Assembly: GCA_900318995.1 (NCBI GenBank)
Contig: ONMR01000003.1
Coordinates: 1-64,000, forward strand
From: an uncultured Prevotellaceae bacterium
GTDB lineage: Bacteria; Bacteroidota; Bacteroidia; Bacteroidales; Bacteroidaceae
DNA length: 64,000 nt
Direction: 5' to 3'
The translations under genes were made by a program, and so were the position numbers. Shown here piece by piece: positions 1-64,000 of this stretch. Position 1 is the first letter of the stretch. Each line of letters begins with the position of its first letter. The notes beneath the pieces were generated by a model that searched no databases, had not been told where the DNA came from, and worked only from the letters and a program-made list of their open reading frames with translations.

Positions 1-122
1 GAATTAAACTGAGATTAGACGGAAAGAGCCCGGCACAATACCGAGCTCTCCAAATATCAAATCAATAATTAATCCGTCCAACTTTTTGGGTTCACTTCAC
101 CCCAATGGTATCATTTTTGTTC

Positions 123-2468
123 TTACTTGCTCAGTGAGGCGTGCATGCTGGCGGCAGCGCGGCGGCCGTCACCCATGGCAAGGATTACGGTTGCACCTCC
201 GCGGACGATGTCACCACCTGCAAAGATTGTAGGTATTGATGACTGCATGCTCTCGTTTACGGCGATGGTGTTCTTGCGGCCCAGCTCCAGACCCTCGATT
301 GACTTGGGTACGATGGGGTTGGGGGATACACCTACTGCTACTATTACCATATCAACATCAACTGTGATGGTCTCACCTGTGGGAACCGGGCTGCGGCGTC
401 CGCTTGCATCGGGCTCACCAAGCTCCATCTTTTCCAGGACAGCCTGCTTTACACGACCGTTCTCGTCGCCGATGTAGCGGATGGGGTTGTGCAGGGTCAT
501 GAACTCTACACCCTCCTCCTTAGCGTGCTTGACCTCCTCCAGACGGGCAGGCATCTCCTCCTCACTGCGGCGATATACTATCATGGCGCGCTCGGCACCC
601 AGACGCAGGGCGGTGCGGACAGAGTCCATAGCGGTGTTACCGCCACCTACAATCATCATCTTCTTGCCGAATGTTATGGGAGTATCGGACTCCTGGCTGG
701 CGGCATCCATCAGGTTGACGCGGGTCAGATACTCGTTTGATGACATTATATTGATAAGGTTCTCACCTTCAATGTTCATGAAGTTGGGCAGACCGGCACC
801 CGAGCCTACGAAAATGCCCTTGTAACCCTCCTGCTCAAGTTCGCTTACCTTGATGGTCTTACCTACGATGCAGTCCTTTACGAACTTGACTCCCATATTC
901 TGCAGGTTCTCAATCTCCACGTCAACAATCTTGTTGGGCAGACGGAACTCGGGGATACCGTACTTGAGCACACCGCCAATCTCATGCAGGGCCTCGAAAA
1001 CGGTTACATCATAACCAAACTTGGCCATATCGCCGGCGAATGACAGTCCTGAAGGACCTGAGCCGATGACGGCTATCTTCTTGCCGTTAGGTGCTGCAAC
1101 CTCGGGTACTGAGATATTACCGCTCTCACGCTCGTAATCGGCAGCAAAGCGCTCCAGATAACCTATGGCAACCGGCTTCTTACCCATCTTGAGGTGTATG
1201 CACTTGCTCTCGCACTGTTTCTCCTGCGGGCATACGCGGCCGCAGACAGCGGGCAGGGCGCTGGTGTGCTTGAGCACCTTGGCAGCAGCCAGATAGTTGC
1301 CGCGTTCAATATTCTTGATGAATGAAGGGATCTCTATGTTTACGGGGCAGCCCTCCATGCAGGACGGGTTGGCACAGTCAAGACAACGCTTGGCCTCAAG
1401 CAGAGCCTGCTCCTCGGTAAGACCCTGGTTAACCTCCTCCTTGCGGCTGTGACGGCGGTAGTCAGGTGCCAGCTCGTTCATTACGCAGCGCTCAATTGCG
1501 GTGCGGTCCTTAGGTTTCATTGTGGCGCGCAGATCTACTCTCCACTGGGCGTTGCGGTCGGTCAGGACCTCGATGGGCTCAACTTCCTGCTTAGCCTTGC
1601 CTCCGCAGCAGCATTCAGCCTTTTCTGCGGCAGGTGCTGCGGCTGCAACACTCTCCTCGAGTTTCTTCATCTCCTCGCGCTCGGTCTCCTTGAAGGCGCC
1701 CATACGCTTCATCATGCCGTCCCAGTCAACCTCGTGGCCGTCAAATTCCGGACCGTCCACGCATACGAACCTGGTCTTGCCGCCAACGCTTACACGGCAG
1801 GCGCCGCACATACCGGTACCATCGACCATGATAGTGTTCAGTGAAACATCGGTAGAGATATTGTATTTTTGAGTAAGAAGGCAGCAGAACTTCATCATGA
1901 TGGCGGGGCCGATGGCAAAGCACTTGTCAACCTTCTCGCGGTTGATTACCTCTTCCATACCAACGGTTACAACGCCCTTGTTGCCGTATGATCCGTCATC
2001 GGTCATGATGATGGTCTCATCGGCATACTTGCGTACCTCATCCTCCAGTATGATGAGCTCCTTGGTACGGCCTGCAAGGACTGCTATCACCTTGTTGCCG
2101 GCCTCCTTGAGAGCCTTGATGATGGGGAGCATGGGAGCGGTACCTACACCGCCGCCGGCGCAGAGTACTGTACCGAATTTTTCAATATGTGTGGCCTGGC
2201 CCAGAGGACCTACCACGTCAGTGATCATATCGCCGACCTCAAGTTTGCAGAGACGGTTGGTGGAGAGTCCGATACGCTGTACAACCAGGGTGATGGTGCC
2301 GCGCTTTACATCTGAATCGGCTATTGTAAGCGGTATACGCTCACCTTTCTCTCCGATACGGATTATTACGAAGTGGCCGGCACGGCGTGATCTGGCAATG
2401 AGCGGTGCCTCAACCTCAAACTTGAATACATTCTCTGAAAACTGTTGTTTGGATACAATCCTGTTCAT
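123..2468 (-). CDS. NfnAB-type fused flavoprotein: ferredoxin-NAD(P) reductase-like plus GltD-like subunit
   Basis: Fusion of two flavoproteins that are separate subunits in NfnAB (electron-bifurcating NADH-dependent ferredoxin:NADP oxidoreductase) and related sulfide dehydrogenases. Residues 1-~285 form a PyrK/NfnA-like FAD and NAD domain ending in a 2Fe-2S cysteine set (GMCGACRV, then FVCVDGPEFDG). After an Ala-rich linker containing ECCCGG, the GltD/NfnB half has two 4Fe-4S cysteine groups (CLDCANPSCMEGCP; CGRVCPQEKQCESKC), an FAD site (IGSGPSGLSFAGD) and an NADPH site (IVGGGNTAMDSV). Likely role is cytoplasmic electron transfer between NADH, NADPH and ferredoxin; a glutamate-synthase role cannot be excluded, since no large GltB subunit is adjacent. 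The fused arrangement is common in Bacteroidetes. Single gene with its own leftward promoter. Confidence 0.88.
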   Translation of the reverse strand: MNRIVSKQQFSENVFKFEVEAPLIARSRRAGHFVIIRIGEKGERIPLTIADSDVKRGTITLVVQRIGLSTNRLCKLEVGDMITDVVGPLGQATHIEKFGTVLCAGGGVGTAPMLPIIKALKEAGNKVIAVLAGRTKELIILEDEVRKYADETIIMTDDGSYGNKGVVTVGMEEVINREKVDKCFAIGPAIMMKFCCLLTQKYNISTDVSLNTIMVDGTGMCGACRVSVGGKTRFVCVDGPEFDGHEVDWDGMMKRMGAFKETEREEMKKLEESVAAAAPAAEKAECCCGGKAKQEVEPIEVLTDRNAQWRVDLRATMKPKDRTAIERCVMNELAPDYRRHSRKEEVNQGLTEEQALLEAKRCLDCANPSCMEGCPVNIEIPSFIKNIERGNYLAAAKVLKHTSALPAVCGRVCPQEKQCESKCIHLKMGKKPVAIGYLERFAADYERESGNISVPEVAAPNGKKIAVIGSGPSGLSFAGDMAKFGYDVTVFEALHEIGGVLKYGIPEFRLPNKIVDVEIENLQNMGVKFVKDCIVGKTIKVSELEQEGYKGIFVGSGAGLPNFMNIEGENLINIMSSNEYLTRVNLMDAASQESDTPITFGKKMMIVGGGNTAMDSVRTALRLGAERAMIVYRRSEEEMPARLEEVKHAKEEGVEFMTLHNPIRYIGDENGRVKQAVLEKMELGEPDASGRRSPVPTGETITVDVDMVIVAVGVSPNPIVPKSIEGLELGRKNTIAVNESMQSSIPTIFAGGDIVRGGATVILAMGDGRRAAASMHASLSK

Positions 2469-2507
2469 ATCTTGTCTATTTTCCTGTCAAGAAGTTTTTT
2501 TATCGCG

Positions 2508-2515
2508 CAAAGTTA
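2508..2515 (-). promoter_or_regulatory. Bacteroidetes -7 element for the NfnAB-type gene
   Basis: On the minus strand this reads TAACTTTG, matching the Bacteroides -7 consensus TAnnTTTG, about 40 bases before the start codon. I see no good TTTG -33 box at the usual 19-20 base spacing, so this is a partial match. Confidence 0.45.
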
Positions 2516-2570
2516 TCAATTAATACTTTTTGTGTTTATATTTGTGATAACGATTTTTAATAAAGGACTG

Positions 2571-2578
2571 TAATTTTG
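2571..2578 (+). promoter_or_regulatory. Possible -7 element for the glycogen debranching operon
   Basis: TAATTTTG fits TAnnTTTG and lies 50 bases before the start at 2629. No correctly spaced TTTG -33 box was found, so this is a weak call. Confidence 0.35.
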
Positions 2579-2628
2579 CATTCATTTGCAAAAGCGGTGC
2601 ATATTGGATAAGAAAATATACAAAATAG

Positions 2629-4566
2629 ATGAGTTATCTGCGTTTTGAAAAGACCCTCATGACCAATCTTGAGGAGACGCTGCCCAGAGAGATCCTCCGT
2701 ACTAACCGATCCGGCGCATATCACTGCACCACGATTGTTGACTGCAATACCCGTAAATACCACGGCCTGCTGGTGGTCCCTCTGCCTGAGTTGGACGATG
2801 AAAACCATGTGCTGCTGTCTTCATTGGATGAAACCGTGATACAGCATGGTGCCGAATTCAACCTGGGACTGCATCAGTATTGGGGATACAATTTCAGCCC
2901 CAAAGGTCATAAGTACATAAGGGAATTCAACTGTGACAAAGTACCTACCACAATATACCGTGTAGGAGGTGTCATGCTTAAGAAAGAGAAACTTTTTGAG
3001 CACAATGAAAACCGTATACTTATACGGTATACGCTTCTGGATGCGCATTCCGAGACAACGCTCCGTTTCCAGCCATTTCTGGCTTTCCGCAGCGTCCGTC
3101 AGTTTACACATGAGAACAGCAACGCCCGCCGCGACTATGAGATGGTGGAGAACGGTATCAAGACAAGCATGTATCCCGGTTATCCGGACCTTTACATGCA
3201 GTTCAGCAAGGAGAATGAGTTTGTTTTCCGTCCGGACTGGTACCGCAAGTTTGAGTACTCCAAGGAGTTGGAGCGCGGATATGAGTTCAACGAGGATCTC
3301 TACGTGCCCGGATATTTTGAGATGCCCATCAAAAAGGGCGAGAGCATAGTCTTTTCGGCCGGCTTGTCGGAGGTCAAGACAAAGGGCCTGAAGCGTACAT
3401 TCACCGTTGAGGCCAACGAGCGCACCCCGCGTGACAATTTCTATCACTGTCTTAAGAATGCTGCGCATCAGTTCCATAACAAGGTGGGAGGACACCATTA
3501 CGTGCTGGCCGGTTACCCGTGGTTCAAGTGCCGCGCCCGTGATATGTTCATATCCCTTCCCGGACTGACCCTGGCTATCAAGGAGGTCGGGGAGTTTGAG
3601 AGTGTCATGAATACTGCATCGGAGGCCATACGTGATTTCATAAAAGGTGTTCCGTGCAAGCTTCAGATATATGAGATAGAGCATCCCGACGTGCTGCTTT
3701 GGGCAGTCTGGGCCATCCAGCAGTACGCCAAGTATACATCCCGAGAGCAGGCCTGGAACAAGTACGGCAAACTGCTTACCGAGATAATGGACTTCCTCAG
3801 GCACAACCGTCATTACAACTTCTTCCTGCACAGCAACGGATTGGTACACATAAATGGTAAGGAGAAGGCCGCCACATGGATGAACTCCACCGCAAACGGT
3901 GTTCCGGTTATTCCACGTACAGGCTATGTAGTTGAGGTAAATGCCTTGTGGTACAATGCCCTGATGTTCGTGGCTGACCTTACAAAGGAGTTCGGCAAGC
4001 CTGATTACTCGAAGCGTCTGGAGACTTTGGCCTCAAATTCGGGTAAGGCGTTTGTTAAAACTTTCCTGAACCAGTACGGTTATCTGTATGACTTTGTGGA
4101 CAAGGATGCTCCCGATTGGAGCGTGCGTCCGAATCAGATATTCGCTGTGGCTTTAGATTATACTCCGCTGGATCTCAAGCAACAGAAGGCTGTTGTGGAT
4201 ATAGTGACCAAGGAGTTGCTTACCCCTAAGGGACTGCGTTCCCTGAGCCCAAAGAGCCTTGGCTACAATCCCAATTACGTGGGGCCGCAGCGTGAGCGTG
4301 ACTATGCATACCATCAGGGTACCGCATGGCCCTGGCTGGCAGGATTCTACTTTGAGGCATACCTCAAGGTATTCAAGATGAGCGGACTCTCATTCGTGGA
4401 GCGTCAGATGATAGGTTACGAGGATGAGATGACATCGCATTGCATCGGTTCACTGCCCGAACTGTTTGACGGCAACCCGCCGTTCAAGGGCCGCGGCGCC
4501 GTATCGTTCGCAATGAACGTAGCCGAGATACTGAGGACTATAAAGATGATTAATGAATTTCAATAA
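2629..4566 (+). CDS. Glycogen debranching enzyme (amylo-alpha-1,6-glucosidase family)
   Basis: 645 residues with the bacterial GDE layout: an N-terminal beta-rich domain (residues ~1-260, beginning with the family-typical RTNRSGAYHCTT and NTRKYHGLL) and a C-terminal (alpha/alpha)6 barrel (~280-645) with WFKCRARDMFISLPGL, TWMNSTANGVPVIPRTGY and YHQGTAWPWLAGFY. The family hydrolyses alpha-1,6 branch points of glycogen or limit dextrins in the cytoplasm. No signal peptide. First gene of a rightward three-gene unit with a GT4 glycosyltransferase (13-base gap) and a GH57 enzyme, which together indicate intracellular alpha-glucan turnover. Confidence 0.92.
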   Translation: MSYLRFEKTLMTNLEETLPREILRTNRSGAYHCTTIVDCNTRKYHGLLVVPLPELDDENHVLLSSLDETVIQHGAEFNLGLHQYWGYNFSPKGHKYIREFNCDKVPTTIYRVGGVMLKKEKLFEHNENRILIRYTLLDAHSETTLRFQPFLAFRSVRQFTHENSNARRDYEMVENGIKTSMYPGYPDLYMQFSKENEFVFRPDWYRKFEYSKELERGYEFNEDLYVPGYFEMPIKKGESIVFSAGLSEVKTKGLKRTFTVEANERTPRDNFYHCLKNAAHQFHNKVGGHHYVLAGYPWFKCRARDMFISLPGLTLAIKEVGEFESVMNTASEAIRDFIKGVPCKLQIYEIEHPDVLLWAVWAIQQYAKYTSREQAWNKYGKLLTEIMDFLRHNRHYNFFLHSNGLVHINGKEKAATWMNSTANGVPVIPRTGYVVEVNALWYNALMFVADLTKEFGKPDYSKRLETLASNSGKAFVKTFLNQYGYLYDFVDKDAPDWSVRPNQIFAVALDYTPLDLKQQKAVVDIVTKELLTPKGLRSLSPKSLGYNPNYVGPQRERDYAYHQGTAWPWLAGFYFEAYLKVFKMSGLSFVERQMIGYEDEMTSHCIGSLPELFDGNPPFKGRGAVSFAMNVAEILRTIKMINEFQ

Positions 4567-4579
4567 ATAAACTCGAGAT

Positions 4580-5842
4580 ATGAAGGTACTGATGTTCGGC
4601 TGGGAGTTTCCGCCCCATATCCTTGGAGGATTGGGAACGGCCAGTTTCGGATTGACAAGAGGACTGGCAAATCAGGGGAACGTTGACATTACGTTCTGCC
4701 TGCCCAAACCATGGGGCGATGAGGATCAGAGTTTCATGAAGATTGTAGGTATGAATACAGTTCCAGTGGTTTGGAGAAACCCGGATAAAGGTGTGCTTCA
4801 GGAGCGTTATCCATGGATGAACGCGGATGACTATTACCGATTCCGTGACCATATCTACTCTGATTTCAGCAACCTGTATACCAATGACCTGGGCTGCATA
4901 GAGTTCTCAGGCCGATATCCGGACAATCTGCATGAAGAGATAAACAACTACTCTATCGTGGCCGGTGTTGTGGCACGAACACAGGAGTTTGATATTATCC
5001 ATTCACACGATTGGTTGACTTATCCCGCCGGCATACATGCCAAGCAGGTAAGCGGCAAGCCGCTGGTGATACATGTCCATGCAACGGACTTTGACCGTAG
5101 CCGTGGCAACGTGAACCCCACGGTCTATGCCATCGAGAAGAACGGAATGGATTATGCCGACCATATAATGTGCGTGAGTGAGCTGACACGTCAGACGGTT
5201 ATCAACAAGTATCATCAGGATCCGCGCAAGGTATCCACCATGCATAATGCAGTCGAGCCGTTGCCTCAGGAAATACAGGACATCGTTCCGCAAAAGAAAC
5301 CGCATGAGAAGGTGGTTACGTTCCTGGGCCGTATCACCATGCAGAAAGGTCCGGAATACTTTGTCGAGGCTGCCGCCCTGGTGCTTAAGCGTACACGCGA
5401 TATCCGATTCTGCATGGCCGGTAGCGGTGACATGATGAACGCCATGATAACTATGGCAGCCGAACGCGGTATTGCCGACCGTTTCCATTTCCCGGGATTC
5501 ATGAAGGGCAAGCAGGTGTATGAATGCCTCAAGGCCAGCGATGTCTATATAATGCCGTCGGTTTCCGAGCCATTCGGCATTTCTCCGCTGGAAGCCATGC
5601 AGTGTGAGGTGCCCACCATCATCTCCAAGCAGTCCGGTTGTGCCGAGATCCTGGACAAGTGCATCAAGGTGGACTATTGGGATATCCATGCCATGGCCGA
5701 TGCCATCTACTCGATCTGTAACTACCCGGCACTTTATGAGTATCTCAAGGTGGAGGGAAAGAAGGAGGTCGATGCTATCACATGGGATAAAGTGGGAGAG
5801 CGTATTCTGGCACGTTACAAGAAACTGCTGGGCATTAAATGA
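4580..5842 (+). CDS. GT4-type glycosyltransferase, probable glucan synthase
   Basis: 420-residue GT-B glycosyltransferase. The N-terminal Rossmann domain starts with MFGWEFPPHILGGLGTAS, carrying the GGLG loop shared with glycogen synthases, and has the HSHDWLTYPAG segment. The C-terminal domain (~240-420) has FLGRITMQKGPEYFVEA and the nucleotide-sugar-binding SEPFGISPLEAMQC with the acidic E-x7-E pattern. Because it is full length and lies between a debranching enzyme and a GH57 enzyme, it is a good candidate for the main alpha-1,4-glucan-elongating activity, while the short GT5-like protein at 8688-9491 lacks the C-terminal domain. Sugar donor and acceptor cannot be read from the sequence. 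Confidence 0.85.
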   Translation: MKVLMFGWEFPPHILGGLGTASFGLTRGLANQGNVDITFCLPKPWGDEDQSFMKIVGMNTVPVVWRNPDKGVLQERYPWMNADDYYRFRDHIYSDFSNLYTNDLGCIEFSGRYPDNLHEEINNYSIVAGVVARTQEFDIIHSHDWLTYPAGIHAKQVSGKPLVIHVHATDFDRSRGNVNPTVYAIEKNGMDYADHIMCVSELTRQTVINKYHQDPRKVSTMHNAVEPLPQEIQDIVPQKKPHEKVVTFLGRITMQKGPEYFVEAAALVLKRTRDIRFCMAGSGDMMNAMITMAAERGIADRFHFPGFMKGKQVYECLKASDVYIMPSVSEPFGISPLEAMQCEVPTIISKQSGCAEILDKCIKVDYWDIHAMADAIYSICNYPALYEYLKVEGKKEVDAITWDKVGERILARYKKLLGIK

Positions 5843-5868
5843 ATTTAGAATAAAAAGGAAAACAAGAT

Positions 5869-7179
5869 ATGAAAACAATCTGTCTGTATTTTGAGATTCA
5901 TCAGATTATCCATCTCAAGAGGTACCGTTTCTTTGATATAGGTACAGACCACTATTATTACGATGATTATGCCAATGAGACCAGCATAACCAATATCGCC
6001 GAGAACTCATATATCCCGGCACTGAAGACGCTCATTGACATGGCCCGCAAGAGCGAGGGTGCCTTCAAGGTAGCCCTGTCGCTGTCAGGCGTCGGTCTGG
6101 AACAGTTGGAGCGTTATGCTCCCCAGGTGATAGACCTGCTTCAGGAACTGAACGAGACCGGTTGCGTGGAGTTCATTGCCGAGCCTTATTCACACGGTCT
6201 GGCATCATTGGCTCCCAACGGAGAGAAGTCATTCCGTGAGGAGGTAAAGCGTCAGGTTGACAAGATAAACCAGCTTTTCGGTCAGAAACCAAAGGTATTC
6301 CGCAACTCCAGCCTTATCTACGATGATGAGATAGGCGGTCTGGTGGCCGATATGGGATTCAAGGGAGTGCTTACCGAGGGTGCCAAGCACATCCTGGGCT
6401 GGAAGAGCCCCCATTATCTCTATCACTGCGCTCTCAATCCCAACCTGAAGGTATTTACCCGTGACTACAAGCTGTCCGATGACATCAGCCTGAGATTCTC
6501 CAATCCTTCATGGGAGGCATATCCGCTTATGGCCGACAAGTACATGGACTGGATTGCCCAGAGCCCCGAGGAGGACGGTGTGTTCAACATTTTCATGGAG
6601 CTTTGCGCACTTGGAATATATCAGCCGCTCAGCTCAAATATCCTGGAGTTCATGAGCAACCTGCCGGTTGCCGCCAAGGAGCGTGGCATAGGATTCCAGA
6701 CTCCGTCGGAGGTTATCAAAACCCATAAGTCAGTTTCTTCGATAGAGGTTCCTTATCCCATGTCATGGAATGATGAGGAACGCGATATCAGTTGCTGGCT
6801 TGGCAACGTGATGCAGCGTGAGGCTTTTGACAAGCTCTATTCAATCGGAGAGCGTGTCATCCTGGCAAACGACAGGCACTTGCGTCAGGACTGGGATTAT
6901 CTGCAGGCCAGCAATAACTTCCGTTTCATGACCACCAAGAACAATGCCGTGTCAATGGATCGCGGAATCTATGAGTCACCGTATGATGCTTTCACCAACT
7001 ACATGAACATTCTGGGTGATTTCCTGCAGAGAGTTAACTGGGCATTGCCTCTGGATATAGATACCGAGGAGCTCAACGCCTTCCAGACTACAATCAGCAA
7101 TCAGGACAAGAAAATTCAGTCACTGGAGAAACAGGTGGCCCGACTCAAGGCCGCGGCTGACAAACCCAAGAAGAAATGA
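5869..7179 (+). CDS. GH57 family glycoside hydrolase (alpha-amylase-like)
   Basis: 436 residues starting with ICLYFEIHQIIHLKRYRFFD, typical of the GH57 (beta/alpha)7 barrel N-terminus in Bacteroidetes, followed by CVEFIAEPYSHGLASLAP and FRNSSLIYDDEIGGLVADMG. The last ~35 residues (from TTISNQDKKIQSLEKQ) are a charged coiled coil rich in Lys. No signal peptide, so cytoplasmic. The family hydrolyses or transfers alpha-glucans; I did not confirm the catalytic pair. Last gene of the debranching enzyme-GT4-GH57 unit, followed immediately by a strong terminator. Confidence 0.87.
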   Translation: MKTICLYFEIHQIIHLKRYRFFDIGTDHYYYDDYANETSITNIAENSYIPALKTLIDMARKSEGAFKVALSLSGVGLEQLERYAPQVIDLLQELNETGCVEFIAEPYSHGLASLAPNGEKSFREEVKRQVDKINQLFGQKPKVFRNSSLIYDDEIGGLVADMGFKGVLTEGAKHILGWKSPHYLYHCALNPNLKVFTRDYKLSDDISLRFSNPSWEAYPLMADKYMDWIAQSPEEDGVFNIFMELCALGIYQPLSSNILEFMSNLPVAAKERGIGFQTPSEVIKTHKSVSSIEVPYPMSWNDEERDISCWLGNVMQREAFDKLYSIGERVILANDRHLRQDWDYLQASNNFRFMTTKNNAVSMDRGIYESPYDAFTNYMNILGDFLQRVNWALPLDIDTEELNAFQTTISNQDKKIQSLEKQVARLKAAADKPKKK

Positions 7180-7181
7180 AT

Positions 7182-7220
7182 AAAAAACCTTGCGATTTAC
7201 TTACAATCGCAAGGTTTTTT
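7182..7220 (+). terminator. Intrinsic terminator, probably bidirectional
   Basis: Perfect stem AACCTTGCGATT / AATCGCAAGGTT with a 7-base loop, a run of T on the right and a run of A on the left. It sits between the convergent ends of the GH57 gene and the DUF4270 gene. Confidence 0.9.
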
Positions 7221-7235
7221 TGATCCGTTTTTCAA

Positions 7236-8675
7236 TCAGAACTTGGTGCGTATTGTCTTAATCTTGATAGGCGTATTTCCGCCAATCAGTTTGATCTGAT
7301 GCATCCTTGTGTCCACCCTGTAGCTAAGGGCATTGTTCCGGGAGTCCGTTGTGGCAATGACCGGAATCAGGACAACCTTGTTCCAATTGGGATATTCGGC
7401 CTCATATGCTGCTGATGTACTGCCGTTTGAATTCTTCCATTCCTCACGTTCGCTGTAAATATTCTCAATCAATGCAGCTATATTTTCATAGGTGTATGTG
7501 CCGTATTTGCTTGAATATGATGCAGCAAAGGATTCTGTATTGTCTATGGATCGGTTTCTGGAGAAAAACTCCTGCATCCGGTCCTTGCGTATGAGCATGA
7601 GATTGTTGGGGACTGACGGCTTGAATCGGCTGGAGGGTGTCACGGCAGTCGATATGCATAGCTTGGCGGAGTTCAGCACGTACTCATCATCTCTCATATC
7701 ATCAATGGGGAGAGTGATTTCGGTCAAAAGACCGAACGGAGTTCTTATCCAGGTGCAACTGCTGTCGTTAATCTGGCTTTCAAGCCCGGTCCATTTGAAA
7801 CTGTTTAGCTGCATCACCTCACTGTTGCCGGGGAATTCGGCCATCAGGGACTGTACGATAGGTTCATCGTCATCATTGGTGTCTATGAACTTGAAATTGA
7901 CTTCAAGTATTGTACGGTCTATGTACAGAATGGTGCCGTCACCCTGCGAACAACGTATGTAAAAACCTTTGTAGAGGTTCTCCATGAATGACCTTGCGTC
8001 CGAAAAATAGTGACGGGTGGCAGGATCGAAATAAGACTCCAGTATGTTCTTGGCTACCGAATCGGGTAGGGGAATGGTTATGCTGGGAGTATAGTTGTAA
8101 AGATCACGGATAGAGTCCTTGTCCTGAAGGTTCCATCCTGAAGCGGTTATGCTTGCCAAAGGCTTGGCCTGCGTGTCACAAAAAAGTGACGGGTCAATGT
8201 CTGGGTAATAGCGGGTTTCGGCATCAATCATCCTGTCGAGCGGGAATACCTCTATCTTGAAGGTGTTGGTTGAATCACCGAAGAATCCGCTGTAATAGAG
8301 CCTGAGATTGGCGTAATAGGGCTTTTGTCCGGCAACCGCACTGTCAAACCATGAGGGGAATACATGATTGCCTATCCCGTAAACCGAATCGGCCAACGTG
8401 AAGTTCTCCATGCAGTTGAGCTGAGTCAGATATCCGGCATTGAGTGTGGTTCCGCTGAACTGTTCGGTGAACCTACCCAAATTGCATGTTGAACTCATCA
8501 CGATAAGGGAGTCATTGGCCTTTATTGTGCGTGAAACAGCAAAGCAGGAGTCATCTTTTACGTTAATGATATCATTCTGGGGAGTCAAAGTCCAACCCAG
8601 ACCTGAAGTCTCATCGTCACATGAAATCAGAAACAGAACTGCAAGTATACTGCATACTGTCGTCTTGAGATTCAT
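7236..8675 (-). CDS. DUF4270 family lipoprotein
   Basis: 479 residues with a lipoprotein signal peptide (lipobox LISC, Cys at about residue 19, followed by DDE). The segment after it (GLGWTLTPQNDIINVKDD) and the overall length match DUF4270 proteins of Bacteroidetes, which are outer-membrane-associated lipoproteins of unknown function. Acidic residues directly after the lipidated Cys resemble the surface-export signal known for Bacteroidetes lipoproteins. It follows the short glycogen synthase gene by 12 bases on the same strand, an arrangement I recall from other Bacteroides next to panC-panD. Confidence 0.8.
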   Translation of the reverse strand: MNLKTTVCSILAVLFLISCDDETSGLGWTLTPQNDIINVKDDSCFAVSRTIKANDSLIVMSSTCNLGRFTEQFSGTTLNAGYLTQLNCMENFTLADSVYGIGNHVFPSWFDSAVAGQKPYYANLRLYYSGFFGDSTNTFKIEVFPLDRMIDAETRYYPDIDPSLFCDTQAKPLASITASGWNLQDKDSIRDLYNYTPSITIPLPDSVAKNILESYFDPATRHYFSDARSFMENLYKGFYIRCSQGDGTILYIDRTILEVNFKFIDTNDDDEPIVQSLMAEFPGNSEVMQLNSFKWTGLESQINDSSCTWIRTPFGLLTEITLPIDDMRDDEYVLNSAKLCISTAVTPSSRFKPSVPNNLMLIRKDRMQEFFSRNRSIDNTESFAASYSSKYGTYTYENIAALIENIYSEREEWKNSNGSTSAAYEAEYPNWNKVVLIPVIATTDSRNNALSYRVDTRMHQIKLIGGNTPIKIKTIRTKF

Positions 8676-8687
8676 ACCTGTATAAAA

Positions 8688-9491
8688 TCAGATTTTGTTA
8701 TAGAAGTCATTTATGATATCGGCCCCCATTGTGCTGGCATCACCCTCCAGGACGGGAATGCCTTTTCCTTTTGCGAATGCAGTGAGAGAGGCATCAACCG
8801 AAGCCGAGTTGCAGATTACTCCGTCTGAGAACTCAATTGCTTTCTTCATTACGGAATTATAGTCTATGGGAGTGTCAAAATCTCCGATATCGCCCATGGT
8901 CATATCCTTGGTTGGGATTATTCCGGGATATTTGTCGCTGAAACTGTTCCGGAAAGCCTTGTCATAAAGAGAATAAACCACCTTTGAGTCACGGAAGGCC
9001 GGCTCTTCATGATAGGCTTTCTTTATGTAAAGAGGTATGAGTGCCGAAAGCCAGCCGTGGCAGTGGATGATATCGGGGTTCCAGCGCAGTTTCTTGACTG
9101 TCTCAAGTACGCCGCGGGCAAAAAAGATGGTGCGCTCATCATTATCCTCATACTCCACACCGTTTTTATCGGTTACCTGCAGACGGTTCTGGAAAAAGTC
9201 CTCATTGTCAATGAAATAGACCTGGATACGGGCCGATTGCAGTGAAGCCACCTTAATTATTAGCGGATGGTCCGTATCGTCAATGATCAGGTTCATTCCG
9301 GACAGGCGGATAACCTCGTGCAACTGGTTGCGACGTTCGTTTATATTGCCCCATTTGGGCATGAAGGTACGGATATCGTTACCCAATTCCTGGATGCTTT
9401 GAGGCAACTGCCTGCAATAATCCGCCATTGGAGACTGAGCCACGAAGGGCGAAATCTGATCAGCAATGATAAGGATTTTTTTCTCGCTCAT
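8688..9491 (-). CDS. Half-size glycogen/starch synthase-like protein (GT5 N-terminal domain only)
   Basis: 267 residues corresponding to the N-terminal catalytic domain of glycogen/starch synthase (GT5), including DIIHCHGWLSALIPLYIK and VVYSLYDKAFRNSF. A full GT5 enzyme is ~480 residues; the C-terminal Rossmann domain, which carries much of the ADP-glucose site, is absent and no matching sequence follows in another frame, so this is not a recent frameshift. The N-terminal K-x-GGL motif is also missing (IADQISPFVAQSPMADY instead). Short forms like this are common in Bacteroidetes genomes. It may be non-catalytic or work with a partner. Transcribed with the DUF4270 gene. Confidence 0.8.
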   Translation of the reverse strand: MSEKKILIIADQISPFVAQSPMADYCRQLPQSIQELGNDIRTFMPKWGNINERRNQLHEVIRLSGMNLIIDDTDHPLIIKVASLQSARIQVYFIDNEDFFQNRLQVTDKNGVEYEDNDERTIFFARGVLETVKKLRWNPDIIHCHGWLSALIPLYIKKAYHEEPAFRDSKVVYSLYDKAFRNSFSDKYPGIIPTKDMTMGDIGDFDTPIDYNSVMKKAIEFSDGVICNSASVDASLTAFAKGKGIPVLEGDASTMGADIINDFYNKI

Positions 9492-9516
9492 ACAAGTATG
9501 ATTTCAGTTTATTATG

Positions 9517-9524
9517 CAAAGATA
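9517..9524 (-). promoter_or_regulatory. -7 element for the glycogen synthase-like/DUF4270 unit
   Basis: Minus strand reads TATCTTTG, an exact TAnnTTTG match 26 bases upstream of the start codon. No convincing -33 TTTG at the normal distance. Confidence 0.5.
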
Positions 9525-9566
9525 TAGAAAAAAAACATGAATTTGGCAAGCAGTTTGGCTGAAACT

Positions 9567-9597
9567 TTTGAAATCCCACAAATTATAACTTATTTTG
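9567..9597 (+). promoter_or_regulatory. Probable promoter of panC-panD
   Basis: TTTG at 9567-9570, a 19-base spacer, then TTATTTTG at 9590-9597 (one mismatch to TAnnTTTG). The spacing is right for the Bacteroidetes primary sigma factor and implies a short leader before the panC start at 9618. Confidence 0.5.
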
Positions 9598-9617
9598 CGG
9601 ACTTTTTCGATTGTATT

Positions 9618-10466
9618 ATGATCAAGGTAATAACTACAGTAAAGGAACTTAAAGAGGCGCTCAAATCCTGTCGCGAGCAGGGAAAGACAATTGGCCTTGT
9701 TCCTACCATGGGTGCCCTTCATGAGGGCCACGCATCGCTGGTTCGCCGTTCGGTAGCTGAAAATGACATTACAGTTGTGAGCGATTTCGTTAATCCCACA
9801 CAGTTCAACGATAAGAATGACCTGAATAACTATCCCCGCACGATGGAGGCCGATTGCCGTCTGCTTGAGAAAGTCGGAGCACAGTATGTGTTTGCCCCGT
9901 CGGTAGAGGAGATGTATCCCGAGCCCGATACCCGTACATTTGATTTCACACCTCTGGATAAGGTGATGGAGGGCCCCAACCGCCCCGGTCACTTTAACGG
10001 TGTGGCACAGATAGTAAGCAAGCTGTTCTATGCCGTGGAGCCTGACCGCGCATATTTCGGTGAGAAGGATTTCCAGCAGCTGGCTATAATCCGTGAGATG
10101 GTCCGCCAACTGAATCTCAAGATTGAGATTGTGGGCTGCCCCATTGTACGTGAGGAGGACGGCATGGCTCTGAGTTCACGCAACATGCTTCTGAGCAAGG
10201 CTGAGCGTAAACTTGCCGCCAACATATCACGCACTCTCTTTGAGAGCCGCTACTATGCACGTCACCACACGCTTGCTTCTACCCGCAAATATGTGATTGA
10301 TACAATCAACTCTTACCAAGGTTTGGAGGTAGAGTATTATGAGATTGTCGACGGCCGCACCTTGCAGCCTGTTGACAATTGGGATGCTACCGATTATATA
10401 GTAGGCTGCGTTACCGTTCACTGCGGTAAGGTTCGCCTGATTGATAACATAAAATACAAGGAATAA
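9618..10466 (+). CDS. panC: Pantothenate synthetase
   Basis: ATP-dependent condensation of pantoate and beta-alanine to pantothenate (coenzyme A precursor). 282 residues, the usual family length, with the HIGH-type nucleotide motif in [32 protein letters not shown] and [13 protein letters not shown] start it at 9618 ([11 protein letters not shown]), not at the in-frame ATG 27 codons earlier, because the family begins there and a promoter-like sequence overlaps the earlier region. It overlaps panD by one base (TAATG). Confidence 0.97.
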
Positions 10467-10792
10467 TGCTGCTTACAGTTCTTAAATCAAAGTTGCACCG
10501 CGTCAAGGTGACCGATGCCAACATAAACTACATAGGTAGCATAACCATTGACGGCAACTGGATGGATGCGGCCGGCATCATTGACGGCGAGCAGGTTCAC
10601 GTGGTTGATGTAACCAACGGCGCACGTCTGGTTACCTATGTAATCCGCGGAGAGCGTGGCTCCAAGTGCATCTGCCTTAACGGTGCTGCAGCCCGTCTGG
10701 TCTCAATAGGCGATACCGTCATAATCATCGCCTACGCTCAGGTAACCCCCGAGGAAGCCAAAACCTTCAAACCAACGGTAGTAATTCCATAA
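10466..10792 (+). CDS. panD: Aspartate 1-decarboxylase
   Basis: Makes beta-alanine from aspartate, the second PanC substrate. 108 residues. The self-cleavage Gly-Ser site that yields the pyruvoyl group is visible in [11 protein letters not shown] (Ser at residue 25), as are the conserved N-terminal [16 protein letters not shown] and the ICLNGAAAR segment. Start codon shares its A with the panC stop codon, so the two are translationally coupled. Confidence 0.97.
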
Positions 10793-10796
10793 AAAA

Positions 10797-10824
10797 AGGC
10801 GGCCTTTTCAGGTCGCCTATTTTT
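10797..10824 (+). terminator. Intrinsic terminator, probably bidirectional
   Basis: AGGCGGCC / GGTCGCCT stem (one G-T pair) with loop TTTTCA, T-run to the right and A-run to the left. Ends panD and, on the other strand, the BlaR1-like gene that stops at 10835. Confidence 0.85.
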
Positions 10825-10834
10825 GTCCCCTTTG

Positions 10835-13513
10835 TCACATCTCAACTTTCGGGACAGTGACCGGGATAGAGACTTTTTGATGGCAGACTGTGCCTTCAAG
10901 TGTCATGGTCTTCATCTCCTCGGCGCCGTTGGGAGTAGGTTCGCGCCTGTTGATGTCCTCCTGAGTCATCTCACTAAAAACATCATTGGGATCCATTACG
11001 GGGAAGTGGAGCAGCAGAGTGGTTGTAACATGATCGCCACCGCGGTCAAAGTCCTTATCCAGGACGCCACCCTCAATACCTTGTATCTTATATTCCTTAC
11101 CGTTCTTCATAAGAGTAAGAGTCATGTCGCTTCCTATGAAACCGGGATACTCGAACGGAGCCTCCATTCTGAGTTTGAAGACAACGTTGGTCCTGTCCTT
11201 AAGGAATTCCATCCTGGTTACGGAGACAGATCCTGTTCCGGGAATGTTATTAAGCCTTGCTCCGCCCAGTGCAGGGTATGAAGGCATGTTCACACGCAGG
11301 TCGCCAGCCGGAATGTCCTCCATTGTGTTGATTGTCTTGAGGATAACGCCACGGGCTACATACTCCTTGTTCTCATTCTGCATGATGTCCATAACCTCCG
11401 AGTCAAACGGTATCGGCTCAAAATGGATAGTGGTCAGCATTGATGATATTTCAGGTCCCCAGCAGAGGCTGCCGTTTGCATAGCCATCGGCCGTATCCCA
11501 AGGATAGTCCGAGAAGTTCTGGAATCCCTCCTGCTTGGTTCTCTTGTACTCCTTACCGTCAACTCTGATGACTACATCGTCGGGGCGGCACCAGGAGTTC
11601 TTGCTCATGGTAAGGGGGTTGAGCATCATAATGAACTCATCCTCGCAGAACAGCAGGGTCATATGATTGAACCACTGGTCACATGAGTAGGAATTGGGAC
11701 TGGTGATGACCTTCTGGGCCTTGTCAAGGTATACCAGAGTATATTCTTTTTCCAGTTCCATGGCTACATCCATGAGCTTTTTACCCTTGAATTCCGATTT
11801 CAGATTCCTGTCAACGGGAAGGATTGTGGCATGGAATATTCCGGGATTCTCCCTCAGGTATGATGGAGTAAGCTTTTGGTTCCGGACACCATTTTGACTG
11901 CAGCAGATGAAGGTCATAATACCGCGAGACTTGGCTGCATCCATCATGAGAGCGGCATCTGATATGGGCATATAGCCAACAGTGTAGAATGCGACATATT
12001 GGATGTTGAGCAGGCCAATCCATTCGGCCATCTTAACCGCATCGCCATTTACCGCGAGATCGTTGTGAATCAGAATGTAGTTTCCCTTTTGTTCGGTCTC
12101 ATATATGCGGGCGTACTTGTAGGTAGAGTAGTAATACTCTTTCATCATCTCCTCGGTGGGAACTACCAGGCTGCGGATCTTTTTTGCCTCGAGTTTGGTG
12201 AGCAGGGGTTTGAGCTCCTGGAGTACTTCCGTATTGTCTTTAGTTACACCCCAACTCTGAACGCAGATGTTGGGACGCAGTTTCTCGTGGTCATCCTGCT
12301 TCTCAAGATAAGAGGGGAGTGATTCCAAAGAAACGGTTTCCGTATTCTTAGAGCCAAATACAGTCACTTCGGCATTCTGGTGGTCTGCCTTCATTACGAT
12401 GTTGCAGGGAATATAATTGGCAGCAACGAATGCGCCCTGTCCGTAGTGCTTCTGCAGTTCCTTGAATTCATCGTCCATGCCGATGCTCTTGCCAGGTGCA
12501 CAGTCATATACTATTACAGCCGTAGTGGCCAGGAACAAACCGGTAAGTACCGGTACAAACAGGGCCTTCCAAGCCCTTGCAAAAGGAGAGTTCTTTTTGT
12601 TCATCATACTTATTCTGTTAGAAAGGTGCTTTTTTGAGAAGTTGTTTGCTATGCTGAAGCCGTTTTCAAGTGCCAGTTTGCCTATGAGCATCATCTGGTA
12701 GTTTCTGACGTTGAAACCGTGGCGGATTACGCTGTTATCGGCTTGATATTCATGAACCTCCTGCAAACTGCTACGCAGATCATAAACGGCGGGGTTGAAC
12801 CATTGAATGGCTGTAAACAGATCAGTTGCAAGCAGATCCCATGAGTGGTGGTTGCGTACGTGTGAGAGTTCATGCTCGATAATGGCATCGGCACAACCTG
12901 AGTCATAGTCCTGTTGAGTCAGGACAATATTGTTCATCCAACTGAACGGATTGGTGTCCATGCGGGTTACCACTATTCGTACTCCATCTCTTGTGCAAGC
13001 CACGCGTCCTCTCCTTATTATATTGGAGATGGATATGATTGAAACGACAAGGCGTATCAGGAAGAACAAAGCTCCAATAGCCCAAGTCAGGAACAGAACC
13101 TGCTGCCAACTTATGGTGCGGGCGGGTTTTACGGTGTTGATTGTCACTGTGGTTTCAGGCTGCTGCTCCTGAGCGGTAACAGTTTCTGTAATATTGACGG
13201 GGATTTCAGAGTAGGCTGGGGTAGTGAATGTCTCCGTGCGGGGCATATCGACAACCGGAACGGCAGCTTCGGTAACATCGGCCACCATCGGGAATGATTG
13301 CAGGTATTGCGGAGCCACAGGCTGTGACGGAGCTTCCCTGTGAATGGTTATCTTGCAGAGCGGGATTATCAATGACAGAGCCATGCTGCTTAAAAGGATT
13401 GCACGGTTCAGACGGTGCCATGTCTCGCGCCTGAGAAGAAGTGCATACAGGAGATAGAATGATGCCAGAATGACTGCCACCTTCAATTGGTACATAAGGA
13501 ACATTGAAATCAT
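10835..13513 (-). CDS. BlaR1/MecR1-type M56 membrane metallopeptidase with a large unknown C-terminal region
   Basis: 892 residues. The first ~335 are a BlaR1-like sensor protease: membrane segments near residues 7-27, 37-55, 140-165 and 317-337, and the zinc motif HELSH at 214-218 within an M56 context (DAIIEHELSHVRNHHSWD). Known relatives sense a ligand and cleave a BlaI-type repressor; the repressor gene is directly upstream (12-base gap). BlaR1 normally ends in a penicillin-binding domain of ~250 residues; here ~550 residues follow the last membrane segment, with no S-x-x-K / S-x-N penicillin-binding motifs that I can see. The ligand is therefore unlikely to be a beta-lactam by this route and is unknown. 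Confidence 0.85.
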   Translation of the reverse strand: MISMFLMYQLKVAVILASFYLLYALLLRRETWHRLNRAILLSSMALSLIIPLCKITIHREAPSQPVAPQYLQSFPMVADVTEAAVPVVDMPRTETFTTPAYSEIPVNITETVTAQEQQPETTVTINTVKPARTISWQQVLFLTWAIGALFFLIRLVVSIISISNIIRRGRVACTRDGVRIVVTRMDTNPFSWMNNIVLTQQDYDSGCADAIIEHELSHVRNHHSWDLLATDLFTAIQWFNPAVYDLRSSLQEVHEYQADNSVIRHGFNVRNYQMMLIGKLALENGFSIANNFSKKHLSNRISMMNKKNSPFARAWKALFVPVLTGLFLATTAVIVYDCAPGKSIGMDDEFKELQKHYGQGAFVAANYIPCNIVMKADHQNAEVTVFGSKNTETVSLESLPSYLEKQDDHEKLRPNICVQSWGVTKDNTEVLQELKPLLTKLEAKKIRSLVVPTEEMMKEYYYSTYKYARIYETEQKGNYILIHNDLAVNGDAVKMAEWIGLLNIQYVAFYTVGYMPISDAALMMDAAKSRGIMTFICCSQNGVRNQKLTPSYLRENPGIFHATILPVDRNLKSEFKGKKLMDVAMELEKEYTLVYLDKAQKVITSPNSYSCDQWFNHMTLLFCEDEFIMMLNPLTMSKNSWCRPDDVVIRVDGKEYKRTKQEGFQNFSDYPWDTADGYANGSLCWGPEISSMLTTIHFEPIPFDSEVMDIMQNENKEYVARGVILKTINTMEDIPAGDLRVNMPSYPALGGARLNNIPGTGSVSVTRMEFLKDRTNVVFKLRMEAPFEYPGFIGSDMTLTLMKNGKEYKIQGIEGGVLDKDFDRGGDHVTTTLLLHFPVMDPNDVFSEMTQEDINRREPTPNGAEEMKTMTLEGTVCHQKVSIPVTVPKVEM

Positions 13514-13525
13514 AGCGCTGTCGTT

Positions 13526-13885
13526 TTAAATACCTTTCCGGACCTGATCAATAAGCTGCTGGAGTTCACTGACCGTTACCTTTTCTTTCTTTATCAAAGC
13601 CGATATGGCATTGACGTATGAATTTTCAAAGCACTTGCCGATGAGTGTGTCCAGATTCATGTCACTGTACTCATCACGGCTTACTGCTGCATAGAACTGG
13701 AATGTGGCGCCTGTAACCTTGTGGCTCAGGTAACCGTTGGCTTCAAGTGTGCGAACCTGGGTGGAGAGAGTGTTGAAATGGGGTTTTGGCTCAGGGTAGA
13801 TATCGTGAAGTTCACGAACGTACATCGGTCCGTTATCCCAAAACAGGTTCATTATCACCTCTTCTTTCTTGGTCAGTTTCTTCAT
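13526..13885 (-). CDS. BlaI/MecI/CopY family transcriptional repressor
   Basis: 119 residues with the winged-helix N-terminus typical of the family (MKKLTKKEEVIMNLFWDNG, then HFNTLSTQVRTLEANGYLSHK) and a C-terminal dimerisation part ending in SELQQLIDQVRKG. Represses its own operon in known systems and is inactivated by cleavage by the M56 partner encoded immediately downstream. Targets beyond its own promoter cannot be named. Confidence 0.92.
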   Translation of the reverse strand: MKKLTKKEEVIMNLFWDNGPMYVRELHDIYPEPKPHFNTLSTQVRTLEANGYLSHKVTGATFQFYAAVSRDEYSDMNLDTLIGKCFENSYVNAISALIKKEKVTVSELQQLIDQVRKGI

Positions 13886-13905
13886 ATTTGCATGTTCTTT
13901 GAGTG

Positions 13906-13913
13906 CAAATATA
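13906..13913 (-). promoter_or_regulatory. -7 element for the BlaI/BlaR1-like operon
   Basis: Minus strand TATATTTG, an exact TAnnTTTG match, 21 bases upstream of the repressor start. No clear operator dyad was recognised near it. Confidence 0.5.
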
Positions 13914-14019
13914 AACGAAATATTTAAGTTTTATAGTTACCCGTCTAAATTTTTTAGTTTCTTATGATTTGTTATTAGTTTTGTGAAATAGTAAGCTCTC
14001 ATTTGCAGATATAGAAAAA

Positions 14020-14051
14020 TTAGCCCTCGCAGTAAGCGGGGGCTAATTTTT
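14020..14051 (-). terminator. Bidirectional intrinsic terminator after the methylmalonyl-CoA decarboxylase operon
   Basis: Eleven-base stem TTAGCCCTCGC / GCGGGGGCTAA with a 5-base loop and one G-T pair, flanked by A5 on the left and T5 on the right. It lies ~75 bases downstream of the oadB-like stop on the minus strand. A second small hairpin (GTTTGGC/GCCAAAC, 14072-14088) lies between them. Confidence 0.85.
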
Positions 14052-14123
14052 ACGCGACTGTAAGGAGCGCCGTTTGGCTTTGCCAAACTAAAAAAAGGTC
14101 AGGGGGTATGCTACTTACAATGC

Positions 14124-15302
14124 TCAACCGAGCATTGTGAGTAGTATACCGGCGGCAACGGCGGAGCCGATAACGCCGGCAACGTTCGGACCCATGGCGT
14201 GCATGAGCAGGAAGTTGCTGGGGTTCTCCTCCTGACCAACCTGCTGTGATACGCGGGCAGCCATAGGAACGGCCGATACACCTGCAGATCCGATGAGCGG
14301 ATTGATTTTCTCCTTTGAGAATACGTTCATCAGCTTGGCAAGCAGGATACCGCCTGCGGTACCGCAACCGAATGCTACGACACCCATAACCATGATCTTG
14401 ATTGTGCTCCAGTCAAGGAATGAGCTTGCAGTGGCGGTGGCACCAACGGTAAGACCCAGGAATATAACCACGATGTTCATCAGCTCGTTCTGCATGGTCT
14501 TGCTCAGACGGTCTACAACACCGCACTCCTTGGCAAGGTTACCCAGCATGAGGCAGCCTATCAGAGGAGCGGCATCGGGCAGGATGAGAGCCACGATGGT
14601 TGTGATGGCAATCGGGAATATTATCTTCTCGGTCTTGCTTACAGGACGCAACTGGCTCATCTTGATGGCACGCTCCTTCTTGGTTGTCAGGGCACGCATG
14701 ATAGGCGGCTGGATAACCGGAACAAGAGCCATGTAAGAGTAGGCTGCAATGGCAATAGGACCAAGCAGCTCAGGAGCCAGTTTTGATGTCAGGAAGATAG
14801 ATGTAGGACCGTCGGCACCACCTATTATACCTATTGAGCCGGCCTGAGCCTCGGTGAAGCCCATTGAGTTGGCTGCAAGGAATGTAAGGAATATACCCAG
14901 CTGAGCGGCAGCACCCAGGAGCAGGCTCTTGGGGTTGGCAATCAGAGGTCCGAAATCAGTCATGGCGCCTACGCCCATAAAGATAAGGCAAGGATATACG
15001 CCGGCTTTTACACCTATGTAGAGAATATCCAGCAGACCGCCCTCGCGCATGATAGTGCCATAACTGTGGTAGGCGGGGCTGTTGGCGTCAAGGAATGCTG
15101 TCCAAAGCTCCGAATGGTACATTCCTGCACCGGGAAGATTGGTAAGCAGCATACCGAATGCGATGGGGAGCAGCAGCAGCGGCTCGTATTGCTTCTTGAT
15201 GGCCAGATAGAGCAGGAAGAAACTCAGTAAGAGCATAATTCCCTGCTGGATGGTTATGTTCATGAAGCCCATCTGCTCAAAGAATTCCAGAATATCACCC
15301 AT
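14124..15302 (-). CDS. Sodium ion-translocating decarboxylase, beta subunit
   Basis: 392-residue multi-spanning membrane protein of the OadB/MmdB/GcdB family, with the conserved [19 protein letters not shown] and [17 protein letters not shown] segments. In these pumps the beta subunit decarboxylates carboxybiotin and couples this to export of about two sodium ions. It is the last gene of a five-gene leftward operon with the epimerase, carboxyltransferase, gamma-like subunit and biotin carrier, so the substrate is probably methylmalonyl-CoA. Confidence 0.95.
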
Positions 15303-15327
15303 TTCTGTATGTTTTTAGGAATGATGA

Positions 15328-16059
15328 TTAACCCAGAACTATGAGCAGGTCCTCCTGCATTACGTTCTGACCTGCGGTTACGGCAATCTTGGTTACCTTA
15401 CCGTCGCGGTCGGCCATAACGGCGTTCTCCATCTTCATGCTCTCAAGAGTAAGCAGGGTGTCACCCTTCTTAACATCCTGACCCTCGGTTACCAGAACCT
15501 TGATGATTGAGCCGGGCAGGGGGCTGGTTACCTTGTAACCGCCTGCGGGAACATCGGCAGCCTTGGGGGCAGCGGGTTTGGGAGCCTCGGCTTTGGGAGC
15601 CGGAGCAGCCTTGGGAGCGGGTGCTGCAGCGGGAGCGGCTGCTGTGGCAACTGTCTCCAGGTCAAGCAGCTTGTCATCCTGCATAACGTTCTTGCCGGGC
15701 TCTACGTAGATGGCCTTTACGGTACCGTCGGCCTCGGCGGCAACGTTGTTCTCCATCTTCATGGACTCCATAGTGAGCAGTACATCGCCCTTCTTTACAG
15801 CCTGACCGGCCTTGACGAGTACCTTTACGATCGATCCGGGCAGCGGACTCTTTATAGTCATCAGGCCGGCGGGAGCTGCGGCGGCTGGAGCTGCTGCAGC
15901 AGCGGGACGGCGTACTGCAGCAGCTGCAGGAGCCTCTTCCTTCTCTAACTCTACCTTGTAGGTCTTGCCGTTGAGTGTAACCTCGGCAAAGTTGTCCTCA
16001 AGTTCATTCACGGCAGCGTTGTACTGCTTGCCGTCTATTGTGAATTTAAATTCTCTCAT
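15328..16059 (-). CDS. Biotin carrier protein with two tandem biotinyl domains
   Basis: 243 residues. Residues 1-40 are an N-terminal domain seen in decarboxylase biotin subunits (MREFKFTIDGKQYNAAV); then an Ala/Pro linker, biotinyl domain 1 (~66-137), a second Ala/Pro/Lys linker (~138-172) and biotinyl domain 2 (~173-243). Each domain has an ESMKMEN motif, with candidate biotinylated lysines K101 and K209. The carrier moves CO2 from the carboxyltransferase to the beta subunit. Usual family members have one such domain and ~120-170 residues. Start taken at 16059 because the MREFKF start fits the family and falls 11 bases after the upstream stop; the longer frame overlaps that gene. Confidence 0.92.
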   Translation of the reverse strand: MREFKFTIDGKQYNAAVNELEDNFAEVTLNGKTYKVELEKEEAPAAAAVRRPAAAAAPAAAAPAGLMTIKSPLPGSIVKVLVKAGQAVKKGDVLLTMESMKMENNVAAEADGTVKAIYVEPGKNVMQDDKLLDLETVATAAAPAAAPAPKAAPAPKAEAPKPAAPKAADVPAGGYKVTSPLPGSIIKVLVTEGQDVKKGDTLLTLESMKMENAVMADRDGKVTKIAVTAGQNVMQEDLLIVLG

Positions 16060-16070
16060 AGTAATGCTAA

Positions 16071-16430
16071 TTAACGATGCAGGTTGTTCATTCCGTAGAG
16101 CTTGGAGTTCCAACCGGAGCGCTCTACTCTCTTGATATGAATCTCGGTGGGTTCCACGTCATGTACTCCGTTAAAGTACAGATGGAGAGCCATTGCGATG
16201 GCTGCCAGGTCATCATCGGCCGATGCGGCAGCCGGAGCGGCCTGAGCGGCGGGAGCCTGGGCTATTGCCTTGGGCTGTGCTGCCTTGGGATCCTTAACCG
16301 CACTGCTTACAACTGCACCCAGCAGTTTAAGAATGAAGATAAGGACAACCAGCAGAGCAATGACCATGCAGAATCCCAGTCCGGTTACCAACCAGACGTG
16401 TGACCAGTTTATTGCTAACGGTGTCATCAT
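16071..16430 (-). CDS. OadG-like sodium pump decarboxylase gamma/delta subunit
   Basis: 119 residues with one N-terminal membrane helix (about 12-38, WLVTGLGFCMVIALLVVLIF), an Ala-rich linker and a soluble tail (DDDLAAIAMALHLYFNG). This layout matches OadG/MmdD, the small membrane subunit that holds the decarboxylase complex together. The C-terminus ERSGWNSKLYGMNN resembles tails of Bacteroidetes members. Spacing is 13 bases from the carboxyltransferase gene and 11 to the biotin carrier. Confidence 0.85.
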   Translation of the reverse strand: MMTPLAINWSHVWLVTGLGFCMVIALLVVLIFILKLLGAVVSSAVKDPKAAQPKAIAQAPAAQAAPAAASADDDLAAIAMALHLYFNGVHDVEPTEIHIKRVERSGWNSKLYGMNNLHR

Positions 16431-16443
16431 AGACTCTTATGTT

Positions 16444-18000
16444 TTAGAGTGGAATGTTGCTGTGCTTCTTGAGCGGGTTGGTCAGGCGCTTGGTCTGCAA
16501 CTGCTCAAAGCCGCGGATAATGCGGGCGCGTGTGTAGCGCGGCTCAATAACATCGTCAATATAACCACGGTTGGCTGCCTGGTAAGGTGAAGCGAACTTG
16601 TCCTTGTAGGCTGCCTCCTTCTCGGCAATGAATTTCTTCTTCTCCTCGGGGTCCTCGATGGCCTTGAGAGCCTTGGCCTCAAGCACGCCAACGGCACCGC
16701 TGGCACCCATAACTGCAATCTCGGCATTGGGCCAGGCGTAGCACAGGTCACCGCGCAGCTGCTTGCAGCTCATTACTATGTGTGAACCGCCGTAAGACTT
16801 ACGTACTGTAACGGTTACCTTAGGAACGGTAGCTTCACCGTAGGCGAACATCAGCTTTGCGCCGTGATCAATGATACCGGCATACTCCTGACCTGTTCCG
16901 CACAGGAATCCGGGAACGTCTACAAGAGTAAGTATCTGGATGTTGAATGCGTCGCAGAAACGTACAAAACGGGCAGCCTTGCGTGAGGCGTCGCAGTCCA
17001 GCACACCTGCCAGCCAGTTGGGCTGATTGGCTATGATACCGGTTGAGCGGCCGTTGAAACGGGCAAAACCGCAGATAACGTTCTTGGCGTAATCCTTGTG
17101 AACCTCCATGAAATCACCGTCATCAACGATAGAGTAGATGATGTTCTTCATATCGTAAGGTTTGTTGGGATCATCGGGAACCATAGAGTTGAGGGCGTCC
17201 TCCAGACGTGCGGGGTCATCGGTGCAAGGCTTTACGGGAGCCTCTTCCATGTTGTTCTGGGGGATGAAACTGATGAGACGGCGGATCTCCTGCATGGCCT
17301 CATCCTCTGTAGCGGCCACAAAGTGGGTCACACCGCTCTTGGTGGCGTGAACGCGGGCACCGCCCAGCTGCTCAACGGTAACGTCCTCACCGGTAACGCT
17401 CTTTACAACCTTTGGTCCAGTGATGAACATATATGAGTTCTGCTCGGTCATCATGATGAAGTCAGTCAGGGCAGGGCTGTAAACTGCACCGCCGGCGCAG
17501 GGGCCGAATATGACTGAAATCTGCGGAACCACGCCCGATGCCAGGATGTTGCGCTCAAAAATCTCGGCGTAACCGGCCAGTGCGCAGGCACCCTCCTGGA
17601 TACGAGCACCGCCCGAATCGTTCAGGCCGATGATGGGAGCACCCATCTTCATGGCCATATCCATTACCTTGCATATCTTCTGTGCCATAGTCTCAGACAG
17701 TGAACCGCCTATAACTGTGGCATCCTGTGCGAATACATAAACCAGACGGCCGTCAATGGTACCTGAACCTACGGCAACGCCGTCACCCAGGAACACCTTC
17801 TTTTCCATACCGAAGTCATTGCAACGATGGGTCAGGAACATATCGACCTCCTCAAATGATCCCTCGTCAAGAAGCATGTTTATACGCTCACGGGCAGTGT
17901 AGCAGCCTTTAGCGTGATGCTTCTCAATAGCGGCTTCGCCACCACCGGCCATTGCCTTGGCGCGATTATCTACCAGCTTCTGAAGTTTGCTGTTATCCAT
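16444..18000 (-). CDS. mmdA: Methylmalonyl-CoA decarboxylase alpha subunit / acyl-CoA carboxyltransferase
   Basis: 518 residues, a full-length acyl-CoA carboxyltransferase with N- and C-terminal crotonase-like halves (KCYTARERINMLLDEGSFEE; GLNDSGGARIQEG; VPGFLCGTGQEYAG; SYGGSHIVMSCKQL; WPNAEIAVMGASGAVGVL). It transfers the carboxyl group of methylmalonyl-CoA to biotin, giving propionyl-CoA. The sequence alone does not separate it from propionyl-CoA carboxylase beta; the neighbouring membrane beta and gamma subunits and epimerase favour the sodium-pumping decarboxylase of the succinate-propionate pathway. Confidence 0.93.
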   Translation of the reverse strand: MDNSKLQKLVDNRAKAMAGGGEAAIEKHHAKGCYTARERINMLLDEGSFEEVDMFLTHRCNDFGMEKKVFLGDGVAVGSGTIDGRLVYVFAQDATVIGGSLSETMAQKICKVMDMAMKMGAPIIGLNDSGGARIQEGACALAGYAEIFERNILASGVVPQISVIFGPCAGGAVYSPALTDFIMMTEQNSYMFITGPKVVKSVTGEDVTVEQLGGARVHATKSGVTHFVAATEDEAMQEIRRLISFIPQNNMEEAPVKPCTDDPARLEDALNSMVPDDPNKPYDMKNIIYSIVDDGDFMEVHKDYAKNVICGFARFNGRSTGIIANQPNWLAGVLDCDASRKAARFVRFCDAFNIQILTLVDVPGFLCGTGQEYAGIIDHGAKLMFAYGEATVPKVTVTVRKSYGGSHIVMSCKQLRGDLCYAWPNAEIAVMGASGAVGVLEAKALKAIEDPEEKKKFIAEKEAAYKDKFASPYQAANRGYIDDVIEPRYTRARIIRGFEQLQTKRLTNPLKKHSNIPL

Positions 18001-18014
18001 TTCTTTATTATCTG

Positions 18015-18428
18015 TTATTTAGGTTGTTCACAAATCTCTGTCAGCACACCGCAGGTTGATTTAGGGTGCAGGAAAGCTATCATCAGGTTCTCGGCGCCCT
18101 TACGCGGCTGAACATCGATAAGACGGATGCCTGCTGCCTCGGCCTCCTTGAGTGCCTCGGCTACGCTCTCTACGTTGAATGCTACGTGGTGTATGCCGCC
18201 GCGGCCACCGTTCTTCTCAATGAACTTGGCGATTGTTGACTCGGGGCTTGTGGGCTCCAGAAGCTCTATCTTGGTCTGGCCAACCTTGAAGAAAGCGGTC
18301 TTAACCTTCTGGTCCTCTACAACCTCAATGCTGTAGCATTTGCTGCCGGTCAAAAACTCAAAGAAAGGCATTGTCTCCTCCAAAGAGGTAACGGCGATGC
18401 CGAGATGCTCAATGTGTGATGGTTTCAT
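18015..18428 (-). CDS. mce: Methylmalonyl-CoA epimerase
   Basis: 137-residue VOC-fold protein with the conserved metal ligands in HIEHLGIAV and GGIHHVAFNV and the C-terminal FLHPKSTCGVLTEI. Interconverts (R)- and (S)-methylmalonyl-CoA, linking methylmalonyl-CoA mutase to the decarboxylase. First gene of the operon, 14 bases before mmdA. Confidence 0.95.
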   Translation of the reverse strand: MKPSHIEHLGIAVTSLEETMPFFEFLTGSKCYSIEVVEDQKVKTAFFKVGQTKIELLEPTSPESTIAKFIEKNGGRGGIHHVAFNVESVAEALKEAEAAGIRLIDVQPRKGAENLMIAFLHPKSTCGVLTEICEQPK

Positions 18429-18497
18429 AATTGTTTGTGTAATTATTGTTAGTTATACTTGTTTGGATACAAAAACTGCCTTTTTCATAAAGGCACA

Positions 18498-18505
18498 CAA
18501 AGGTA
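18498..18505 (-). promoter_or_regulatory. -7 element for the mce-mmdA operon
   Basis: Minus strand TACCTTTG (TAnnTTTG), 70 bases before the mce start. No clear -33 box. Confidence 0.45.
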
Positions 18506-18576
18506 CAAAATATACCTTGTAATAAAAAGGAAATAATCACTAAAAATAGCACGGATCAGGTTTGGACACATTTGTG

Positions 18577-20967
18577 TCATTTGCCGATGTTGGCGATGAG
18601 GCGTAGATTGAGTTGGCGGCCGGTCAGGTAGTTGGGGACGGCGTATTGTGTATTCTGGATATCGGTTATCCAGTAGTAGGAGTTGACGTTGTTGATGCCA
18701 AGCAGGTTGAGGGCGTCTATTCCCATCCAGATGTCATTGAAAAATCCTGACTTGCCGTATACGTGCGGATGCTTGCTGTAGTCAAAGACTTTATATGAGA
18801 GGCCTATGTCCACACGCTTGTATGCGGGGGCACGGAATACCTGCTTCTCGCGGCCGCTGTGGGTGGGACCGAAAGGCAGGCCGTCGGCCAGCGAGCAGCG
18901 CAGGGACATTTTCCAGCTTTCCCTGCGTGGGAAGTAGTCTGTAAAGTAAAGTGACAGGTTGTAAAGCTGGTCGGTGGGACGGGGCAGCCACTTGCCTCCG
19001 ATATTCTCGCGGGTACTCATCAGTGAGAATGTGAGCCATGATGCGGTGCCCGGAACGAACTCGCCGTAAAGCTTCATGTCAATGCCTGCGGCATAGCCGT
19101 GAGCACAGTTGTCGCCGTAGTAAACAATCCTTACATTATCCAAATTGTACGGTATCAGGCGGTCCAGTCTCTTGTAATAGATTTCTGTAGTGAACTTGAA
19201 CGGGCGGTCATAAACCATGAAATCATAATCTGCCCCTAAAACAACCTGCATGGAGCGTTGCGCCTTTATTTTCCTGTTCAGGTTGACATGATAGATGCCA
19301 CCTGCGTTGACCGTATCCTTTATCTCCTTGTAGAAAGGGGTCTGGTAATAAATTCCGGTAGAGAAACGGAACAGGAAATCTTCATTGAAAGCGGGTGTGA
19401 ATCCCACCGTGAGGCGCGGGCTGACGGTTATTTCTTTGTTCCAGCTCCACCATGAAGCGCGGAGCCCTCCATTCAGGGTAAAGAGTCCAAGGCCGGTGTT
19501 CAGCCTGTATGTGTCCTGAATGAATGCGGCAGCCTTGCCGTTTGATATACCGTAATCGGACTTGAGCGAGTAGATCATCTCCATTGGGCCCGTTTGTGTG
19601 TAGGGTAGGGTGTAGCCGGCCGAGTCACGCATCTCCCATTCCCTCATGTGGTCCTGTACCTCCTCATGACGGTATTCCAGACCCCAGCCTATTGTTCCTG
19701 CAATTTCTGTCTTGTGGTTGCCCTTGACAGATGCTGTATAGACGGTTGACTTGAGACGGTTGCGTGCATGCTGCATGAACGATCCTACCGCCAGGTTGTT
19801 GCTGCCGGTGGCCTCGTCCAGCCAGTACTGACTCAGTATATCAAATGACTCGCTCTCATGACTGGAGAACGCCGCCAGATTGAAACGGTATACGGAATTC
19901 TGCTCCTTGCGTTTAATATCCAGCGCGCTGAACAGGGTGTTGAAGCGGTCACTTTCCCAACCCTCATAATAAACCTTGAATGTCTTGGGGTCCTTGGCTG
20001 TACCGAATGTGGTGGTTCGGTCGGTGGGCGTGAAGTTATACCTGTTTACGGCAGCATTGCCTATCAGACCTATCTCCCATTTGGTATTGGGGGTCCAGCT
20101 CATGTATGTCTGGTAATCCAGGAATGAAGGGTCATATTCACCGTGAGTATCAAGCGTGCCCAGCAGATAGCGGGTGGTCTTGTATCGGACGCTGCCCGAG
20201 AAACTGAACTTGTCGTTCCCGGCTCCCACATAGGCGCTTGCACCCAGCAGGCTGGCCATAAGTGTAGATTCAAAGCCCTGCGGCTTGCGGTATGTTATAT
20301 CCAGGACAGACGACATCTTATCGCCGTACTCCACGCTGAATCCGCCGGTGGAGAAAATGATGGACTCCACCATATCGGGGTTGATGAAACTCAGACCCTC
20401 CTGCTGCCCGGAGCGAACCAGCAGCGGACGCAGTATTTCGGTGCCGTTCACGTAGACACTGTTCTCGTCAAAGTTGCCGCCGCGCACATTGTACTGGCTG
20501 CTCAGTTCGTTATGGCTGCTCACTCCCGCCTGAGTGGCAATGATAGACTCCACGGAGCCGCCGTTGGCATCGGCCGTAAAACGTATTCCTTCGGCGTTTA
20601 TGTCCTGCATACCGTCACTGCGGCGGCGGGTGGCACTGATATTGACGTTTTCGAGCGTGTAGTTTGATGTGGGTAGCATGATGTCCAGTTGGACTGTATC
20701 CTGCGGACTTATCAGAGTGCGTCGGCGGGTCTCGTGTCCGATCATGCGGAAGATAAGATTCAGGGTGTCGGTCTGTGTGCTTACGTTCAACGAGTACTCT
20801 CCCTTGAGATTGGTCATGGCCGAGTGGAGCGTGAGTTCCTCATGTACGGTGGCCAACTCCACAGGCTGTCCGGATTCATCGTAAACCCGTCCGTGGATAT
20901 GCACACGGCGTGCCTGCAACGGCAAAGCCATGCAGACAGCCAATATCAGCAGCAACTTTTGTCCCAT
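18577..20967 (-). CDS. TonB-dependent receptor with N-terminal carboxypeptidase-like domain
   Basis: 796 residues: signal peptide (cleavage near LPLQARR), a carboxypeptidase regulatory-like domain (~20-110, IHGRVYDESGQPVELATV), a plug domain (~120-230, VSSHNELSSQYNVRGGNFDENS) and a 22-strand-type barrel to the C-terminus. Outer membrane importer using TonB energy. No SusD gene, transport partner or riboswitch is adjacent, so its substrate is unknown. It stands alone between the mce operon and the divergent nitroreductase gene. Confidence 0.9.
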   Translation of the reverse strand: MGQKLLLILAVCMALPLQARRVHIHGRVYDESGQPVELATVHEELTLHSAMTNLKGEYSLNVSTQTDTLNLIFRMIGHETRRRTLISPQDTVQLDIMLPTSNYTLENVNISATRRRSDGMQDINAEGIRFTADANGGSVESIIATQAGVSSHNELSSQYNVRGGNFDENSVYVNGTEILRPLLVRSGQQEGLSFINPDMVESIIFSTGGFSVEYGDKMSSVLDITYRKPQGFESTLMASLLGASAYVGAGNDKFSFSGSVRYKTTRYLLGTLDTHGEYDPSFLDYQTYMSWTPNTKWEIGLIGNAAVNRYNFTPTDRTTTFGTAKDPKTFKVYYEGWESDRFNTLFSALDIKRKEQNSVYRFNLAAFSSHESESFDILSQYWLDEATGSNNLAVGSFMQHARNRLKSTVYTASVKGNHKTEIAGTIGWGLEYRHEEVQDHMREWEMRDSAGYTLPYTQTGPMEMIYSLKSDYGISNGKAAAFIQDTYRLNTGLGLFTLNGGLRASWWSWNKEITVSPRLTVGFTPAFNEDFLFRFSTGIYYQTPFYKEIKDTVNAGGIYHVNLNRKIKAQRSMQVVLGADYDFMVYDRPFKFTTEIYYKRLDRLIPYNLDNVRIVYYGDNCAHGYAAGIDMKLYGEFVPGTASWLTFSLMSTRENIGGKWLPRPTDQLYNLSLYFTDYFPRRESWKMSLRCSLADGLPFGPTHSGREKQVFRAPAYKRVDIGLSYKVFDYSKHPHVYGKSGFFNDIWMGIDALNLLGINNVNSYYWITDIQNTQYAVPNYLTGRQLNLRLIANIGK

Positions 20968-21054
20968 TCAATGTCTTAACGCAAAATATCGGGCTAAAGT
21001 ATAATTTGAACGCGCTTTTCTTACTATATTCGCACAATCAAACAATAGCAGTGT

Positions 21055-21582
21055 ATGGATAACTTCAGTAATCTTATAGCAACGCGCAGGAGCATGCGCA
21101 AGTTCACCGCCGAGAAACTGACCGATGAGCAGAAACGCACCATACTGCGTGCTGCCCTTATTTCGCCTACCGCCAAGAACAACCGCGGGTGGGAGTTCGT
21201 AACGGTTGAGGATCCTGCCATGCTGGAACGTCTCTCCAAGTGCCGTGCCATGGGTTCGGGATTCCTGGCCGAGGCCGTGTTTGCCGTGGTGGTGCTGGGT
21301 GATCCGTCCAAGAGTGACTGCTGGATAGAGGACTGCTCCATTGCCGCAATCGATATGCAACTGCAGGCCGAGGACCTGGGTTTGGGCAGTTGCTGGTGCC
21401 ATATGCGCGGCCGTTCCGATGCCGACGGCAAGAGCACCAAGCAGACCCTGATGGAACTCCTGGGCATTCCGGAGCAGTATGAGCCCGAGTGCATTGTAGG
21501 CGTGGGCTACAAGAACATGGACCGCAAGCCGTACGAGGACGACAAGATAGAGTGGACCAAGGTTCATAAGGAAAAGTTCTGA
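21055..21582 (+). CDS. Nitroreductase family protein
   Basis: 175 residues with the FMN-binding N-terminus NLIATRRSMRKFTAEKL and the typical LISPTAKNNRGWEFV, AIDMQLQAEDLGLGSCWCH and GVGYK segments. These flavoproteins reduce nitro compounds, quinones or other acceptors with NAD(P)H; the natural substrate is unknown. First gene of a rightward unit with a DUF2520 protein (4-base gap), kdsC and maf. Confidence 0.9.
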   Translation: MDNFSNLIATRRSMRKFTAEKLTDEQKRTILRAALISPTAKNNRGWEFVTVEDPAMLERLSKCRAMGSGFLAEAVFAVVVLGDPSKSDCWIEDCSIAAIDMQLQAEDLGLGSCWCHMRGRSDADGKSTKQTLMELLGIPEQYEPECIVGVGYKNMDRKPYEDDKIEWTKVHKEKF

Positions 21583-21586
21583 GCCG

Positions 21587-22357
21587 ATGAGGATAGCGTT
21601 GATAGGATCGGGCCGCGTAGCTACTTGCATGGGACCGCAACTCAAGGCTGCGGGGCATACCATTGCTTGCGTCTACAGCCGCACCATGGCCAATGCGCGT
21701 GAGCTGGCTGAGGCCCTGGGCGCTCCCGCAACGGACAGCCTGGATAATCTGCCTGAGGCCGATGTCTATCTTACAATGCTTACCGATGACGCTCTTGCCC
21801 TATTGGCTCCGGCCATAGTGAAGGGTAGGGAGAACGCCCTGTTCCTGCATACTGCCGGCAGCATACCTATGGATATCTGGAAAGACGCAGGAGCCGGCCG
21901 TTACGGTGTGCTTTACGCCATGCAGACATTCTCCAAGGGTGCACAGATTGACTGGCCTCAGGTTCCGGTATTCGTGGAGGGCTCTGATGCTGCAGAACTG
22001 GAGACGATAATCCATCTTGCATCGGGCCTTTCAAAAAAGATTACGCCATTGAGTTCAACAGGCCGCAAGAAACTGCATATAGCTGCTGTGTTTGCCTGCA
22101 ATTTTGCCAACCGGATGTATGCAATAAGTGAGGACCTGCTGGCCACAGAGGGAGTACCTTTCAGCGTGATGCTTCCATTGGTGCGTGAGACCGCGCGCAA
22201 GGTGGAGACTATGAGTCCCGCATCGGCCCAGACAGGTCCTGCGGTTCGTGGTGACCGGAAGGTTATAGACGAACATCTTGCACTGTTGAAGGATTACCCC
22301 GAGTATGCCGGGCTGTACAGAATGATTTCTTCGGACATAAACCATAACCTGAAATGA
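21587..22357 (+). CDS. Rossmann-fold DUF2520 domain protein
   Basis: 256 residues. N-terminal NAD(P)-binding fold ([20 protein letters not shown]), C-terminal helical DUF2520 domain ([36 protein letters not shown]). The family resembles F420-dependent NADP reductase and pyrroline-5-carboxylate reductase folds, but no reaction has been assigned that I know of. Stop overlaps the kdsC start by four bases (ATGA). Confidence 0.88.
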
Positions 22358-22872
22358 TAAACTACGACCTTAACTCTATCCGTGCCCTGATTTTTGATGT
22401 GGACGGCGTGCTGAGCAAACCCGTAATGAACCTCTCGCCCAGCGGTGACCCTGTGCGTACGGTAAACGTAAAGGACGGCTACGCCATGCAGCTGGCCGTA
22501 AAGATGGGGCTGCACCTTTGCATCATTACCGGTGCCCGCGTAGAGGAGGTGCGCAAGCGTTACGAGGGCCTGGGCATAAAGGATGTCTACATATGCTCAA
22601 GCATAAAGATAAATGACTTTAACGAGTTCAAGGCCAAGTACAACCTCAAGCCCGATGAGATACTCTACATGGGCGATGATATACCCGACTGGCAGGTTAT
22701 GAGCCAGTGCGGACTGCCCTGCTGTCCGGCCGATGCATGTCCCGAAATCCAGGCATTGTGCAAGTATATTTCTCCTTACAATGGAGGTGAAGGCTGCGTG
22801 CGCGATGTGCTGGAGCATGTGCTCAAGGTACAGGGCAAATGGATGAAGGATGAACACGCATTCGGCTGGTAA
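22354..22872 (+). CDS. kdsC: 3-deoxy-D-manno-octulosonate 8-phosphate phosphatase (HAD family)
   Basis: 172 residues, the size of the tetrameric C0-type HAD phosphatase KdsC. Motif I is [12 protein letters not shown], motif [21 protein letters not shown] and motif [14 protein letters not shown]. Removes phosphate from KDO-8-P for lipid A-core synthesis. Start overlaps the preceding gene (ATGA); maf follows after 3 bases. Confidence 0.92.
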
Positions 22873-22875
22873 ACA

Positions 22876-23457
22876 ATGAAACTCCCGTACAAGATAATAC
22901 TTGCATCAAACTCTCCACGTCGCCGTGAACTGCTGGCCGGCTTGGGGCTTGACTTTACAGTAAAGGTAGTAAGCGGCATTGATGAGTCATGGCCGCATGA
23001 CCTTAAGGGTGAGGAAATCCCGCTGTACATATCACGTGAGAAAGCCGCACCTTACAAACAGGCAATCGCTAAAGACGAACTTGTGATTACTGCCGATACC
23101 ATTGTCTATGTGGACGGCCAGGTGTTGGGCAAGCCGCTTGACAAAGCCGATGCCCGCCGGATGCTCCTCCTTATTTCAGGCCGCTGGCATGAGGTGATTA
23201 CCGGTGTAACGCTGATGACTTCCCGTAAGGAACGCAGTTTTGCAGTAACCACCAAGGTAAGGTTCTGCAATCTTACTGATGATGAGATAAACAGCTACGT
23301 AGAGAGCGGCCTGCCTATGGATAAAGCCGGAGCCTACGGCATCCAGGAATGGATAGGCTACGTAGGCGTCGAGGCTATAGAGGGTAGTTATTTCAATGTC
23401 GTGGGCCTTCCGGTCCAGCGGCTCTACCGCGAACTCATAAACTTTTGCAAAAACTAG
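22876..23457 (+). CDS. maf: Maf-like nucleotide pyrophosphatase
   Basis: 193 residues with IILASNSPRRRELLAGLGL, the signature ITADTIVYVDGQVLGKP and YVESGLPMDKAGAYGIQ. Maf proteins hydrolyse dTTP, UTP or modified nucleotides to monophosphates (house-cleaning). Coupled to kdsC; the kdsC-maf pairing is frequent in Bacteroidetes. Confidence 0.93.
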   Translation: MKLPYKIILASNSPRRRELLAGLGLDFTVKVVSGIDESWPHDLKGEEIPLYISREKAAPYKQAIAKDELVITADTIVYVDGQVLGKPLDKADARRMLLLISGRWHEVITGVTLMTSRKERSFAVTTKVRFCNLTDDEINSYVESGLPMDKAGAYGIQEWIGYVGVEAIEGSYFNVVGLPVQRLYRELINFCKN

Positions 23458-23476
23458 TAATCAATAACCCTAACTT

Positions 23477-26188
23477 ATGAAAACTTTTAAGCAATTACTG
23501 ACTTTGGCAGCAACTCTGCCCGTTCTGGCATCGGCCCAGAATCCTATTATCAGCACCGTCTTTACCCCCGATCCGGCACCGTTCGTGTACGGAGACAAGG
23601 TATATCTTTTTACAGATCATGATGAGGACGGCCGCAACCGTGACTTCAATATGAAGGACTGGATGCTGTTCAGCACCGAGGATATGGTCAACTGGACCTA
23701 TCTGGGAACGCAGGTAAGTACATCAACCTTCAAGTGGGCCCGTCAGGGACAGCGTGCATGGGCTTGCCAGGGAGTGGAGCGCAACGGTAAGTGGTACTGG
23801 TACGTATGCTGCAACAAGGCAACCGGCGGCGACGCCCTGGCAGTAGCCGTGGCCGATGATCCGCAGGGACCCTGGACCGATGCCATCGGCGGCCCTCTGG
23901 CCGAAGGATTCGGATTCATCGACCCCACTGTGTTTGTTGACGATGACGGACGCGCCTATCTGTTCTGGGGCAACAAGGGCCTCTGGTACGGCGAGCTGAA
24001 CGATGATATGGTATCATTCAAGAACGGCTGGCAGGAGGTTCCCGGCTATCATGATCCCAAGTGTTTTGGTGAGCTGCAGAGCAAGATGAACTGGGCCAAG
24101 GGTCAGAACGAGATGATGACCCAGTACGAGGAGGGTCCGTGGGTGATGAAACGAAACGGAACCTATTATATATCATATCCCGCAGGAGGTGTGCCCGAGC
24201 ATATGGCATATTCAACCGCTCCTACCATAAACGGTCCCTGGACCTACCGTGGCCGCATAATGGATGAGGCTCAGAACAGTTTTACCATACATGGCGGAAA
24301 CATCACGTTCAAGGGCCGTGACTTTATGTTCTACCACAACGGCGGTCTGCCGGGCGGCGGCGGTTACAACCGCTCCGCATGCGTGGAGGAGTTCAAGTGG
24401 AATGATGACGGGACGTTCCCGTTCATGAAGTTTACCAAGGAGGGCGTAGTGACTCCTGTCAAGAATCTTGATCCGTATTCACGGGTGGAGGCCGAGACAC
24501 AGGCTGAGTCCCGCGGTCTCAAGGTTGACCGTCGTGCGGGACGTGACCATTTTGTTACCGATATAGATGACGGTGACTGGATCCGCGTACGCTCTGTAGA
24601 CTTCAAGGACTGCGGACAGAAAGCCGTTGTGGTTGTAGTAGGCGAGCAGAAAGGCAAGGGAACCATAGAGTTCTACACAGACAATATGGATGGTGAACCC
24701 TTCTGCAAGGTTCCGGTCAATACCGATAATGCCGGATTCCGTACAGCCGCATTTACCTATCTTATAGATACGGACGTAAAGGGCGTCCATGACGTATATC
24801 TTAAGTTCAGCTGTGAGACAGAGAAACCGTTCACACTTGACTGGTGGCAGTTCAATTCGCACGCCAACATGCCTGTAGTGCAGACCCGTTTCACCGCCGA
24901 TCCGGCTCCTGTTGTCATAGACGGCAAGGTGTTCCTGTATACAACACATGATGAGGACGGTGCCCGCGGATTCCAGATGTTTGACTGGCTGCTCTACACA
25001 TCTGAGGATATGGTAAACTGGCAGGATTACGGCCCTGTGGCATCCCTTGACGACTTTAAATACTACGACGGCAAGAACGGAGCATGGGCAGAGCAGGTGG
25101 TTGAGGCCAACGGCTCATACTACATGTATTGTCCGATACACGGACACGGTATCGGTGTCCTGACATCAGAGACTCCATACGGTCCGTTCCATGATCCTCT
25201 CGGCGAGCCGCTGGTCTGGCAGAAAGAGCATTGGGATGATATTGATCCCACGGTGCTTATTGATGATGACGGACAGGCATACATGTATTGGGGAAATCCC
25301 AATCTGTATTCCGTAAAGTTGGGCAAGGATATGATATCACTGGCCGGTCCTATCGTCAAGCATCCCAAGATTGAGGATTATCAGGAAGGCCCCTGGATTT
25401 GGAAACATGACGGGCATTACTATCTGGCATTTGCATCAACATGCTGCCCCGAGGGTATCGGTTACGCCATGAGTGACGGTCCCGAAGGTCCATGGGAGTA
25501 TAAAGGCCATATCATGGATCATACGGTCCGTACCCGCGGCAATCATCCCGGAATAATCGAATACAAGGGAAAGAGCTATGTGTTCGGTCTTGATTATGAC
25601 ATAATGCACCTCAAGACATTTGCCCATGCCGAGCAGCGCTCAGTATCAATGGCCGAGATGCACTACAATGAGGACGGAACCATCCAGGAGGTCCCTTACT
25701 GGATAGACAATGTGGTTGAACAGGTCGCCCCGTTTGATCCGTATCGTCGTGAAACTGATGACCTTAATCACCGTGTCGAGGCAGAGACTATGGCTTGGGG
25801 CTATGGACTAAAGACGTCCCGTATAACCGATGAGTATGACTTTGACGAATCGACCGGTTATCTGCCGCCTAACATGTATGTGCACGATATAGATGACGGA
25901 GAGTATATACTTGTACGCGGCGTAGATTTCGGACGAAAGGGTTCCAAGAAGATGTACGTGTCTGTCGGTTCTGACGGTTTGGGTTGTATAGAGATCCATC
26001 TTGATGACCTTAACGGACCTGCAGTCGGTGTCATACCGATCACTGCCACTGGCGGAAAGCTGGAATTCAAGACATTCAGTACCAAGTACTCGCCCAAGCG
26101 TAAGATACGCGGTACGCATGACGTATACTTCAAGTTTACCGGTGCAGGTAAGGATCTGTTTACCTTCGACTGGTGGAAGGCCAGATAA
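23477..26188 (+). CDS. Secreted double GH43 enzyme with two CBM6-like modules
   Basis: 903 residues: signal peptide (1-~20, ...LPVLASAQ), GH43 (~22-330), CBM6-like module (~335-462), second GH43 (~468-760), second CBM6-like module (~765-903). Both GH43 units keep the three acidic landmarks: base Asp in PDPAPF / ADPAPV, pKa-tuning Asp in IDPTVFVDDDG / IDPTVLIDDDG, and acid Glu in EEGPWVMKRNG / QEGPWIWKHDG. Probably removes xylose or arabinose from hemicellulose in the periplasm or outside the cell; which bonds each half cuts cannot be told. Starts 19 bases after maf, but likely has its own regulation. No lipobox. Confidence 0.9.
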   Translation: MKTFKQLLTLAATLPVLASAQNPIISTVFTPDPAPFVYGDKVYLFTDHDEDGRNRDFNMKDWMLFSTEDMVNWTYLGTQVSTSTFKWARQGQRAWACQGVERNGKWYWYVCCNKATGGDALAVAVADDPQGPWTDAIGGPLAEGFGFIDPTVFVDDDGRAYLFWGNKGLWYGELNDDMVSFKNGWQEVPGYHDPKCFGELQSKMNWAKGQNEMMTQYEEGPWVMKRNGTYYISYPAGGVPEHMAYSTAPTINGPWTYRGRIMDEAQNSFTIHGGNITFKGRDFMFYHNGGLPGGGGYNRSACVEEFKWNDDGTFPFMKFTKEGVVTPVKNLDPYSRVEAETQAESRGLKVDRRAGRDHFVTDIDDGDWIRVRSVDFKDCGQKAVVVVVGEQKGKGTIEFYTDNMDGEPFCKVPVNTDNAGFRTAAFTYLIDTDVKGVHDVYLKFSCETEKPFTLDWWQFNSHANMPVVQTRFTADPAPVVIDGKVFLYTTHDEDGARGFQMFDWLLYTSEDMVNWQDYGPVASLDDFKYYDGKNGAWAEQVVEANGSYYMYCPIHGHGIGVLTSETPYGPFHDPLGEPLVWQKEHWDDIDPTVLIDDDGQAYMYWGNPNLYSVKLGKDMISLAGPIVKHPKIEDYQEGPWIWKHDGHYYLAFASTCCPEGIGYAMSDGPEGPWEYKGHIMDHTVRTRGNHPGIIEYKGKSYVFGLDYDIMHLKTFAHAEQRSVSMAEMHYNEDGTIQEVPYWIDNVVEQVAPFDPYRRETDDLNHRVEAETMAWGYGLKTSRITDEYDFDESTGYLPPNMYVHDIDDGEYILVRGVDFGRKGSKKMYVSVGSDGLGCIEIHLDDLNGPAVGVIPITATGGKLEFKTFSTKYSPKRKIRGTHDVYFKFTGAGKDLFTFDWWKAR

Positions 26189-26209
26189 GATCGTCAATCC
26201 GCAATCCTG

Positions 26210-27001
26210 TCATCTGACAGGCTTACGCACTATCATGATGCTCACCTCATAGAGCAGATAGATGGGCAGGGTCACGATAGTAAGCGTAAAGATATCGGTT
26301 GTGGGAGTTATTATCGCCGCTATGATCAGTATCACTACTATTGCATGGCGGCGGTATTTTTTCATGAATGCAGAGTCGATAATGCCCAGCTTGCCAAGAA
26401 ACCAAGCCAGTATAGGTAATTCAAAGAGGATTCCCATAAGTAACGTCAGGGTAATAAGCAGGTCGGTGTAAGATTCCAGCGTTATCACGTTGGGAATGCT
26501 CTCACTTACCTGATAAGTGCCCAGGAACCTGAAGGCAAGCGGGAAAATAATCAGATAATCCAATACTATTCCCGTCATGAAAAGAATGTAAGACCAGACT
26601 ATAACCTTGGTTGAGCTGCTGCGCTCGTTCTGATGCAGGGCCGGGCTTACAAAACCGAATATTGCATAAAGCGTATATGGCAGAATCACCACCAGGCTTG
26701 CATAGAAAGCCATCTTCATGTGGATCATGAACTGTGCGGTCAGTGTCGTGCTGAACAGGTCCACGCTGAAATCCCGCAGGGCCGATGCATCCACACCCAT
26801 ATAACCGGCCACGGCCGATATCCACCTGTACAGGATAAAATCCGGTGTGCTTGGTGCCAATATCAGTCTGAAAAGCGGCTCCTTGAAACAGAACGCAACG
26901 ATAAACCCCGCCACTGCAACGGCGAGGACACGCAGGATCACATCCCGGAGAGCGTCCAGATGGTCCCAGAAAGTCATAGGCTTATCGTCAAGGGCAGCCA
27001 T
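26210..27001 (-). CDS. tatC: Sec-independent protein translocase TatC
   Basis: 263 residues, six membrane segments, with the conserved N-terminal TFWDHLDALRDVILRV and the F-(A)FGFVSPALHQNE segment in the first periplasmic/cytoplasmic loop region. Recognises twin-arginine signal peptides. Downstream of tatA by 15 bases on the same strand; convergent with the GH43 gene. Confidence 0.95.
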   Translation of the reverse strand: MAALDDKPMTFWDHLDALRDVILRVLAVAVAGFIVAFCFKEPLFRLILAPSTPDFILYRWISAVAGYMGVDASALRDFSVDLFSTTLTAQFMIHMKMAFYASLVVILPYTLYAIFGFVSPALHQNERSSSTKVIVWSYILFMTGIVLDYLIIFPLAFRFLGTYQVSESIPNVITLESYTDLLITLTLLMGILFELPILAWFLGKLGIIDSAFMKKYRRHAIVVILIIAAIITPTTDIFTLTIVTLPIYLLYEVSIMIVRKPVR

Positions 27002-27016
27002 GACGTAACAACAGGA

Positions 27017-27259
27017 TTACTTGGACTGGGGTTCAGCGTCCTTGGAAGGCTCCTTTGCGGCGGTCTCATCGGCCGAGGGAGAGTTGATTTCCTTTTCAAC
27101 CTCCTTCATACCCTCTTTGAAGTTCTTTACACCCTTACCCATACTCTTCATGAGTTCGGGAATACGCTTGGCCCCGAAGAGGAGCAGAAAAATAAGAACT
27201 ATAAATATAATCTCACCGGTTCCAAGACCCAGAAGCAGAGGAGTAAGTTTCATAGCCAA
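27017..27259 (-). CDS. tatA: Twin-arginine translocase TatA/E-type subunit
   Basis: 80 residues: one N-terminal membrane helix (IIFIVLIFLLLFGAKRIPEL) with the FG hinge, an amphipathic helix (MKSMGKGVKNFKEGMKEVE) and an acidic tail. Forms the Tat pore with TatC. No TatB gene is present, as in other two-component Tat systems. Confidence 0.93.
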   Translation of the reverse strand: MAMKLTPLLLGLGTGEIIFIVLIFLLLFGAKRIPELMKSMGKGVKNFKEGMKEVEKEINSPSADETAAKEPSKDAEPQSK

Positions 27260-27280
27260 ATACCTTTATTTTGTTTTCGA

Positions 27281-27288
27281 CAAAAGTA
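27281..27288 (-). promoter_or_regulatory. -7 element for tatA-tatC
   Basis: Minus strand TACTTTTG (TAnnTTTG), 22 bases before the tatA start. No clear -33 box. Confidence 0.45.
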
Positions 27289-27357
27289 ATTATTTGTTTT
27301 GAAACAGGTTGGAATAGCCACATAAAATGATTAATATTGCACTTTAAAATAACAATT

Positions 27358-28431
27358 ATGGAGGAGAAAGATTTCTTTATTACCGGAATTCAGCAGGTGG
27401 GCGTAGGTACCACATCAGTATATGATTCATGGAAGTGGTTCATCAACATGTTCGGAGTAGATATCCGGGTACTTGAGGATGACACTGTGGCAGAGCGAAT
27501 GCTTCCGTATACGGGCGGACATCCGCGCAAGCGTCATGCAGCCATCGCCGTTAGCCTTCAGGGCGGCGGCGGATTTGAGATATGGCAGTACTCCGAGCGC
27601 AAGCCCAAGCCGGTAAGCTTCCAGATACAGGTAGGAGACCTGGGCATTTTCTGCGCCAAGGTAAAGTGCCGCGATACCGAGAGCGCCCACAAGTACGCAT
27701 CGGAGCGTTGGGACAAGGTAAGCCCCATAGTCACTGCCCCCGATGGCTCCAGGACATTCTATATCACAGACCCTGAGGGTAACTGGTTCCAGGCCGTGCA
27801 GGATGACTATCTGCTGCTTGATGAGGGTAAGGAGTTTGGTGGAATGATCGGCTGCATGATTGGTGTGACCGATATGGACAAGGCCCGCACGGTATATTCG
27901 GACATCCTGGGTTACAACAAGGTTATCTATAACGAATACGGCCATTTTGATGACCTCAAGCCTCTGGCCGGAGGTGACGGAGAGTTCCGCCGCACGCTGC
28001 TCAAGTGGTCACAGCCCAACAAAGGCGCTTTCGCTCCCATATTCCCCACCGGTTACATAGAGCTGGTACAATGCCGCGACCGCGAGCCCCGCAAGATATT
28101 CGAAGGCCGCTACTGGGGAGACCCCGGATTCATCCAGATATGCTTTGACGTAACAAATATGGACGCCCTGGGTAAGTGGTGCGCCGATCACGGACATCCC
28201 TTTACCGTAGACAGCTGTCCCGACGGCAAGCAGTTTGCCATGGGTGACGCATCGGGCCGGTTCACATACATCGAGGATCAGGACGGCACTCTTATTGAGT
28301 TCGTGGAGACCTACCGCATATCGGTAGCCAAGAAACTGGGCTGGTACATCAACCTTCTGTACCGCAACCGTGAGAAGCCGCTCTCCAAGCTGCTGTTCCG
28401 TGCCATGAAGATGAACCGCAAGAAGTTTTGA
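27358..28431 (+). CDS. VOC (glyoxalase/bleomycin resistance) family protein with two VOC modules
   Basis: 357 residues. Start at the ATG at 27358 (MEEKDFFITGIQQVGVG); an upstream in-frame TTG at 27337 is not needed. Two VOC-type regions: ~1-145 (QQVGVGTTSVYDSWKW ... DPEGNWFQAVQD) and ~155-310 (GMIGCMIGVTDMDKARTVY ... FTYIEDQDGTLIEFVE), giving a 4-hydroxyphenylpyruvate-dioxygenase-like size, though I cannot assign that activity. First gene of a six-gene rightward cluster with heterodisulfide-reductase-like proteins (10-base gap), so it may act on a metabolite or thiol handled by that complex. Confidence 0.8.
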   Translation: MEEKDFFITGIQQVGVGTTSVYDSWKWFINMFGVDIRVLEDDTVAERMLPYTGGHPRKRHAAIAVSLQGGGGFEIWQYSERKPKPVSFQIQVGDLGIFCAKVKCRDTESAHKYASERWDKVSPIVTAPDGSRTFYITDPEGNWFQAVQDDYLLLDEGKEFGGMIGCMIGVTDMDKARTVYSDILGYNKVIYNEYGHFDDLKPLAGGDGEFRRTLLKWSQPNKGAFAPIFPTGYIELVQCRDREPRKIFEGRYWGDPGFIQICFDVTNMDALGKWCADHGHPFTVDSCPDGKQFAMGDASGRFTYIEDQDGTLIEFVETYRISVAKKLGWYINLLYRNREKPLSKLLFRAMKMNRKKF

Positions 28432-28441
28432 CAGTTAAACA

Positions 28442-29059
28442 ATGGGAAATCTTATTGATATCATCAAGTCCGATGTCCGATACGAGGACTCTCTCAAGGC
28501 TTGCATGAACTGCGGCATATGCACGGCCATCTGTCCGGCTGCCGAGTTCTATGACTATGACCCCCGCCGTATATGCGATACCGTGCAGCGCGGTGATGAG
28601 GAACAGGTAGAGAAGCTTCTGCGCTCCGACACCATATGGTTCTGCGGACAGTGCATGTCGTGCAAACCCCGCTGCCCACGCGGCAACATACCCGGAGCGG
28701 TAATCAACATACTGCGCAAGGTATCGCAGGATATGGGCTACTACAAGGACAGCCACATGGGCCGACAGCAGGTAGACCTTATGGCCGGCATAGGTGACAA
28801 CATCCTTAACATAGGTTACTGCGTACATCCCGATGTGGTATTCCCCGAGAAACACCCCGAGCAGGGACCTGTATGGGAATGGTATGTAAAGAATATCAAG
28901 GCCGTATCGCCTAAATTCGGGGCCAACTACCATGGTGAGGGAGCCGGTGCACTGCGCACTATCAACCCTGAGACCATGGAGGAACTCCGCAACATATTCC
29001 GCGTAACCGGAGGAATGGATTTCCATGATTCCATAAAAAACGGCCCGCACAATGAATAA
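28442..29059 (+). CDS. HdrC-like 4Fe-4S dicluster protein
   Basis: 205 residues with two ferredoxin-type clusters: CMNCGICTAICPAAEFYDY near residue 20 and CGQCMSCKPRCPRGNIPG near residue 68, like HdrC of heterodisulfide reductase or the small subunit of glycolate/glycerol-3-phosphate oxidoreductases. The C-terminal ~110 residues are unlike HdrC and unassigned. Overlaps the next gene by 8 bases, implying coupled translation and a shared complex. Confidence 0.87.
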   Translation: MGNLIDIIKSDVRYEDSLKACMNCGICTAICPAAEFYDYDPRRICDTVQRGDEEQVEKLLRSDTIWFCGQCMSCKPRCPRGNIPGAVINILRKVSQDMGYYKDSHMGRQQVDLMAGIGDNILNIGYCVHPDVVFPEKHPEQGPVWEWYVKNIKAVSPKFGANYHGEGAGALRTINPETMEELRNIFRVTGGMDFHDSIKNGPHNE

Positions 29060-29387
29060 GTTCGGATTCGCCATCAAGACTCCGCGCTCGGAGAACATGG
29101 ACAAGGTATCGCTGGAGCGTTACCACATGCTGCTGGACCGTGAGCCATCGTTCAAACGCTGTTTCCAGTGCGGATGCTGCAGTGCCACATGCTCGGCACG
29201 TCAGTTTACCGAGTTCAGCATACGCCGCGTACACACATCTTTCCGTCGGGGAGAGTACGCAGGTCTGGACGAGGAATTAAGAAAGTGCATGCTCTGCGGC
29301 AAATGCACCCTGGTATGCCCGCGCGGGGTAAACCTCAGGTCACTCATTATCAATATGCGTCAGATCCTTGACGAGACAAAACAGTAA
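29052..29387 (+). CDS. Small HdrC-like 4Fe-4S dicluster protein
   Basis: 111 residues: CFQCGCCSATCSARQFTEF near residue 38 and CMLCGKCTLVCPRGVNLR near residue 81, the HdrC fold with two 4Fe-4S clusters. A second HdrC-like subunit next to another suggests two entry points or a heteromeric electron relay. Six bases before the large membrane subunit gene. Confidence 0.87.
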   Translation: MNKFGFAIKTPRSENMDKVSLERYHMLLDREPSFKRCFQCGCCSATCSARQFTEFSIRRVHTSFRRGEYAGLDEELRKCMLCGKCTLVCPRGVNLRSLIINMRQILDETKQ

Positions 29388-29393
29388 ACCGCC

Positions 29394-31349
29394 ATGAAGA
29401 TACACGCATATCCGTATAATGACTTTGTGATACCGTTCCTTATCGGTACGGTACTGCTGTTTGCCATCATCATCTACAAGTACATACGCTGGATCCGCCG
29501 GTTCAGCCCGGAGCAGCGTAAGGTCATACGCAGCAACTGGTATTCCTGGAAGATATTCCCCGCCATCTGGGAGATGTTCCGTGAGGGCCTTCTGCACGCC
29601 CGTATCCTTAAGAAAAACCTGCTGCTTGGCATCATGCACCAGGCATTTGCCTTTGGCTGGTTCCTGCTTATCGTGGTAGGCGCCATAGAGAGCCGTGACG
29701 CTTTTTATACCCTTCAGCGCGAGCAGTCAATAGCAACAGTCCACGAACTTCAGCAACAGAATGGCTGGTACATATACAACACCGGACAGGACAAGGATCC
29801 CGAATACCTCAACCAGCGCCGTTACCGTGTTGAGACCGAGGACGGTATAGCCCGAATCCATTATCACCGCCCGTTCTACGTAGGCATTTTCTACCGTTAC
29901 TTTGTACATAAGGCTCCGGAATCATTCCGTCAGCACAAAGCTTACTCTGACCTGATGGATGCACTCCTGCTGTATGTATTCCTGGGCATTACGATGGCTT
30001 TCATCAAGATATTCTGGTCCAAGATACTGGGAATGCGCCGCACCACCAAGCACACCATCATAGACCGTTTCTCAAAGTTCTCACTGTGGATGATATTCCC
30101 CATGCGTCTGCTTGCCGAGTCTATTACGGCGTGTCTGTACGGTAACGGAGGATTCTTCACCCAGGCTGTGGGCAACCTGTTTGACCCCATGATTGTACGC
30201 GGCATGGAGACATCGGTATGGATGCTCTATTCGCTGATGCTGGGAGTATTCTTCGTAACAATGCCGTTCACCCGCTACATGCACATCTTTACCGAGATAC
30301 TGCTTATATATTTCCGTAAGATAGGTGTCCGCGAGGAAACCGGCAAGACCGGCTACACGCTGTTTGAACTCAACGCCTGCTCACGTTGCGGAGTGTGCAT
30401 ATCGGGCTGTCCCATAGACAAGGTACTTGAGAACCATGAGATCCAGTCTGTCTATCTTATCCGCAGCCTGCGCAATCAGGAGCGCGGCAGCCGGCTCAAG
30501 ATGATTGCCGACAACTGCCTTATGTGTGACCGATGCGCAGTCGATTGCCCGGTAGGCATAGATCTGAGCGCCCTGCGCCGTCAGACACGCGCCAAGGGAG
30601 CAATCGATACCACCGGCAATTACGTATATCTGGACAAGAAACAGACTCCGTTCAACGCCATAGGCCGTGTAGCTTACTTTGGAGGATGTATGTCACATCT
30701 TACTCCCGGTATAACCGAGTCCATGGAGCGCATATTCACCGCTGCCGACCAGAAATACTGGTACATGGACAAACTGGGTACCATCTGCTGCGGCCGTCCG
30801 TTGCAGCAGCAGGGATTCACCGCCCAGGCTGCCGAATTGCGCCGCAAGAACACAGACCTGATAGAGAAATCAGGAGCCACCATGCTGGTTACTTCATGTC
30901 CTATATGCTACCAGTCATTCAAGAAGGAGTACAACCTTAATATACCTGTCATCCACCACACCGAGTATATAGACATGCTCATCAGACAGGGTCGGATCAA
31001 GGTACGTCATGATGACCGCAAGGTATCCTATCATGACCCGTGCGAGCTGGGCCGCGGCTGCGGAATCTATGATGAGCCGCGCAATGTCCTGAGCGCCGTG
31101 ACCAACCTTCAGAAAACCCGTTACCAGCGTGAAAAGAGCGTATGCTGCGGATTCAACCTGGGTGATACCAAACTCAGTCTTGAGGAGCAGACCAAGATAA
31201 GGAACGCATCACTTGAAAATCTTACAAGTAAGCCGGTCGATGCCATTGCTACGGCCTGTCCAATGTGTAAGAAAGCGTTCCAGCATGCCACAAATGACTA
31301 TCCTGTCAAGGATGTCGCCGAGATTGTGGCAGAGAACCTTATAAACTGA
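29394..31349 (+). CDS. Membrane-anchored HdrD-like iron-sulfur oxidoreductase (cytochrome-like domain, 2x4Fe-4S, two CCG domains)
   Basis: 651 residues. N-terminal membrane part (~1-310) with helices near residues 8-30, 80-100, 185-205, 228-250 and 268-295, resembling NarI/HdrE-type b-cytochromes, with an ~85-residue insert after helix 2. Then a dicluster ferredoxin (CSRCGVCISGCPID; CLMCDRCAVDCPVGID) and two CCG domains (GGCMSHLTPG ... TICCGRPLQQ ... TSCPICYQSF and DPCELGRGCG ... VCCGFNLGD ... TACPMCKKAF). Known relatives move electrons between membrane quinone/cytochrome and a thiol/disulfide or other two-electron substrate. The substrate here is unknown. Confidence 0.88.
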   Translation: MKIHAYPYNDFVIPFLIGTVLLFAIIIYKYIRWIRRFSPEQRKVIRSNWYSWKIFPAIWEMFREGLLHARILKKNLLLGIMHQAFAFGWFLLIVVGAIESRDAFYTLQREQSIATVHELQQQNGWYIYNTGQDKDPEYLNQRRYRVETEDGIARIHYHRPFYVGIFYRYFVHKAPESFRQHKAYSDLMDALLLYVFLGITMAFIKIFWSKILGMRRTTKHTIIDRFSKFSLWMIFPMRLLAESITACLYGNGGFFTQAVGNLFDPMIVRGMETSVWMLYSLMLGVFFVTMPFTRYMHIFTEILLIYFRKIGVREETGKTGYTLFELNACSRCGVCISGCPIDKVLENHEIQSVYLIRSLRNQERGSRLKMIADNCLMCDRCAVDCPVGIDLSALRRQTRAKGAIDTTGNYVYLDKKQTPFNAIGRVAYFGGCMSHLTPGITESMERIFTAADQKYWYMDKLGTICCGRPLQQQGFTAQAAELRRKNTDLIEKSGATMLVTSCPICYQSFKKEYNLNIPVIHHTEYIDMLIRQGRIKVRHDDRKVSYHDPCELGRGCGIYDEPRNVLSAVTNLQKTRYQREKSVCCGFNLGDTKLSLEEQTKIRNASLENLTSKPVDAIATACPMCKKAFQHATNDYPVKDVAEIVAENLIN

Positions 31350-31356
31350 AAAGATT

Positions 31357-32409
31357 ATGAACCGTTTTTGGAACGAATATCAGAAAGCCATAGCTGATGA
31401 CCATTACTTCTATGAGCGCAGCTGCATCCGCCAGACCTTTTTCCCGGGCTCCGAGACCGCATTCCTGCGTATGCTCCGTGAAGAACTGGGTAAGGATATA
31501 TATGATGATTTCCGTCAGCACACCTGCACCGGAATAGGTTATCATACTGACGTGGTACCTCTGGAGACCACTATGACCGTGGTGGCCCGTCTGTTCTCGC
31601 TAATGACCGAACGCGGCTATGAGAACTACGTTCCGTCCTGCGTTACGTCGTTCGGCGTTTTCACAGAGATGGTCCACATGTGGCAGGAGCACCCCGAACT
31701 TCTGGAAAAGACTCGTGAGAACCTCTACAAGGCCTGCAAACGCGAGTTCAACATACCCAAGAATATAGCTCACCCGTCGGACGTGATATATCATTTCCGT
31801 CATGAACTGGCTGAGAAGATGAAATACCGTCTTGTCAACCGGTTTACCGGTAAGCCCCTTAAGGTTGTTGAGCACATCGGCTGCCATTATGCCAAGATAT
31901 TCCCTGACAAGGGCGTAGGTAAGGCAGAATTTCCTTACGTACTGGCAGGTATGATTGAGGCATGGGGCGGAGAAGTTGTGGATTATCCGGAGCGCCGTCA
32001 CTGCTGCGGATTCGGTTTCCGTCAGTATCTGGTTCAGGAGAACCGTGGCTACTCAGTATCCAACACCAAGAAGAAACTGGAGTCAATGGAGCCGTATGAG
32101 CCAGATTTCATTGTATCCAACTGCCCCGGCTGCTCCATGTTCCTGGACCGCTGGCAGTATACAATCGCCGAGATGGAACACAAGACATATGACCGCGAAG
32201 GCTACGGCATACCCGTACTAACATATGAGGAGATGGCCGGACTGCTTCTGGGATATAACCCGTGGGAACTGGGTCTGCAGATACATCAGGTACAGGCCGA
32301 GCGTCTGCTTGACAAGATAGGCATACCGTATGATCCCAAGGAGAAATATAAAGCCGCAGACGGAAAAATTTTACGTGCACCGGAGAAACCGGAAAACCTT
32401 TTAGTTTAA
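31357..32409 (+). CDS. HdrB-like CCG-domain protein
   Basis: 350 residues related to heterodisulfide reductase subunit B. The second CCG domain is intact (IGCHYAKIF, RRHCCGFGF, SNCPGCSMFLD), a set that binds the unusual non-cubane 4Fe-4S cluster in HdrB. The first CCG region is degenerate: only single cysteines (SCIRQTFFPG; HTCTGIG; SCVTSFG) are visible. Seven bases after the membrane subunit, one base before the flavoprotein gene. Confidence 0.85.
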   Translation: MNRFWNEYQKAIADDHYFYERSCIRQTFFPGSETAFLRMLREELGKDIYDDFRQHTCTGIGYHTDVVPLETTMTVVARLFSLMTERGYENYVPSCVTSFGVFTEMVHMWQEHPELLEKTRENLYKACKREFNIPKNIAHPSDVIYHFRHELAEKMKYRLVNRFTGKPLKVVEHIGCHYAKIFPDKGVGKAEFPYVLAGMIEAWGGEVVDYPERRHCCGFGFRQYLVQENRGYSVSNTKKKLESMEPYEPDFIVSNCPGCSMFLDRWQYTIAEMEHKTYDREGYGIPVLTYEEMAGLLLGYNPWELGLQIHQVQAERLLDKIGIPYDPKEKYKAADGKILRAPEKPENLLV

Positions 32410-32416
32410 GTTGCTT

Positions 32417-33436
32417 ATGAATAAAGTTGCTATAATAGGAGCCGGCCCGGCCGGAATTGAGGCCGCATCGGTGTTGGCCCGCCAGGGAGTACAGGTCACT
32501 CTGTTTGAGAAATCAGAGACGCCACTCAAGAACATCCAGGACAAGGCTTTCCTGTTTCCCAATTTTCAGGCGGCACAGGAGATAGCCGATGACTTAAGCG
32601 GCAAGTTGCTTTCGGATGGTATAACTACCGCATTCGGTGTAGACATTACAGATATAAAATGGCAGGGAACAGAGTGGAAGCTGATTGATTCCAAGGAGCA
32701 GACATATGTCGCTCAGGCAGTACTCATTGCCACCGGTTACCAGGTATTCGATGCACACCGTAAGGAGGAACTGGGTTACGGAATATACAAGGGCGTAATC
32801 ACATCGCTTGATATGGAGCAGATGATCAAGCACGGCAAGATACTCAACGCCAACGGCGATGAGCCCAAGCGCATTACATTCCTGCAGTGCGTAGGCTCCC
32901 GTGACGAAAAGAGCGGCAACCACTACTGCTCCAAAATATGCTGCGTAACAGCTGTAAAACAGGCCATCGAGGTACGCAAGCAACTGCCCAAATGTGAGGC
33001 ATCCGTATTCTACATGGATTTGCGCATGTGGGGGCAGGGATTTGAGGAAATGTACCGCACTGCCCAGGAAAAGTACGGTGTCAGTTTTGTCCGCGGCCGT
33101 ATTTCGGAAGCTGCCGCCACATTTGACGGACGTGTCCAGCTTAAGAGTGAAGATACCCTGATGGGACTCCCGCTAAAGATGACTACAGACCTGCTTGTCC
33201 TGATGATCGGCATGGAGGCCTCGTGCGGCACTAAGGCACTGGGTAAGGCATGTGAAATAAACGGTGATTACGGTTTTATCAAGACTGTAAATCCGCACCT
33301 TTACGATAATGAAACCGGTAAGCCGGGACTGTTTGCTGCCGGTACATGCAAGCGTCCCATGAGCATATCGGATTCAATCAATGACGCCCGCTCGGCAGCC
33401 ATTGGTATCAAAGAGTATCTGGATACTCTGGCTTAG
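32417..33436 (+). CDS. HdrA-like FAD protein
   Basis: 339 residues; start at the ATG 32417 (MNKVAIIGAGPAGIEAASVL, FAD-binding) rather than the TTG six bases earlier. It has the HdrA signature QCVGSRDEKSGNHYC and CSKICCVTAVKQAIE (cysteines for a 4Fe-4S cluster) and a C-terminal GLFAAGTCKRPMSISDSI. Typical HdrA is ~650 residues with extra ferredoxin domains; this is a core-only version. Probably the NAD(P)H- or ferredoxin-facing flavin subunit of the complex. Confidence 0.85.
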   Translation: MNKVAIIGAGPAGIEAASVLARQGVQVTLFEKSETPLKNIQDKAFLFPNFQAAQEIADDLSGKLLSDGITTAFGVDITDIKWQGTEWKLIDSKEQTYVAQAVLIATGYQVFDAHRKEELGYGIYKGVITSLDMEQMIKHGKILNANGDEPKRITFLQCVGSRDEKSGNHYCSKICCVTAVKQAIEVRKQLPKCEASVFYMDLRMWGQGFEEMYRTAQEKYGVSFVRGRISEAAATFDGRVQLKSEDTLMGLPLKMTTDLLVLMIGMEASCGTKALGKACEINGDYGFIKTVNPHLYDNETGKPGLFAAGTCKRPMSISDSINDARSAAIGIKEYLDTLA

Positions 33437-33483
33437 TGAACCTTGCGTTTTTTAATACTGAAACTAATCAATGCTTTTGAGAT

Positions 33484-35079
33484 ATGTTTACAGAAGATAA
33501 GGTATTATATGTAGCACATGGGCAGGATGGTCCCATCTCTATTTGCGGCAAGATGGCCAACCGCCACGGACTGATAGCAGGAGCTACCGGTACAGGCAAG
33601 ACCGTTACGCTGCAGGTTCTGGCCGAGACTTTCAGTCAGGCCGGAGTGCCCTGTTTCATGGCCGATATGAAAGGTGACCTGAGCGGTATCAGCCAGCCGG
33701 GAGCCATGAGCGGATTCATTGAGAAACGCTGCGCCGAGTTCGGGATAGATAACCCGCAGTTTGAAAAGTGCCCTGTACGTTTCTTTGACGTATTCGGCGA
33801 GCAGGGACATCCCATGCGTACCACCATTTCAAATATGGGACCGCAGCTGCTTTCGCGCCTGCTTGGATTGAGCGATGTCCAGGAGGGAGTGCTTAACATA
33901 GTATTCCGTGTGGCCGATGAACGCGGCCTGCTGCTCATTGACATGAAAGACCTGCGTTCCATGCTCAACTATGTAGCCCAGCACGCATCTGAGTTGACAA
34001 CCACTTACGGTAACGTGAGTTCGGCCAGCATAGGTGCCATACAGCGTGCACTGCTAACACTTGAAAATCAGGGCGGTGAGATATTCTTTGCCGAGCCCTC
34101 TTTCGATATATTTGACCTGATGCAGACCGAAGGTGGCCGTGGCGTGATGAACGTGCTGGCTGCCGACCGCCTGATGCTCAACCCCAAACTGTACTCCACT
34201 TTCCTGCTCTGGCTTCTGTCGGACCTGTATGCCCAGTTGCCTGAAGTAGGTGACCTGGAACTGCCTCGTCTGGTGTTCTTCTTCGATGAGGCTCACACTT
34301 TGTTTGAGGATACATCCAAGGCTTTGGTCGATAAGATTGAGCAGGTGGTACGCCTTATCCGCAGTAAGGGAGTAGGAGTTTATTTTGTAACTCAGAGCCC
34401 CACCGATATTCCTGAGAATATTCTTGGTCAGTTGGGTAACCGTGTGCAGCATGCCCTGCGTGCCTATACACCTAAGGACCAGAAGGCAGTCCGTACCGCC
34501 GCCCAGACATTCCGCGCCAATCCTGCTTTCAAGACCGAGGACGCCATAATGGAGCTTGGCACAGGCGAGGCCCTGGTATCGTTCCTGGATGAGAAGGGTA
34601 TACCCTCTATGGTACAGCGCGCCAGGATACTGTTCCCGCTCAGCCAGATAGGTGCCATAAGCGAGTCTCAACGCAAACAGACCATCAATGCGTCAAGGCT
34701 GTTCGGCAAGTATGACCGGGTGATAGACCGCGAAAGTGCATTTGAGGTTCTGCTGGCAGAGTCAGAGCGTCAGCAGGTCGAGATTCAGGCTGCAGCCCAG
34801 GAGGAGGAACGCAATCTGCGCAAGGCTAAGGAAACCAAGGCCGAAAAACCTGCCAAGGAGAAGAAATCCAGCGGATTGGGCTCAAAGATCTTTGCTGCAG
34901 CAGTCGGTGCCGCAATATCGTCCGTTAGCCGTAGCGTGGGCACATCGGTTGCCAACAAGGTTACCGGCAAGAAAACCAAGACCGACGGCAAGAGCATCGC
35001 CAACAAGGCGATAGGCAATGCAACCTCTACTGCCACGCGCACGCTTACCCGCTCAATTCTGGGTAATCTTTTGAAATAA
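33484..35079 (+). CDS. HerA-like AAA+ ATPase (DUF853 family)
   Basis: 531 residues with Walker [28 protein letters not shown], Walker [16 protein letters not shown] and [20 protein letters not shown], typical of the HerA/DUF853 ATPases. Residues ~425-475 form a charged coiled coil and the tail (~475-531) is Lys/Ala/Ser/Thr rich with Gly-containing hydrophobic repeats. The function of the family is unclear; no NurA nuclease partner is next to it, so a defence or end-resection role is not supported here. Confidence 0.85.
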
Positions 35080-35105
35080 GAGATTGTAATAACCGTCAGA
35101 ATACA

Positions 35106-35140
35106 GCAAAGCCTTCCGGATCATTTCCGGAAGGCTTTGC
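35106..35140 (+). terminator. Strong bidirectional terminator hairpin
   Basis: Perfect 15-base stem starting GCAAAGCCTTCCGGA with loop TCATT, between the convergent ends of the HerA-like gene and the FISUMP-SusD fusion gene. The T-run is short on both sides, so it is an efficient hairpin but not a textbook intrinsic terminator. Confidence 0.75.
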
Positions 35141-35143
35141 TTA

Positions 35144-38100
35144 TTAGTTACCCGGCTGAAAATCGCCATATGGTTCAAGATATACATTTCCGTAAGATGC
35201 ATCATAGAATCCGGCTTTCTCACCATCCTTCATCGCATAAATGCCCATCATGCTGTCAATGGATCCGTCATCCGGGAAAAAGGCCACTGCCGAACCGTCA
35301 GGTGAGCAGATGAATGTGATTGAATTAATATCAACTGTAGTAAAATAGAATTCATATGTGCTGTTTCTACCCAGATACTGCCAGTCACTGATTGACAAAG
35401 TACCATCAGAGGCATCAAACCGGGCTACAATCTCACTGCCTTCAAAAAGGAGGTCCTTTATGATAAGAGTATTGGATTGGCCAAGCTCAATTGAGCAGAA
35501 TAACGTATCTCTGGAATCCGGATTAGTGTTATTGTCAAAATAGCTGTGGTATATCATCATATATGAGCCTGTCATCATATTCATGGTTATTCCTGATCCA
35601 AAATCATCAACCGGTTCCGGCGCATCTGCCTTAGGATTGTTGTCATCCTCTGATATGAGAGGATTGGATTCTATTACCCTTGCTGGTATTGTCCACAGAA
35701 GAATATCACTTCCGGCCGGAACGTTGAATACGTTATGTGAATCCGGATAACCGGCACCGCGACGGTCAAGATCCTTGCCAAGTCTCATTATGTCAAACCA
35801 TGAAAGACCTTCGCCCCACAGCTCGATCCTGCGCTGTCTCCATATCTCATCCTGCAATTCTGTTCCGGCTACATCGGGACATACGTATGCAGAATCCCTG
35901 TATGACCTGATGAAAGACTCCAGTACAGACTTGGCCTGAGCGGTTGAGCCACTCATGGCCTTACCTTCGGCAAGAATGAGATACATCTCTTCAATTCGCA
36001 TCAAAGGAACATCATTGGCATTGATGTCTGTTCCAAGTACATTGTCGTAAGGGGCAAACTTGACCTGTGTATATGGTTCAAAACCATTTTGCCAGATGTA
36101 ATTCAATTGCTCATCATTCAGATTGGCCGAATAGTAGTCGGCATCCAGCCACCATCCCTTACGAACATCGGTGCTGCTTATGGAGTTGTATAGAGCCTTA
36201 TTAATACGGCGTCCGCCGTTATACTGATTGTAACCGTAATTGAATGAGCCCATGTGGGACGGATAGTTCACAAGACCGGTTTGTACCACGTCATCATCCT
36301 CATTGATTATGATACCCCACATCCAGTCTGGCTCATTGGCAGTCCAGAAAGCAGGCCTTGATGCCTCAATCATTGAAGATGGTCTTGCACTGGATTCATC
36401 AATGGCACTTTGGGCATCGGCGGCGGCCGCTCTCCATTCGCCCATTGTCAGATTAACCCTTGCACGCAATCCGTAAGCTACAGACAGGTCAACATGAGCC
36501 TTGTCCGGTCTGCTCAGACCAAGTTTCTTGGCAGAGCCCAATATACCGATGGCATTATTCAGGTCATTCATAATCTGTGTGTACACTTCGGCCACCGTCG
36601 CTCTTGGACAACCGTTGGCAATGGCATCATCTGCATTGACCTCCGTGATAAGAGGTACACAAGGCTTGTTCTCATTACCGGCATAATTGAACTGGTAGAG
36701 CTGTGCCAGGTTCCAGTATGCGAATGCCCTCAATGCAAGCATCTGAGCCAACGCGAACTGCTCGGAAGCATCGGCCGAGTTGGTGTCAATCTCTTTTATG
36801 ACATTGTTGGCGGCTGTTATTTCTCCATATAGAGTCTGCCACATAATCAAGGGGGCATAATATGCATTATTTCTGTCTTGTAATTCCAAAGAAGTACCAA
36901 ACCAGTTATAGCCGTTGTCTTTCTGTACAACATCCATACCGTTGGCATCAGTGAACATCATGACAGAAGGATAACCCATATCATCATGTCTGCTTCCGCT
37001 GACAGGAGCAAACGCTTTCGTAAGTGCCAAAACTTCATCAGCCTTCATCATGGCGGTCTTTTCTGTTACCACGACAACACATGTCGCCTCCAATCCGTTT
37101 ATACTGGCGGTTATATTGGCGATACCGGTTCTATCGGATGTTGTTACAGTACCGTTTTCATCAACCGATGCTACGTCAGGATTATCGGATGACCAGATTA
37201 TGCCACCCATAAAACTGTAATCCGTATTTCCGCTTAAAAGGCTGACACCAATAGTGGTTTTGCCAACTGTGGGAACAGCAATAGTGTCATTATCGAATTT
37301 GATGGAGGTAATTCCGTTCCATGTATCAGACGGAGTCACAGCACGTATGCTCCTGCCTTGATAACGATAATAATGCCATACGCTCATGTAACCCCTGTCT
37401 AAATATAGATAATCAGCCATTGTCTGATCATCGTTGTTCACCGTATTTGTCCAATAATACCCCTCCTCATCCTCAAAGAATGTCGTGCCGACCTTGCAGC
37501 CTGTTATGGGTACGAATATCCAGTTGTTCTCATATCCTTCTACCTGACTGGAGATCTTGTAGCCTTCAACCCCGTTAATTGTTGTCAGTTCCCAATGGCA
37601 CAGGTTGATAAGTTCCTGGAATTCCAGGCTGCTTGGCATGCGCCAACTGCCACCCCAGTACTCACGGACCGCATCATCTTCGGCATCCAGGACAGTTTTG
37701 CCGTCCACATTACCGAACTGGCTGTCAGTAATATATTTGGTGTATGAATCCGACTGCGGGTCATACCATTTGTATGATCCTAAAATATAGTCTTTTTTGG
37801 GCTGTGTCTCACCCCATGCATAGTAGTAACCGTCCTTTTCGGGTGACTCGGCACCAAGGTTACATGTAGCCCAATTGACACTCAAGCCCAAGTCTACAGC
37901 CTCAGCCACGATCTGAGGTTCCAGAACTGTCACCACACATTGTGATATATATTCACCGAGGTTTGCCTCTATAGTGGTTGTTCCGGGTGCATATGCGATA
38001 ATTGTTCCATCCGAATATGCCATTAGCGAGTTGTTTGCTTTTGCAAAGAGCAACGGACTGACAGGCAGGGAATCCATGTCAAAATGAAGCTGATATCTGT

Positions 38101-38935
38101 CTCCAACAGACAAGGTGATTTCTGATTCCTTAAGACTGAAATGTGAAATGCTGATGGTGTTAGCTGGAGTTTCACCCGAATATACCGGACGGATCAGTTC
38201 TCCATAATAGCGTCCCTCAGGATATATTTCATAATAGTCCTCAGCAAAGTCCAGACCTAGTGCGTGCCCGTGATTATTAAAATCAAGTGAGCTGGAAAGA
38301 TAGCTGTTGCATGAAACATCATTTTCATCCTGATTCATGTATCCGCCGGATATAAGGAATATACTGTTCCCGTTGGGACCGGTTACGGTGTATCCTGTTA
38401 CGCCGTTTTCAAATACGGTCCACTCCCAATAGCAACGATTCACCAGTTCATTCAGCTCCTCTATAGTAGGCATTCGCCATTCTCTGCCCCAGTTTGCCCG
38501 TGCGGCATCATCCTCCATGTCAAGCCTGTACTTATAATCGACCGGACCACATTTACTGAATAGATTGTATTTGGTGACACCATTCAATATGTCCGGATTG
38601 TAGAACTTGTAATTCTTATTTGTATATGTATCTTTCGGACGGATCTCACCGTATGCAAAATAGTTACCGGTCTCATAAGGACTGGTTGCACCAACATTGC
38701 AGTCTGCCCACATTACGCTAAGGCCAAGATCGACGTATCTGACACTGGCAGGAGCCTCATTTTCAAGTACAAAACGGATGCTGTCAACATCATTTACAGG
38801 AAGCTTTAGCGTTTTCCCGTCTTTCTGGTACACGTTAATGTAATATGATTGCGCAGAAACAGGAAATACTGCGGCCAATAACAGCAACAGAGCTGTTAAT
38901 CTCTTAAGTATCGGCATTGATGGAATTGTTTTCAT
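35144..38935 (-). CDS. Giant secreted FISUMP/Ig-like/SusD fusion protein
   Basis: 1263 residues. Signal peptide 1-~29 (LLLLAAVFPVSAQS, no lipobox); short DGKTLKLPVNDVDSIRF segment; FISUMP-like domain (~66-250, YVDLGLSVMWADCNVGA); Ig-like stretch (~256-345); second FISUMP-like domain (~350-535, AVDLGLSVNWATCNLGA); Ig-like BID_2-type domain (~540-630, VASVDENGTVTT); RagB/SusD domain (~632-1105, YAPLIMWQTLYGEITAANNV; LALRAFAYWNLAQLYQFNY; RRIELWGEGLSWFDIMRLG); unassigned C-terminal domain (~1107-1263). SusD proteins bind glycans with a SusC porin and are normally ~550-residue lipoproteins. Here the SusD part has no lipid anchor of its own and no SusC gene lies in the window. Overlaps the upstream gene by four bases (ATGA). 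Confidence 0.85.
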   Translation of the reverse strand: MKTIPSMPILKRLTALLLLLAAVFPVSAQSYYINVYQKDGKTLKLPVNDVDSIRFVLENEAPASVRYVDLGLSVMWADCNVGATSPYETGNYFAYGEIRPKDTYTNKNYKFYNPDILNGVTKYNLFSKCGPVDYKYRLDMEDDAARANWGREWRMPTIEELNELVNRCYWEWTVFENGVTGYTVTGPNGNSIFLISGGYMNQDENDVSCNSYLSSSLDFNNHGHALGLDFAEDYYEIYPEGRYYGELIRPVYSGETPANTISISHFSLKESEITLSVGDRYQLHFDMDSLPVSPLLFAKANNSLMAYSDGTIIAYAPGTTTIEANLGEYISQCVVTVLEPQIVAEAVDLGLSVNWATCNLGAESPEKDGYYYAWGETQPKKDYILGSYKWYDPQSDSYTKYITDSQFGNVDGKTVLDAEDDAVREYWGGSWRMPSSLEFQELINLCHWELTTINGVEGYKISSQVEGYENNWIFVPITGCKVGTTFFEDEEGYYWTNTVNNDDQTMADYLYLDRGYMSVWHYYRYQGRSIRAVTPSDTWNGITSIKFDNDTIAVPTVGKTTIGVSLLSGNTDYSFMGGIIWSSDNPDVASVDENGTVTTSDRTGIANITASINGLEATCVVVVTEKTAMMKADEVLALTKAFAPVSGSRHDDMGYPSVMMFTDANGMDVVQKDNGYNWFGTSLELQDRNNAYYAPLIMWQTLYGEITAANNVIKEIDTNSADASEQFALAQMLALRAFAYWNLAQLYQFNYAGNENKPCVPLITEVNADDAIANGCPRATVAEVYTQIMNDLNNAIGILGSAKKLGLSRPDKAHVDLSVAYGLRARVNLTMGEWRAAAADAQSAIDESSARPSSMIEASRPAFWTANEPDWMWGIIINEDDDVVQTGLVNYPSHMGSFNYGYNQYNGGRRINKALYNSISSTDVRKGWWLDADYYSANLNDEQLNYIWQNGFEPYTQVKFAPYDNVLGTDINANDVPLMRIEEMYLILAEGKAMSGSTAQAKSVLESFIRSYRDSAYVCPDVAGTELQDEIWRQRRIELWGEGLSWFDIMRLGKDLDRRGAGYPDSHNVFNVPAGSDILLWTIPARVIESNPLISEDDNNPKADAPEPVDDFGSGITMNMMTGSYMMIYHSYFDNNTNPDSRDTLFCSIELGQSNTLIIKDLLFEGSEIVARFDASDGTLSISDWQYLGRNSTYEFYFTTVDINSITFICSPDGSAVAFFPDDGSIDSMMGIYAMKDGEKAGFYDASYGNVYLEPYGDFQPGN

Positions 38936-39399
38936 TTCTTCAATATTTTAATGTTTATACTTTGAGCACTTACAATGTATACGCCTTCCGGAAGGTCGGC
39001 TATGCTGAATTTTACAGAGCCTTCACTATCGGTGGTGAAAGATTGCAGGACTTTGCCGTCGGATGCTACCAGACGTACTGTGATATCGGGCTTGGCACCG
39101 GTAAGATACACGATGTACTCATCAAGCGTTATTGATGCATTCTGTACATCTTTCTTAATCTGCTCTACCGCGGTAGCCTTATCATTAAATGTGACCTTGT
39201 CAATCGCCGACATCTGGCACCGGACCTCGGCCCCGGATGATGTGACGACGATTTCACTGTCCGTGAAAGTGACCACAGGTTTTTCATCGAACCCGAAACT
39301 GCATTTCTGTCCGTCTTTCAGATGGACCGTCAATGTGTTCTGGGCGGTTACCTGCATGATGGCGAATAATAACGTAAAAATGAACAAGAACCTTTTCAT
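38932..39399 (-). CDS. Small secreted protein with T9SS-type-A-like C-terminal domain
   Basis: 155 residues from the ATG at 39399 (MKRFLFIFTLLFAIMQVTAQ, signal peptide). The middle (LTVHLKDGQKCSFGF ... MSAIDKVTF) resembles the short segment at the start of its downstream neighbour. The C-terminal ~70 residues (DEYIVYLTGAKPDITVRL ... LPEGVYIVSAQSINIKIL) look like a Por secretion system sorting domain, but without known cargo beside it. First gene of the operon with the giant fusion; translation is coupled through ATGA. May be a carrier or surface partner for it; function unknown. Confidence 0.7.
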   Translation of the reverse strand: MKRFLFIFTLLFAIMQVTAQNTLTVHLKDGQKCSFGFDEKPVVTFTDSEIVVTSSGAEVRCQMSAIDKVTFNDKATAVEQIKKDVQNASITLDEYIVYLTGAKPDITVRLVASDGKVLQSFTTDSEGSVKFSIADLPEGVYIVSAQSINIKILKK

Positions 39400-39438
39400 A
39401 TGATTTATTTGAAGAAAGTTAAAGACGATGTAGGCCTC

Positions 39439-39469
39439 CAAAGATATGGTTTATTTTTTATAATGCAAA
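39439..39469 (-). promoter_or_regulatory. Canonical Bacteroidetes promoter of the FISUMP-SusD operon
   Basis: On the minus strand TTTG (39469-39466), exactly 19 bases, then TATCTTTG (39446-39439), a full match to the Bacteroides TTTG-N19-TAnnTTTG promoter. Predicted start is near 39432, a ~33-base leader. Confidence 0.8.
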
Positions 39470-39487
39470 TAATCAGTTAGTTTCATC

Positions 39488-39526
39488 ACAAAAAAAAGAT
39501 GACGGCCAGTCAAGACCGTCATCTTT
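39488..39526 (-). terminator. Intrinsic terminator of the carboxyltransferase gene
   Basis: Stem AAAGATGACGG / CCGTCATCTTT with a 10-base loop; on the minus strand it is followed by a run of T (A-run at 39488-39497 on the plus strand). It is 21 bases past the stop of the 39547-41331 gene. Confidence 0.88.
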
Positions 39527-39546
39527 ATTAAAACATAATTATCGGA

Positions 39547-41331
39547 TTATTTCTCAATCCAACCGATAACCTCGCCCTTGGTTACGAGTGAGCCGTGCTC
39601 TTTCTCGACGGCTGCAAGATGGCAGTCGTAGGGTGCGGTGGCATTGTCGATGAATGAGTTGCCGCTGGCCTGGATACCAACCATCCAGTCTCCCTTCTTG
39701 TACTGCTTGCCGAAAGGCGGGTTTGTGGATTGGTCCATATAGTCCAGATCCCAGATTACGCGGCCGCTGACTGCTGCCTCGATAGGCTCGGCATCGGGAT
39801 GCAGGATAGCACGCTTGTCGGCTGCTGTGAAGTGCTTTACGGGAGCGCCTGCTGCGCCACCGTTCTGCTTCTTCTCCATACGCTCCAACAGATCCTTGTT
39901 GAACTGGTCCTTGGCCTGGCCGCTCTTGTACTCGCGGTACTGTTTCTCGTGCATGGCGAACTCAAAGAGTTCCTCATCATCCTGACCGCGGTCCCAGCCG
40001 TTCTCCTGCATCTCCTTTTCAAAGCGCGGGAGTTCGTTGGGGTAGAGAACCTGAGGATCGTCGGTATAAAACTCAAATCCTTTCTCTTTGGCAATCTCCA
40101 CAATCTCAGGGGCCAGCTCACCGGGCAGCTTACCTGATTTGCCCAAAACCATACCCCACATGGCGGGATCCATACGGGTAAAAGGCTTCTCGTCCATGGA
40201 TTTGCTGTAGAGGTTCATCAGAGCGGCGTTCTTTACGTACTGGCTGAACGGTGTAACCAGACAGGGAGTGCCCAGCATAGGCCATATGCGCTGTACCTCG
40301 TCAAAGAGCTCAACCAGAAGCTCATCCTCACTGAGCTCTTTCTCACCCTTCTTCTTGAGGTTGGCGTTGATGGCGGCGTGCATGCCCTTAAGATCGGCCA
40401 TGAGTGATCCCATCATACCGCCGGGCAGGCCGCAACCTACCAGCAGTGAACTCATAAGTGAGTTCTTGGGGTCGATCCAGTAACCCAGGAAATCATCCAT
40501 GAAGCTCTGGGTGAGGCTGCGGGCCTCCATGTAAGCCTTCATGTTGATGTCCTTGACCAGGAATCCGGCATCCTTTAGCATAGCCTGAATGGTTATTACA
40601 TCGGGATGGACCTTACCCCATGACAGGGGCTCCATGGCTACGTCCAGAACGTCACCGCCGGCTTTGGCAACCTCAAGCATGGAGGCAACTGCAAAACCGG
40701 GACCGTTATGGCCGTGGTACTGTATTATGATATCGGGATGTTTCTCCTTGATGGCGCGTACGATTGTGCCCAGCATGGCGGGACGGCCTATGCCGGCCAT
40801 GTCCTTAAGGCATATCTCCTGTGCGCCGCCCTCAATGAGCTGCTCGGCCAGGTTGATGTAGTACTCGGCGTTGTGCACCTTTGAGTAGGTGATACACATG
40901 GTAGCCTGAGCGGTCATGCCTGCCTCCTTGGCCCATTTGATTGAGGGTATTATGTTGCGCGGATCGTTAAGACCGCAGAATATACGTGTTATATCAACGC
41001 CCTGAGCGTGCTTTACCTTATACATGAGCTGACGTACATCGGCCGGAACGGGGTTCATGCGCAGTGCGTTCAGACCACGGTCAAGCATATGGGTCTTGAT
41101 GCCTACCTCGTTGAAAGGCTTGGTGAATGTGCGGACTGCCTGGTTGGGATTCTCTCCGTAAAGTAGGTTGACCTGCTCCATGGCACCGCCGTTGGTCTCA
41201 ACGCGGTCAAAGCAGCCCATATCTATGATTACCGGAGCAATCTTGGCCAGCTGGTCCTTACGGGGCACATACTTGCCTGATGACTGCCACATGTCACGGT
41301 ACACAAGACTGAATTGGATCTCTTTTTTCAT
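39547..41331 (-). CDS. Oxaloacetate decarboxylase/pyruvate carboxylase subunit B-like carboxyltransferase with degenerate biotinyl domain
   Basis: 594 residues. Residues 1-~480 are a TIM-barrel carboxyltransferase of the OadA/PycB family: YRDMWQSSGKYVPRKDQL, catalytic Lys in EICLKDMAGIGRP, metal-binding His pair in YHGHNGPG, CGLPGGMMGSLMADLK. The canonical RD-x-HQS is RDMWQS here. Residues ~520-594 align as a biotin-attachment domain (AVSGRVIWDL ... YKKGDWMVGIQASGNSF ... KGEVIGWIE), but the M-K-M site is replaced by ASGN, so it cannot be biotinylated there. It would need a carrier in trans. Transfers CO2 between biotin and pyruvate/oxaloacetate in known relatives. 21 bases downstream of the SDR gene, possibly same operon. 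Confidence 0.85.
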   Translation of the reverse strand: MKKEIQFSLVYRDMWQSSGKYVPRKDQLAKIAPVIIDMGCFDRVETNGGAMEQVNLLYGENPNQAVRTFTKPFNEVGIKTHMLDRGLNALRMNPVPADVRQLMYKVKHAQGVDITRIFCGLNDPRNIIPSIKWAKEAGMTAQATMCITYSKVHNAEYYINLAEQLIEGGAQEICLKDMAGIGRPAMLGTIVRAIKEKHPDIIIQYHGHNGPGFAVASMLEVAKAGGDVLDVAMEPLSWGKVHPDVITIQAMLKDAGFLVKDINMKAYMEARSLTQSFMDDFLGYWIDPKNSLMSSLLVGCGLPGGMMGSLMADLKGMHAAINANLKKKGEKELSEDELLVELFDEVQRIWPMLGTPCLVTPFSQYVKNAALMNLYSKSMDEKPFTRMDPAMWGMVLGKSGKLPGELAPEIVEIAKEKGFEFYTDDPQVLYPNELPRFEKEMQENGWDRGQDDEELFEFAMHEKQYREYKSGQAKDQFNKDLLERMEKKQNGGAAGAPVKHFTAADKRAILHPDAEPIEAAVSGRVIWDLDYMDQSTNPPFGKQYKKGDWMVGIQASGNSFIDNATAPYDCHLAAVEKEHGSLVTKGEVIGWIEK

Positions 41332-41352
41332 GTTTATATGTGTTTTTGTTAT

Positions 41353-42153
41353 TTACATCGGATTAATGGAACGGGCTATCTTGGCGCAGAGTCCGGGGAA
41401 GAACCTTTTGATGTAGACCATCAGGAGTTCCTTTCGGCCAACAAGGACCTCGCGCTTTTTACGGTACACCGCCTTGACGATCTTGCGTGCGGCCTGATCG
41501 GGGGTGCATCCTCCGGCCTGACCGGCATCCATCTTGGCGTGCTGCTTTCCGTCTTTTTCCAGTGCGTAGAAAGATATGCGTGTCTGGACGCGACCGGGGC
41601 ATACTATTGTTACGCGGATGTTATCCTTGTAATACTCGGCCTGGACGGTCTCAAAGAATCCGTACAGGGCGTGCTTGGATGAACTGTATGCGCAACGCAG
41701 CGGGAATCCGAACCGTCCGTTGATGCTGGTGGTCACCATCAGCTGGCCGCCGCCGTTCTCTATCATCTTGGGCAGTATCACCTTGGTCATGATAACGGGT
41801 GCGAACCAGTTAATGTCCATGACCTTGTTGATTACACGCATCTCGGTCTCACAGGTGGTTCCGCGCTGGCTTATGCCGGCGTTGTTGTAGAACACGTCTA
41901 TGTGTCCGAAAACCTGCCATGCCTGCTCGGCAAGCTCTGCAACCTCATCCTTGCGGGAGAGATCGAAGGGCAGGGGCTTGGCATCGGGGGCACCCAACTC
42001 CTTGCAGTGTGCAGCTACCTTTTCCAAGAGGTCGGCCTCAAGTGCAGTGAGTATAAGTTTAGCGCCTTCACGTGCAAACTCATATGCGGTTGCCTCACCT
42101 ATGCCCGATGACGAACCGGTAATCCAGACTACCTTATCCTTGAACCTGTTCAT
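41353..42153 (-). CDS. Short-chain dehydrogenase/reductase
   Basis: 266 residues. NADP(H)-binding VVWITGSSSGIGEATAYEF, YNNAGISQRG, and the catalytic Ser-Tyr-Lys set (TSINGRFGFPLRCAYSSSKHAL). The C-terminal YIKRFFPGLCAKIARS is hydrophobic and basic, like membrane-associated SDRs acting on lipid substrates (DHRS7 and ketosphinganine reductase types). Start overlaps the stop of the threonine-synthase-like gene by four bases. Likely reduces a ketone made by the pathway encoded upstream. Confidence 0.88.
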   Translation of the reverse strand: MNRFKDKVVWITGSSSGIGEATAYEFAREGAKLILTALEADLLEKVAAHCKELGAPDAKPLPFDLSRKDEVAELAEQAWQVFGHIDVFYNNAGISQRGTTCETEMRVINKVMDINWFAPVIMTKVILPKMIENGGGQLMVTTSINGRFGFPLRCAYSSSKHALYGFFETVQAEYYKDNIRVTIVCPGRVQTRISFYALEKDGKQHAKMDAGQAGGCTPDQAARKIVKAVYRKKREVLVGRKELLMVYIKRFFPGLCAKIARSINPM

Positions 42154-43373
42154 TTGCAGTTGTCTATAGCTTCTTTAAACCAGAGAGCGCGGTTACAGCC
42201 CTCCCCGGTGTTGAGCAGAACCAGATCGCCGCTCTTGAGTTTGTTCTCCTCAAGTGCCTTGAAGAATCCTGCTATGCAAACCATCGATGCAGGTCCCATG
42301 TAGATGCCCTGATTGTCCTTGACCATACGGCCGAAACGCTCAAGACCCTCTTCTTTAACGCGCAGGAAACAACCTCCGCTGTTCTTTACAATTGGTCCTA
42401 CAAGCGGGTACATTCCGGGGGTTCCTGCGGTAAGTATGGAAATCCTGGTCTGCGGAACCACAGTGGGGAAGTGCTTGTTCCAGCCCTGAGGGAATCCGTT
42501 TCTGATGGCCCATTCCCAGGCCTGGACCATGGGATCGCAGGTATCCTGCTGAACCAGCAGCATACGCGGCATCTTGAACTGGGGGTATGCATCGGCTATC
42601 TCACGCATTCCTTTCTCGAATGCTATGGGACTTGTGCCGCCTGCAACAGCCTGCATATAGACATCCGGGATCCGACCCAACTGGCGCATGCACTCAAATA
42701 CAAGTGTCTTCTTGGCCTCTACGCGAATGGGGTCGATGTTACCGGCCGATATCATCACGCTCTGGTTCTTGTGGAAATCGGCTGCCTCGGCCTTGGCCTG
42801 ACCGTAACCGCCCTCAGAAACCTGTAGGTTCTGACCGGTAGCGCGGATGGCCTGCTGGGTCTCGGGGTACATATCGTGCGGGGCGAATATATCAAACTTT
42901 ACTCCTGCCTTGGCCAGATATGTAGCGTATGCTGTGGCGGCATTACCTGTGGATGCCAGACAATACTCCTTTACGCCGTGCTTTTTGAACAGTGTGGCTG
43001 CCAGTGATGCGGCAATATCCTTGAATGTGCCACTGCCTCCGTTGAGGTCATTGCGGGCTACCACAACCTTGCAGTCTATCCCGTAATGGTCCTTGGCGTA
43101 ACGGCTCAGGAATTCCCACTCCTCAATGGGTACTGCGCCCTCACTGCAACTGACCTGCTCATCGGCCTCATCAAGAGGCAGGAACGGCAGGTAGTGGTAG
43201 AGGCTGCTAACATTCTGACCCGGCTTGCAGAGTTCATCCAGCTGACGGTAATCGGTAGTATAGGTTACCTCTGCGTGATTGCTTCCGCACTCACACAGTT
43301 GGTTCTGACTGAACCATGCGGCAAAATCTCCTATAACCTTGCCGCACTTCCTGCAGACAAGCTGATATTTCAT
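42150..43373 (-). CDS. Threonine-synthase-like PLP enzyme with N-terminal zinc-ribbon-like segment
   Basis: 407 residues of the fold-type II PLP family. N-terminus has C-x2-C (CRKCGKVIGDF) and C-x-C (NQLCECGSN), then the PLP lysine in GGSGTFKDIAASLAA (threonine synthase: SFKD) and the phosphate-binding STGNAATAYATYLAK. The middle and C-terminus are related to ThrC. Not next to homoserine or threonine genes; instead it is coupled on both sides (4-base ATGA overlaps) to an alpha-oxoamine synthase and an SDR. Could make or supply an amino acid for that enzyme; the exact reaction is unknown. Confidence 0.82.
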   Translation of the reverse strand: MKYQLVCRKCGKVIGDFAAWFSQNQLCECGSNHAEVTYTTDYRQLDELCKPGQNVSSLYHYLPFLPLDEADEQVSCSEGAVPIEEWEFLSRYAKDHYGIDCKVVVARNDLNGGSGTFKDIAASLAATLFKKHGVKEYCLASTGNAATAYATYLAKAGVKFDIFAPHDMYPETQQAIRATGQNLQVSEGGYGQAKAEAADFHKNQSVMISAGNIDPIRVEAKKTLVFECMRQLGRIPDVYMQAVAGGTSPIAFEKGMREIADAYPQFKMPRMLLVQQDTCDPMVQAWEWAIRNGFPQGWNKHFPTVVPQTRISILTAGTPGMYPLVGPIVKNSGGCFLRVKEEGLERFGRMVKDNQGIYMGPASMVCIAGFFKALEENKLKSGDLVLLNTGEGCNRALWFKEAIDNCK

Positions 43374-44647
43374 CCTCTCTTGATTTGAGCTCTCTTGAAT
43401 ACGTTCATATCCTGGATGGGACCCTCATAGTAACCGGCCTTGAGTTTCTTCTGGACATCCTTGAAGACCTCGATGGTGCGCTTGACATGATCAAGTGTAT
43501 GTGATGCGGTCGGGATGATACGCAGCATGAGCTGACCCTTCGGGATAACGGGATATGTAACGATTGAGCAGAATATTCCGTAGTTCTCACGCAGGTCAAC
43601 AACCACATTGGTGCCCTCGTTGATGCCACCCTCAAAGAATACGGGAGTTACAGGTGACTCGGTTACGCCGATGTTGAAGCCTTCGGCCTTGAGTCCGCCC
43701 TGCAGAGCGTTTACAACCTCCCACAGATGCTCGCGGAACTCGGGGTGAGCCTTGATCAGGTCAAGACGCTTCTGGTTACCGATAACCAGCGGCAGCGGCA
43801 GTGACTTGGCGTAGATCTGTGAACGCATATTGCACTTGAGGTGGTCGATGATCTCTGGCTCTGAGCTTACTACGCCGCCGATTGATGCCATACTCTTGGC
43901 GAATGCGTCGAATATTACATCAATCTGGTCGATAACGCCGTAATGCTCGGCGGTACCGCGACCGTGGGCACCCATTGTTCCAAAACCGTGTGCATCGTCG
44001 ATAAGTATGCGGAACGGATATTTCTTCTTGAACTCTACGATGTCAGCAAGGTGACCCAGGTCACCGGCCATGCCGAACACGCCCTCGGTGATTACCAGCA
44101 CGCCGCCGCCCTGCTCGTCGGCCAGCTTGCAGGCGTGGTTAAGCTGCTTCTCCAGGCTCTCCATGTTGTTGTGCTGGAAAGCAAAGCGCTTGGCAAGGCT
44201 CAGACGCATACCGTCCAGTATGCAGGCGTGGCTCTCGGAGTCGTAAACGATTACGTCCTTACGGCTGGTCAGCACGTCTATGATTGAGATCATGCCCTGA
44301 TAGCCGAAGTTGAGGCAGAGACCTGCCTTCTTGCCTACGAACTCTGAGAAATCGTTCTCGAACTTGATGTGATAATCAGTATTTCCTGACATCATGCGGG
44401 CGCCCATAGGTGCACCAAGACCGAACTTTGCTGCAGCTTCGGCATCGGCTTTCCTTACCTCGGGATGGTTGGCCAGACCAAGATAGTTGTTAAGGCTCCA
44501 GTTCAATACGGGCTTGCCGTTGAACTCCATCTCGGGACCTATCTCACCTACCAGGCGGGGGAACATAAAGTAACCGTCACCGATTCCCTGATACTGTCCG
44601 AGCGGGCCCGGAGTCTCCTTGATTCTCTCAAAAATGTCTTTAATCAT
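43370..44647 (-). CDS. Alpha-oxoamine synthase family PLP enzyme (KBL/BioF/serine palmitoyltransferase-like)
   Basis: 425 residues from the ATG at 44647 (MIKDIFERIKETPGPLGQYQ); an earlier in-frame ATG at 44698 adds a poor 17-residue extension. Hallmarks: NNYLGLANHPEV, ARMMSGNTDYHIKFE, SESHACILDGMRLS, LIDDAHGFGTMGAHGRGT, and PLP lysine in DAFAKSMASIGG. The family joins an amino acid and an acyl-CoA (or acyl-ACP) with loss of CO2 to form an alpha-amino ketone. Substrates are not readable; it differs from the Bacteroides sphingolipid serine palmitoyltransferase I recall in its N-terminus. First gene of the operon AOS, threonine-synthase-like, SDR and maybe the carboxyltransferase. Confidence 0.85.
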   Translation of the reverse strand: MIKDIFERIKETPGPLGQYQGIGDGYFMFPRLVGEIGPEMEFNGKPVLNWSLNNYLGLANHPEVRKADAEAAAKFGLGAPMGARMMSGNTDYHIKFENDFSEFVGKKAGLCLNFGYQGMISIIDVLTSRKDVIVYDSESHACILDGMRLSLAKRFAFQHNNMESLEKQLNHACKLADEQGGGVLVITEGVFGMAGDLGHLADIVEFKKKYPFRILIDDAHGFGTMGAHGRGTAEHYGVIDQIDVIFDAFAKSMASIGGVVSSEPEIIDHLKCNMRSQIYAKSLPLPLVIGNQKRLDLIKAHPEFREHLWEVVNALQGGLKAEGFNIGVTESPVTPVFFEGGINEGTNVVVDLRENYGIFCSIVTYPVIPKGQLMLRIIPTASHTLDHVKRTIEVFKDVQKKLKAGYYEGPIQDMNVFKRAQIKRG

Positions 44648-44913
44648 ACTGATAATCTTTATTTTGATGTTTGTAATTAACTTGTTTGACGCTACCATTG
44701 GATACTGGTACGCTCCTGTTCGGCGCGTCCATAAAATACTGGTACGCTTAAACTCCGCGAATTTACTAAAAACTCTGCACTCCCTATTATAAAATAAGTT
44801 ATAATTCTGCAGTATTTAAGATTTGCACGTTGCATCCGCGGGCGTTACCCCCCTGACCTTAGGGAGTCAGAACGTACGTAGGGCCATTTTCCTCCCTAAG
44901 GTGCGTTGCATCC

Positions 44914-45104
44914 GCGGGACTGACGTTGGTGGGACCAGCAGCTCCAGGCTACTCCGAGCCCATTCGGACCCTAAACGGCGAACTCGTCCTCATCGCCCCC
45001 TACGGGGTCGAACGTTCCTCGAACAAACGCCGTTCTTAACGGGATCCTCCGTGGGCTCTCCGCTTAACGCCTTCCGCTAATGGTCCCACCAACGTCAGTC
45101 CCGC
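44914..45104. repeat. 191-base element bounded by perfect 24-base inverted repeats, internally nested dyads
   Basis: Ends 44914-44937 (begins GCGGGACTGACG) and 45081-45104 are exact reverse complements over 24 bases. Inside are further paired segments: GAGCCCA/TGGGCTC (44956-44962, 45052-45058), AACGGCG/CGCCGTT (44974-44980, 45028-45034), CCCC-TAC-GGGG (44997-45007) and GTTC-CTC-GAAC (45014-45024). TCC lies directly outside both ends and could be a 3-base target duplication. Could be a MITE-like element or a structured RNA. Confidence 0.65.
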
Positions 45105-45164
45105 TCCTGCAAACGGGCACATTTGCTCGGCTTGCAGGATTTGCTGGGGATTCCGGGTGCGCGG

Positions 45165-45196
45165 CAGTACAATTGGGGTCGACCCCAATTGTACTG
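45165..45196. repeat. Perfect 32-base palindrome
   Basis: CAGTACAATTGGGGTC followed immediately by its exact reverse complement, with no spacer. It begins 2 bases beyond the stop codon of the EamA transporter gene (leftward), so in that mRNA it would form a 14-base stem with a TCGA loop. No T-run follows, so it is not a standard terminator; a protein-binding site or RNA-stabilising hairpin are alternatives. Confidence 0.8.
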
Positions 45197-45198
45197 TT

Positions 45199-46098
45199 TT
45201 ACTGCAGGGAGCCGATAAGCAGGAAGAAGAGGCCCAGCAGGACCAGCAGCAGGTCGATTACTTTGCTCTTGAGGTTCTTTTCGTGGAAGAGGAGGGCTCC
45301 GCAGAGGAAGCTTACGATTACGCTTGAGCGGCGGATCATGGAGACTATGGAGACCATGGAGGCGCTTTGGGCCAGGGAGACAAAGTAGGCGTAATCGGCC
45401 AGGGTAAGGAAGACGGCTATGAAGATGATGGGCCACTTCCATTGGAAGGGGGTGGTCCTGTGGCGGGTGGGCCACCAGAGGGTGAATAGGATTACCGTCA
45501 TCAGGGCAAGCTGGTAGAAGTTGCTCCAGGCCTGGACGAACATGTTGTTGAACCGGCCCAGCAGGTACTTGTCAAACAGGGCGCTTACGGCTCCCAGGAT
45601 GGTGGCCATAATTACGCAGAACACCCATTTGTTATGAGTAAAGCTGATACCCTCCTTCTTGCCGCTCACGCTGAGCATGTAGAATGAGATGACGGCTATG
45701 ATCACACCTATCCACTGGTACAGGTTAAGTCGTTCGCCAAAGAGCAACAGACCGCCCAGCAGCACTATGATGGGTCGGGTGGCGTTTATCGGCCCGAACA
45801 GGGTGATGGGCAGGTGTTTCATGCCGAAATAGCCGAATATCCAGGAACCCAGCACTATGAACGCCTTGAGCATGAGAAGGCGGTGCAGTTCCCAGCCGGC
45901 CGAGGGGACATAAAAGATACTGCCGTCCAGCAGTCCCGTCGTGGCCGACAGGAGCGTGAACGGCAGCATTAAGAGTGAGCAGAACAGTGTGTTGAACCAG
46001 AGAACGGGAATTACGGCGTTCTCCTTGAGCGATTGCTTCTTGGCTACGTCATAAAGACCCAGAAACAGGGCCGATACAAGCGCGAATGCCAACCACAT
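45199..46098 (-). CDS. EamA/DMT superfamily transporter
   Basis: 299 residues with about ten membrane helices in two halves, typical of EamA drug/metabolite transporters (LGLYDVAKKQSLKE at the start; ITLFGPINATRPIIVLLGGLL at the end of the first half; RRSSVIVSFLCGALLFHE in the second). Inner membrane. Substrate unknown. Lies 20 bases downstream of the DUF3078 gene on the same strand. Confidence 0.87.
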   Translation of the reverse strand: MWLAFALVSALFLGLYDVAKKQSLKENAVIPVLWFNTLFCSLLMLPFTLLSATTGLLDGSIFYVPSAGWELHRLLMLKAFIVLGSWIFGYFGMKHLPITLFGPINATRPIIVLLGGLLLFGERLNLYQWIGVIIAVISFYMLSVSGKKEGISFTHNKWVFCVIMATILGAVSALFDKYLLGRFNNMFVQAWSNFYQLALMTVILFTLWWPTRHRTTPFQWKWPIIFIAVFLTLADYAYFVSLAQSASMVSIVSMIRRSSVIVSFLCGALLFHEKNLKSKVIDLLLVLLGLFFLLIGSLQ

Positions 46099-46118
46099 CG
46101 TCCTGACCGTGAGGTGTT

Positions 46119-46979
46119 TTAGAACTTATAGCTTATGCCCAGACCAACCATCTGCTTGAACTGGACCTTTGCGCCATGGATGTTTCCGTCGTCATCCTTA
46201 GTCTTGATGTCATCATCATACTTAAGGGTTGACTGGAATGTAAGTGTGAGCAGCTTGGTCAGATTGTATCCTATCAGCACGTCCCAGTTGACATCAACCA
46301 TGCCGAATGTGTCGTCATAGGCGGTAAACAGGTCAAGGACGGACTTGAATGTAAGCTTGTCCTCAAAGAACTTGTAGTTGGCGTTTACCTTGAAAATGGA
46401 ACCCAGCTGAGGCTTTACGTACTTGCCGGCATCTATGCCATAGCGTGTAGAGAACAACGTATCGGTTACCATAGTCAGCTTACCGGCTACAGGCGAATAG
46501 TACACAGCGATATTGCTGTTGGGCTTGTAGTCAAGACCTACTGATACATTCAGATATGACGGTGTGAGCAGTTTTGATGTGAGCTCCTTGGAGTCAGCGC
46601 TGTATTTGTATCCGTTGTCAAACTGCGACTTGAAGTCCAGAAGTGCAGCATAGTACAGTTTTTCGGTAATCTGATGGCCAAGCTTGGATGCAAAGTTCAG
46701 GTTGTCAAGACTTTTGCGCCATCCGTTGTCATCGGTGAAGTTCTGACCGTAGTTGGTGTTCAGGTCATTGGTCCATGAGAGTTTGTCTTTCTTGTAATTG
46801 AGTGAGTAGTTGAGATATACATTGGCAGCAACGGTATTCTCACCGCCTTCACTCCAGTTGGTGAAAGATGTTTGTGACAGGTTGAATCCGGTCAGACCAT
46901 CGTGTGACCAGCCCTCTTCATCCTGTGCCGAGAGGCCCAGAGGCAACAGGGCTGCCAGTAAGAATAATGTTTTTTTCAT
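46119..46979 (-). CDS. DUF3078 outer membrane beta-barrel-type protein
   Basis: 286 residues: signal peptide (LLPLGLSAQ), then GFNLSQTSFTNWSEGGENTVA and alternating beta-strand sequence to a terminal Phe (KQMVGLGISYKF), the pattern of DUF3078 proteins, believed to be outer membrane barrels. Function unknown. A -7-like TACCTTCG (minus strand, 47016-47009) lies 30 bases upstream, so it may be transcribed separately from the thiamine-type operon that ends at 47048. Confidence 0.82.
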   Translation of the reverse strand: MKKTLFLLAALLPLGLSAQDEEGWSHDGLTGFNLSQTSFTNWSEGGENTVAANVYLNYSLNYKKDKLSWTNDLNTNYGQNFTDDNGWRKSLDNLNFASKLGHQITEKLYYAALLDFKSQFDNGYKYSADSKELTSKLLTPSYLNVSVGLDYKPNSNIAVYYSPVAGKLTMVTDTLFSTRYGIDAGKYVKPQLGSIFKVNANYKFFEDKLTFKSVLDLFTAYDDTFGMVDVNWDVLIGYNLTKLLTLTFQSTLKYDDDIKTKDDDGNIHGAKVQFKQMVGLGISYKF

Positions 46980-47047
46980 ATTCGGTACTTGTTTAAAGTT
47001 ATGTGCCGCGAAGGTACTAAAAAAGTGCCAAACGGCCCCAATTGTTG

Positions 47048-48301
47048 TTATTTCTTCAGGCTATGTCCGATGAGGTAGCAGATGACTGCCACAACCATGC
47101 CGTTGATCGAGGCGATACCCCAGTGCAGCAGGTTGGCTACGACAGCACCCAGGACAACGCCGATGACTGCAGCCCAGTTGACTGTATCAATCTTTACATT
47201 ATCGGACTTGTAATCGTTGCGGTTCATGAAGTAGCTGATTATCAGGATAGCGCCGATGGGAGGCAGGGTGCAGTTGAGTACGTTGAGCCAACCGCAGAAA
47301 TTCCAGTAGAGCCATACAGCTGAGATTGTGCCGATGATACCGGCTACAAGCACCATAGTCTTCTTGGAGAGTCCGAAAATATTTGACAGACCCAGACCGG
47401 ATGAGTAGAGTGCGTTGTCATTGGTGGTCCAGATGTTGAATCCCAGCACGATCACTGCAAACCAGAACAGGCCCAGGTTGAGCATAACCTCAAAGATATC
47501 GTTACCGCCCACGTAGATGCTGGATACGGCTCCGAAGAAGAACATCAGTGAGTTGCCCAGGAAGAAAGCCACTACGGTTACCCAGAAACCAATCTTGCCG
47601 TTCTTGCTGAAACGTGCAAAGTTGGGTGTTGCGGTGCCGCCGGATACGAAGCTTCCGATAACCAGACCGGCGCCGGCGATGATGGTAAGTGAACCGTCAT
47701 TTGACTTGGCAAACTGTTCGATGAGAGTGGAGTCACCGCGGTGAACGGCCATGATCATGGCTACGGTACCCAGGATACCAACCAGAGGAACGGCAATGTA
47801 GCTGATGATGGTAAGGCTCTTGATTCCGAAGTATGCGCTGGCGGTCATAAGGATACCGGCAATCACGACCAGGATATAACCCAGCGGGGGCATGTGGTCT
47901 GGTGTGACCTCAAGTCCGAACAACTCCTGTGCCACGGGAATGGCGAACATGGCCAGACCTACGCCGAACCAGCCCATCTGTGTGAAACTGATCATTGCGC
48001 TGGGCAGCCAGCTGCCTTTGCGGCCAAAACTGCGGTGTGCCAGCATATCAAGTGTGAGACCAGTCTCGGCACCGATGTAACCGAGTGTCCCGGTATAGGC
48101 ACCCAGGATGATGCCACCCAGGATGATTGCTCCGATGAATCCTGCAAAGTCAAGGCCTTTAGCCAGATTCTGGCCGGCCCACATGCTTGCCGAGAAGAAT
48201 GTGAATCCCAGCATTACCATAAACATACTGAGGTTGCTCTTGCGCCCCTCTTTAGTTACTCTTCCGGATGTAAAATCCGCATCGTTGATGTTATTAGCCA
48301 T
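47048..48301 (-). CDS. CodB-like NCS1 permease (cytosine or thiamine-pyrimidine transporter)
   Basis: 417 residues, ~12 membrane helices. Strongly resembles E. coli CodB along its length: MLGFTFFSASMWAGQNL, GYIGAETGLTLDMLAHRSFG, MGWFGVGLAMFAIPV, GLNIWTTNDNALYSSGLG-like FNIWTTNDNALYSSGLG. The family imports cytosine and related pyrimidines with sodium or protons. No cytosine deaminase is adjacent; it is 6 bases after a phosphoribosyltransferase-like gene in a unit led by a TPP riboswitch, so the cargo could be cytosine or a thiamine pyrimidine precursor. Confidence 0.9.
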   Translation of the reverse strand: MANNINDADFTSGRVTKEGRKSNLSMFMVMLGFTFFSASMWAGQNLAKGLDFAGFIGAIILGGIILGAYTGTLGYIGAETGLTLDMLAHRSFGRKGSWLPSAMISFTQMGWFGVGLAMFAIPVAQELFGLEVTPDHMPPLGYILVVIAGILMTASAYFGIKSLTIISYIAVPLVGILGTVAMIMAVHRGDSTLIEQFAKSNDGSLTIIAGAGLVIGSFVSGGTATPNFARFSKNGKIGFWVTVVAFFLGNSLMFFFGAVSSIYVGGNDIFEVMLNLGLFWFAVIVLGFNIWTTNDNALYSSGLGLSNIFGLSKKTMVLVAGIIGTISAVWLYWNFCGWLNVLNCTLPPIGAILIISYFMNRNDYKSDNVKIDTVNWAAVIGVVLGAVVANLLHWGIASINGMVVAVICYLIGHSLKK

Positions 48302-48306
48302 ATGTT

Positions 48307-49401
48307 TTATTTTGAGTATGATTTCAATGCTGCCCTGAATTCACTCAGACGGCGGTCTGCAATCTGACGTATGGAAAGGTCCTCGCAGCGGCTGGCAAAC
48401 TCCCTCTCAAATATGTAGAGTTCATTCATCTGCTTGCCGTCCAGTTTCTGATAGTGGTTGAGCCTGAGCCAATCGTCAAAACCAACGGGAGTGGGGTAGC
48501 CCAGTTTCTCGTCCAGGAAATCCTTGAAAGTAAAGTTGTCGGCCACCTTCTTTATCTCCTCCCAATACTCGGTAACCTCATGGAAATGGTCCGGTATCTC
48601 ATATCGGCGGGCGCCTCCGTCGTAGATGATGCACTTTTCAAAAAGGGCGTCGTCATCGGACAGGACATAACGGCGGAATTCAGGTGATATTACTCCGTCC
48701 TTCCAGAAGAAATCTATCTGGGGCCAGCTTATTCCGGTTACGCCCTTGTCCTGATAGGCCGAGAAGATACCCTCATAGAATATGCAGGTAATGCCCTCAA
48801 ACTCTGGCCAGTGGAAACGGAACTCGGGGGTGAGCTCCTCAAAAAGCTCAATGGCGCGGGTACCTCCGATGGTAAAGAACACCATGCGGCGGATGCTGCC
48901 TCCCAGACGCTTGAACTCGGCTATGATGTAGCGGATACAGCGTGCCAGTGTCTCGCCCGATGCTATGATATCGCCTATCATCAGGGTGATGTCCTTGGGG
49001 GCGCGCAGCTTGGTGTACCGGATGTCCAGACCGGTTATCTGGTTGTTGCGGATAACGCGCTCGCAGGATACAAAGTCCATGTTGTTGATGCGGATGCCGT
49101 TACGGTAGCAGCACTCTTCAAGGGGATAGTTCAGGCCGCCGCGCAGGATGGTCATGATATCGGCCTCGTCACCGATGGCATTCTGCTGCCTGAGCCAGCC
49201 CAGCATATCGCCGGTGGCGCCGCACATGGCCAGATAGGAGTCATAGCCTATGACCTCGGGTGATGCCAGCAGATGGCGTGTGCCCTGATTGCTGATAATA
49301 AAGTACCTGTTGCTGAAATTTCCGCCCTCCAGGCGATAGATGTCAGTCCCTTTGTGATGCCCTGCAGGCTGCAGGTAAGTATTTTCCAGATAAGGCTGCA
49401 T
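48307..49401 (-). CDS. Uncharacterised protein with type I phosphoribosyltransferase-like core
   Basis: 364 residues from the ATG at 49401 (MQPYLENTYLQP); an ATG at 49431 would add ten residues. The N-terminal half has ADIMTILRGGLNYPLE (residues ~80-95), as in uracil PRTases, and LMIGDIIASGETLARC (~140-155), a PRPP-binding loop of the type I PRTase kind (here G-D in place of the usual acidic pair). The second half (~170-364) is rich in aromatic residues and unassigned. No close family recognised. Position between pnuT and a codB-like gene suggests pyrimidine or thiazole nucleoside/base salvage. Confidence 0.7.
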   Translation of the reverse strand: MQPYLENTYLQPAGHHKGTDIYRLEGGNFSNRYFIISNQGTRHLLASPEVIGYDSYLAMCGATGDMLGWLRQQNAIGDEADIMTILRGGLNYPLEECCYRNGIRINNMDFVSCERVIRNNQITGLDIRYTKLRAPKDITLMIGDIIASGETLARCIRYIIAEFKRLGGSIRRMVFFTIGGTRAIELFEELTPEFRFHWPEFEGITCIFYEGIFSAYQDKGVTGISWPQIDFFWKDGVISPEFRRYVLSDDDALFEKCIIYDGGARRYEIPDHFHEVTEYWEEIKKVADNFTFKDFLDEKLGYPTPVGFDDWLRLNHYQKLDGKQMNELYIFEREFASRCEDLSIRQIADRRLSEFRAALKSYSK

Positions 49402-49468
49402 AATGATGCTTGCTTTAATTCTGGAAACCAAAGGTACTCAGATAGAGCGGGTTGAATGCTACCGGCCG

Positions 49469-50101
49469 TCAGAAAGTTTTCAACAATTTTCCTTTTACCC
49501 GCCACTTGATGTAACCGTAGACCGATGCACCCAGGTAGAAGCTGTAGAGCAGGATGGTGGTAAGGTGCAGGCCGCGCTTGCTGTAGATGTAGATTGATAT
49601 GAGGTTGACCAGGAACCAGATGCCCCAAACCTCGATGATCTTCTGTGCAAGTACCCAGGTGCCCACGATGTTGAGCATGGTGGTCAGGGCATCGAGAACT
49701 GGAACGGGAGAGTCTGTAAGGAACCTGAGGATGCAGAATATCGCACCCCAGATAATGGCAGAAACTCCAAGTACCGCAAGGAACTCCATGCCACGGAAAT
49801 GGCGGTAGACAATATCGTGCGATGCGCGTTTACGGTCACCATGGAGCCATTTTATAAAACCGTAAACGCACATGCAGATATTGAAACAGCTGAATCCCAT
49901 ATCGGCATATATCTTGCTGTGGAAGTATACGCTGGCATAGATCATTGAGCACATTGCGCTGATTACCCACATCAGCGGTTTCTGATGGAACTCAAGCCAC
50001 AGGTAGATGAAACTCAGGATGAGTCCTACAGTCTGGATCGTTGCCCAGAAATCCATGCCGGTAAACTGACCGGCGATATATGACCAGATATCGGATAACA
50101 T
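49469..50101 (-). CDS. pnuT: PnuC-family vitamin transporter, probably thiamine (PnuT)
   Basis: 210 residues, about seven membrane helices, with the PnuC-type repeats SFIYLWLEFHQKPLMWVIS, FNICMCVYGFIKWLHG and FLVNLISIYIYSKRGLHLT / YLGASVYGYIKW. PnuC proteins are facilitators for unphosphorylated vitamins that rely on intracellular kinases. The thiamine assignment comes from the TPP riboswitch and TonB receptor upstream, as in other Bacteroidetes; riboflavin- and nicotinamide-riboside-type relatives look alike. Confidence 0.85.
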   Translation of the reverse strand: MLSDIWSYIAGQFTGMDFWATIQTVGLILSFIYLWLEFHQKPLMWVISAMCSMIYASVYFHSKIYADMGFSCFNICMCVYGFIKWLHGDRKRASHDIVYRHFRGMEFLAVLGVSAIIWGAIFCILRFLTDSPVPVLDALTTMLNIVGTWVLAQKIIEVWGIWFLVNLISIYIYSKRGLHLTTILLYSFYLGASVYGYIKWRVKGKLLKTF

Positions 50102-50107
50102 TGTCTT

Positions 50108-52594
50108 TTAGAATTTCAGGGTTAAGTGTGCCAGCGCGCTGAAAGGTGCGGTGGGTATGAATCCTATCTGATAGTAACGGTTATCGGGCGTGAAACCGTC
50201 TTTTTCATCGACAGCCGAATATACCCAGCCGCTAGTTGCAACGCGGGCATTGAGTACATTGTTCAGGTCTGCACCTATCACGATGCTATTGAGAGCTTTT
50301 TTCATGGGTACTGTATATGAGAACGAGAGATCCGAGAGAGAGTAGGCGGGCAGTGAACGGTCTGTGTTCTGGCTGTTGTCCAGATACTGACGGCTTACGT
50401 AGCCGGTGTGCCAGGTGGCCTTGAATTGACCGAAACTGAAGTTAACGAATCCGTTCAGTATGACTGACGGTGAGAATGCCAGCGCGGTCTTGCCCTTGTG
50501 GGGTATGGTGCGCAGCTTGTCGCCGTTGCCGTCAATGTGGTAATCCTGCTTGTACTGCTCCATTTTGGGGTCATCGGCCGCATACTTGTCACGCCAGTCC
50601 TCAATCACTTCGTCAAAGTCATTCAGGCAGTTCTCGCTCAGTGCGGCGTTGCCCTCAAATGACAGCCATTTGAGCGGCTCCACGGCGGCGGTCAGCTCTA
50701 TTCCGGTGCGGTATGAACTCTTGATGTTGGTGGTCAGGTTCTCGCCTATGTCACTTACTGCACCGGTCTGTACGAACTGGTCCCTGTAGTCCATGTAGTA
50801 GAGGTTGAATCCTGCGTTCCAGATGCTGCCTGAATAGCTGTAACCGGCCTCGTAGTCAATCATGTATTCAGGGGCGGGAGCAGGGTAGGTGCCGTTGTCG
50901 GTAAAGTTGTTGCGTTCGGGCTCACGGCCTGCGGTTGCTGCAAGTGCATGTACGCGGTGGCCGCCTTTGGTCCAGGTGAGACCGGCTTTGGCATTCAGGA
51001 AGTTGTATTTCTTATCGATGTCCAGATTGTGCTTTGAGCATGTTCCGTCATCATTTACGTAGTATTTGTCATTGTAACCGTCCGTACTGTAACCCACGTG
51101 ACGGTACTGTGCATCGGCAAAGGCGTGCAGGCTCTCTGTGATATCGTATCCTGCCTTGATGAATGCAGTCAGGTCACTCTTCTTTGCGTCCGAATTATAA
51201 TAGGTATAACGGCCGTCAGAGAGCAGAGCCTCACTCAGGGCATCATTCTTTATGTATGTAAGGTAACCGAAGTGGTTGCCGTTGAACATCTGGAGAGATA
51301 TGCCGCCACGCAGGTCAAGGGCGTCTTTTGTGTAGGCTGTATTCCAGATTGCACCGTAGGTATGCTGCTCAAGACCCTTCTGACGGACAAAATCTGTCTT
51401 CTTTACGGTGTTGGTGCCATCTGACCATACTGGATCCCAATCGGCGTTCAAGCCATTTGAGAGACCGTACTTGCTGACCTTGTTGTTGTAACGGAACTCC
51501 TCATAGTAACCGTAACCGTAAGTGTAGTGGGCGGTGAGTGATGTGGAGAGGGCGTCGTTAACGTTCCATGCCAGTGAGAGGATGTTGTGGTCCTGCCAGA
51601 AGTTGTCGGTGGTGCGGTCCCAGAATGATCCGTCTTTCATCAGGTAGCGGTGGGTTACGTATTTGCCGTCGGCATCCTGTACAAAGCACCAGTTTTCATC
51701 ATCGTAATCAAGATACTCATACAGGCTGTTGTACTGTCCCAGTCCGGCATCGTACATATCCTTGTACTCCTTTATTCCGGTATCACCCAGATACATGCCG
51801 TCCATAAGGCTGGAATCATCGTTTCCGGCTGTGGCACCGTTCCAGGCCTGGCCGGTTATCTCAAAGTTGCCTATGTTGCGGTAGCGGATCATGATGTTGT
51901 CCGATGGTGTCCAGAGCAGACCGCCGTAGTAGCTTCCGGCCTTGCCTTTGGTTCCGTGCATGAATCCGTCGGTCTGGGTCATGTTGTATGCGCCGTCTAT
52001 GATGATGCTGTTAAGGATTGTTCCGGTTGAGAATGCACCTCCCAGACGCAGGGTGTTGAACGATCCGTATGATGCGGTCAGCTCGGCGCTCTTTTCGGGA
52101 TTGGGAAGCTTGCTGGTAAGTGCTATCGAACCACCGAAAGCACCGTCGCCAACTGTTGACGTGCCCAGACCACGCTGTATCTGTGCGCTGCCCAGCAGGG
52201 ATGCGTAACTGTTCATGTTGACCCAGAATACGCACTGGTCCTCGGGTGAGTTCAGGGCTACGCCGTCCAGGGTTACGTTGATTCGTGAATCGGCCGCACC
52301 GCGAATGCGCATGTAGGTGGTGCCGATGCCTGTTCCGTTCTCGCTCCATGCCGTCACACCGGGAGTGTGTGAGAACAGGAACGGTAGCTCGCGTCCGCTC
52401 TTGGAATAGCTGTCAAGTTCCTGACGGCCTATTTCGGTGGTGGCAAACGGTTCGTTTTCATGGGCGCGGACACCGTCGATTATTACTTCATTAAGCTGCT
52501 TGAGACGCACGGAATCGGCGTCAAACGTTTCATTACCGGCCTTGACTGCAAGGCTTGTGATTAGGGTTAAGGACAAAAAAAATACCTTCTTCAT
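50108..52594 (-). CDS. TonB-dependent outer membrane receptor, probable thiamine uptake
   Basis: 828 residues: signal peptide (MKKVFFLSLTLITSLAVKA), a plug domain with IGRQELDSYSKSGRELPFL and TYMRIRGAADSRINVTLDG, and a barrel ending in a terminal Phe (SALAHLTLKF). No carboxypeptidase-like N-terminal domain. Directly downstream of a TPP riboswitch and 6 bases before pnuT, so thiamine (or a phosphate ester) is the likely ligand. Confidence 0.88.
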   Translation of the reverse strand: MKKVFFLSLTLITSLAVKAGNETFDADSVRLKQLNEVIIDGVRAHENEPFATTEIGRQELDSYSKSGRELPFLFSHTPGVTAWSENGTGIGTTYMRIRGAADSRINVTLDGVALNSPEDQCVFWVNMNSYASLLGSAQIQRGLGTSTVGDGAFGGSIALTSKLPNPEKSAELTASYGSFNTLRLGGAFSTGTILNSIIIDGAYNMTQTDGFMHGTKGKAGSYYGGLLWTPSDNIMIRYRNIGNFEITGQAWNGATAGNDDSSLMDGMYLGDTGIKEYKDMYDAGLGQYNSLYEYLDYDDENWCFVQDADGKYVTHRYLMKDGSFWDRTTDNFWQDHNILSLAWNVNDALSTSLTAHYTYGYGYYEEFRYNNKVSKYGLSNGLNADWDPVWSDGTNTVKKTDFVRQKGLEQHTYGAIWNTAYTKDALDLRGGISLQMFNGNHFGYLTYIKNDALSEALLSDGRYTYYNSDAKKSDLTAFIKAGYDITESLHAFADAQYRHVGYSTDGYNDKYYVNDDGTCSKHNLDIDKKYNFLNAKAGLTWTKGGHRVHALAATAGREPERNNFTDNGTYPAPAPEYMIDYEAGYSYSGSIWNAGFNLYYMDYRDQFVQTGAVSDIGENLTTNIKSSYRTGIELTAAVEPLKWLSFEGNAALSENCLNDFDEVIEDWRDKYAADDPKMEQYKQDYHIDGNGDKLRTIPHKGKTALAFSPSVILNGFVNFSFGQFKATWHTGYVSRQYLDNSQNTDRSLPAYSLSDLSFSYTVPMKKALNSIVIGADLNNVLNARVATSGWVYSAVDEKDGFTPDNRYYQIGFIPTAPFSALAHLTLKF

Positions 52595-52642
52595 ATAGAT
52601 TTAAATGTTTAATCCAAATGAAAAGGGTATACCAATTATCAG

Positions 52643-52723
52643 AAATCCAATCCCTCCGCCGGCACTGTCCGGATCAGGTTCTAAGGGTATAATCTCAGCC
52701 TCGTTGCGAGGCACCCCCTTTCA
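52643..52723 (-). promoter_or_regulatory. TPP riboswitch (THI box)
   Basis: On the minus strand: GGGGGTGCCTCG, GAGGCTGAGATTATACCC, GAACCTGATCCGGACAGTGCC and GGCGGAGGGA, the conserved THI-box blocks in order (GGGGTGC, GCTGAGA, ACCC, GAACCTGATC, GCGNAGGGA). It lies ~50 bases before the TonB receptor start. A T-rich terminator is not obvious after it, so control may be translational or by a weak antiterminator. It should repress the receptor-pnuT-PRTase-codB unit when TPP is plentiful. Confidence 0.95.
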
Positions 52724-52871
52724 TTCTGGGCGCGAAATTAGTTGTTTTTTGCAAACGGTGTCATTGGGTATTCTTTTTTTTATGGTCGAATTAAACTTTC
52801 TTGGACTAAATGTTGATAAATGTGAAATGGTTGTTTATATTTGCTTTTACAGAATACCAAATTGCATTCTT

Positions 52872-53516
52872 ATGGATATATCAAACAAGTATGTCATTAC
52901 CATCAACCGAGAGATCGGGTCGGGCGGAAAGACTATAGGAAAGTTACTGGCCGAAAAACTGGGTGTACCTCTTTATGACAGGGCACATTTAAGTACGCTT
53001 GAGGACAAGGAAGGCCTGAACGTTGAGGAAATAGAGCGTCTTAAGGCAAAAAAGCGTACCTGGTGGCCGGATCTTAAGAAGATTGTTGAACTGGATGGCG
53101 GTTTTGCAGTCTCCATATATGACGATCTTCCCAATTTTGCAGTCCCCGAAAAGAATGATACTGACAAGAAATTCAAGACCGAGCAGGAGATTCTTGAGGG
53201 TATTGCCGATGCCGAATCATGCGTGGTAGTGGGACGCTGCAGTTTTGTCACATTCAAGAACCATCCCAACCATATTAACATATGGATTCAGTCTCCCATG
53301 CAATATCGCGTAGGGAGAGTAATGAAGAAGAAGGGAATCACCTCTGAGAAAGAAGCCGAAAAATTCATCACGGAGGTTGACAATCTGTGTGAGGACTATG
53401 CGATGCGCCATACCGGCCAGAGCCGTTATAATACACGTAACTACGACCTTGTCATTTCGATGCATGACAAGACCGAGGAGGAGGCGGTTGACCTCATTCT
53501 GAAGTACATAGGCTGA
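52872..53516 (+). CDS. Cytidylate kinase-like family protein
   Basis: 214 residues from the ATG at 52872 (MDISNKYVITINREIGSGG); the frame is open upstream through the riboswitch, but that part is not conserved-looking. P-loop-type INREIGSGGKTIGKLLAEKLG and VVVGRCSFVTFKNHPN are typical of the cytidylate-kinase-like (PF13189) family, distinct from Cmk. Substrate unknown. Its 3' end overlaps the convergent VKOR gene by 23 bases. Confidence 0.85.
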   Translation: MDISNKYVITINREIGSGGKTIGKLLAEKLGVPLYDRAHLSTLEDKEGLNVEEIERLKAKKRTWWPDLKKIVELDGGFAVSIYDDLPNFAVPEKNDTDKKFKTEQEILEGIADAESCVVVGRCSFVTFKNHPNHINIWIQSPMQYRVGRVMKKKGITSEKEAEKFITEVDNLCEDYAMRHTGQSRYNTRNYDLVISMHDKTEEEAVDLILKYIG

Positions 53517-54639
53517 GGATCAGGTCTGCCAGGTCTGATGAGGTATCGGCTTCGGGGATGAGGATGTGACCGTTGTAGATGAGACGGGGAATCGCGGAAA
53601 CCGTACCTCGGGATGTCCGGCCGAACAATTCGTTTACTATAACTGTATATTTGTCAAGCCAACGGTCCCGGAGTGCTGCGTCAAGTGCTTCGGGACCTAT
53701 CAGTTCCTGTGCTTTTGATGTGGCCTCGTCAACTGTTCGCGGATACCAGGCTTCATTTATGTCGGTCCCCCAGAACCACTGCTCATATTCAGCATATCTG
53801 CTCCTGTCAGTACGCCACACGGCAAGTCCGATGCGCATTAACTGGCATGAACCACGGAACCTGTCGATGCCTTGCGGCATGTGGGGGTTGCATTCCCGGC
53901 TCATGGAGATGGGGCAGCAGACAACTGCTATGCTGTCACCCAATCGGGCTACGGCATCCGGTAGCTGAAGGTGCAGCCTGCGGCAATGGGAGCACTGCCA
54001 GTCAAACAGTAGCGTTACCTGGTGCTTGGCTTCGGGATTGCCTGCAATGGGCATCTCCGCAGGGTTGGGGTATCTCAGCTGCTCATATGTAAAACCGCGT
54101 TCTGCAAGGGAGCGGGGTGTAGTAAAGAACTGTACCACAGCCAGTATCACGGCCAGCAGGATACCAGCCGATATGTTCAGCGCTATGCGTCCTGTTTTTT
54201 GCCTTACACACCATATTACTGTCAGGACTGATAATACTATGCCCAGCGCGTGGGCTGTCATGCAGTACGGGCAGAATGCATGTATCATTCTGTGCTGCAG
54301 GTAGATGAACCAGACGGCGCAGCCTGTTACCGCTCCGCATACCATCAGGATGGCTTTAAAAAGGAATGCCTTTTCCTGCTGCGCGGTGCTTTCTGAATTA
54401 ATAAGGAGGATACAAACCAGCAGGGTGAGGTACGCTCCTATGGCCAGGGCGCTTACCGGAATAATTCCGAACAGGAATGACCACTTGCTGCCCAGTACCT
54501 GATTGCAGCTTGTGCCCTGGCTGCAGCCTATCAGACCGTGTCCTGAGATGGAGTGGATGCACAGGATAACGGACAAAAGAAGGACAATGGTGGTCAGTAC
54601 CACCATTGTCTTTCTCAATAATCCGGTATCTCTGCCCAT
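53494..54639 (-). CDS. VKOR-thioredoxin fusion, disulfide-forming protein
   Basis: 381 residues. N-terminal VKOR domain with about five membrane helices, loop cysteines C39 and C45 (GCSQGTSC) and active-site CPYC at C123-C126 (HAFCPYC). C-terminal periplasmic thioredoxin-like domain with C216-x-x-C219 (DWQCSHCRR). Bacterial VKOR fusions oxidise periplasmic proteins and pass electrons to quinone. Six bases downstream of the GH54 gene, whose product is Cys-rich and likely needs disulfides, which gives a functional reason for linkage. Confidence 0.9.
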   Translation of the reverse strand: MGRDTGLLRKTMVVLTTIVLLLSVILCIHSISGHGLIGCSQGTSCNQVLGSKWSFLFGIIPVSALAIGAYLTLLVCILLINSESTAQQEKAFLFKAILMVCGAVTGCAVWFIYLQHRMIHAFCPYCMTAHALGIVLSVLTVIWCVRQKTGRIALNISAGILLAVILAVVQFFTTPRSLAERGFTYEQLRYPNPAEMPIAGNPEAKHQVTLLFDWQCSHCRRLHLQLPDAVARLGDSIAVVCCPISMSRECNPHMPQGIDRFRGSCQLMRIGLAVWRTDRSRYAEYEQWFWGTDINEAWYPRTVDEATSKAQELIGPEALDAALRDRWLDKYTVIVNELFGRTSRGTVSAIPRLIYNGHILIPEADTSSDLADLILSLCTSE

Positions 54640-54645
54640 GTCGGG

Positions 54646-57600
54646 TTATCGGATGTTGGGTTTGCCGGGAGTGGCCACAGATGCGCTGAATGCATCGCCT
54701 GCCCCGTGATTTCTTGTTACGGGAGCTGCCAATGTAATTCCGCTTCCGGTCAGGTAGGAGCCTGCCTGGACATCCTGCTTGAGTCCGGTGGCAATTGTAA
54801 TGACATCGGGCTGGGAGGGCTGCTGCGGACGGCCCCAACCGCCACGGCGCGGAGCCATCTGGATGGCGCTGATTACATAACTGTCAGAGCCGATGGTTAT
54901 GGTCTGGCCGTTCTGGAATCCCTGTGCGCTGGCAACTGATATCCTGGTCTCATTCCTGGCGGCATCGGCCGATAAGGTAGTGGCACCGGCTGTACCGATG
55001 GTGGCAATCCTTACTTTCTCTATAGTGTTGCCTGAGCCAAGATACATAACCTGACCGATTGAGAGGCCCTGAACGGATGTAACCTTTACGTTATCCTGTC
55101 CGGTCTGCACAGGTGCTGCTATCGTCATGGCCTGGCCGGAGTGGAAATCCAGTTTGTTGTCATCGGTGTCAAAACCGTCGGGATAACGTCCGGTGCTCAA
55201 ATCCGGACCGGCTGCCGGGGTTGCGGGAGCGGCTCCGAATCCGCCGAATCCGCCACGACCGCGTCCTGACTGCGGAACGGGAGCGTATGAGCCCTCGGCA
55301 CCTGCGCCTGAATCACCATGATAACCCTCTGCCAGCCACGGGTCAACCAGACCGCCGTAGTTCATGGCATCCACAATCAGGCCCTTACCGTTGCGCAGGG
55401 TCATGTTGCCGCGGGAACCGTCCAGAACCGGGCCTCCAAACAGCAGGTCGGGCTCCGTTTCACCCTGATAACCGGCATTCTGAACATTTACGTCCAGTAC
55501 AACGCTGTTGATGGGATGCTTCTTTGAGAGCGGCTTGTCCAGCTCAAGGGCGTAGATAAGAGGCAGTACGGGCTCGTTGCTGGAGTGGTCAAACTTGGTT
55601 GCGGGCTCAAATGTTATACCTGTACCGTTTACTGCAAACGGCATGTTGCTGGAGTGGTCATACTTGAGCGGGGCTTCCAGCTCAAGACCGGTGCCGGGAT
55701 TGTCATTGGGTCCGAGCGGGCCGTTGAACGTGTTGCGTGACGACTGCGTGCCTACGCTCTTTACGGTAACCCATTCAACGCCGTGACCTTCAGAGTCTAT
55801 GTCAAGACGGATCCTATCGCCGGCGGTGATGTTCTGGGTGCTTGAAACCTTGATATTGGTATCACCCTTTCTGGCATCGGCCGATAACCATGCCTGGGTG
55901 CCTGGCTTGCCTACCTCGGTGACAGTCACAACCTCATACTTCTCGAGTGAGTTGGAGACGGCGGGGTAGGTTGAGCCGTATCCGATGGCCATCTTCTGAC
56001 CGACCTGGAATCCGGCTGTGCTGGTTACGGGGATGTTGGTGGAGCCTGCAGGGATGGTAATTACCGGACCTTCGGGAAGAGGCTGCCATACGGTGGTGGG
56101 ATTGCCGGCAGGGCCTGCACCACGGAACGCACCCTGCTGAGGCTGCTGCGCCTGAGGCTGGATGATGTTCTTTACAGTACGCTTTTCGGCCTCGTTGCCT
56201 GTGCCGATGGTAATCTCGTGACCGGCCTCGATTCCGGCAACGCTGCGTACATAAATTACGTTGTCACCCTTTGCTGCATCGACCGAAAGACCTGAGTTGC
56301 TTATACCCATCAGATAGAATGACTTGGGCGCAAGTTTGGTGCCCTTGGGGACATTGATTGATGAGAAGTAAGGCAGGTTCACGGCGTGATGTGTGAGTGT
56401 CCATCCGGACAGGTCGACAGACTTGTCACCATCATTGTAGAGTTCTATGAATGAGTTGGTCTGGTTGCCGCTGCCGTCGGCTATACGGAACTCGTTGATT
56501 TTGACGGGTTCAACGTTGCGGACCTTCTGTGAACTGAGCCACTGGCTGTTGCCGCGGTCCCACTTGGCCCATGCGGTCAGGTCGGCATTGATCTGTTTCC
56601 TGGCAGATGTTACGGTAAACTGCACGGCTACTGTCTGTCCGGGTTCGACGGTGTAACCAATCTTGCGGGTCTTGCTGTTAGTTCCGGCAGCCACGCTCTT
56701 CCAACGCTTGGGAGTAAGCACGCGGAGCTCCAGGTCTTCGATGGGGCGTCCGGTGGTATTGGTGAATGTAACTGTTACGTTCTGTGTGGTCTTGGGTGCG
56801 AATGTCTGCAGCAGGTTGGGCTTGTCAACTTTGTTGGGAGCGCTTATGCTGAGCATTGACACGTCATATCCGGCTGCTACCACATTAGCCTGAACCTTCT
56901 GGTTGGTCTCAATGGAGGGGAATGTGCCGGGGGCGGTCATGGCACCTTCGTAGAATGTGCCCGATGAGCCGTTGGAGTTGTCGCCGCCGTTACCCAGCAG
57001 GATGGCGCCCTGTTTGCGCATGGGATCGTAACTGCTGCGCGGGTTCTGGATTCGGCCTCCGTCATACATTATCTGCAAGTCGCCGCCCTGGGCATTGCCG
57101 CCCATGGAACGCCAGTGGTGAGGCTCACCGTCGGCTGTGGCGGTTACAAAACGCCAGCTTATGCTGGGCAGGTCAGCGCAGTACTTGTCGTTGGGATCGG
57201 GGTTGACGCAACCTACCAGGTTGTTCTCCTGGTCGGTCATGATCCACGGGCCGGGAGCCTGTCCGTGATACCATGAGGGCTGGTTGCCGTAGTATGTGGT
57301 CTCCATCGTGCCGTCACCGTCGTCGCGGCTGTCGGTCTCGGCGTTACCGTAGTCAAAGCAGCAGCCGGTGTTGTAGTGCTGGCCGTTTATTACCCAGTAC
57401 TGGCCTTCGGCCTGGTCATCGACAGCGGTGCCGTGGGTATCGTTCCAGCGCAGACCCATACCGGCTGTTATGAACACGCCATAGACCTTGTGGCCCATCA
57501 GTGTCACTGGAGCCCAATCGGCCATTGGCACGTTGTTGAATCCGCCCATTGCCTGGCCGCTGAATCCTCCGCGCGGGGCCTGCTGCAGGTGGTTCTCCTT

Positions 57601-57960
57601 GCCTGACTGGTCATAGATTACGGTTATCCAGCAGTAGGTGTCCTTGCAGAAACGGTCCTGTGCGGCGGCATCGGCATAACCTCCGGGGTCACCGGCCGAT
57701 GGCTGCACCACGCCGATATCCAGAGTCTTGCCGTCGCTCTGGCGCATAACCTGATAGAGCGGGCCGTTGTAGGATTTGTAGAGAGCGCGGGTAGTTGAAT
57801 GCGCTGCAACGCAGGGCGCACCACCTTTGGCGTAAACATCGCAAGGCCCGTCGGGGCGCTGCGGAATCTTGCTGTCACCTGCCGCTACGGCGACGGTGGC
57901 AATGAGTGTCGGGGCTAAGGCTACTCCGGCCAACAAAAGGACAATAGATGATTTTTTCAT
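54646..57960 (-). CDS. Multidomain GH54 alpha-L-arabinofuranosidase
   Basis: 1104 residues. Signal peptide (1-~27, VAVAAG), GH54 catalytic domain (~36-370) very similar to fungal AbfB: GPCDVYAKGG-PC, HSTTRALYKSYNGPLYQV, YDQSGKENHLQQAP, CCFDYGNAE (probable nucleophile E208) and GAILLGNGGDNSNG. Cysteines for disulfides are kept (C40, C50, C105, C110, C200, C201). Then a NEW3-like domain (~385-470), a lamin-tail-like domain (~482-555, INEFRIADGSGNQT) and repeated beta modules (~560-1095) with recurring TSxxGFxxGQxxxIG and DARKGDTNIKVSS patterns, Gly/Pro-rich linkers (PQAQQPQQGAFRG, GRGGFGGFG). Acts outside the cytoplasm on arabinose side chains. No lipobox. Confidence 0.88.
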   Translation of the reverse strand: MKKSSIVLLLAGVALAPTLIATVAVAAGDSKIPQRPDGPCDVYAKGGAPCVAAHSTTRALYKSYNGPLYQVMRQSDGKTLDIGVVQPSAGDPGGYADAAAQDRFCKDTYCWITVIYDQSGKENHLQQAPRGGFSGQAMGGFNNVPMADWAPVTLMGHKVYGVFITAGMGLRWNDTHGTAVDDQAEGQYWVINGQHYNTGCCFDYGNAETDSRDDGDGTMETTYYGNQPSWYHGQAPGPWIMTDQENNLVGCVNPDPNDKYCADLPSISWRFVTATADGEPHHWRSMGGNAQGGDLQIMYDGGRIQNPRSSYDPMRKQGAILLGNGGDNSNGSSGTFYEGAMTAPGTFPSIETNQKVQANVVAAGYDVSMLSISAPNKVDKPNLLQTFAPKTTQNVTVTFTNTTGRPIEDLELRVLTPKRWKSVAAGTNSKTRKIGYTVEPGQTVAVQFTVTSARKQINADLTAWAKWDRGNSQWLSSQKVRNVEPVKINEFRIADGSGNQTNSFIELYNDGDKSVDLSGWTLTHHAVNLPYFSSINVPKGTKLAPKSFYLMGISNSGLSVDAAKGDNVIYVRSVAGIEAGHEITIGTGNEAEKRTVKNIIQPQAQQPQQGAFRGAGPAGNPTTVWQPLPEGPVITIPAGSTNIPVTSTAGFQVGQKMAIGYGSTYPAVSNSLEKYEVVTVTEVGKPGTQAWLSADARKGDTNIKVSSTQNITAGDRIRLDIDSEGHGVEWVTVKSVGTQSSRNTFNGPLGPNDNPGTGLELEAPLKYDHSSNMPFAVNGTGITFEPATKFDHSSNEPVLPLIYALELDKPLSKKHPINSVVLDVNVQNAGYQGETEPDLLFGGPVLDGSRGNMTLRNGKGLIVDAMNYGGLVDPWLAEGYHGDSGAGAEGSYAPVPQSGRGRGGFGGFGAAPATPAAGPDLSTGRYPDGFDTDDNKLDFHSGQAMTIAAPVQTGQDNVKVTSVQGLSIGQVMYLGSGNTIEKVRIATIGTAGATTLSADAARNETRISVASAQGFQNGQTITIGSDSYVISAIQMAPRRGGWGRPQQPSQPDVITIATGLKQDVQAGSYLTGSGITLAAPVTRNHGAGDAFSASVATPGKPNIR

Positions 57961-57972
57961 AAGATTATTGGG

Positions 57973-59472
57973 TTAGTAAGTTATTACGGGCGGGATTGCA
58001 ACGCGGGCGGGCTCGGTGCGGCCTGGCAGGCCGAATGCGGTGAACTCTATCACTCCAAGCTGTGCGCCGGGCCATTCTGTAACAGTGAGACGTACAAACC
58101 GGGCCTCTACCGGCTTGAACTCCTCAAAGATGGTGTTGCGCTGCTCCGTGTTGGAGGTCTTGTCAAGGACGGTGGTGTAGGTCTCGCCGTCAAGCGATAC
58201 ATCTATCTTATATTTATAGACTGTTGCGGAGCCACCGCCTCCACCGAATCCGCGACGGCCGCCGGCGTTGAACATAATGCGTACGGCATCCACGTCAAAC
58301 AGCTGGACCTCGTCAAAGCGGGTGGCGGGCGACAGTTCTATCGTGATCGATGGCTCGGGGTCCGATGGATCCGGTTCCCAGACCGTGCCGCTGGAGTTAT
58401 CGACCGCGTATGATGCGTACCGGCCGGGCTGCTGTGAGGAGAACTTGGAGAGCGCGTTCATGGCGTTCATCTTGTTGATGGTAACAGGGAGCGATGCACG
58501 GGCGCTCTTTACTCCGGGCGCCGGCTGGGGGGTATCTGTAATCTGTACGGACCAGCGGCCCTTCTTGTCCACATCTATGCGGTCCATGCCTATGCGGCGG
58601 CCTCCGGGCGGATTGGAGAGTACAATTGTGTAGAACTGCCACAGACCACCGTCAGGGCCTTCCACCACGCTGCCGTGGGCGGTGCCGGTTACAAGGCCGT
58701 CGGTCTTGCGCAGGAGCGGGTTGTTGTCGGCGTATGTGTAGGGGCCAAGCGGGTGTTTGGCGGTGTAGTAGCCCTCGGCGTAGGTCTTCCACTGGGTGCC
58801 CGATGCCGAGTACTGCATGTAATATGTGCCTTTGTACTTGAATAGCCATGGGCCTTCTATCCATGCCACGCCGGTGTACTCGTTCATCTCGCCGTAACGC
58901 TCCCATTCATGATTGGGGTTGAAACTGAACAGATGGGTGGGCTTATCGGCAAAACGGTTCATATGGTCGGGGTCCAGAGGTACTCCGAATATGCCGCTTA
59001 TGCCGCGGCCCGAGTAGAACAGGTAGGGCTTGTCATCGTCTATGAAAATGTGCATATCGAACGGCTCGTTCCAGCCGCCCTCCACATCGGGGGTGTTCTC
59101 CCATTCGCCCAGGACGGAGTAGGGGCCAAGCGGGTTGTCGGCCACATAGAGCGGGCAGTCGTTGCCGGACATGTAGTATTTGCCGCGGTACTTGACCACA
59201 TCAGGGGCCACGGGCACTCGCTGCACGGGTGTGAACTCCCAATCCAGCATGTTGTCGCTGTGCCACGCTCCGCCTCCGGTGCAGAACATGTAGTATCGGC
59301 CGTCATCGTCACGGAACACCGATACATCGCCCGATGCGTTGCCGCCCGGACCTATCACCATAGGCAGCGGATTGCAGTACCTGCGGCCATCGGCCACATC
59401 ATTATTCACGCTCTGCTGTGCTCCTGTGCAGGATACCAGCATGATGGTCAGTAATATAAGACTCTTTTTCAT
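57973..59472 (-). CDS. GH43 family lipoprotein with C-terminal F5/8-type (CBM32-like) domain
   Basis: 499 residues from the ATG at 59472 (MKKSLILLTIMLVSCTGAQQ; lipobox LVSC, Cys15). GH43 five-bladed domain with acidic landmarks SVFRDDDGRYYMF, IFIDDDKPYLFYSGRG and EGPWLFKYKGTYYMQYSASG; C-terminal discoidin-like module (~340-480, RYASYAVDNSSGTVWEPDP; FRLTVTEWPGA-like RFVRLTVTEWPG). Probably an outer-membrane-anchored arabinofuranosidase or xylosidase. 12 bases upstream of the GH54 gene in the same operon. Confidence 0.88.
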   Translation of the reverse strand: MKKSLILLTIMLVSCTGAQQSVNNDVADGRRYCNPLPMVIGPGGNASGDVSVFRDDDGRYYMFCTGGGAWHSDNMLDWEFTPVQRVPVAPDVVKYRGKYYMSGNDCPLYVADNPLGPYSVLGEWENTPDVEGGWNEPFDMHIFIDDDKPYLFYSGRGISGIFGVPLDPDHMNRFADKPTHLFSFNPNHEWERYGEMNEYTGVAWIEGPWLFKYKGTYYMQYSASGTQWKTYAEGYYTAKHPLGPYTYADNNPLLRKTDGLVTGTAHGSVVEGPDGGLWQFYTIVLSNPPGGRRIGMDRIDVDKKGRWSVQITDTPQPAPGVKSARASLPVTINKMNAMNALSKFSSQQPGRYASYAVDNSSGTVWEPDPSDPEPSITIELSPATRFDEVQLFDVDAVRIMFNAGGRRGFGGGGGSATVYKYKIDVSLDGETYTTVLDKTSNTEQRNTIFEEFKPVEARFVRLTVTEWPGAQLGVIEFTAFGLPGRTEPARVAIPPVITY

Positions 59473-59544
59473 ACTGCGAATATATGAAAAATGATGCAAA
59501 GTGACGCAAAGGGGTCGTTTCGTTTTGCGTCATTTCGTTTTGCG

Positions 59545-61326
59545 TCACTTTTCGCTCAGCTCGAGCCAACGCATGGTTATGGTGTCGGTGCGCTCTATGA
59601 TTTGGCCTATTCGGGCGGATTTCTGCTGGAGCTGGTCGTAGGGCAAGGTGCCGCTGTTCAGCTCTTGCTCTAACAGGGCTTTCTCCTCTTCAAGCTGCTG
59701 GAGCTCCTGCTCTATCTGCTCCATCTCGCGTTTCTCCTTGAAGGTGAGTTTTGCGGTTGTGGAACTTTGGCGTTGGCGTTGGCTTTGGCCTCCATCCGGC
59801 TGGGGCTTTGCTTTTGCGGCGGCTGCGGCTTTCTCCTCATCCTCCTTGAGCACCTTGTACTCCATGTAGTCGCTGTACGATGAGGGGAAGTTGGTCACCT
59901 TGCCGTCACCCTCAAACACCAGCAGATGCTCTGCTATCTTGTCCATGAAATATCGGTCATGCGATACCACAATCACGCATCCCTTGAACTGTGCAATATA
60001 CTCCTCGAGCACCTGCAGGGTCATTATGTCCAGATCATTGGTGGGCTCGTCCAGAATCAGAAAATTGGGGCTCTGCATCAGGATGGTGCAGAGATACAGG
60101 CGTCGGCGCTCGCCTCCGCTAAGTTTGCTCACGTAACTGTACTGCGTCTTGGGCGTAAAGAGGAATTTCTGCAGGAACTGGCCGGCCGACATGCGGCGCC
60201 CGTCATCCAGGACTATATGGTCGGCAATGGCGGTCACCACGTCAATCACTTTGGCATCCTCGGGGAATTTGAGCCCCTCCTGCGAATAGTATCCTATCTT
60301 GAGTGTGGTACCGCGTTCAATTACACCACTGTCAGGTTGCTCAATGCCCAAAAGCAGCTTTAGGAATGTGGATTTGCCCACACCGTTCTCACCTATTATA
60401 CCCAGTTTCTCGTAGCGGGTAAAGATGTAGCTGAAATCCTTGAGAATTATCTTGTCATCGAACGCCTTGCTAAGGTGCTCAATATCAAATATCTTTTTAC
60501 CGATGTATGATGCCTTTACGTCCAGGGCCACGCTCTGCTCGTCGCGCCGATGCTGCAGGCGCTCCTCCAGCTGATGGAACGACTCCTTGCGGTAACGTGC
60601 CTTGCCTCCGCGGGCGCAGGGCATGCGGCGCATCCAGTCCAGCTCGCGTCGGTACAGGTTCAGGTCACTCTCGCGCTGTGAAGACTCTGCATCAAGGCGC
60701 TCCTGACGCTTTTCCAGATAGTAGCTGTAATTGCCCTGATAGGAGTAGGCGCGGAAATCATCAATCTCTATTATGCGGTTACACACACGGTCCAACAGAT
60801 AGCGGTCATGCGTGACCATAAAAAGAGTCAGCTTGCTGGCAGTGAGATAATCCTCAAGCCACTCCGTAACGCTTACATCCAGATGGTTGGTAGGCTCGTC
60901 AAGAATCAGGAAATCGGGTTCCGACATAAGCACCTGAGCCAAAGCCACACGCTTTATCTGTCCGCCGGATAGCTCATCGATAGGCTTCTCAAAGTCCGAT
61001 ACTCCCAGTTTGGTAAGCAGCTGGCGGGCACGGAGCAGCTTCTCGTCATCAGCAACGGGACAGCAGGCGTTCAACACCGAAGAGCCCTTGGGGAATTCCG
61101 GAGTCTGCACCAGATAAGCAGTCTTGATGTCACGGCGGAAAGTGATGGTGCCGCTGCGATAATCGGCCACACCGGCTATAACATCCAGAAGAGTACTTTT
61201 GCCCTGCCCGTTACGTGCTATCAGGCCCACCTTCTCACCCTGGTTGATATTGAGTGAGAGACCGTCAAAAATGATACGGTCACCGAATGATTTGCACAGT
61301 CCGTCTATCTGTAGGAAACTCTCCAT
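59545..61326 (-). CDS. ABC-F family ATPase (Uup-like)
   Basis: 593 residues with two ABC domains, no membrane part. Walker A GLIARNGQGKSTLLD and GIIGENGVGKSTFLK, signatures LSGGQIKRVALAQ and LSGGERRRLYLCT, Walker B LILDEPTNHLDV and LILDEPTNDLDI, and a linker between (residues ~220-280). Ends in a C-terminal coiled coil (MEQIEQELQQLEEEKALLEQEL), like Uup. ABC-F proteins act on ribosomes; Uup-like ones help with ribosome assembly or DNA branch structures. Single gene. Confidence 0.9.
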   Translation of the reverse strand: MESFLQIDGLCKSFGDRIIFDGLSLNINQGEKVGLIARNGQGKSTLLDVIAGVADYRSGTITFRRDIKTAYLVQTPEFPKGSSVLNACCPVADDEKLLRARQLLTKLGVSDFEKPIDELSGGQIKRVALAQVLMSEPDFLILDEPTNHLDVSVTEWLEDYLTASKLTLFMVTHDRYLLDRVCNRIIEIDDFRAYSYQGNYSYYLEKRQERLDAESSQRESDLNLYRRELDWMRRMPCARGGKARYRKESFHQLEERLQHRRDEQSVALDVKASYIGKKIFDIEHLSKAFDDKIILKDFSYIFTRYEKLGIIGENGVGKSTFLKLLLGIEQPDSGVIERGTTLKIGYYSQEGLKFPEDAKVIDVVTAIADHIVLDDGRRMSAGQFLQKFLFTPKTQYSYVSKLSGGERRRLYLCTILMQSPNFLILDEPTNDLDIMTLQVLEEYIAQFKGCVIVVSHDRYFMDKIAEHLLVFEGDGKVTNFPSSYSDYMEYKVLKEDEEKAAAAAKAKPQPDGGQSQRQRQSSTTAKLTFKEKREMEQIEQELQQLEEEKALLEQELNSGTLPYDQLQQKSARIGQIIERTDTITMRWLELSEK

Positions 61327-61365
61327 AACACTTTTACGCCCACATTTTTGCGACCGTAAAGGTAA

Positions 61366-63528
61366 TCATTTTTTTGGCCGGACGGCACGTACATCTGAAT
61401 AATAGGTCCTGTTCCTTGATATGATATAACAATATTCTGACGTGGTTTCACCCGGTTCATTTTCACCTTGGACATATACGCGTCTGGGCGTATCGGATAT
61501 GTTAAAGAGATAACAGTCCCTTTTTTCTCCGCTTGTGTTGACCAGATCGCTGGTCATGTACCTATTGTCAACAGCCCCCTTATGAGTATATGGCAGGAAT
61601 ATGCTCCTGTCTTCATAACCCGGCACCTTGCTGGTAGCTCTGAATCCCGGCATAGCGTCCACTGTATCCTTTTTCCACTCACAGTTTTCTGCCAATTCCT
61701 CCCACTCGGCTCTTGACGGCAAGCGCCAGCCTCCTCCCCAGTTAAATGCAGCCGCATCACCCGGTTCCATTTCATAATCATACTCGTCAGGAGTGACAGA
61801 CTTCACATTCCCCCATTGGTACCTTTCGCCATGAACGCTTTCAGAAAAAGAGCCCAGATTAAACGATGCCCAGTATACACTCAGTCCCAGATCCACATAC
61901 TTGTAGGCCGATAAGCGTGAGCCCTCTTCCGCCACCTGCAGATGATAATGGGCCGATGCATCACCGAAAGATGCCGTGACAGCACATGTTCCGGCCGATA
62001 TTGCAGTGATCACACCATCCTGCACCGTTGCGACCTGCGGATCGGATGTGGTCCACTCCACATCTTTGGCATCTCTGATATTACCCGGTTGAGCGTGAAT
62101 CTGCAACACATACCTTTCGCCCGGCTCAATACATATGCTGTCCTCTGTTACAATTGAAATGCAGTATGGTCTCTTATTCTCATCTTGAGGTAAATCACGT
62201 ACCAGCCTTGCCGGTACAGCGTACTTCTTCAACCTTTCAATCTCATATTCCCACATATCTTCATCGGGCTGAACAAGAAAAGGATAATCGGGATAATCAT
62301 CATGATCAACATCAAAATACGATGTTGAAATACGTACGAAAATAGTGTCTTTCTCATATCCGGGCGATTTACCGCATAAGTAACCGATTAACAATTCATT
62401 CTCCTCATCTTCAATCCCATCTCCGTCACAATCACTTTCCAGTTCCTCATATTCAGCAATTGTAGGCAGGCGCCACCCCCTTTCCATGTAAAATGGCAGC
62501 CACTGTGTCTGTTCCCATTTGAAATGAGAGCCCACCTCATCAGGGGATGATGCACCCACATTCAGGTTCGCCCATTGCACACTCAGGCCCAGATTAACCG
62601 GGACCGGCTCAATAAACTCTGACGTAACATCACAATGGGCGGTCATTGAACCGTACTGCGCGGTTATACGGCAGGAGCCAACCCCGACAGCCATAATCTC
62701 ACCCGGCTCGGTTATTCTTACAATATTGGTATCTGAACTGCTCCAACTCACTTTCTCCGGCCATATGTTGCGTAATGGAGTTGTGTTGAGCTTTAAGACT
62801 CGCTTACCGCCCACCAATAAAGTATCTGCAACGGAATCAATTGAAATACTCTCCAGCCCGCCGTCATCCAAAGGGCGGACCGGCCTTACTGTCATACCGT
62901 TATAATAGTTCAACTTCGGATTTCTATCGAGTTTCTCTGATTTGTTACCATAATGCCAAACACTTCCATATTTGAACAGACTGCTTGTCCAGAGTACTAC
63001 ACGTTCTCCCTCATCTGTGGGTTCGTTTCCATCCAGAAAACCTGTTGCCGGAATAAAGATTGAACGGTCTTCATATCCCGGTACGTTACTGGTTATCCTT
63101 GCCCCATATACACCGTCAACGGTAATCCATTCCCAGTTACAGGCCATAAGTTCCTCTTTCTCGGCTTTTGTGGGCATTCGCCAGCCTTTGCCCCAATTTG
63201 CGGCGGCGGCATCATCAACAGCATCAAGGAGCGCCGTACCGTATTTGTCAAATCTGGTGCTGTCATACTTTTCAGTAAACTTCATGCCTTTAGGGACAAA
63301 CCTGTAATTCCATTCCGTGAACATATCCTTAGGTTCAGTCTCTCCAAAAGCAAAATAATTGCCGTAATCCTGAGGGTTCCTGGCTCCGACATTTGTCGTA
63401 GCCCAAAGGACAGAAAGACCCAGGTCCACATACTCGTGTTTTCGGTGTGTATACCTGACTTTTACATCGGCCGCATTTGCAGCCAACACCAGGACTGACA
63501 GTAACAGTGTAATCAGAATCCGTTTCAT
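61366..63528 (-). CDS. Secreted protein with three FISUMP-like domains and Ig-like linkers
   Basis: 720 residues. Signal peptide (LLLSVLVLAANA). Three FISUMP-like domains starting YVDLGLSVLWATTNVGA (~35), PVNLGLSVQWANLNVGA (~312) and YVDLGLSVYWASFNLGS (~553), each with the NWGKGWRMPTKAEKEEL / RGWRLPTIAEYEEL / NWGGGWRLPSRAEWEEL motif, separated by two BID_2-type Ig-like domains (SSDTNIVRITEPGEIMAVG; TSDPQVATVQDGVITAI). Paralogue of the N-terminal half of the 1263-residue fusion at 35144-38935. Function unknown; probably surface or periplasmic binding. Confidence 0.85.
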   Translation of the reverse strand: MKRILITLLLSVLVLAANAADVKVRYTHRKHEYVDLGLSVLWATTNVGARNPQDYGNYFAFGETEPKDMFTEWNYRFVPKGMKFTEKYDSTRFDKYGTALLDAVDDAAAANWGKGWRMPTKAEKEELMACNWEWITVDGVYGARITSNVPGYEDRSIFIPATGFLDGNEPTDEGERVVLWTSSLFKYGSVWHYGNKSEKLDRNPKLNYYNGMTVRPVRPLDDGGLESISIDSVADTLLVGGKRVLKLNTTPLRNIWPEKVSWSSSDTNIVRITEPGEIMAVGVGSCRITAQYGSMTAHCDVTSEFIEPVPVNLGLSVQWANLNVGASSPDEVGSHFKWEQTQWLPFYMERGWRLPTIAEYEELESDCDGDGIEDEENELLIGYLCGKSPGYEKDTIFVRISTSYFDVDHDDYPDYPFLVQPDEDMWEYEIERLKKYAVPARLVRDLPQDENKRPYCISIVTEDSICIEPGERYVLQIHAQPGNIRDAKDVEWTTSDPQVATVQDGVITAISAGTCAVTASFGDASAHYHLQVAEEGSRLSAYKYVDLGLSVYWASFNLGSFSESVHGERYQWGNVKSVTPDEYDYEMEPGDAAAFNWGGGWRLPSRAEWEELAENCEWKKDTVDAMPGFRATSKVPGYEDRSIFLPYTHKGAVDNRYMTSDLVNTSGEKRDCYLFNISDTPRRVYVQGENEPGETTSEYCYIISRNRTYYSDVRAVRPKK

Positions 63529-63620
63529 TTTTCATTTGCCGTTTCTGCCACAAATATCCGCAAATACACTCCCACATGCAAGAAAAAAGCATTGCAAAAC
63601 TGTTGCATTTCGTTTTCCCC

Positions 63621-63760
63621 GCCAAAGTGTCCCACACTCACCCGCGTGAGAGCGTATTCTCGTTGGGGTTAGCGTGGGACATATGCTCATCTTGAGGGGG
63701 TGTCCCACAACAATACGGGTCACAAGCAACAGAAAGCACAATAACGTGGGACACTTTGGC
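63621..63760. repeat. Inverted-repeat cluster with four copies of TGTCCCAC
   Basis: GCCAAAGTGTCCCAC (63621-63635) and its exact reverse complement GTGGGACACTTTGGC (63746-63760) bound a 140-base segment. Inside, GTGGGACA (63674-63681) and TGTCCCAC (63701-63708) form a second pair, so the 8-mer occurs four times in alternating direction. A small hairpin CTCAC-CCGC-GTGAG lies at 63637-63650. The right arm ends 9 bases before a -7-like TAACTTCG (63770-63777), so it would overlap the promoter of the esterase gene. No gene is seen in this segment. Confidence 0.7.
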
Positions 63761-63799
63761 AAAAATCATTAACTTCGCAGAAAAACCAACTGAGAGTTC

Positions 63800-64000
63800 A
63801 TGAAAGGATTACTGATTACTGCCATTGTTGCTTCCATCATTACAGTTCCGGCTTTATCGGCCGATAAGACCCCTGCATCGGACAGCCGCATCACATACGT
63901 GGGCCGTACCCTGGCGGCTGACGGCGACGTGAGTTTTGACTGGAGTTCCACTTACGCTAAGATATCGTTCCAGGGCGATTATCTGGCCGTACGTGCATCG
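63800..64000 (+). CDS. Start of a secreted protein, probable CE2/SGNH carbohydrate esterase (partial)
   Basis: Runs off the window edge; 67 codons visible. Signal peptide MKGLLITAIVASIITVPALSA, then ITYVGRTLAADGDVSFDWSS and YAKISFQGDYLAVRAS, resembling the N-terminal jelly-roll of CE2-type acetylxylan esterases (YxGR ... FDWSGTY ... F-x-G). Fits the neighbouring hemicellulose genes. Catalytic domain not visible, so the assignment rests on the N-terminal pattern only. Confidence 0.6.
   Translation, partial: MKGLLITAIVASIITVPALSADKTPASDSRITYVGRTLAADGDVSFDWSSTYAKISFQGDYLAVRAS

Follow-up and report, generated by a model that had tools for sequence, protein, structure and literature searches.

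The locus is read on the reverse strand of the window, the 64,000-nucleotide stretch of DNA that was analysed, which comes from a 2.50-Mb draft genome in 42 contigs (87% complete). It begins with a TPP riboswitch aptamer (RF00059; positions 52634-52728; 71.5 bits, gathering cut-off 54.3, E 4.2e-12); nothing else in the window scored above gathering in Rfam, and no second TPP match was found in the draft genome. Directly behind the aptamer lies the gene for a TonB-dependent receptor (50108-52594), matched by PF00593 and PF07715 over cut-off, followed by the gene for a PnuT-type inner-membrane transporter of the PnuT/PnuC family (49469-50101; PF04973, 135.7 bits, cut-off 27.3), which was named PnuC under NCBIfam (73.6 bits, cut-off 42.45). 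The third gene (48307-49401) encodes PRT, an undescribed type I phosphoribosyltransferase-like protein of 364 residues counted from an ATG, for which the nearest folds of the AlphaFold2 model were UPRTases. The ATG start was supported by 19 close relatives that align from residue 1; the TTG of a longer alternative start sits within the TACCTTTG motif described below. The fourth gene (47048-48301) encodes the cytosine permease CodB (NCBIfam NF008241, 440.4 bits against a cut-off of 326; PDB entry 7qoa, E 8.2e-103).

This order of aptamer, receptor, PnuT, 364-residue protein and CodB had been read from the letters in the original prediction and was confirmed with Rfam, Pfam and NCBIfam. The four genes had also been described as tightly spaced, which was correct for the receptor/PnuT and PRT/CodB gaps (6 and 5 nt) and not for the PnuT/PRT gap, which measures 67 nt and contains a conserved promoter-like motif. 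The receptor and PnuT behind a TPP riboswitch match, as predicted, the thiamine-uptake layout of gut Bacteroidetes given in the available part of PMC5613172, and this unit is an ordinary uptake operon. PnuT is accordingly named as a probable thiamine transporter, an assignment that rests on the riboswitch. The same part of that study places tnr3 as the third gene in most genomes; the window shares the riboswitch, TonB receptor and PnuT with this OMthi-pnuT-tnr3 operon but does not have tnr3 as third gene, and PRT-codB is separate, being absent, upstream or downstream in relatives.

PRT-codB as a probable separate unit

A TPP match at E <= 0.001 was obtained in 36 of 37 genomes of the genus, with 34 exceeding the cut-off; the remaining genome (G026) has a contig break within the receptor gene. 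PRT was found in 24 of the 37. The surroundings of the riboswitch were read in all 13 genomes that are free of PRT, and each of these has a TPP match (that of G032 below the cut-off). In four (G014, G023, G028, G034) the DUF3078 and EamA genes also seen in the window come immediately after the receptor and PnuT, with no PRT-CodB, while six (G001, G003, G019, G027, G031, G035) have the receptor and PnuT in other surroundings. No match to the receptor or PnuT was found beside the riboswitch read in the other three (G024, G030, G032).

For the comparison of gene order, a main group of 22 loci was defined, consisting of the window, L002-L020 (whose coordinates match 19 genomes), L037 (G013) and L153 (G015). 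Two genomes were left out: G016, where the contig end leaves only a fragment of PRT, and G017, whose copy is divergent (53%). Two arrangements were seen, both with PRT-CodB on the strand of the thiamine genes: behind PnuT in 17 of the 22 loci, and upstream of the riboswitch in the other five (L011-L014, L037). In these five the riboswitch before the receptor cannot govern PRT-CodB. In trees of 23 PRT and 23 CodB proteins the upstream arrangement needs three changes, and the well-supported branches force one change of arrangement for PRT and three for CodB.

The promoter-like motif, TACCTTTG (TAnnTTTG; 49429-49436, reverse strand), lies 35 nt before the PRT start codon and has the form of the Bacteroidetes -7 element. 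It begins 29-37 nt ahead of the start codon in 22 of 22 main-group loci, which are related by descent and do not amount to 22 independent events. It was present in 21 of 21 loci tested against shuffled sequences (mean 0.19 loci, largest 3) and also in G015. Outside the main group it was found at -39 in L021, and it was not found near the PRT start codon in L036 (G017), L035 or L048. Farther upstream is a conserved AAATTGTTGAAAACTT element (49474-49489, reverse strand; one match in the window, 0.02 expected), which overlaps the last pnuT codons and whose core is common to both gene arrangements. Alignment of eight sequences gave a block, running from TGTTGAAAAC to TAnnTTTG and then TTCCAGAA, that is common to both arrangements; beyond it the upstream sequence is unrelated between them. 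The upstream portion of this block overlaps the last codons of pnuT in the window.

Scans of the gap region for sigma-70 and terminator sites gave results at shuffle level, with one sigma-70-like site (9 of 12) at 49483-49456. No terminator-like site was found by scan on the PRT strand of the PnuT-PRT gap, so that read-through of the transcript from the riboswitch operon into PRT-codB is possible in the window's gene order. Folding of the gap was no better than that of shuffles (z 0.07), giving no structured leader, and the combined pattern of the upstream element was found once in the window's own genome, which gives no regulon for it. Judged from these conserved letters, TAnnTTTG probably serves as the working promoter of PRT-codB. 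A riboswitch-controlled four-gene operon as the functional unit was rejected on the upstream arrangement and the promoter-like motif of the pair, and PRT-codB is very probably a unit of its own.

Distribution of PRT and CodB

PRT was present in 25 of 61 genomes and CodB in the identical set of 25. Within the genus this co-occurrence reflects shared ancestry, and the genomes, all of them drafts, are not independent evidence each. In 22 of the 24 PRT-bearing genomes of the genus the pair is found near the thiamine genes; the pair of G017 is unlinked, with the riboswitches on other contigs, and that of G016 is cut by the contig end. The 25 genomes include G047, outside the genus count, with the pair on a 5.8-kb contig (PRT 28%, CodB 49% identical), and further pairs were found in L021 (PRT 51%) and in G549 (PRT 27%). 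The gap between PRT and CodB was 2-18 nt in L035, L048, L021 and L036. The pairing holds in the main group, L021, G017, G047 and G549. When the window's receptor and PnuT were used as queries (tblastn, E 1e-5), no match was found in the fetched stretches of L021, L022, L035, L036 and L048.

A different neighbour was observed in L022, from a MAG labelled proteobacterial, where a 27%-identical relative of PRT overlaps a PNP/UDP phosphorylase-family gene by 4 nt. This gene was closest to uridine phosphorylase, although its 128 bits fell short of that model's cut-off of 280. The 16 kb fetched contained no match to CodB. The context points to uracil as the base in that lineage.

In a sample of the phylum PRT was found in 1 of 395 genomes, the window's own. 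In a sample of the order, matches at E <= 0.001 were found in 8 of 393 genomes: with intact loops in the window's own genome, G047 and G549; as degenerate relatives in G609, G507 and G760; and as short matches of 93-95 residues in G813 and G517. Within the family of G549, it was G549 itself that carried PRT, among four genomes. The degenerate relatives (L049, L050, L051) have lost the LRGGLN and GD-[IV]-[IV]-A-x-G loops, and two of the three adjoin trmD- and pyrD/pyrK-like genes. Plasmid searches with two PRT proteins gave no match. A phage or defence origin of PRT was not supported by PHROGs (best E 0.031), PADLOC (no match) or a scan of viral contigs (no match).

Sequence and predicted fold of PRT

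No Pfam or NCBIfam family reached its cut-off with PRT, and no sequence relative was found in the PDB at E <= 10. Neither PF00156 (Pribosyltran) nor the UPRTase family PF14681 matched it. PF00156 gave 12.2-17.7 bits on three distant members, below its cut-off of 26.3, and PF14681 gave 14-15 bits on two, below 27. Sub-threshold UPRTase matches were obtained for L035 (NCBIfam, E 2.6e-4) and L022 (PF14681, E 0.018), and a profile of PRT aligned with a profile of eight UPRTases over residues 76-192 (84%, E 7.9e-6). Single-sequence hhalign comparisons of PRT gave 45% for E. coli Apt, 4.4% for Hpt, 2.8% for PyrE, 1.0% for the Upp of the same genome as the window and 0.2% for Upp. Since these favour Apt, sequence leaves the place of PRT within the type I PRTases uncertain.

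PRT contains the PRPP-loop-like LMIGDIIASGETL, which recurs letter for letter in three of the seven other aligned members that bear the loop and differs in four; all seven keep G-D-[IV]-[IV]-A-x-G-x-[ST]-L. Members down to 24% identity keep LRGGLN, GD-[IV]-[IV]-A-x-G, FFTIGG and E-[KR]-C-x-IYD-[AG]-G-x-R. In the PRPP loop, PRT has GD where a pair of acidic residues is found in many PRTases.

The AlphaFold2 model of PRT, built from 20 rows, had a pLDDT of 81.4 and a pTM of 0.85. The pLDDT was under 50 in the putative base-binding stretch (261-267), and likewise in the C-terminal stretch that resembles the GDAGDR of UPRTases. In Foldseek the best five PDB matches were chains of UPRTases from S. 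solfataricus and A. aeolicus, led by 1xtt (E 2.2e-6, TM 0.58 by target length), after which HPRT and APRT appeared among further UPRTases. The best 50 of the 72 matches at E <= 0.001 were PRTases by title (2e55 by molecule name). The model of the L022 protein (25% identical to PRT; pLDDT 66.6, pTM 0.75) found UPRTases as its first three folds and then APRTs. The predicted fold is that of a type I phosphoribosyltransferase; PRT models as such an enzyme, nearest to the UPRTases, and is probably a PRTase of a pyrimidine base.

CodB and the fate of cytosine

CodB passed the NCBIfam cytosine-permease equivalog and failed that for CytX, the HMP transporter (TIGR02358, 90.4 against 309.85 bits). For comparison with the P. 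vulgaris CodB structure, which supplied the cytosine- and sodium-site residues (available part of PMC9379551), 23 of 26 proteins were aligned; L002, L017 (where CodB is in two pieces) and L038 were left out. All 23 of these PRT-linked CodB proteins match the P. vulgaris protein at the side chains that contact cytosine in 7qoa (F33, Q105, W108, F204, N280), at S203 and S206, and at the sodium-site residues listed for it. All 23 have glycine in place of A207, a main-chain contact, and two have alanine in place of G202. The same part of that paper reports that uptake by P. vulgaris CodB depends on sodium and that uracil inhibited its cytosine uptake, though uracil hardly stabilised the protein. 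By these residues the window's CodB looks like a cytosine transporter.

No cytosine deaminase was recognised, either with an E. coli CodA query in 61 draft genomes or in a family search for CDA-fold proteins and amidohydrolases in six (four PRT-bearing genomes of the genus, G549 and one PRT-free genome). The CodA query gave four weak partial matches among the 61 genomes. Two of these, L101 and L102, are similar to L123, an amidohydrolase of MTA/SAH-deaminase-like type whose scores lie below all the NCBIfam cut-offs listed; the best CodA match among 19 amidohydrolase loci was L102 (E 7e-8, 25% identity over 211 residues). Three CDA-fold matches were found in each of five genomes of the genus and four in G549. 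Those of the window's own genome are TadA-like (120 against 150 bits), a cytidine deaminase over one of the cut-offs and a third that we take, from its sequence, to be dCMP deaminase. A cytosine deaminase of an unrecognised family is possible in these genomes. As judged from this absence in drafts, imported cytosine would have no recognised fate besides PRT.

A full-length UPRTase-family gene was found in 24 of 24 PRT-bearing genomes of the genus, including a UPRTase with the usual loops in the window's own genome (L139), and in 7 of the 13 PRT-free genomes, with a fragment in G035. PRT would therefore be redundant as a UPRTase, and a role as stand-in for a missing UPRTase in the genus was rejected. 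No UPRTase match was found in G047, which has PRT-CodB and is 61% complete.

Discussion

The fold and the permease at this locus are each known, and it is their pairing that is undescribed. As in E. coli codBA, a CodB-type permease (47.5% identical to E. coli CodB) is encoded in a tight two-gene unit; its partner there is the deaminase CodA, whereas here it is the PRTase-like PRT, and CodA matches are weak (4 in 61 genomes). Upp (PF14681), encoded next to uraA in E. coli, is like PRT in predicted fold and in the logic of joining a permease to a PRTase, and the two have in common an LR-[AG]-GL loop, an A-[ST]-G PRPP loop and a C-terminal D-[AG]-G-x-R resembling GDAGDR. PRT differs from Upp in size (364 against 208 residues, with extra N- and C-terminal parts), in falling below the family cut-offs, in having GD where the UPRTase loop has DP, and in its permease, which is CodB rather than UraA.

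We tentatively favour, at somewhat less than an even chance, the reading that two independent units lie end to end and that PRT-codB is a cytosine-salvage pair, in which CodB imports the base and PRT makes CMP. The pair would be transcribed from a promoter of its own, next to the thiamine unit in most PRT-bearing genomes of the genus. CodB would import cytosine by sodium symport, PRT would convert cytosine and PRPP to CMP and pyrophosphate, and the CMP would enter the nucleotide pool without deamination to uracil. We infer that PRT is catalytic, with cytosine as base and CMP as product; cytosine as its base, taken by itself, is held just as tentatively. The original prediction had already described the 364-residue protein as PRTase-like, which agrees with the predicted fold and the conserved loops, had pointed to a PRPP-loop-like sequence, now seen as a pattern kept in seven other members, and had rightly called the last gene CodB-like. 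It proposed that the two proteins import and ribosylate a base; cytosine was among its guesses and is the base favoured here, while the thiamine pyrimidine or its breakdown product was not supported.

Several observations count against the cytosine reading. They are the uridine-phosphorylase-like neighbour in L022, the scores of PRT below the UPRTase cut-offs and the GD in its PRPP loop, together with the low pLDDT at 261-267, the preference of hhalign for Apt and the lack of a UPRTase match in G047.

A rather unlikely alternative makes PRT a second pyrimidine PRTase, with uracil or a pyrimidine analogue as its base; CodB would then import this base, or else cytosine for deamination by an enzyme that was not recognised. 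In its favour, both the PRT and L022 models come closest to UPRTases in fold, the sub-threshold sequence matches of L035 and L022 are to UPRTases, the L022 protein is encoded in overlap with a uridine-phosphorylase-like gene, and uracil inhibits cytosine uptake by P. vulgaris CodB (PMC9379551, available part). This alternative is opposed by the full-length UPRTase-family gene already present in 24 of 24 PRT-bearing genomes of the genus and by a CodB site that is that of a cytosine transporter. Less likely again is that PRT, a PRTase by fold, regulates pyrimidine uptake or acts as a chaperone for it and is not a salvage enzyme. PyrR is such a PRTase-fold regulator of uracil permease operons, and the extra N- and C-terminal parts of PRT and the degenerate branch, in which the fold is kept without the PRPP and other catalytic loops, would fit this role; however, loops of catalytic type are kept across members only 24-27% identical, and no leader hairpin was found in the PnuT-PRT gap (z 0.07). 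Very improbable is membership of PRT-CodB in the TPP operon with salvage of the thiamine pyrimidine or a breakdown product, for although the pair follows PnuT in 17 of 22 main-group loci without a terminator-like site in the gap and lies in the thiamine neighbourhood in 22 of 24 PRT-bearing genomes of the genus, it carries its own conserved promoter-like motif, precedes the riboswitch in 5 of 22 loci, occurs in distant genomes with no receptor or PnuT match nearby and has a CodB far below the CytX cut-off (90 against 310 bits). The thiamine link of the original prediction was thus not borne out, and both of the refuting checks that it set for itself went against it: the motif is found in 22 of 22 main-group loci, and near the pairs of L021, L035, L036 and L048 the fetched stretches gave no match to the receptor or PnuT. 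In addition, five of 22 pairs lie upstream, and all 13 PRT-free genomes of the genus have a TPP match.

To return to the cytosine reading, no cytosine phosphoribosyltransferase was found described as identified in the open-access literature, outside which most subscription papers lie. Two papers from 2021, one of them PMC8497467, state in their available parts that none has been identified; the other relates this lack to the special role that CTP plays in growth, and its table of engineering ideas includes designing a synthetic cytosine phosphoribosyltransferase. A 2026 review (PMC13328217), in its available part, mentions only the CodA route for cytosine. The enzyme name does occur in a rat study, where it was given to a misnamed protein. 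That PRT would be the first natural cytosine phosphoribosyltransferase, making CMP directly from cytosine imported by CodB, is a little more doubtful than the assignment of cytosine as its base.

Were PRT to act on another base, it would still lie outside every Pfam and NCBIfam family at their cut-offs and be worth an assay. A conserved cytosine permease with a UPRTase-like protein, in genomes where these searches found no cytosine deaminase, makes a concrete candidate that can be tested cheaply. If the cytosine reading is true, these bacteria would have a route from cytosine through CMP to the cytidine nucleotides that bypasses both uracil and CTP synthase.

Genetic surroundings and relatives of PRT

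A conserved AAATTGTTGAAAACTT element was located at window positions 49474-49489, about 40 nt upstream of the promoter-like TAnnTTTG motif that precedes the start codon of the phosphoribosyltransferase-like protein (PRT), and it runs over the 3' end of pnuT. A cytidylate-kinase-like gene (PF13189, window 52605-53516) lies divergent from the thiamine unit. Since its longest open reading frame overlaps the riboswitch on the opposite strand, its true start was deduced to be probably internal to that frame. At loci L011-L014, where PRT and CodB are placed before the riboswitch on the same strand, the cytidylate-kinase-like gene adjoins PRT in divergent orientation. The window also encodes a VKOR-family protein (53494-54639, PF07884), whose second half we take from its sequence to be possibly thioredoxin-like, and a 1104-aa protein (54646-57960) in which the catalytic domain of an alpha-L-arabinofuranosidase B (PF09206, 400 bits) is accompanied by a lamin-tail domain.

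Split matches were observed at two places. The CodB match at L017 (9129-10356) is in two pieces beside an intact PRT; this CodB copy may be broken, or the assembly may be wrong at this point. On contig C19 of the genome itself, the match to an MTA/SAH-deaminase-like amidohydrolase is divided between L126 and L136; the corresponding match is a single piece in relatives such as genomes G021 and G007.

At L022 (7130-9156), from a metagenome-assembled genome carrying a proteobacterium label, a distant PRT relative overlaps a uridine-phosphorylase-like gene by 4 nt. Degenerate relatives of PRT that have lost both the PRPP loop and the LRGGLN loop were found at L049 (8520-9479), L050 (6109-7065) and L051 (7312-8208). 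Those at L049 and L050, both in other Bacteroidales, are flanked by what, from sequence, are presumably trmD- and pyrD/pyrK-like genes.
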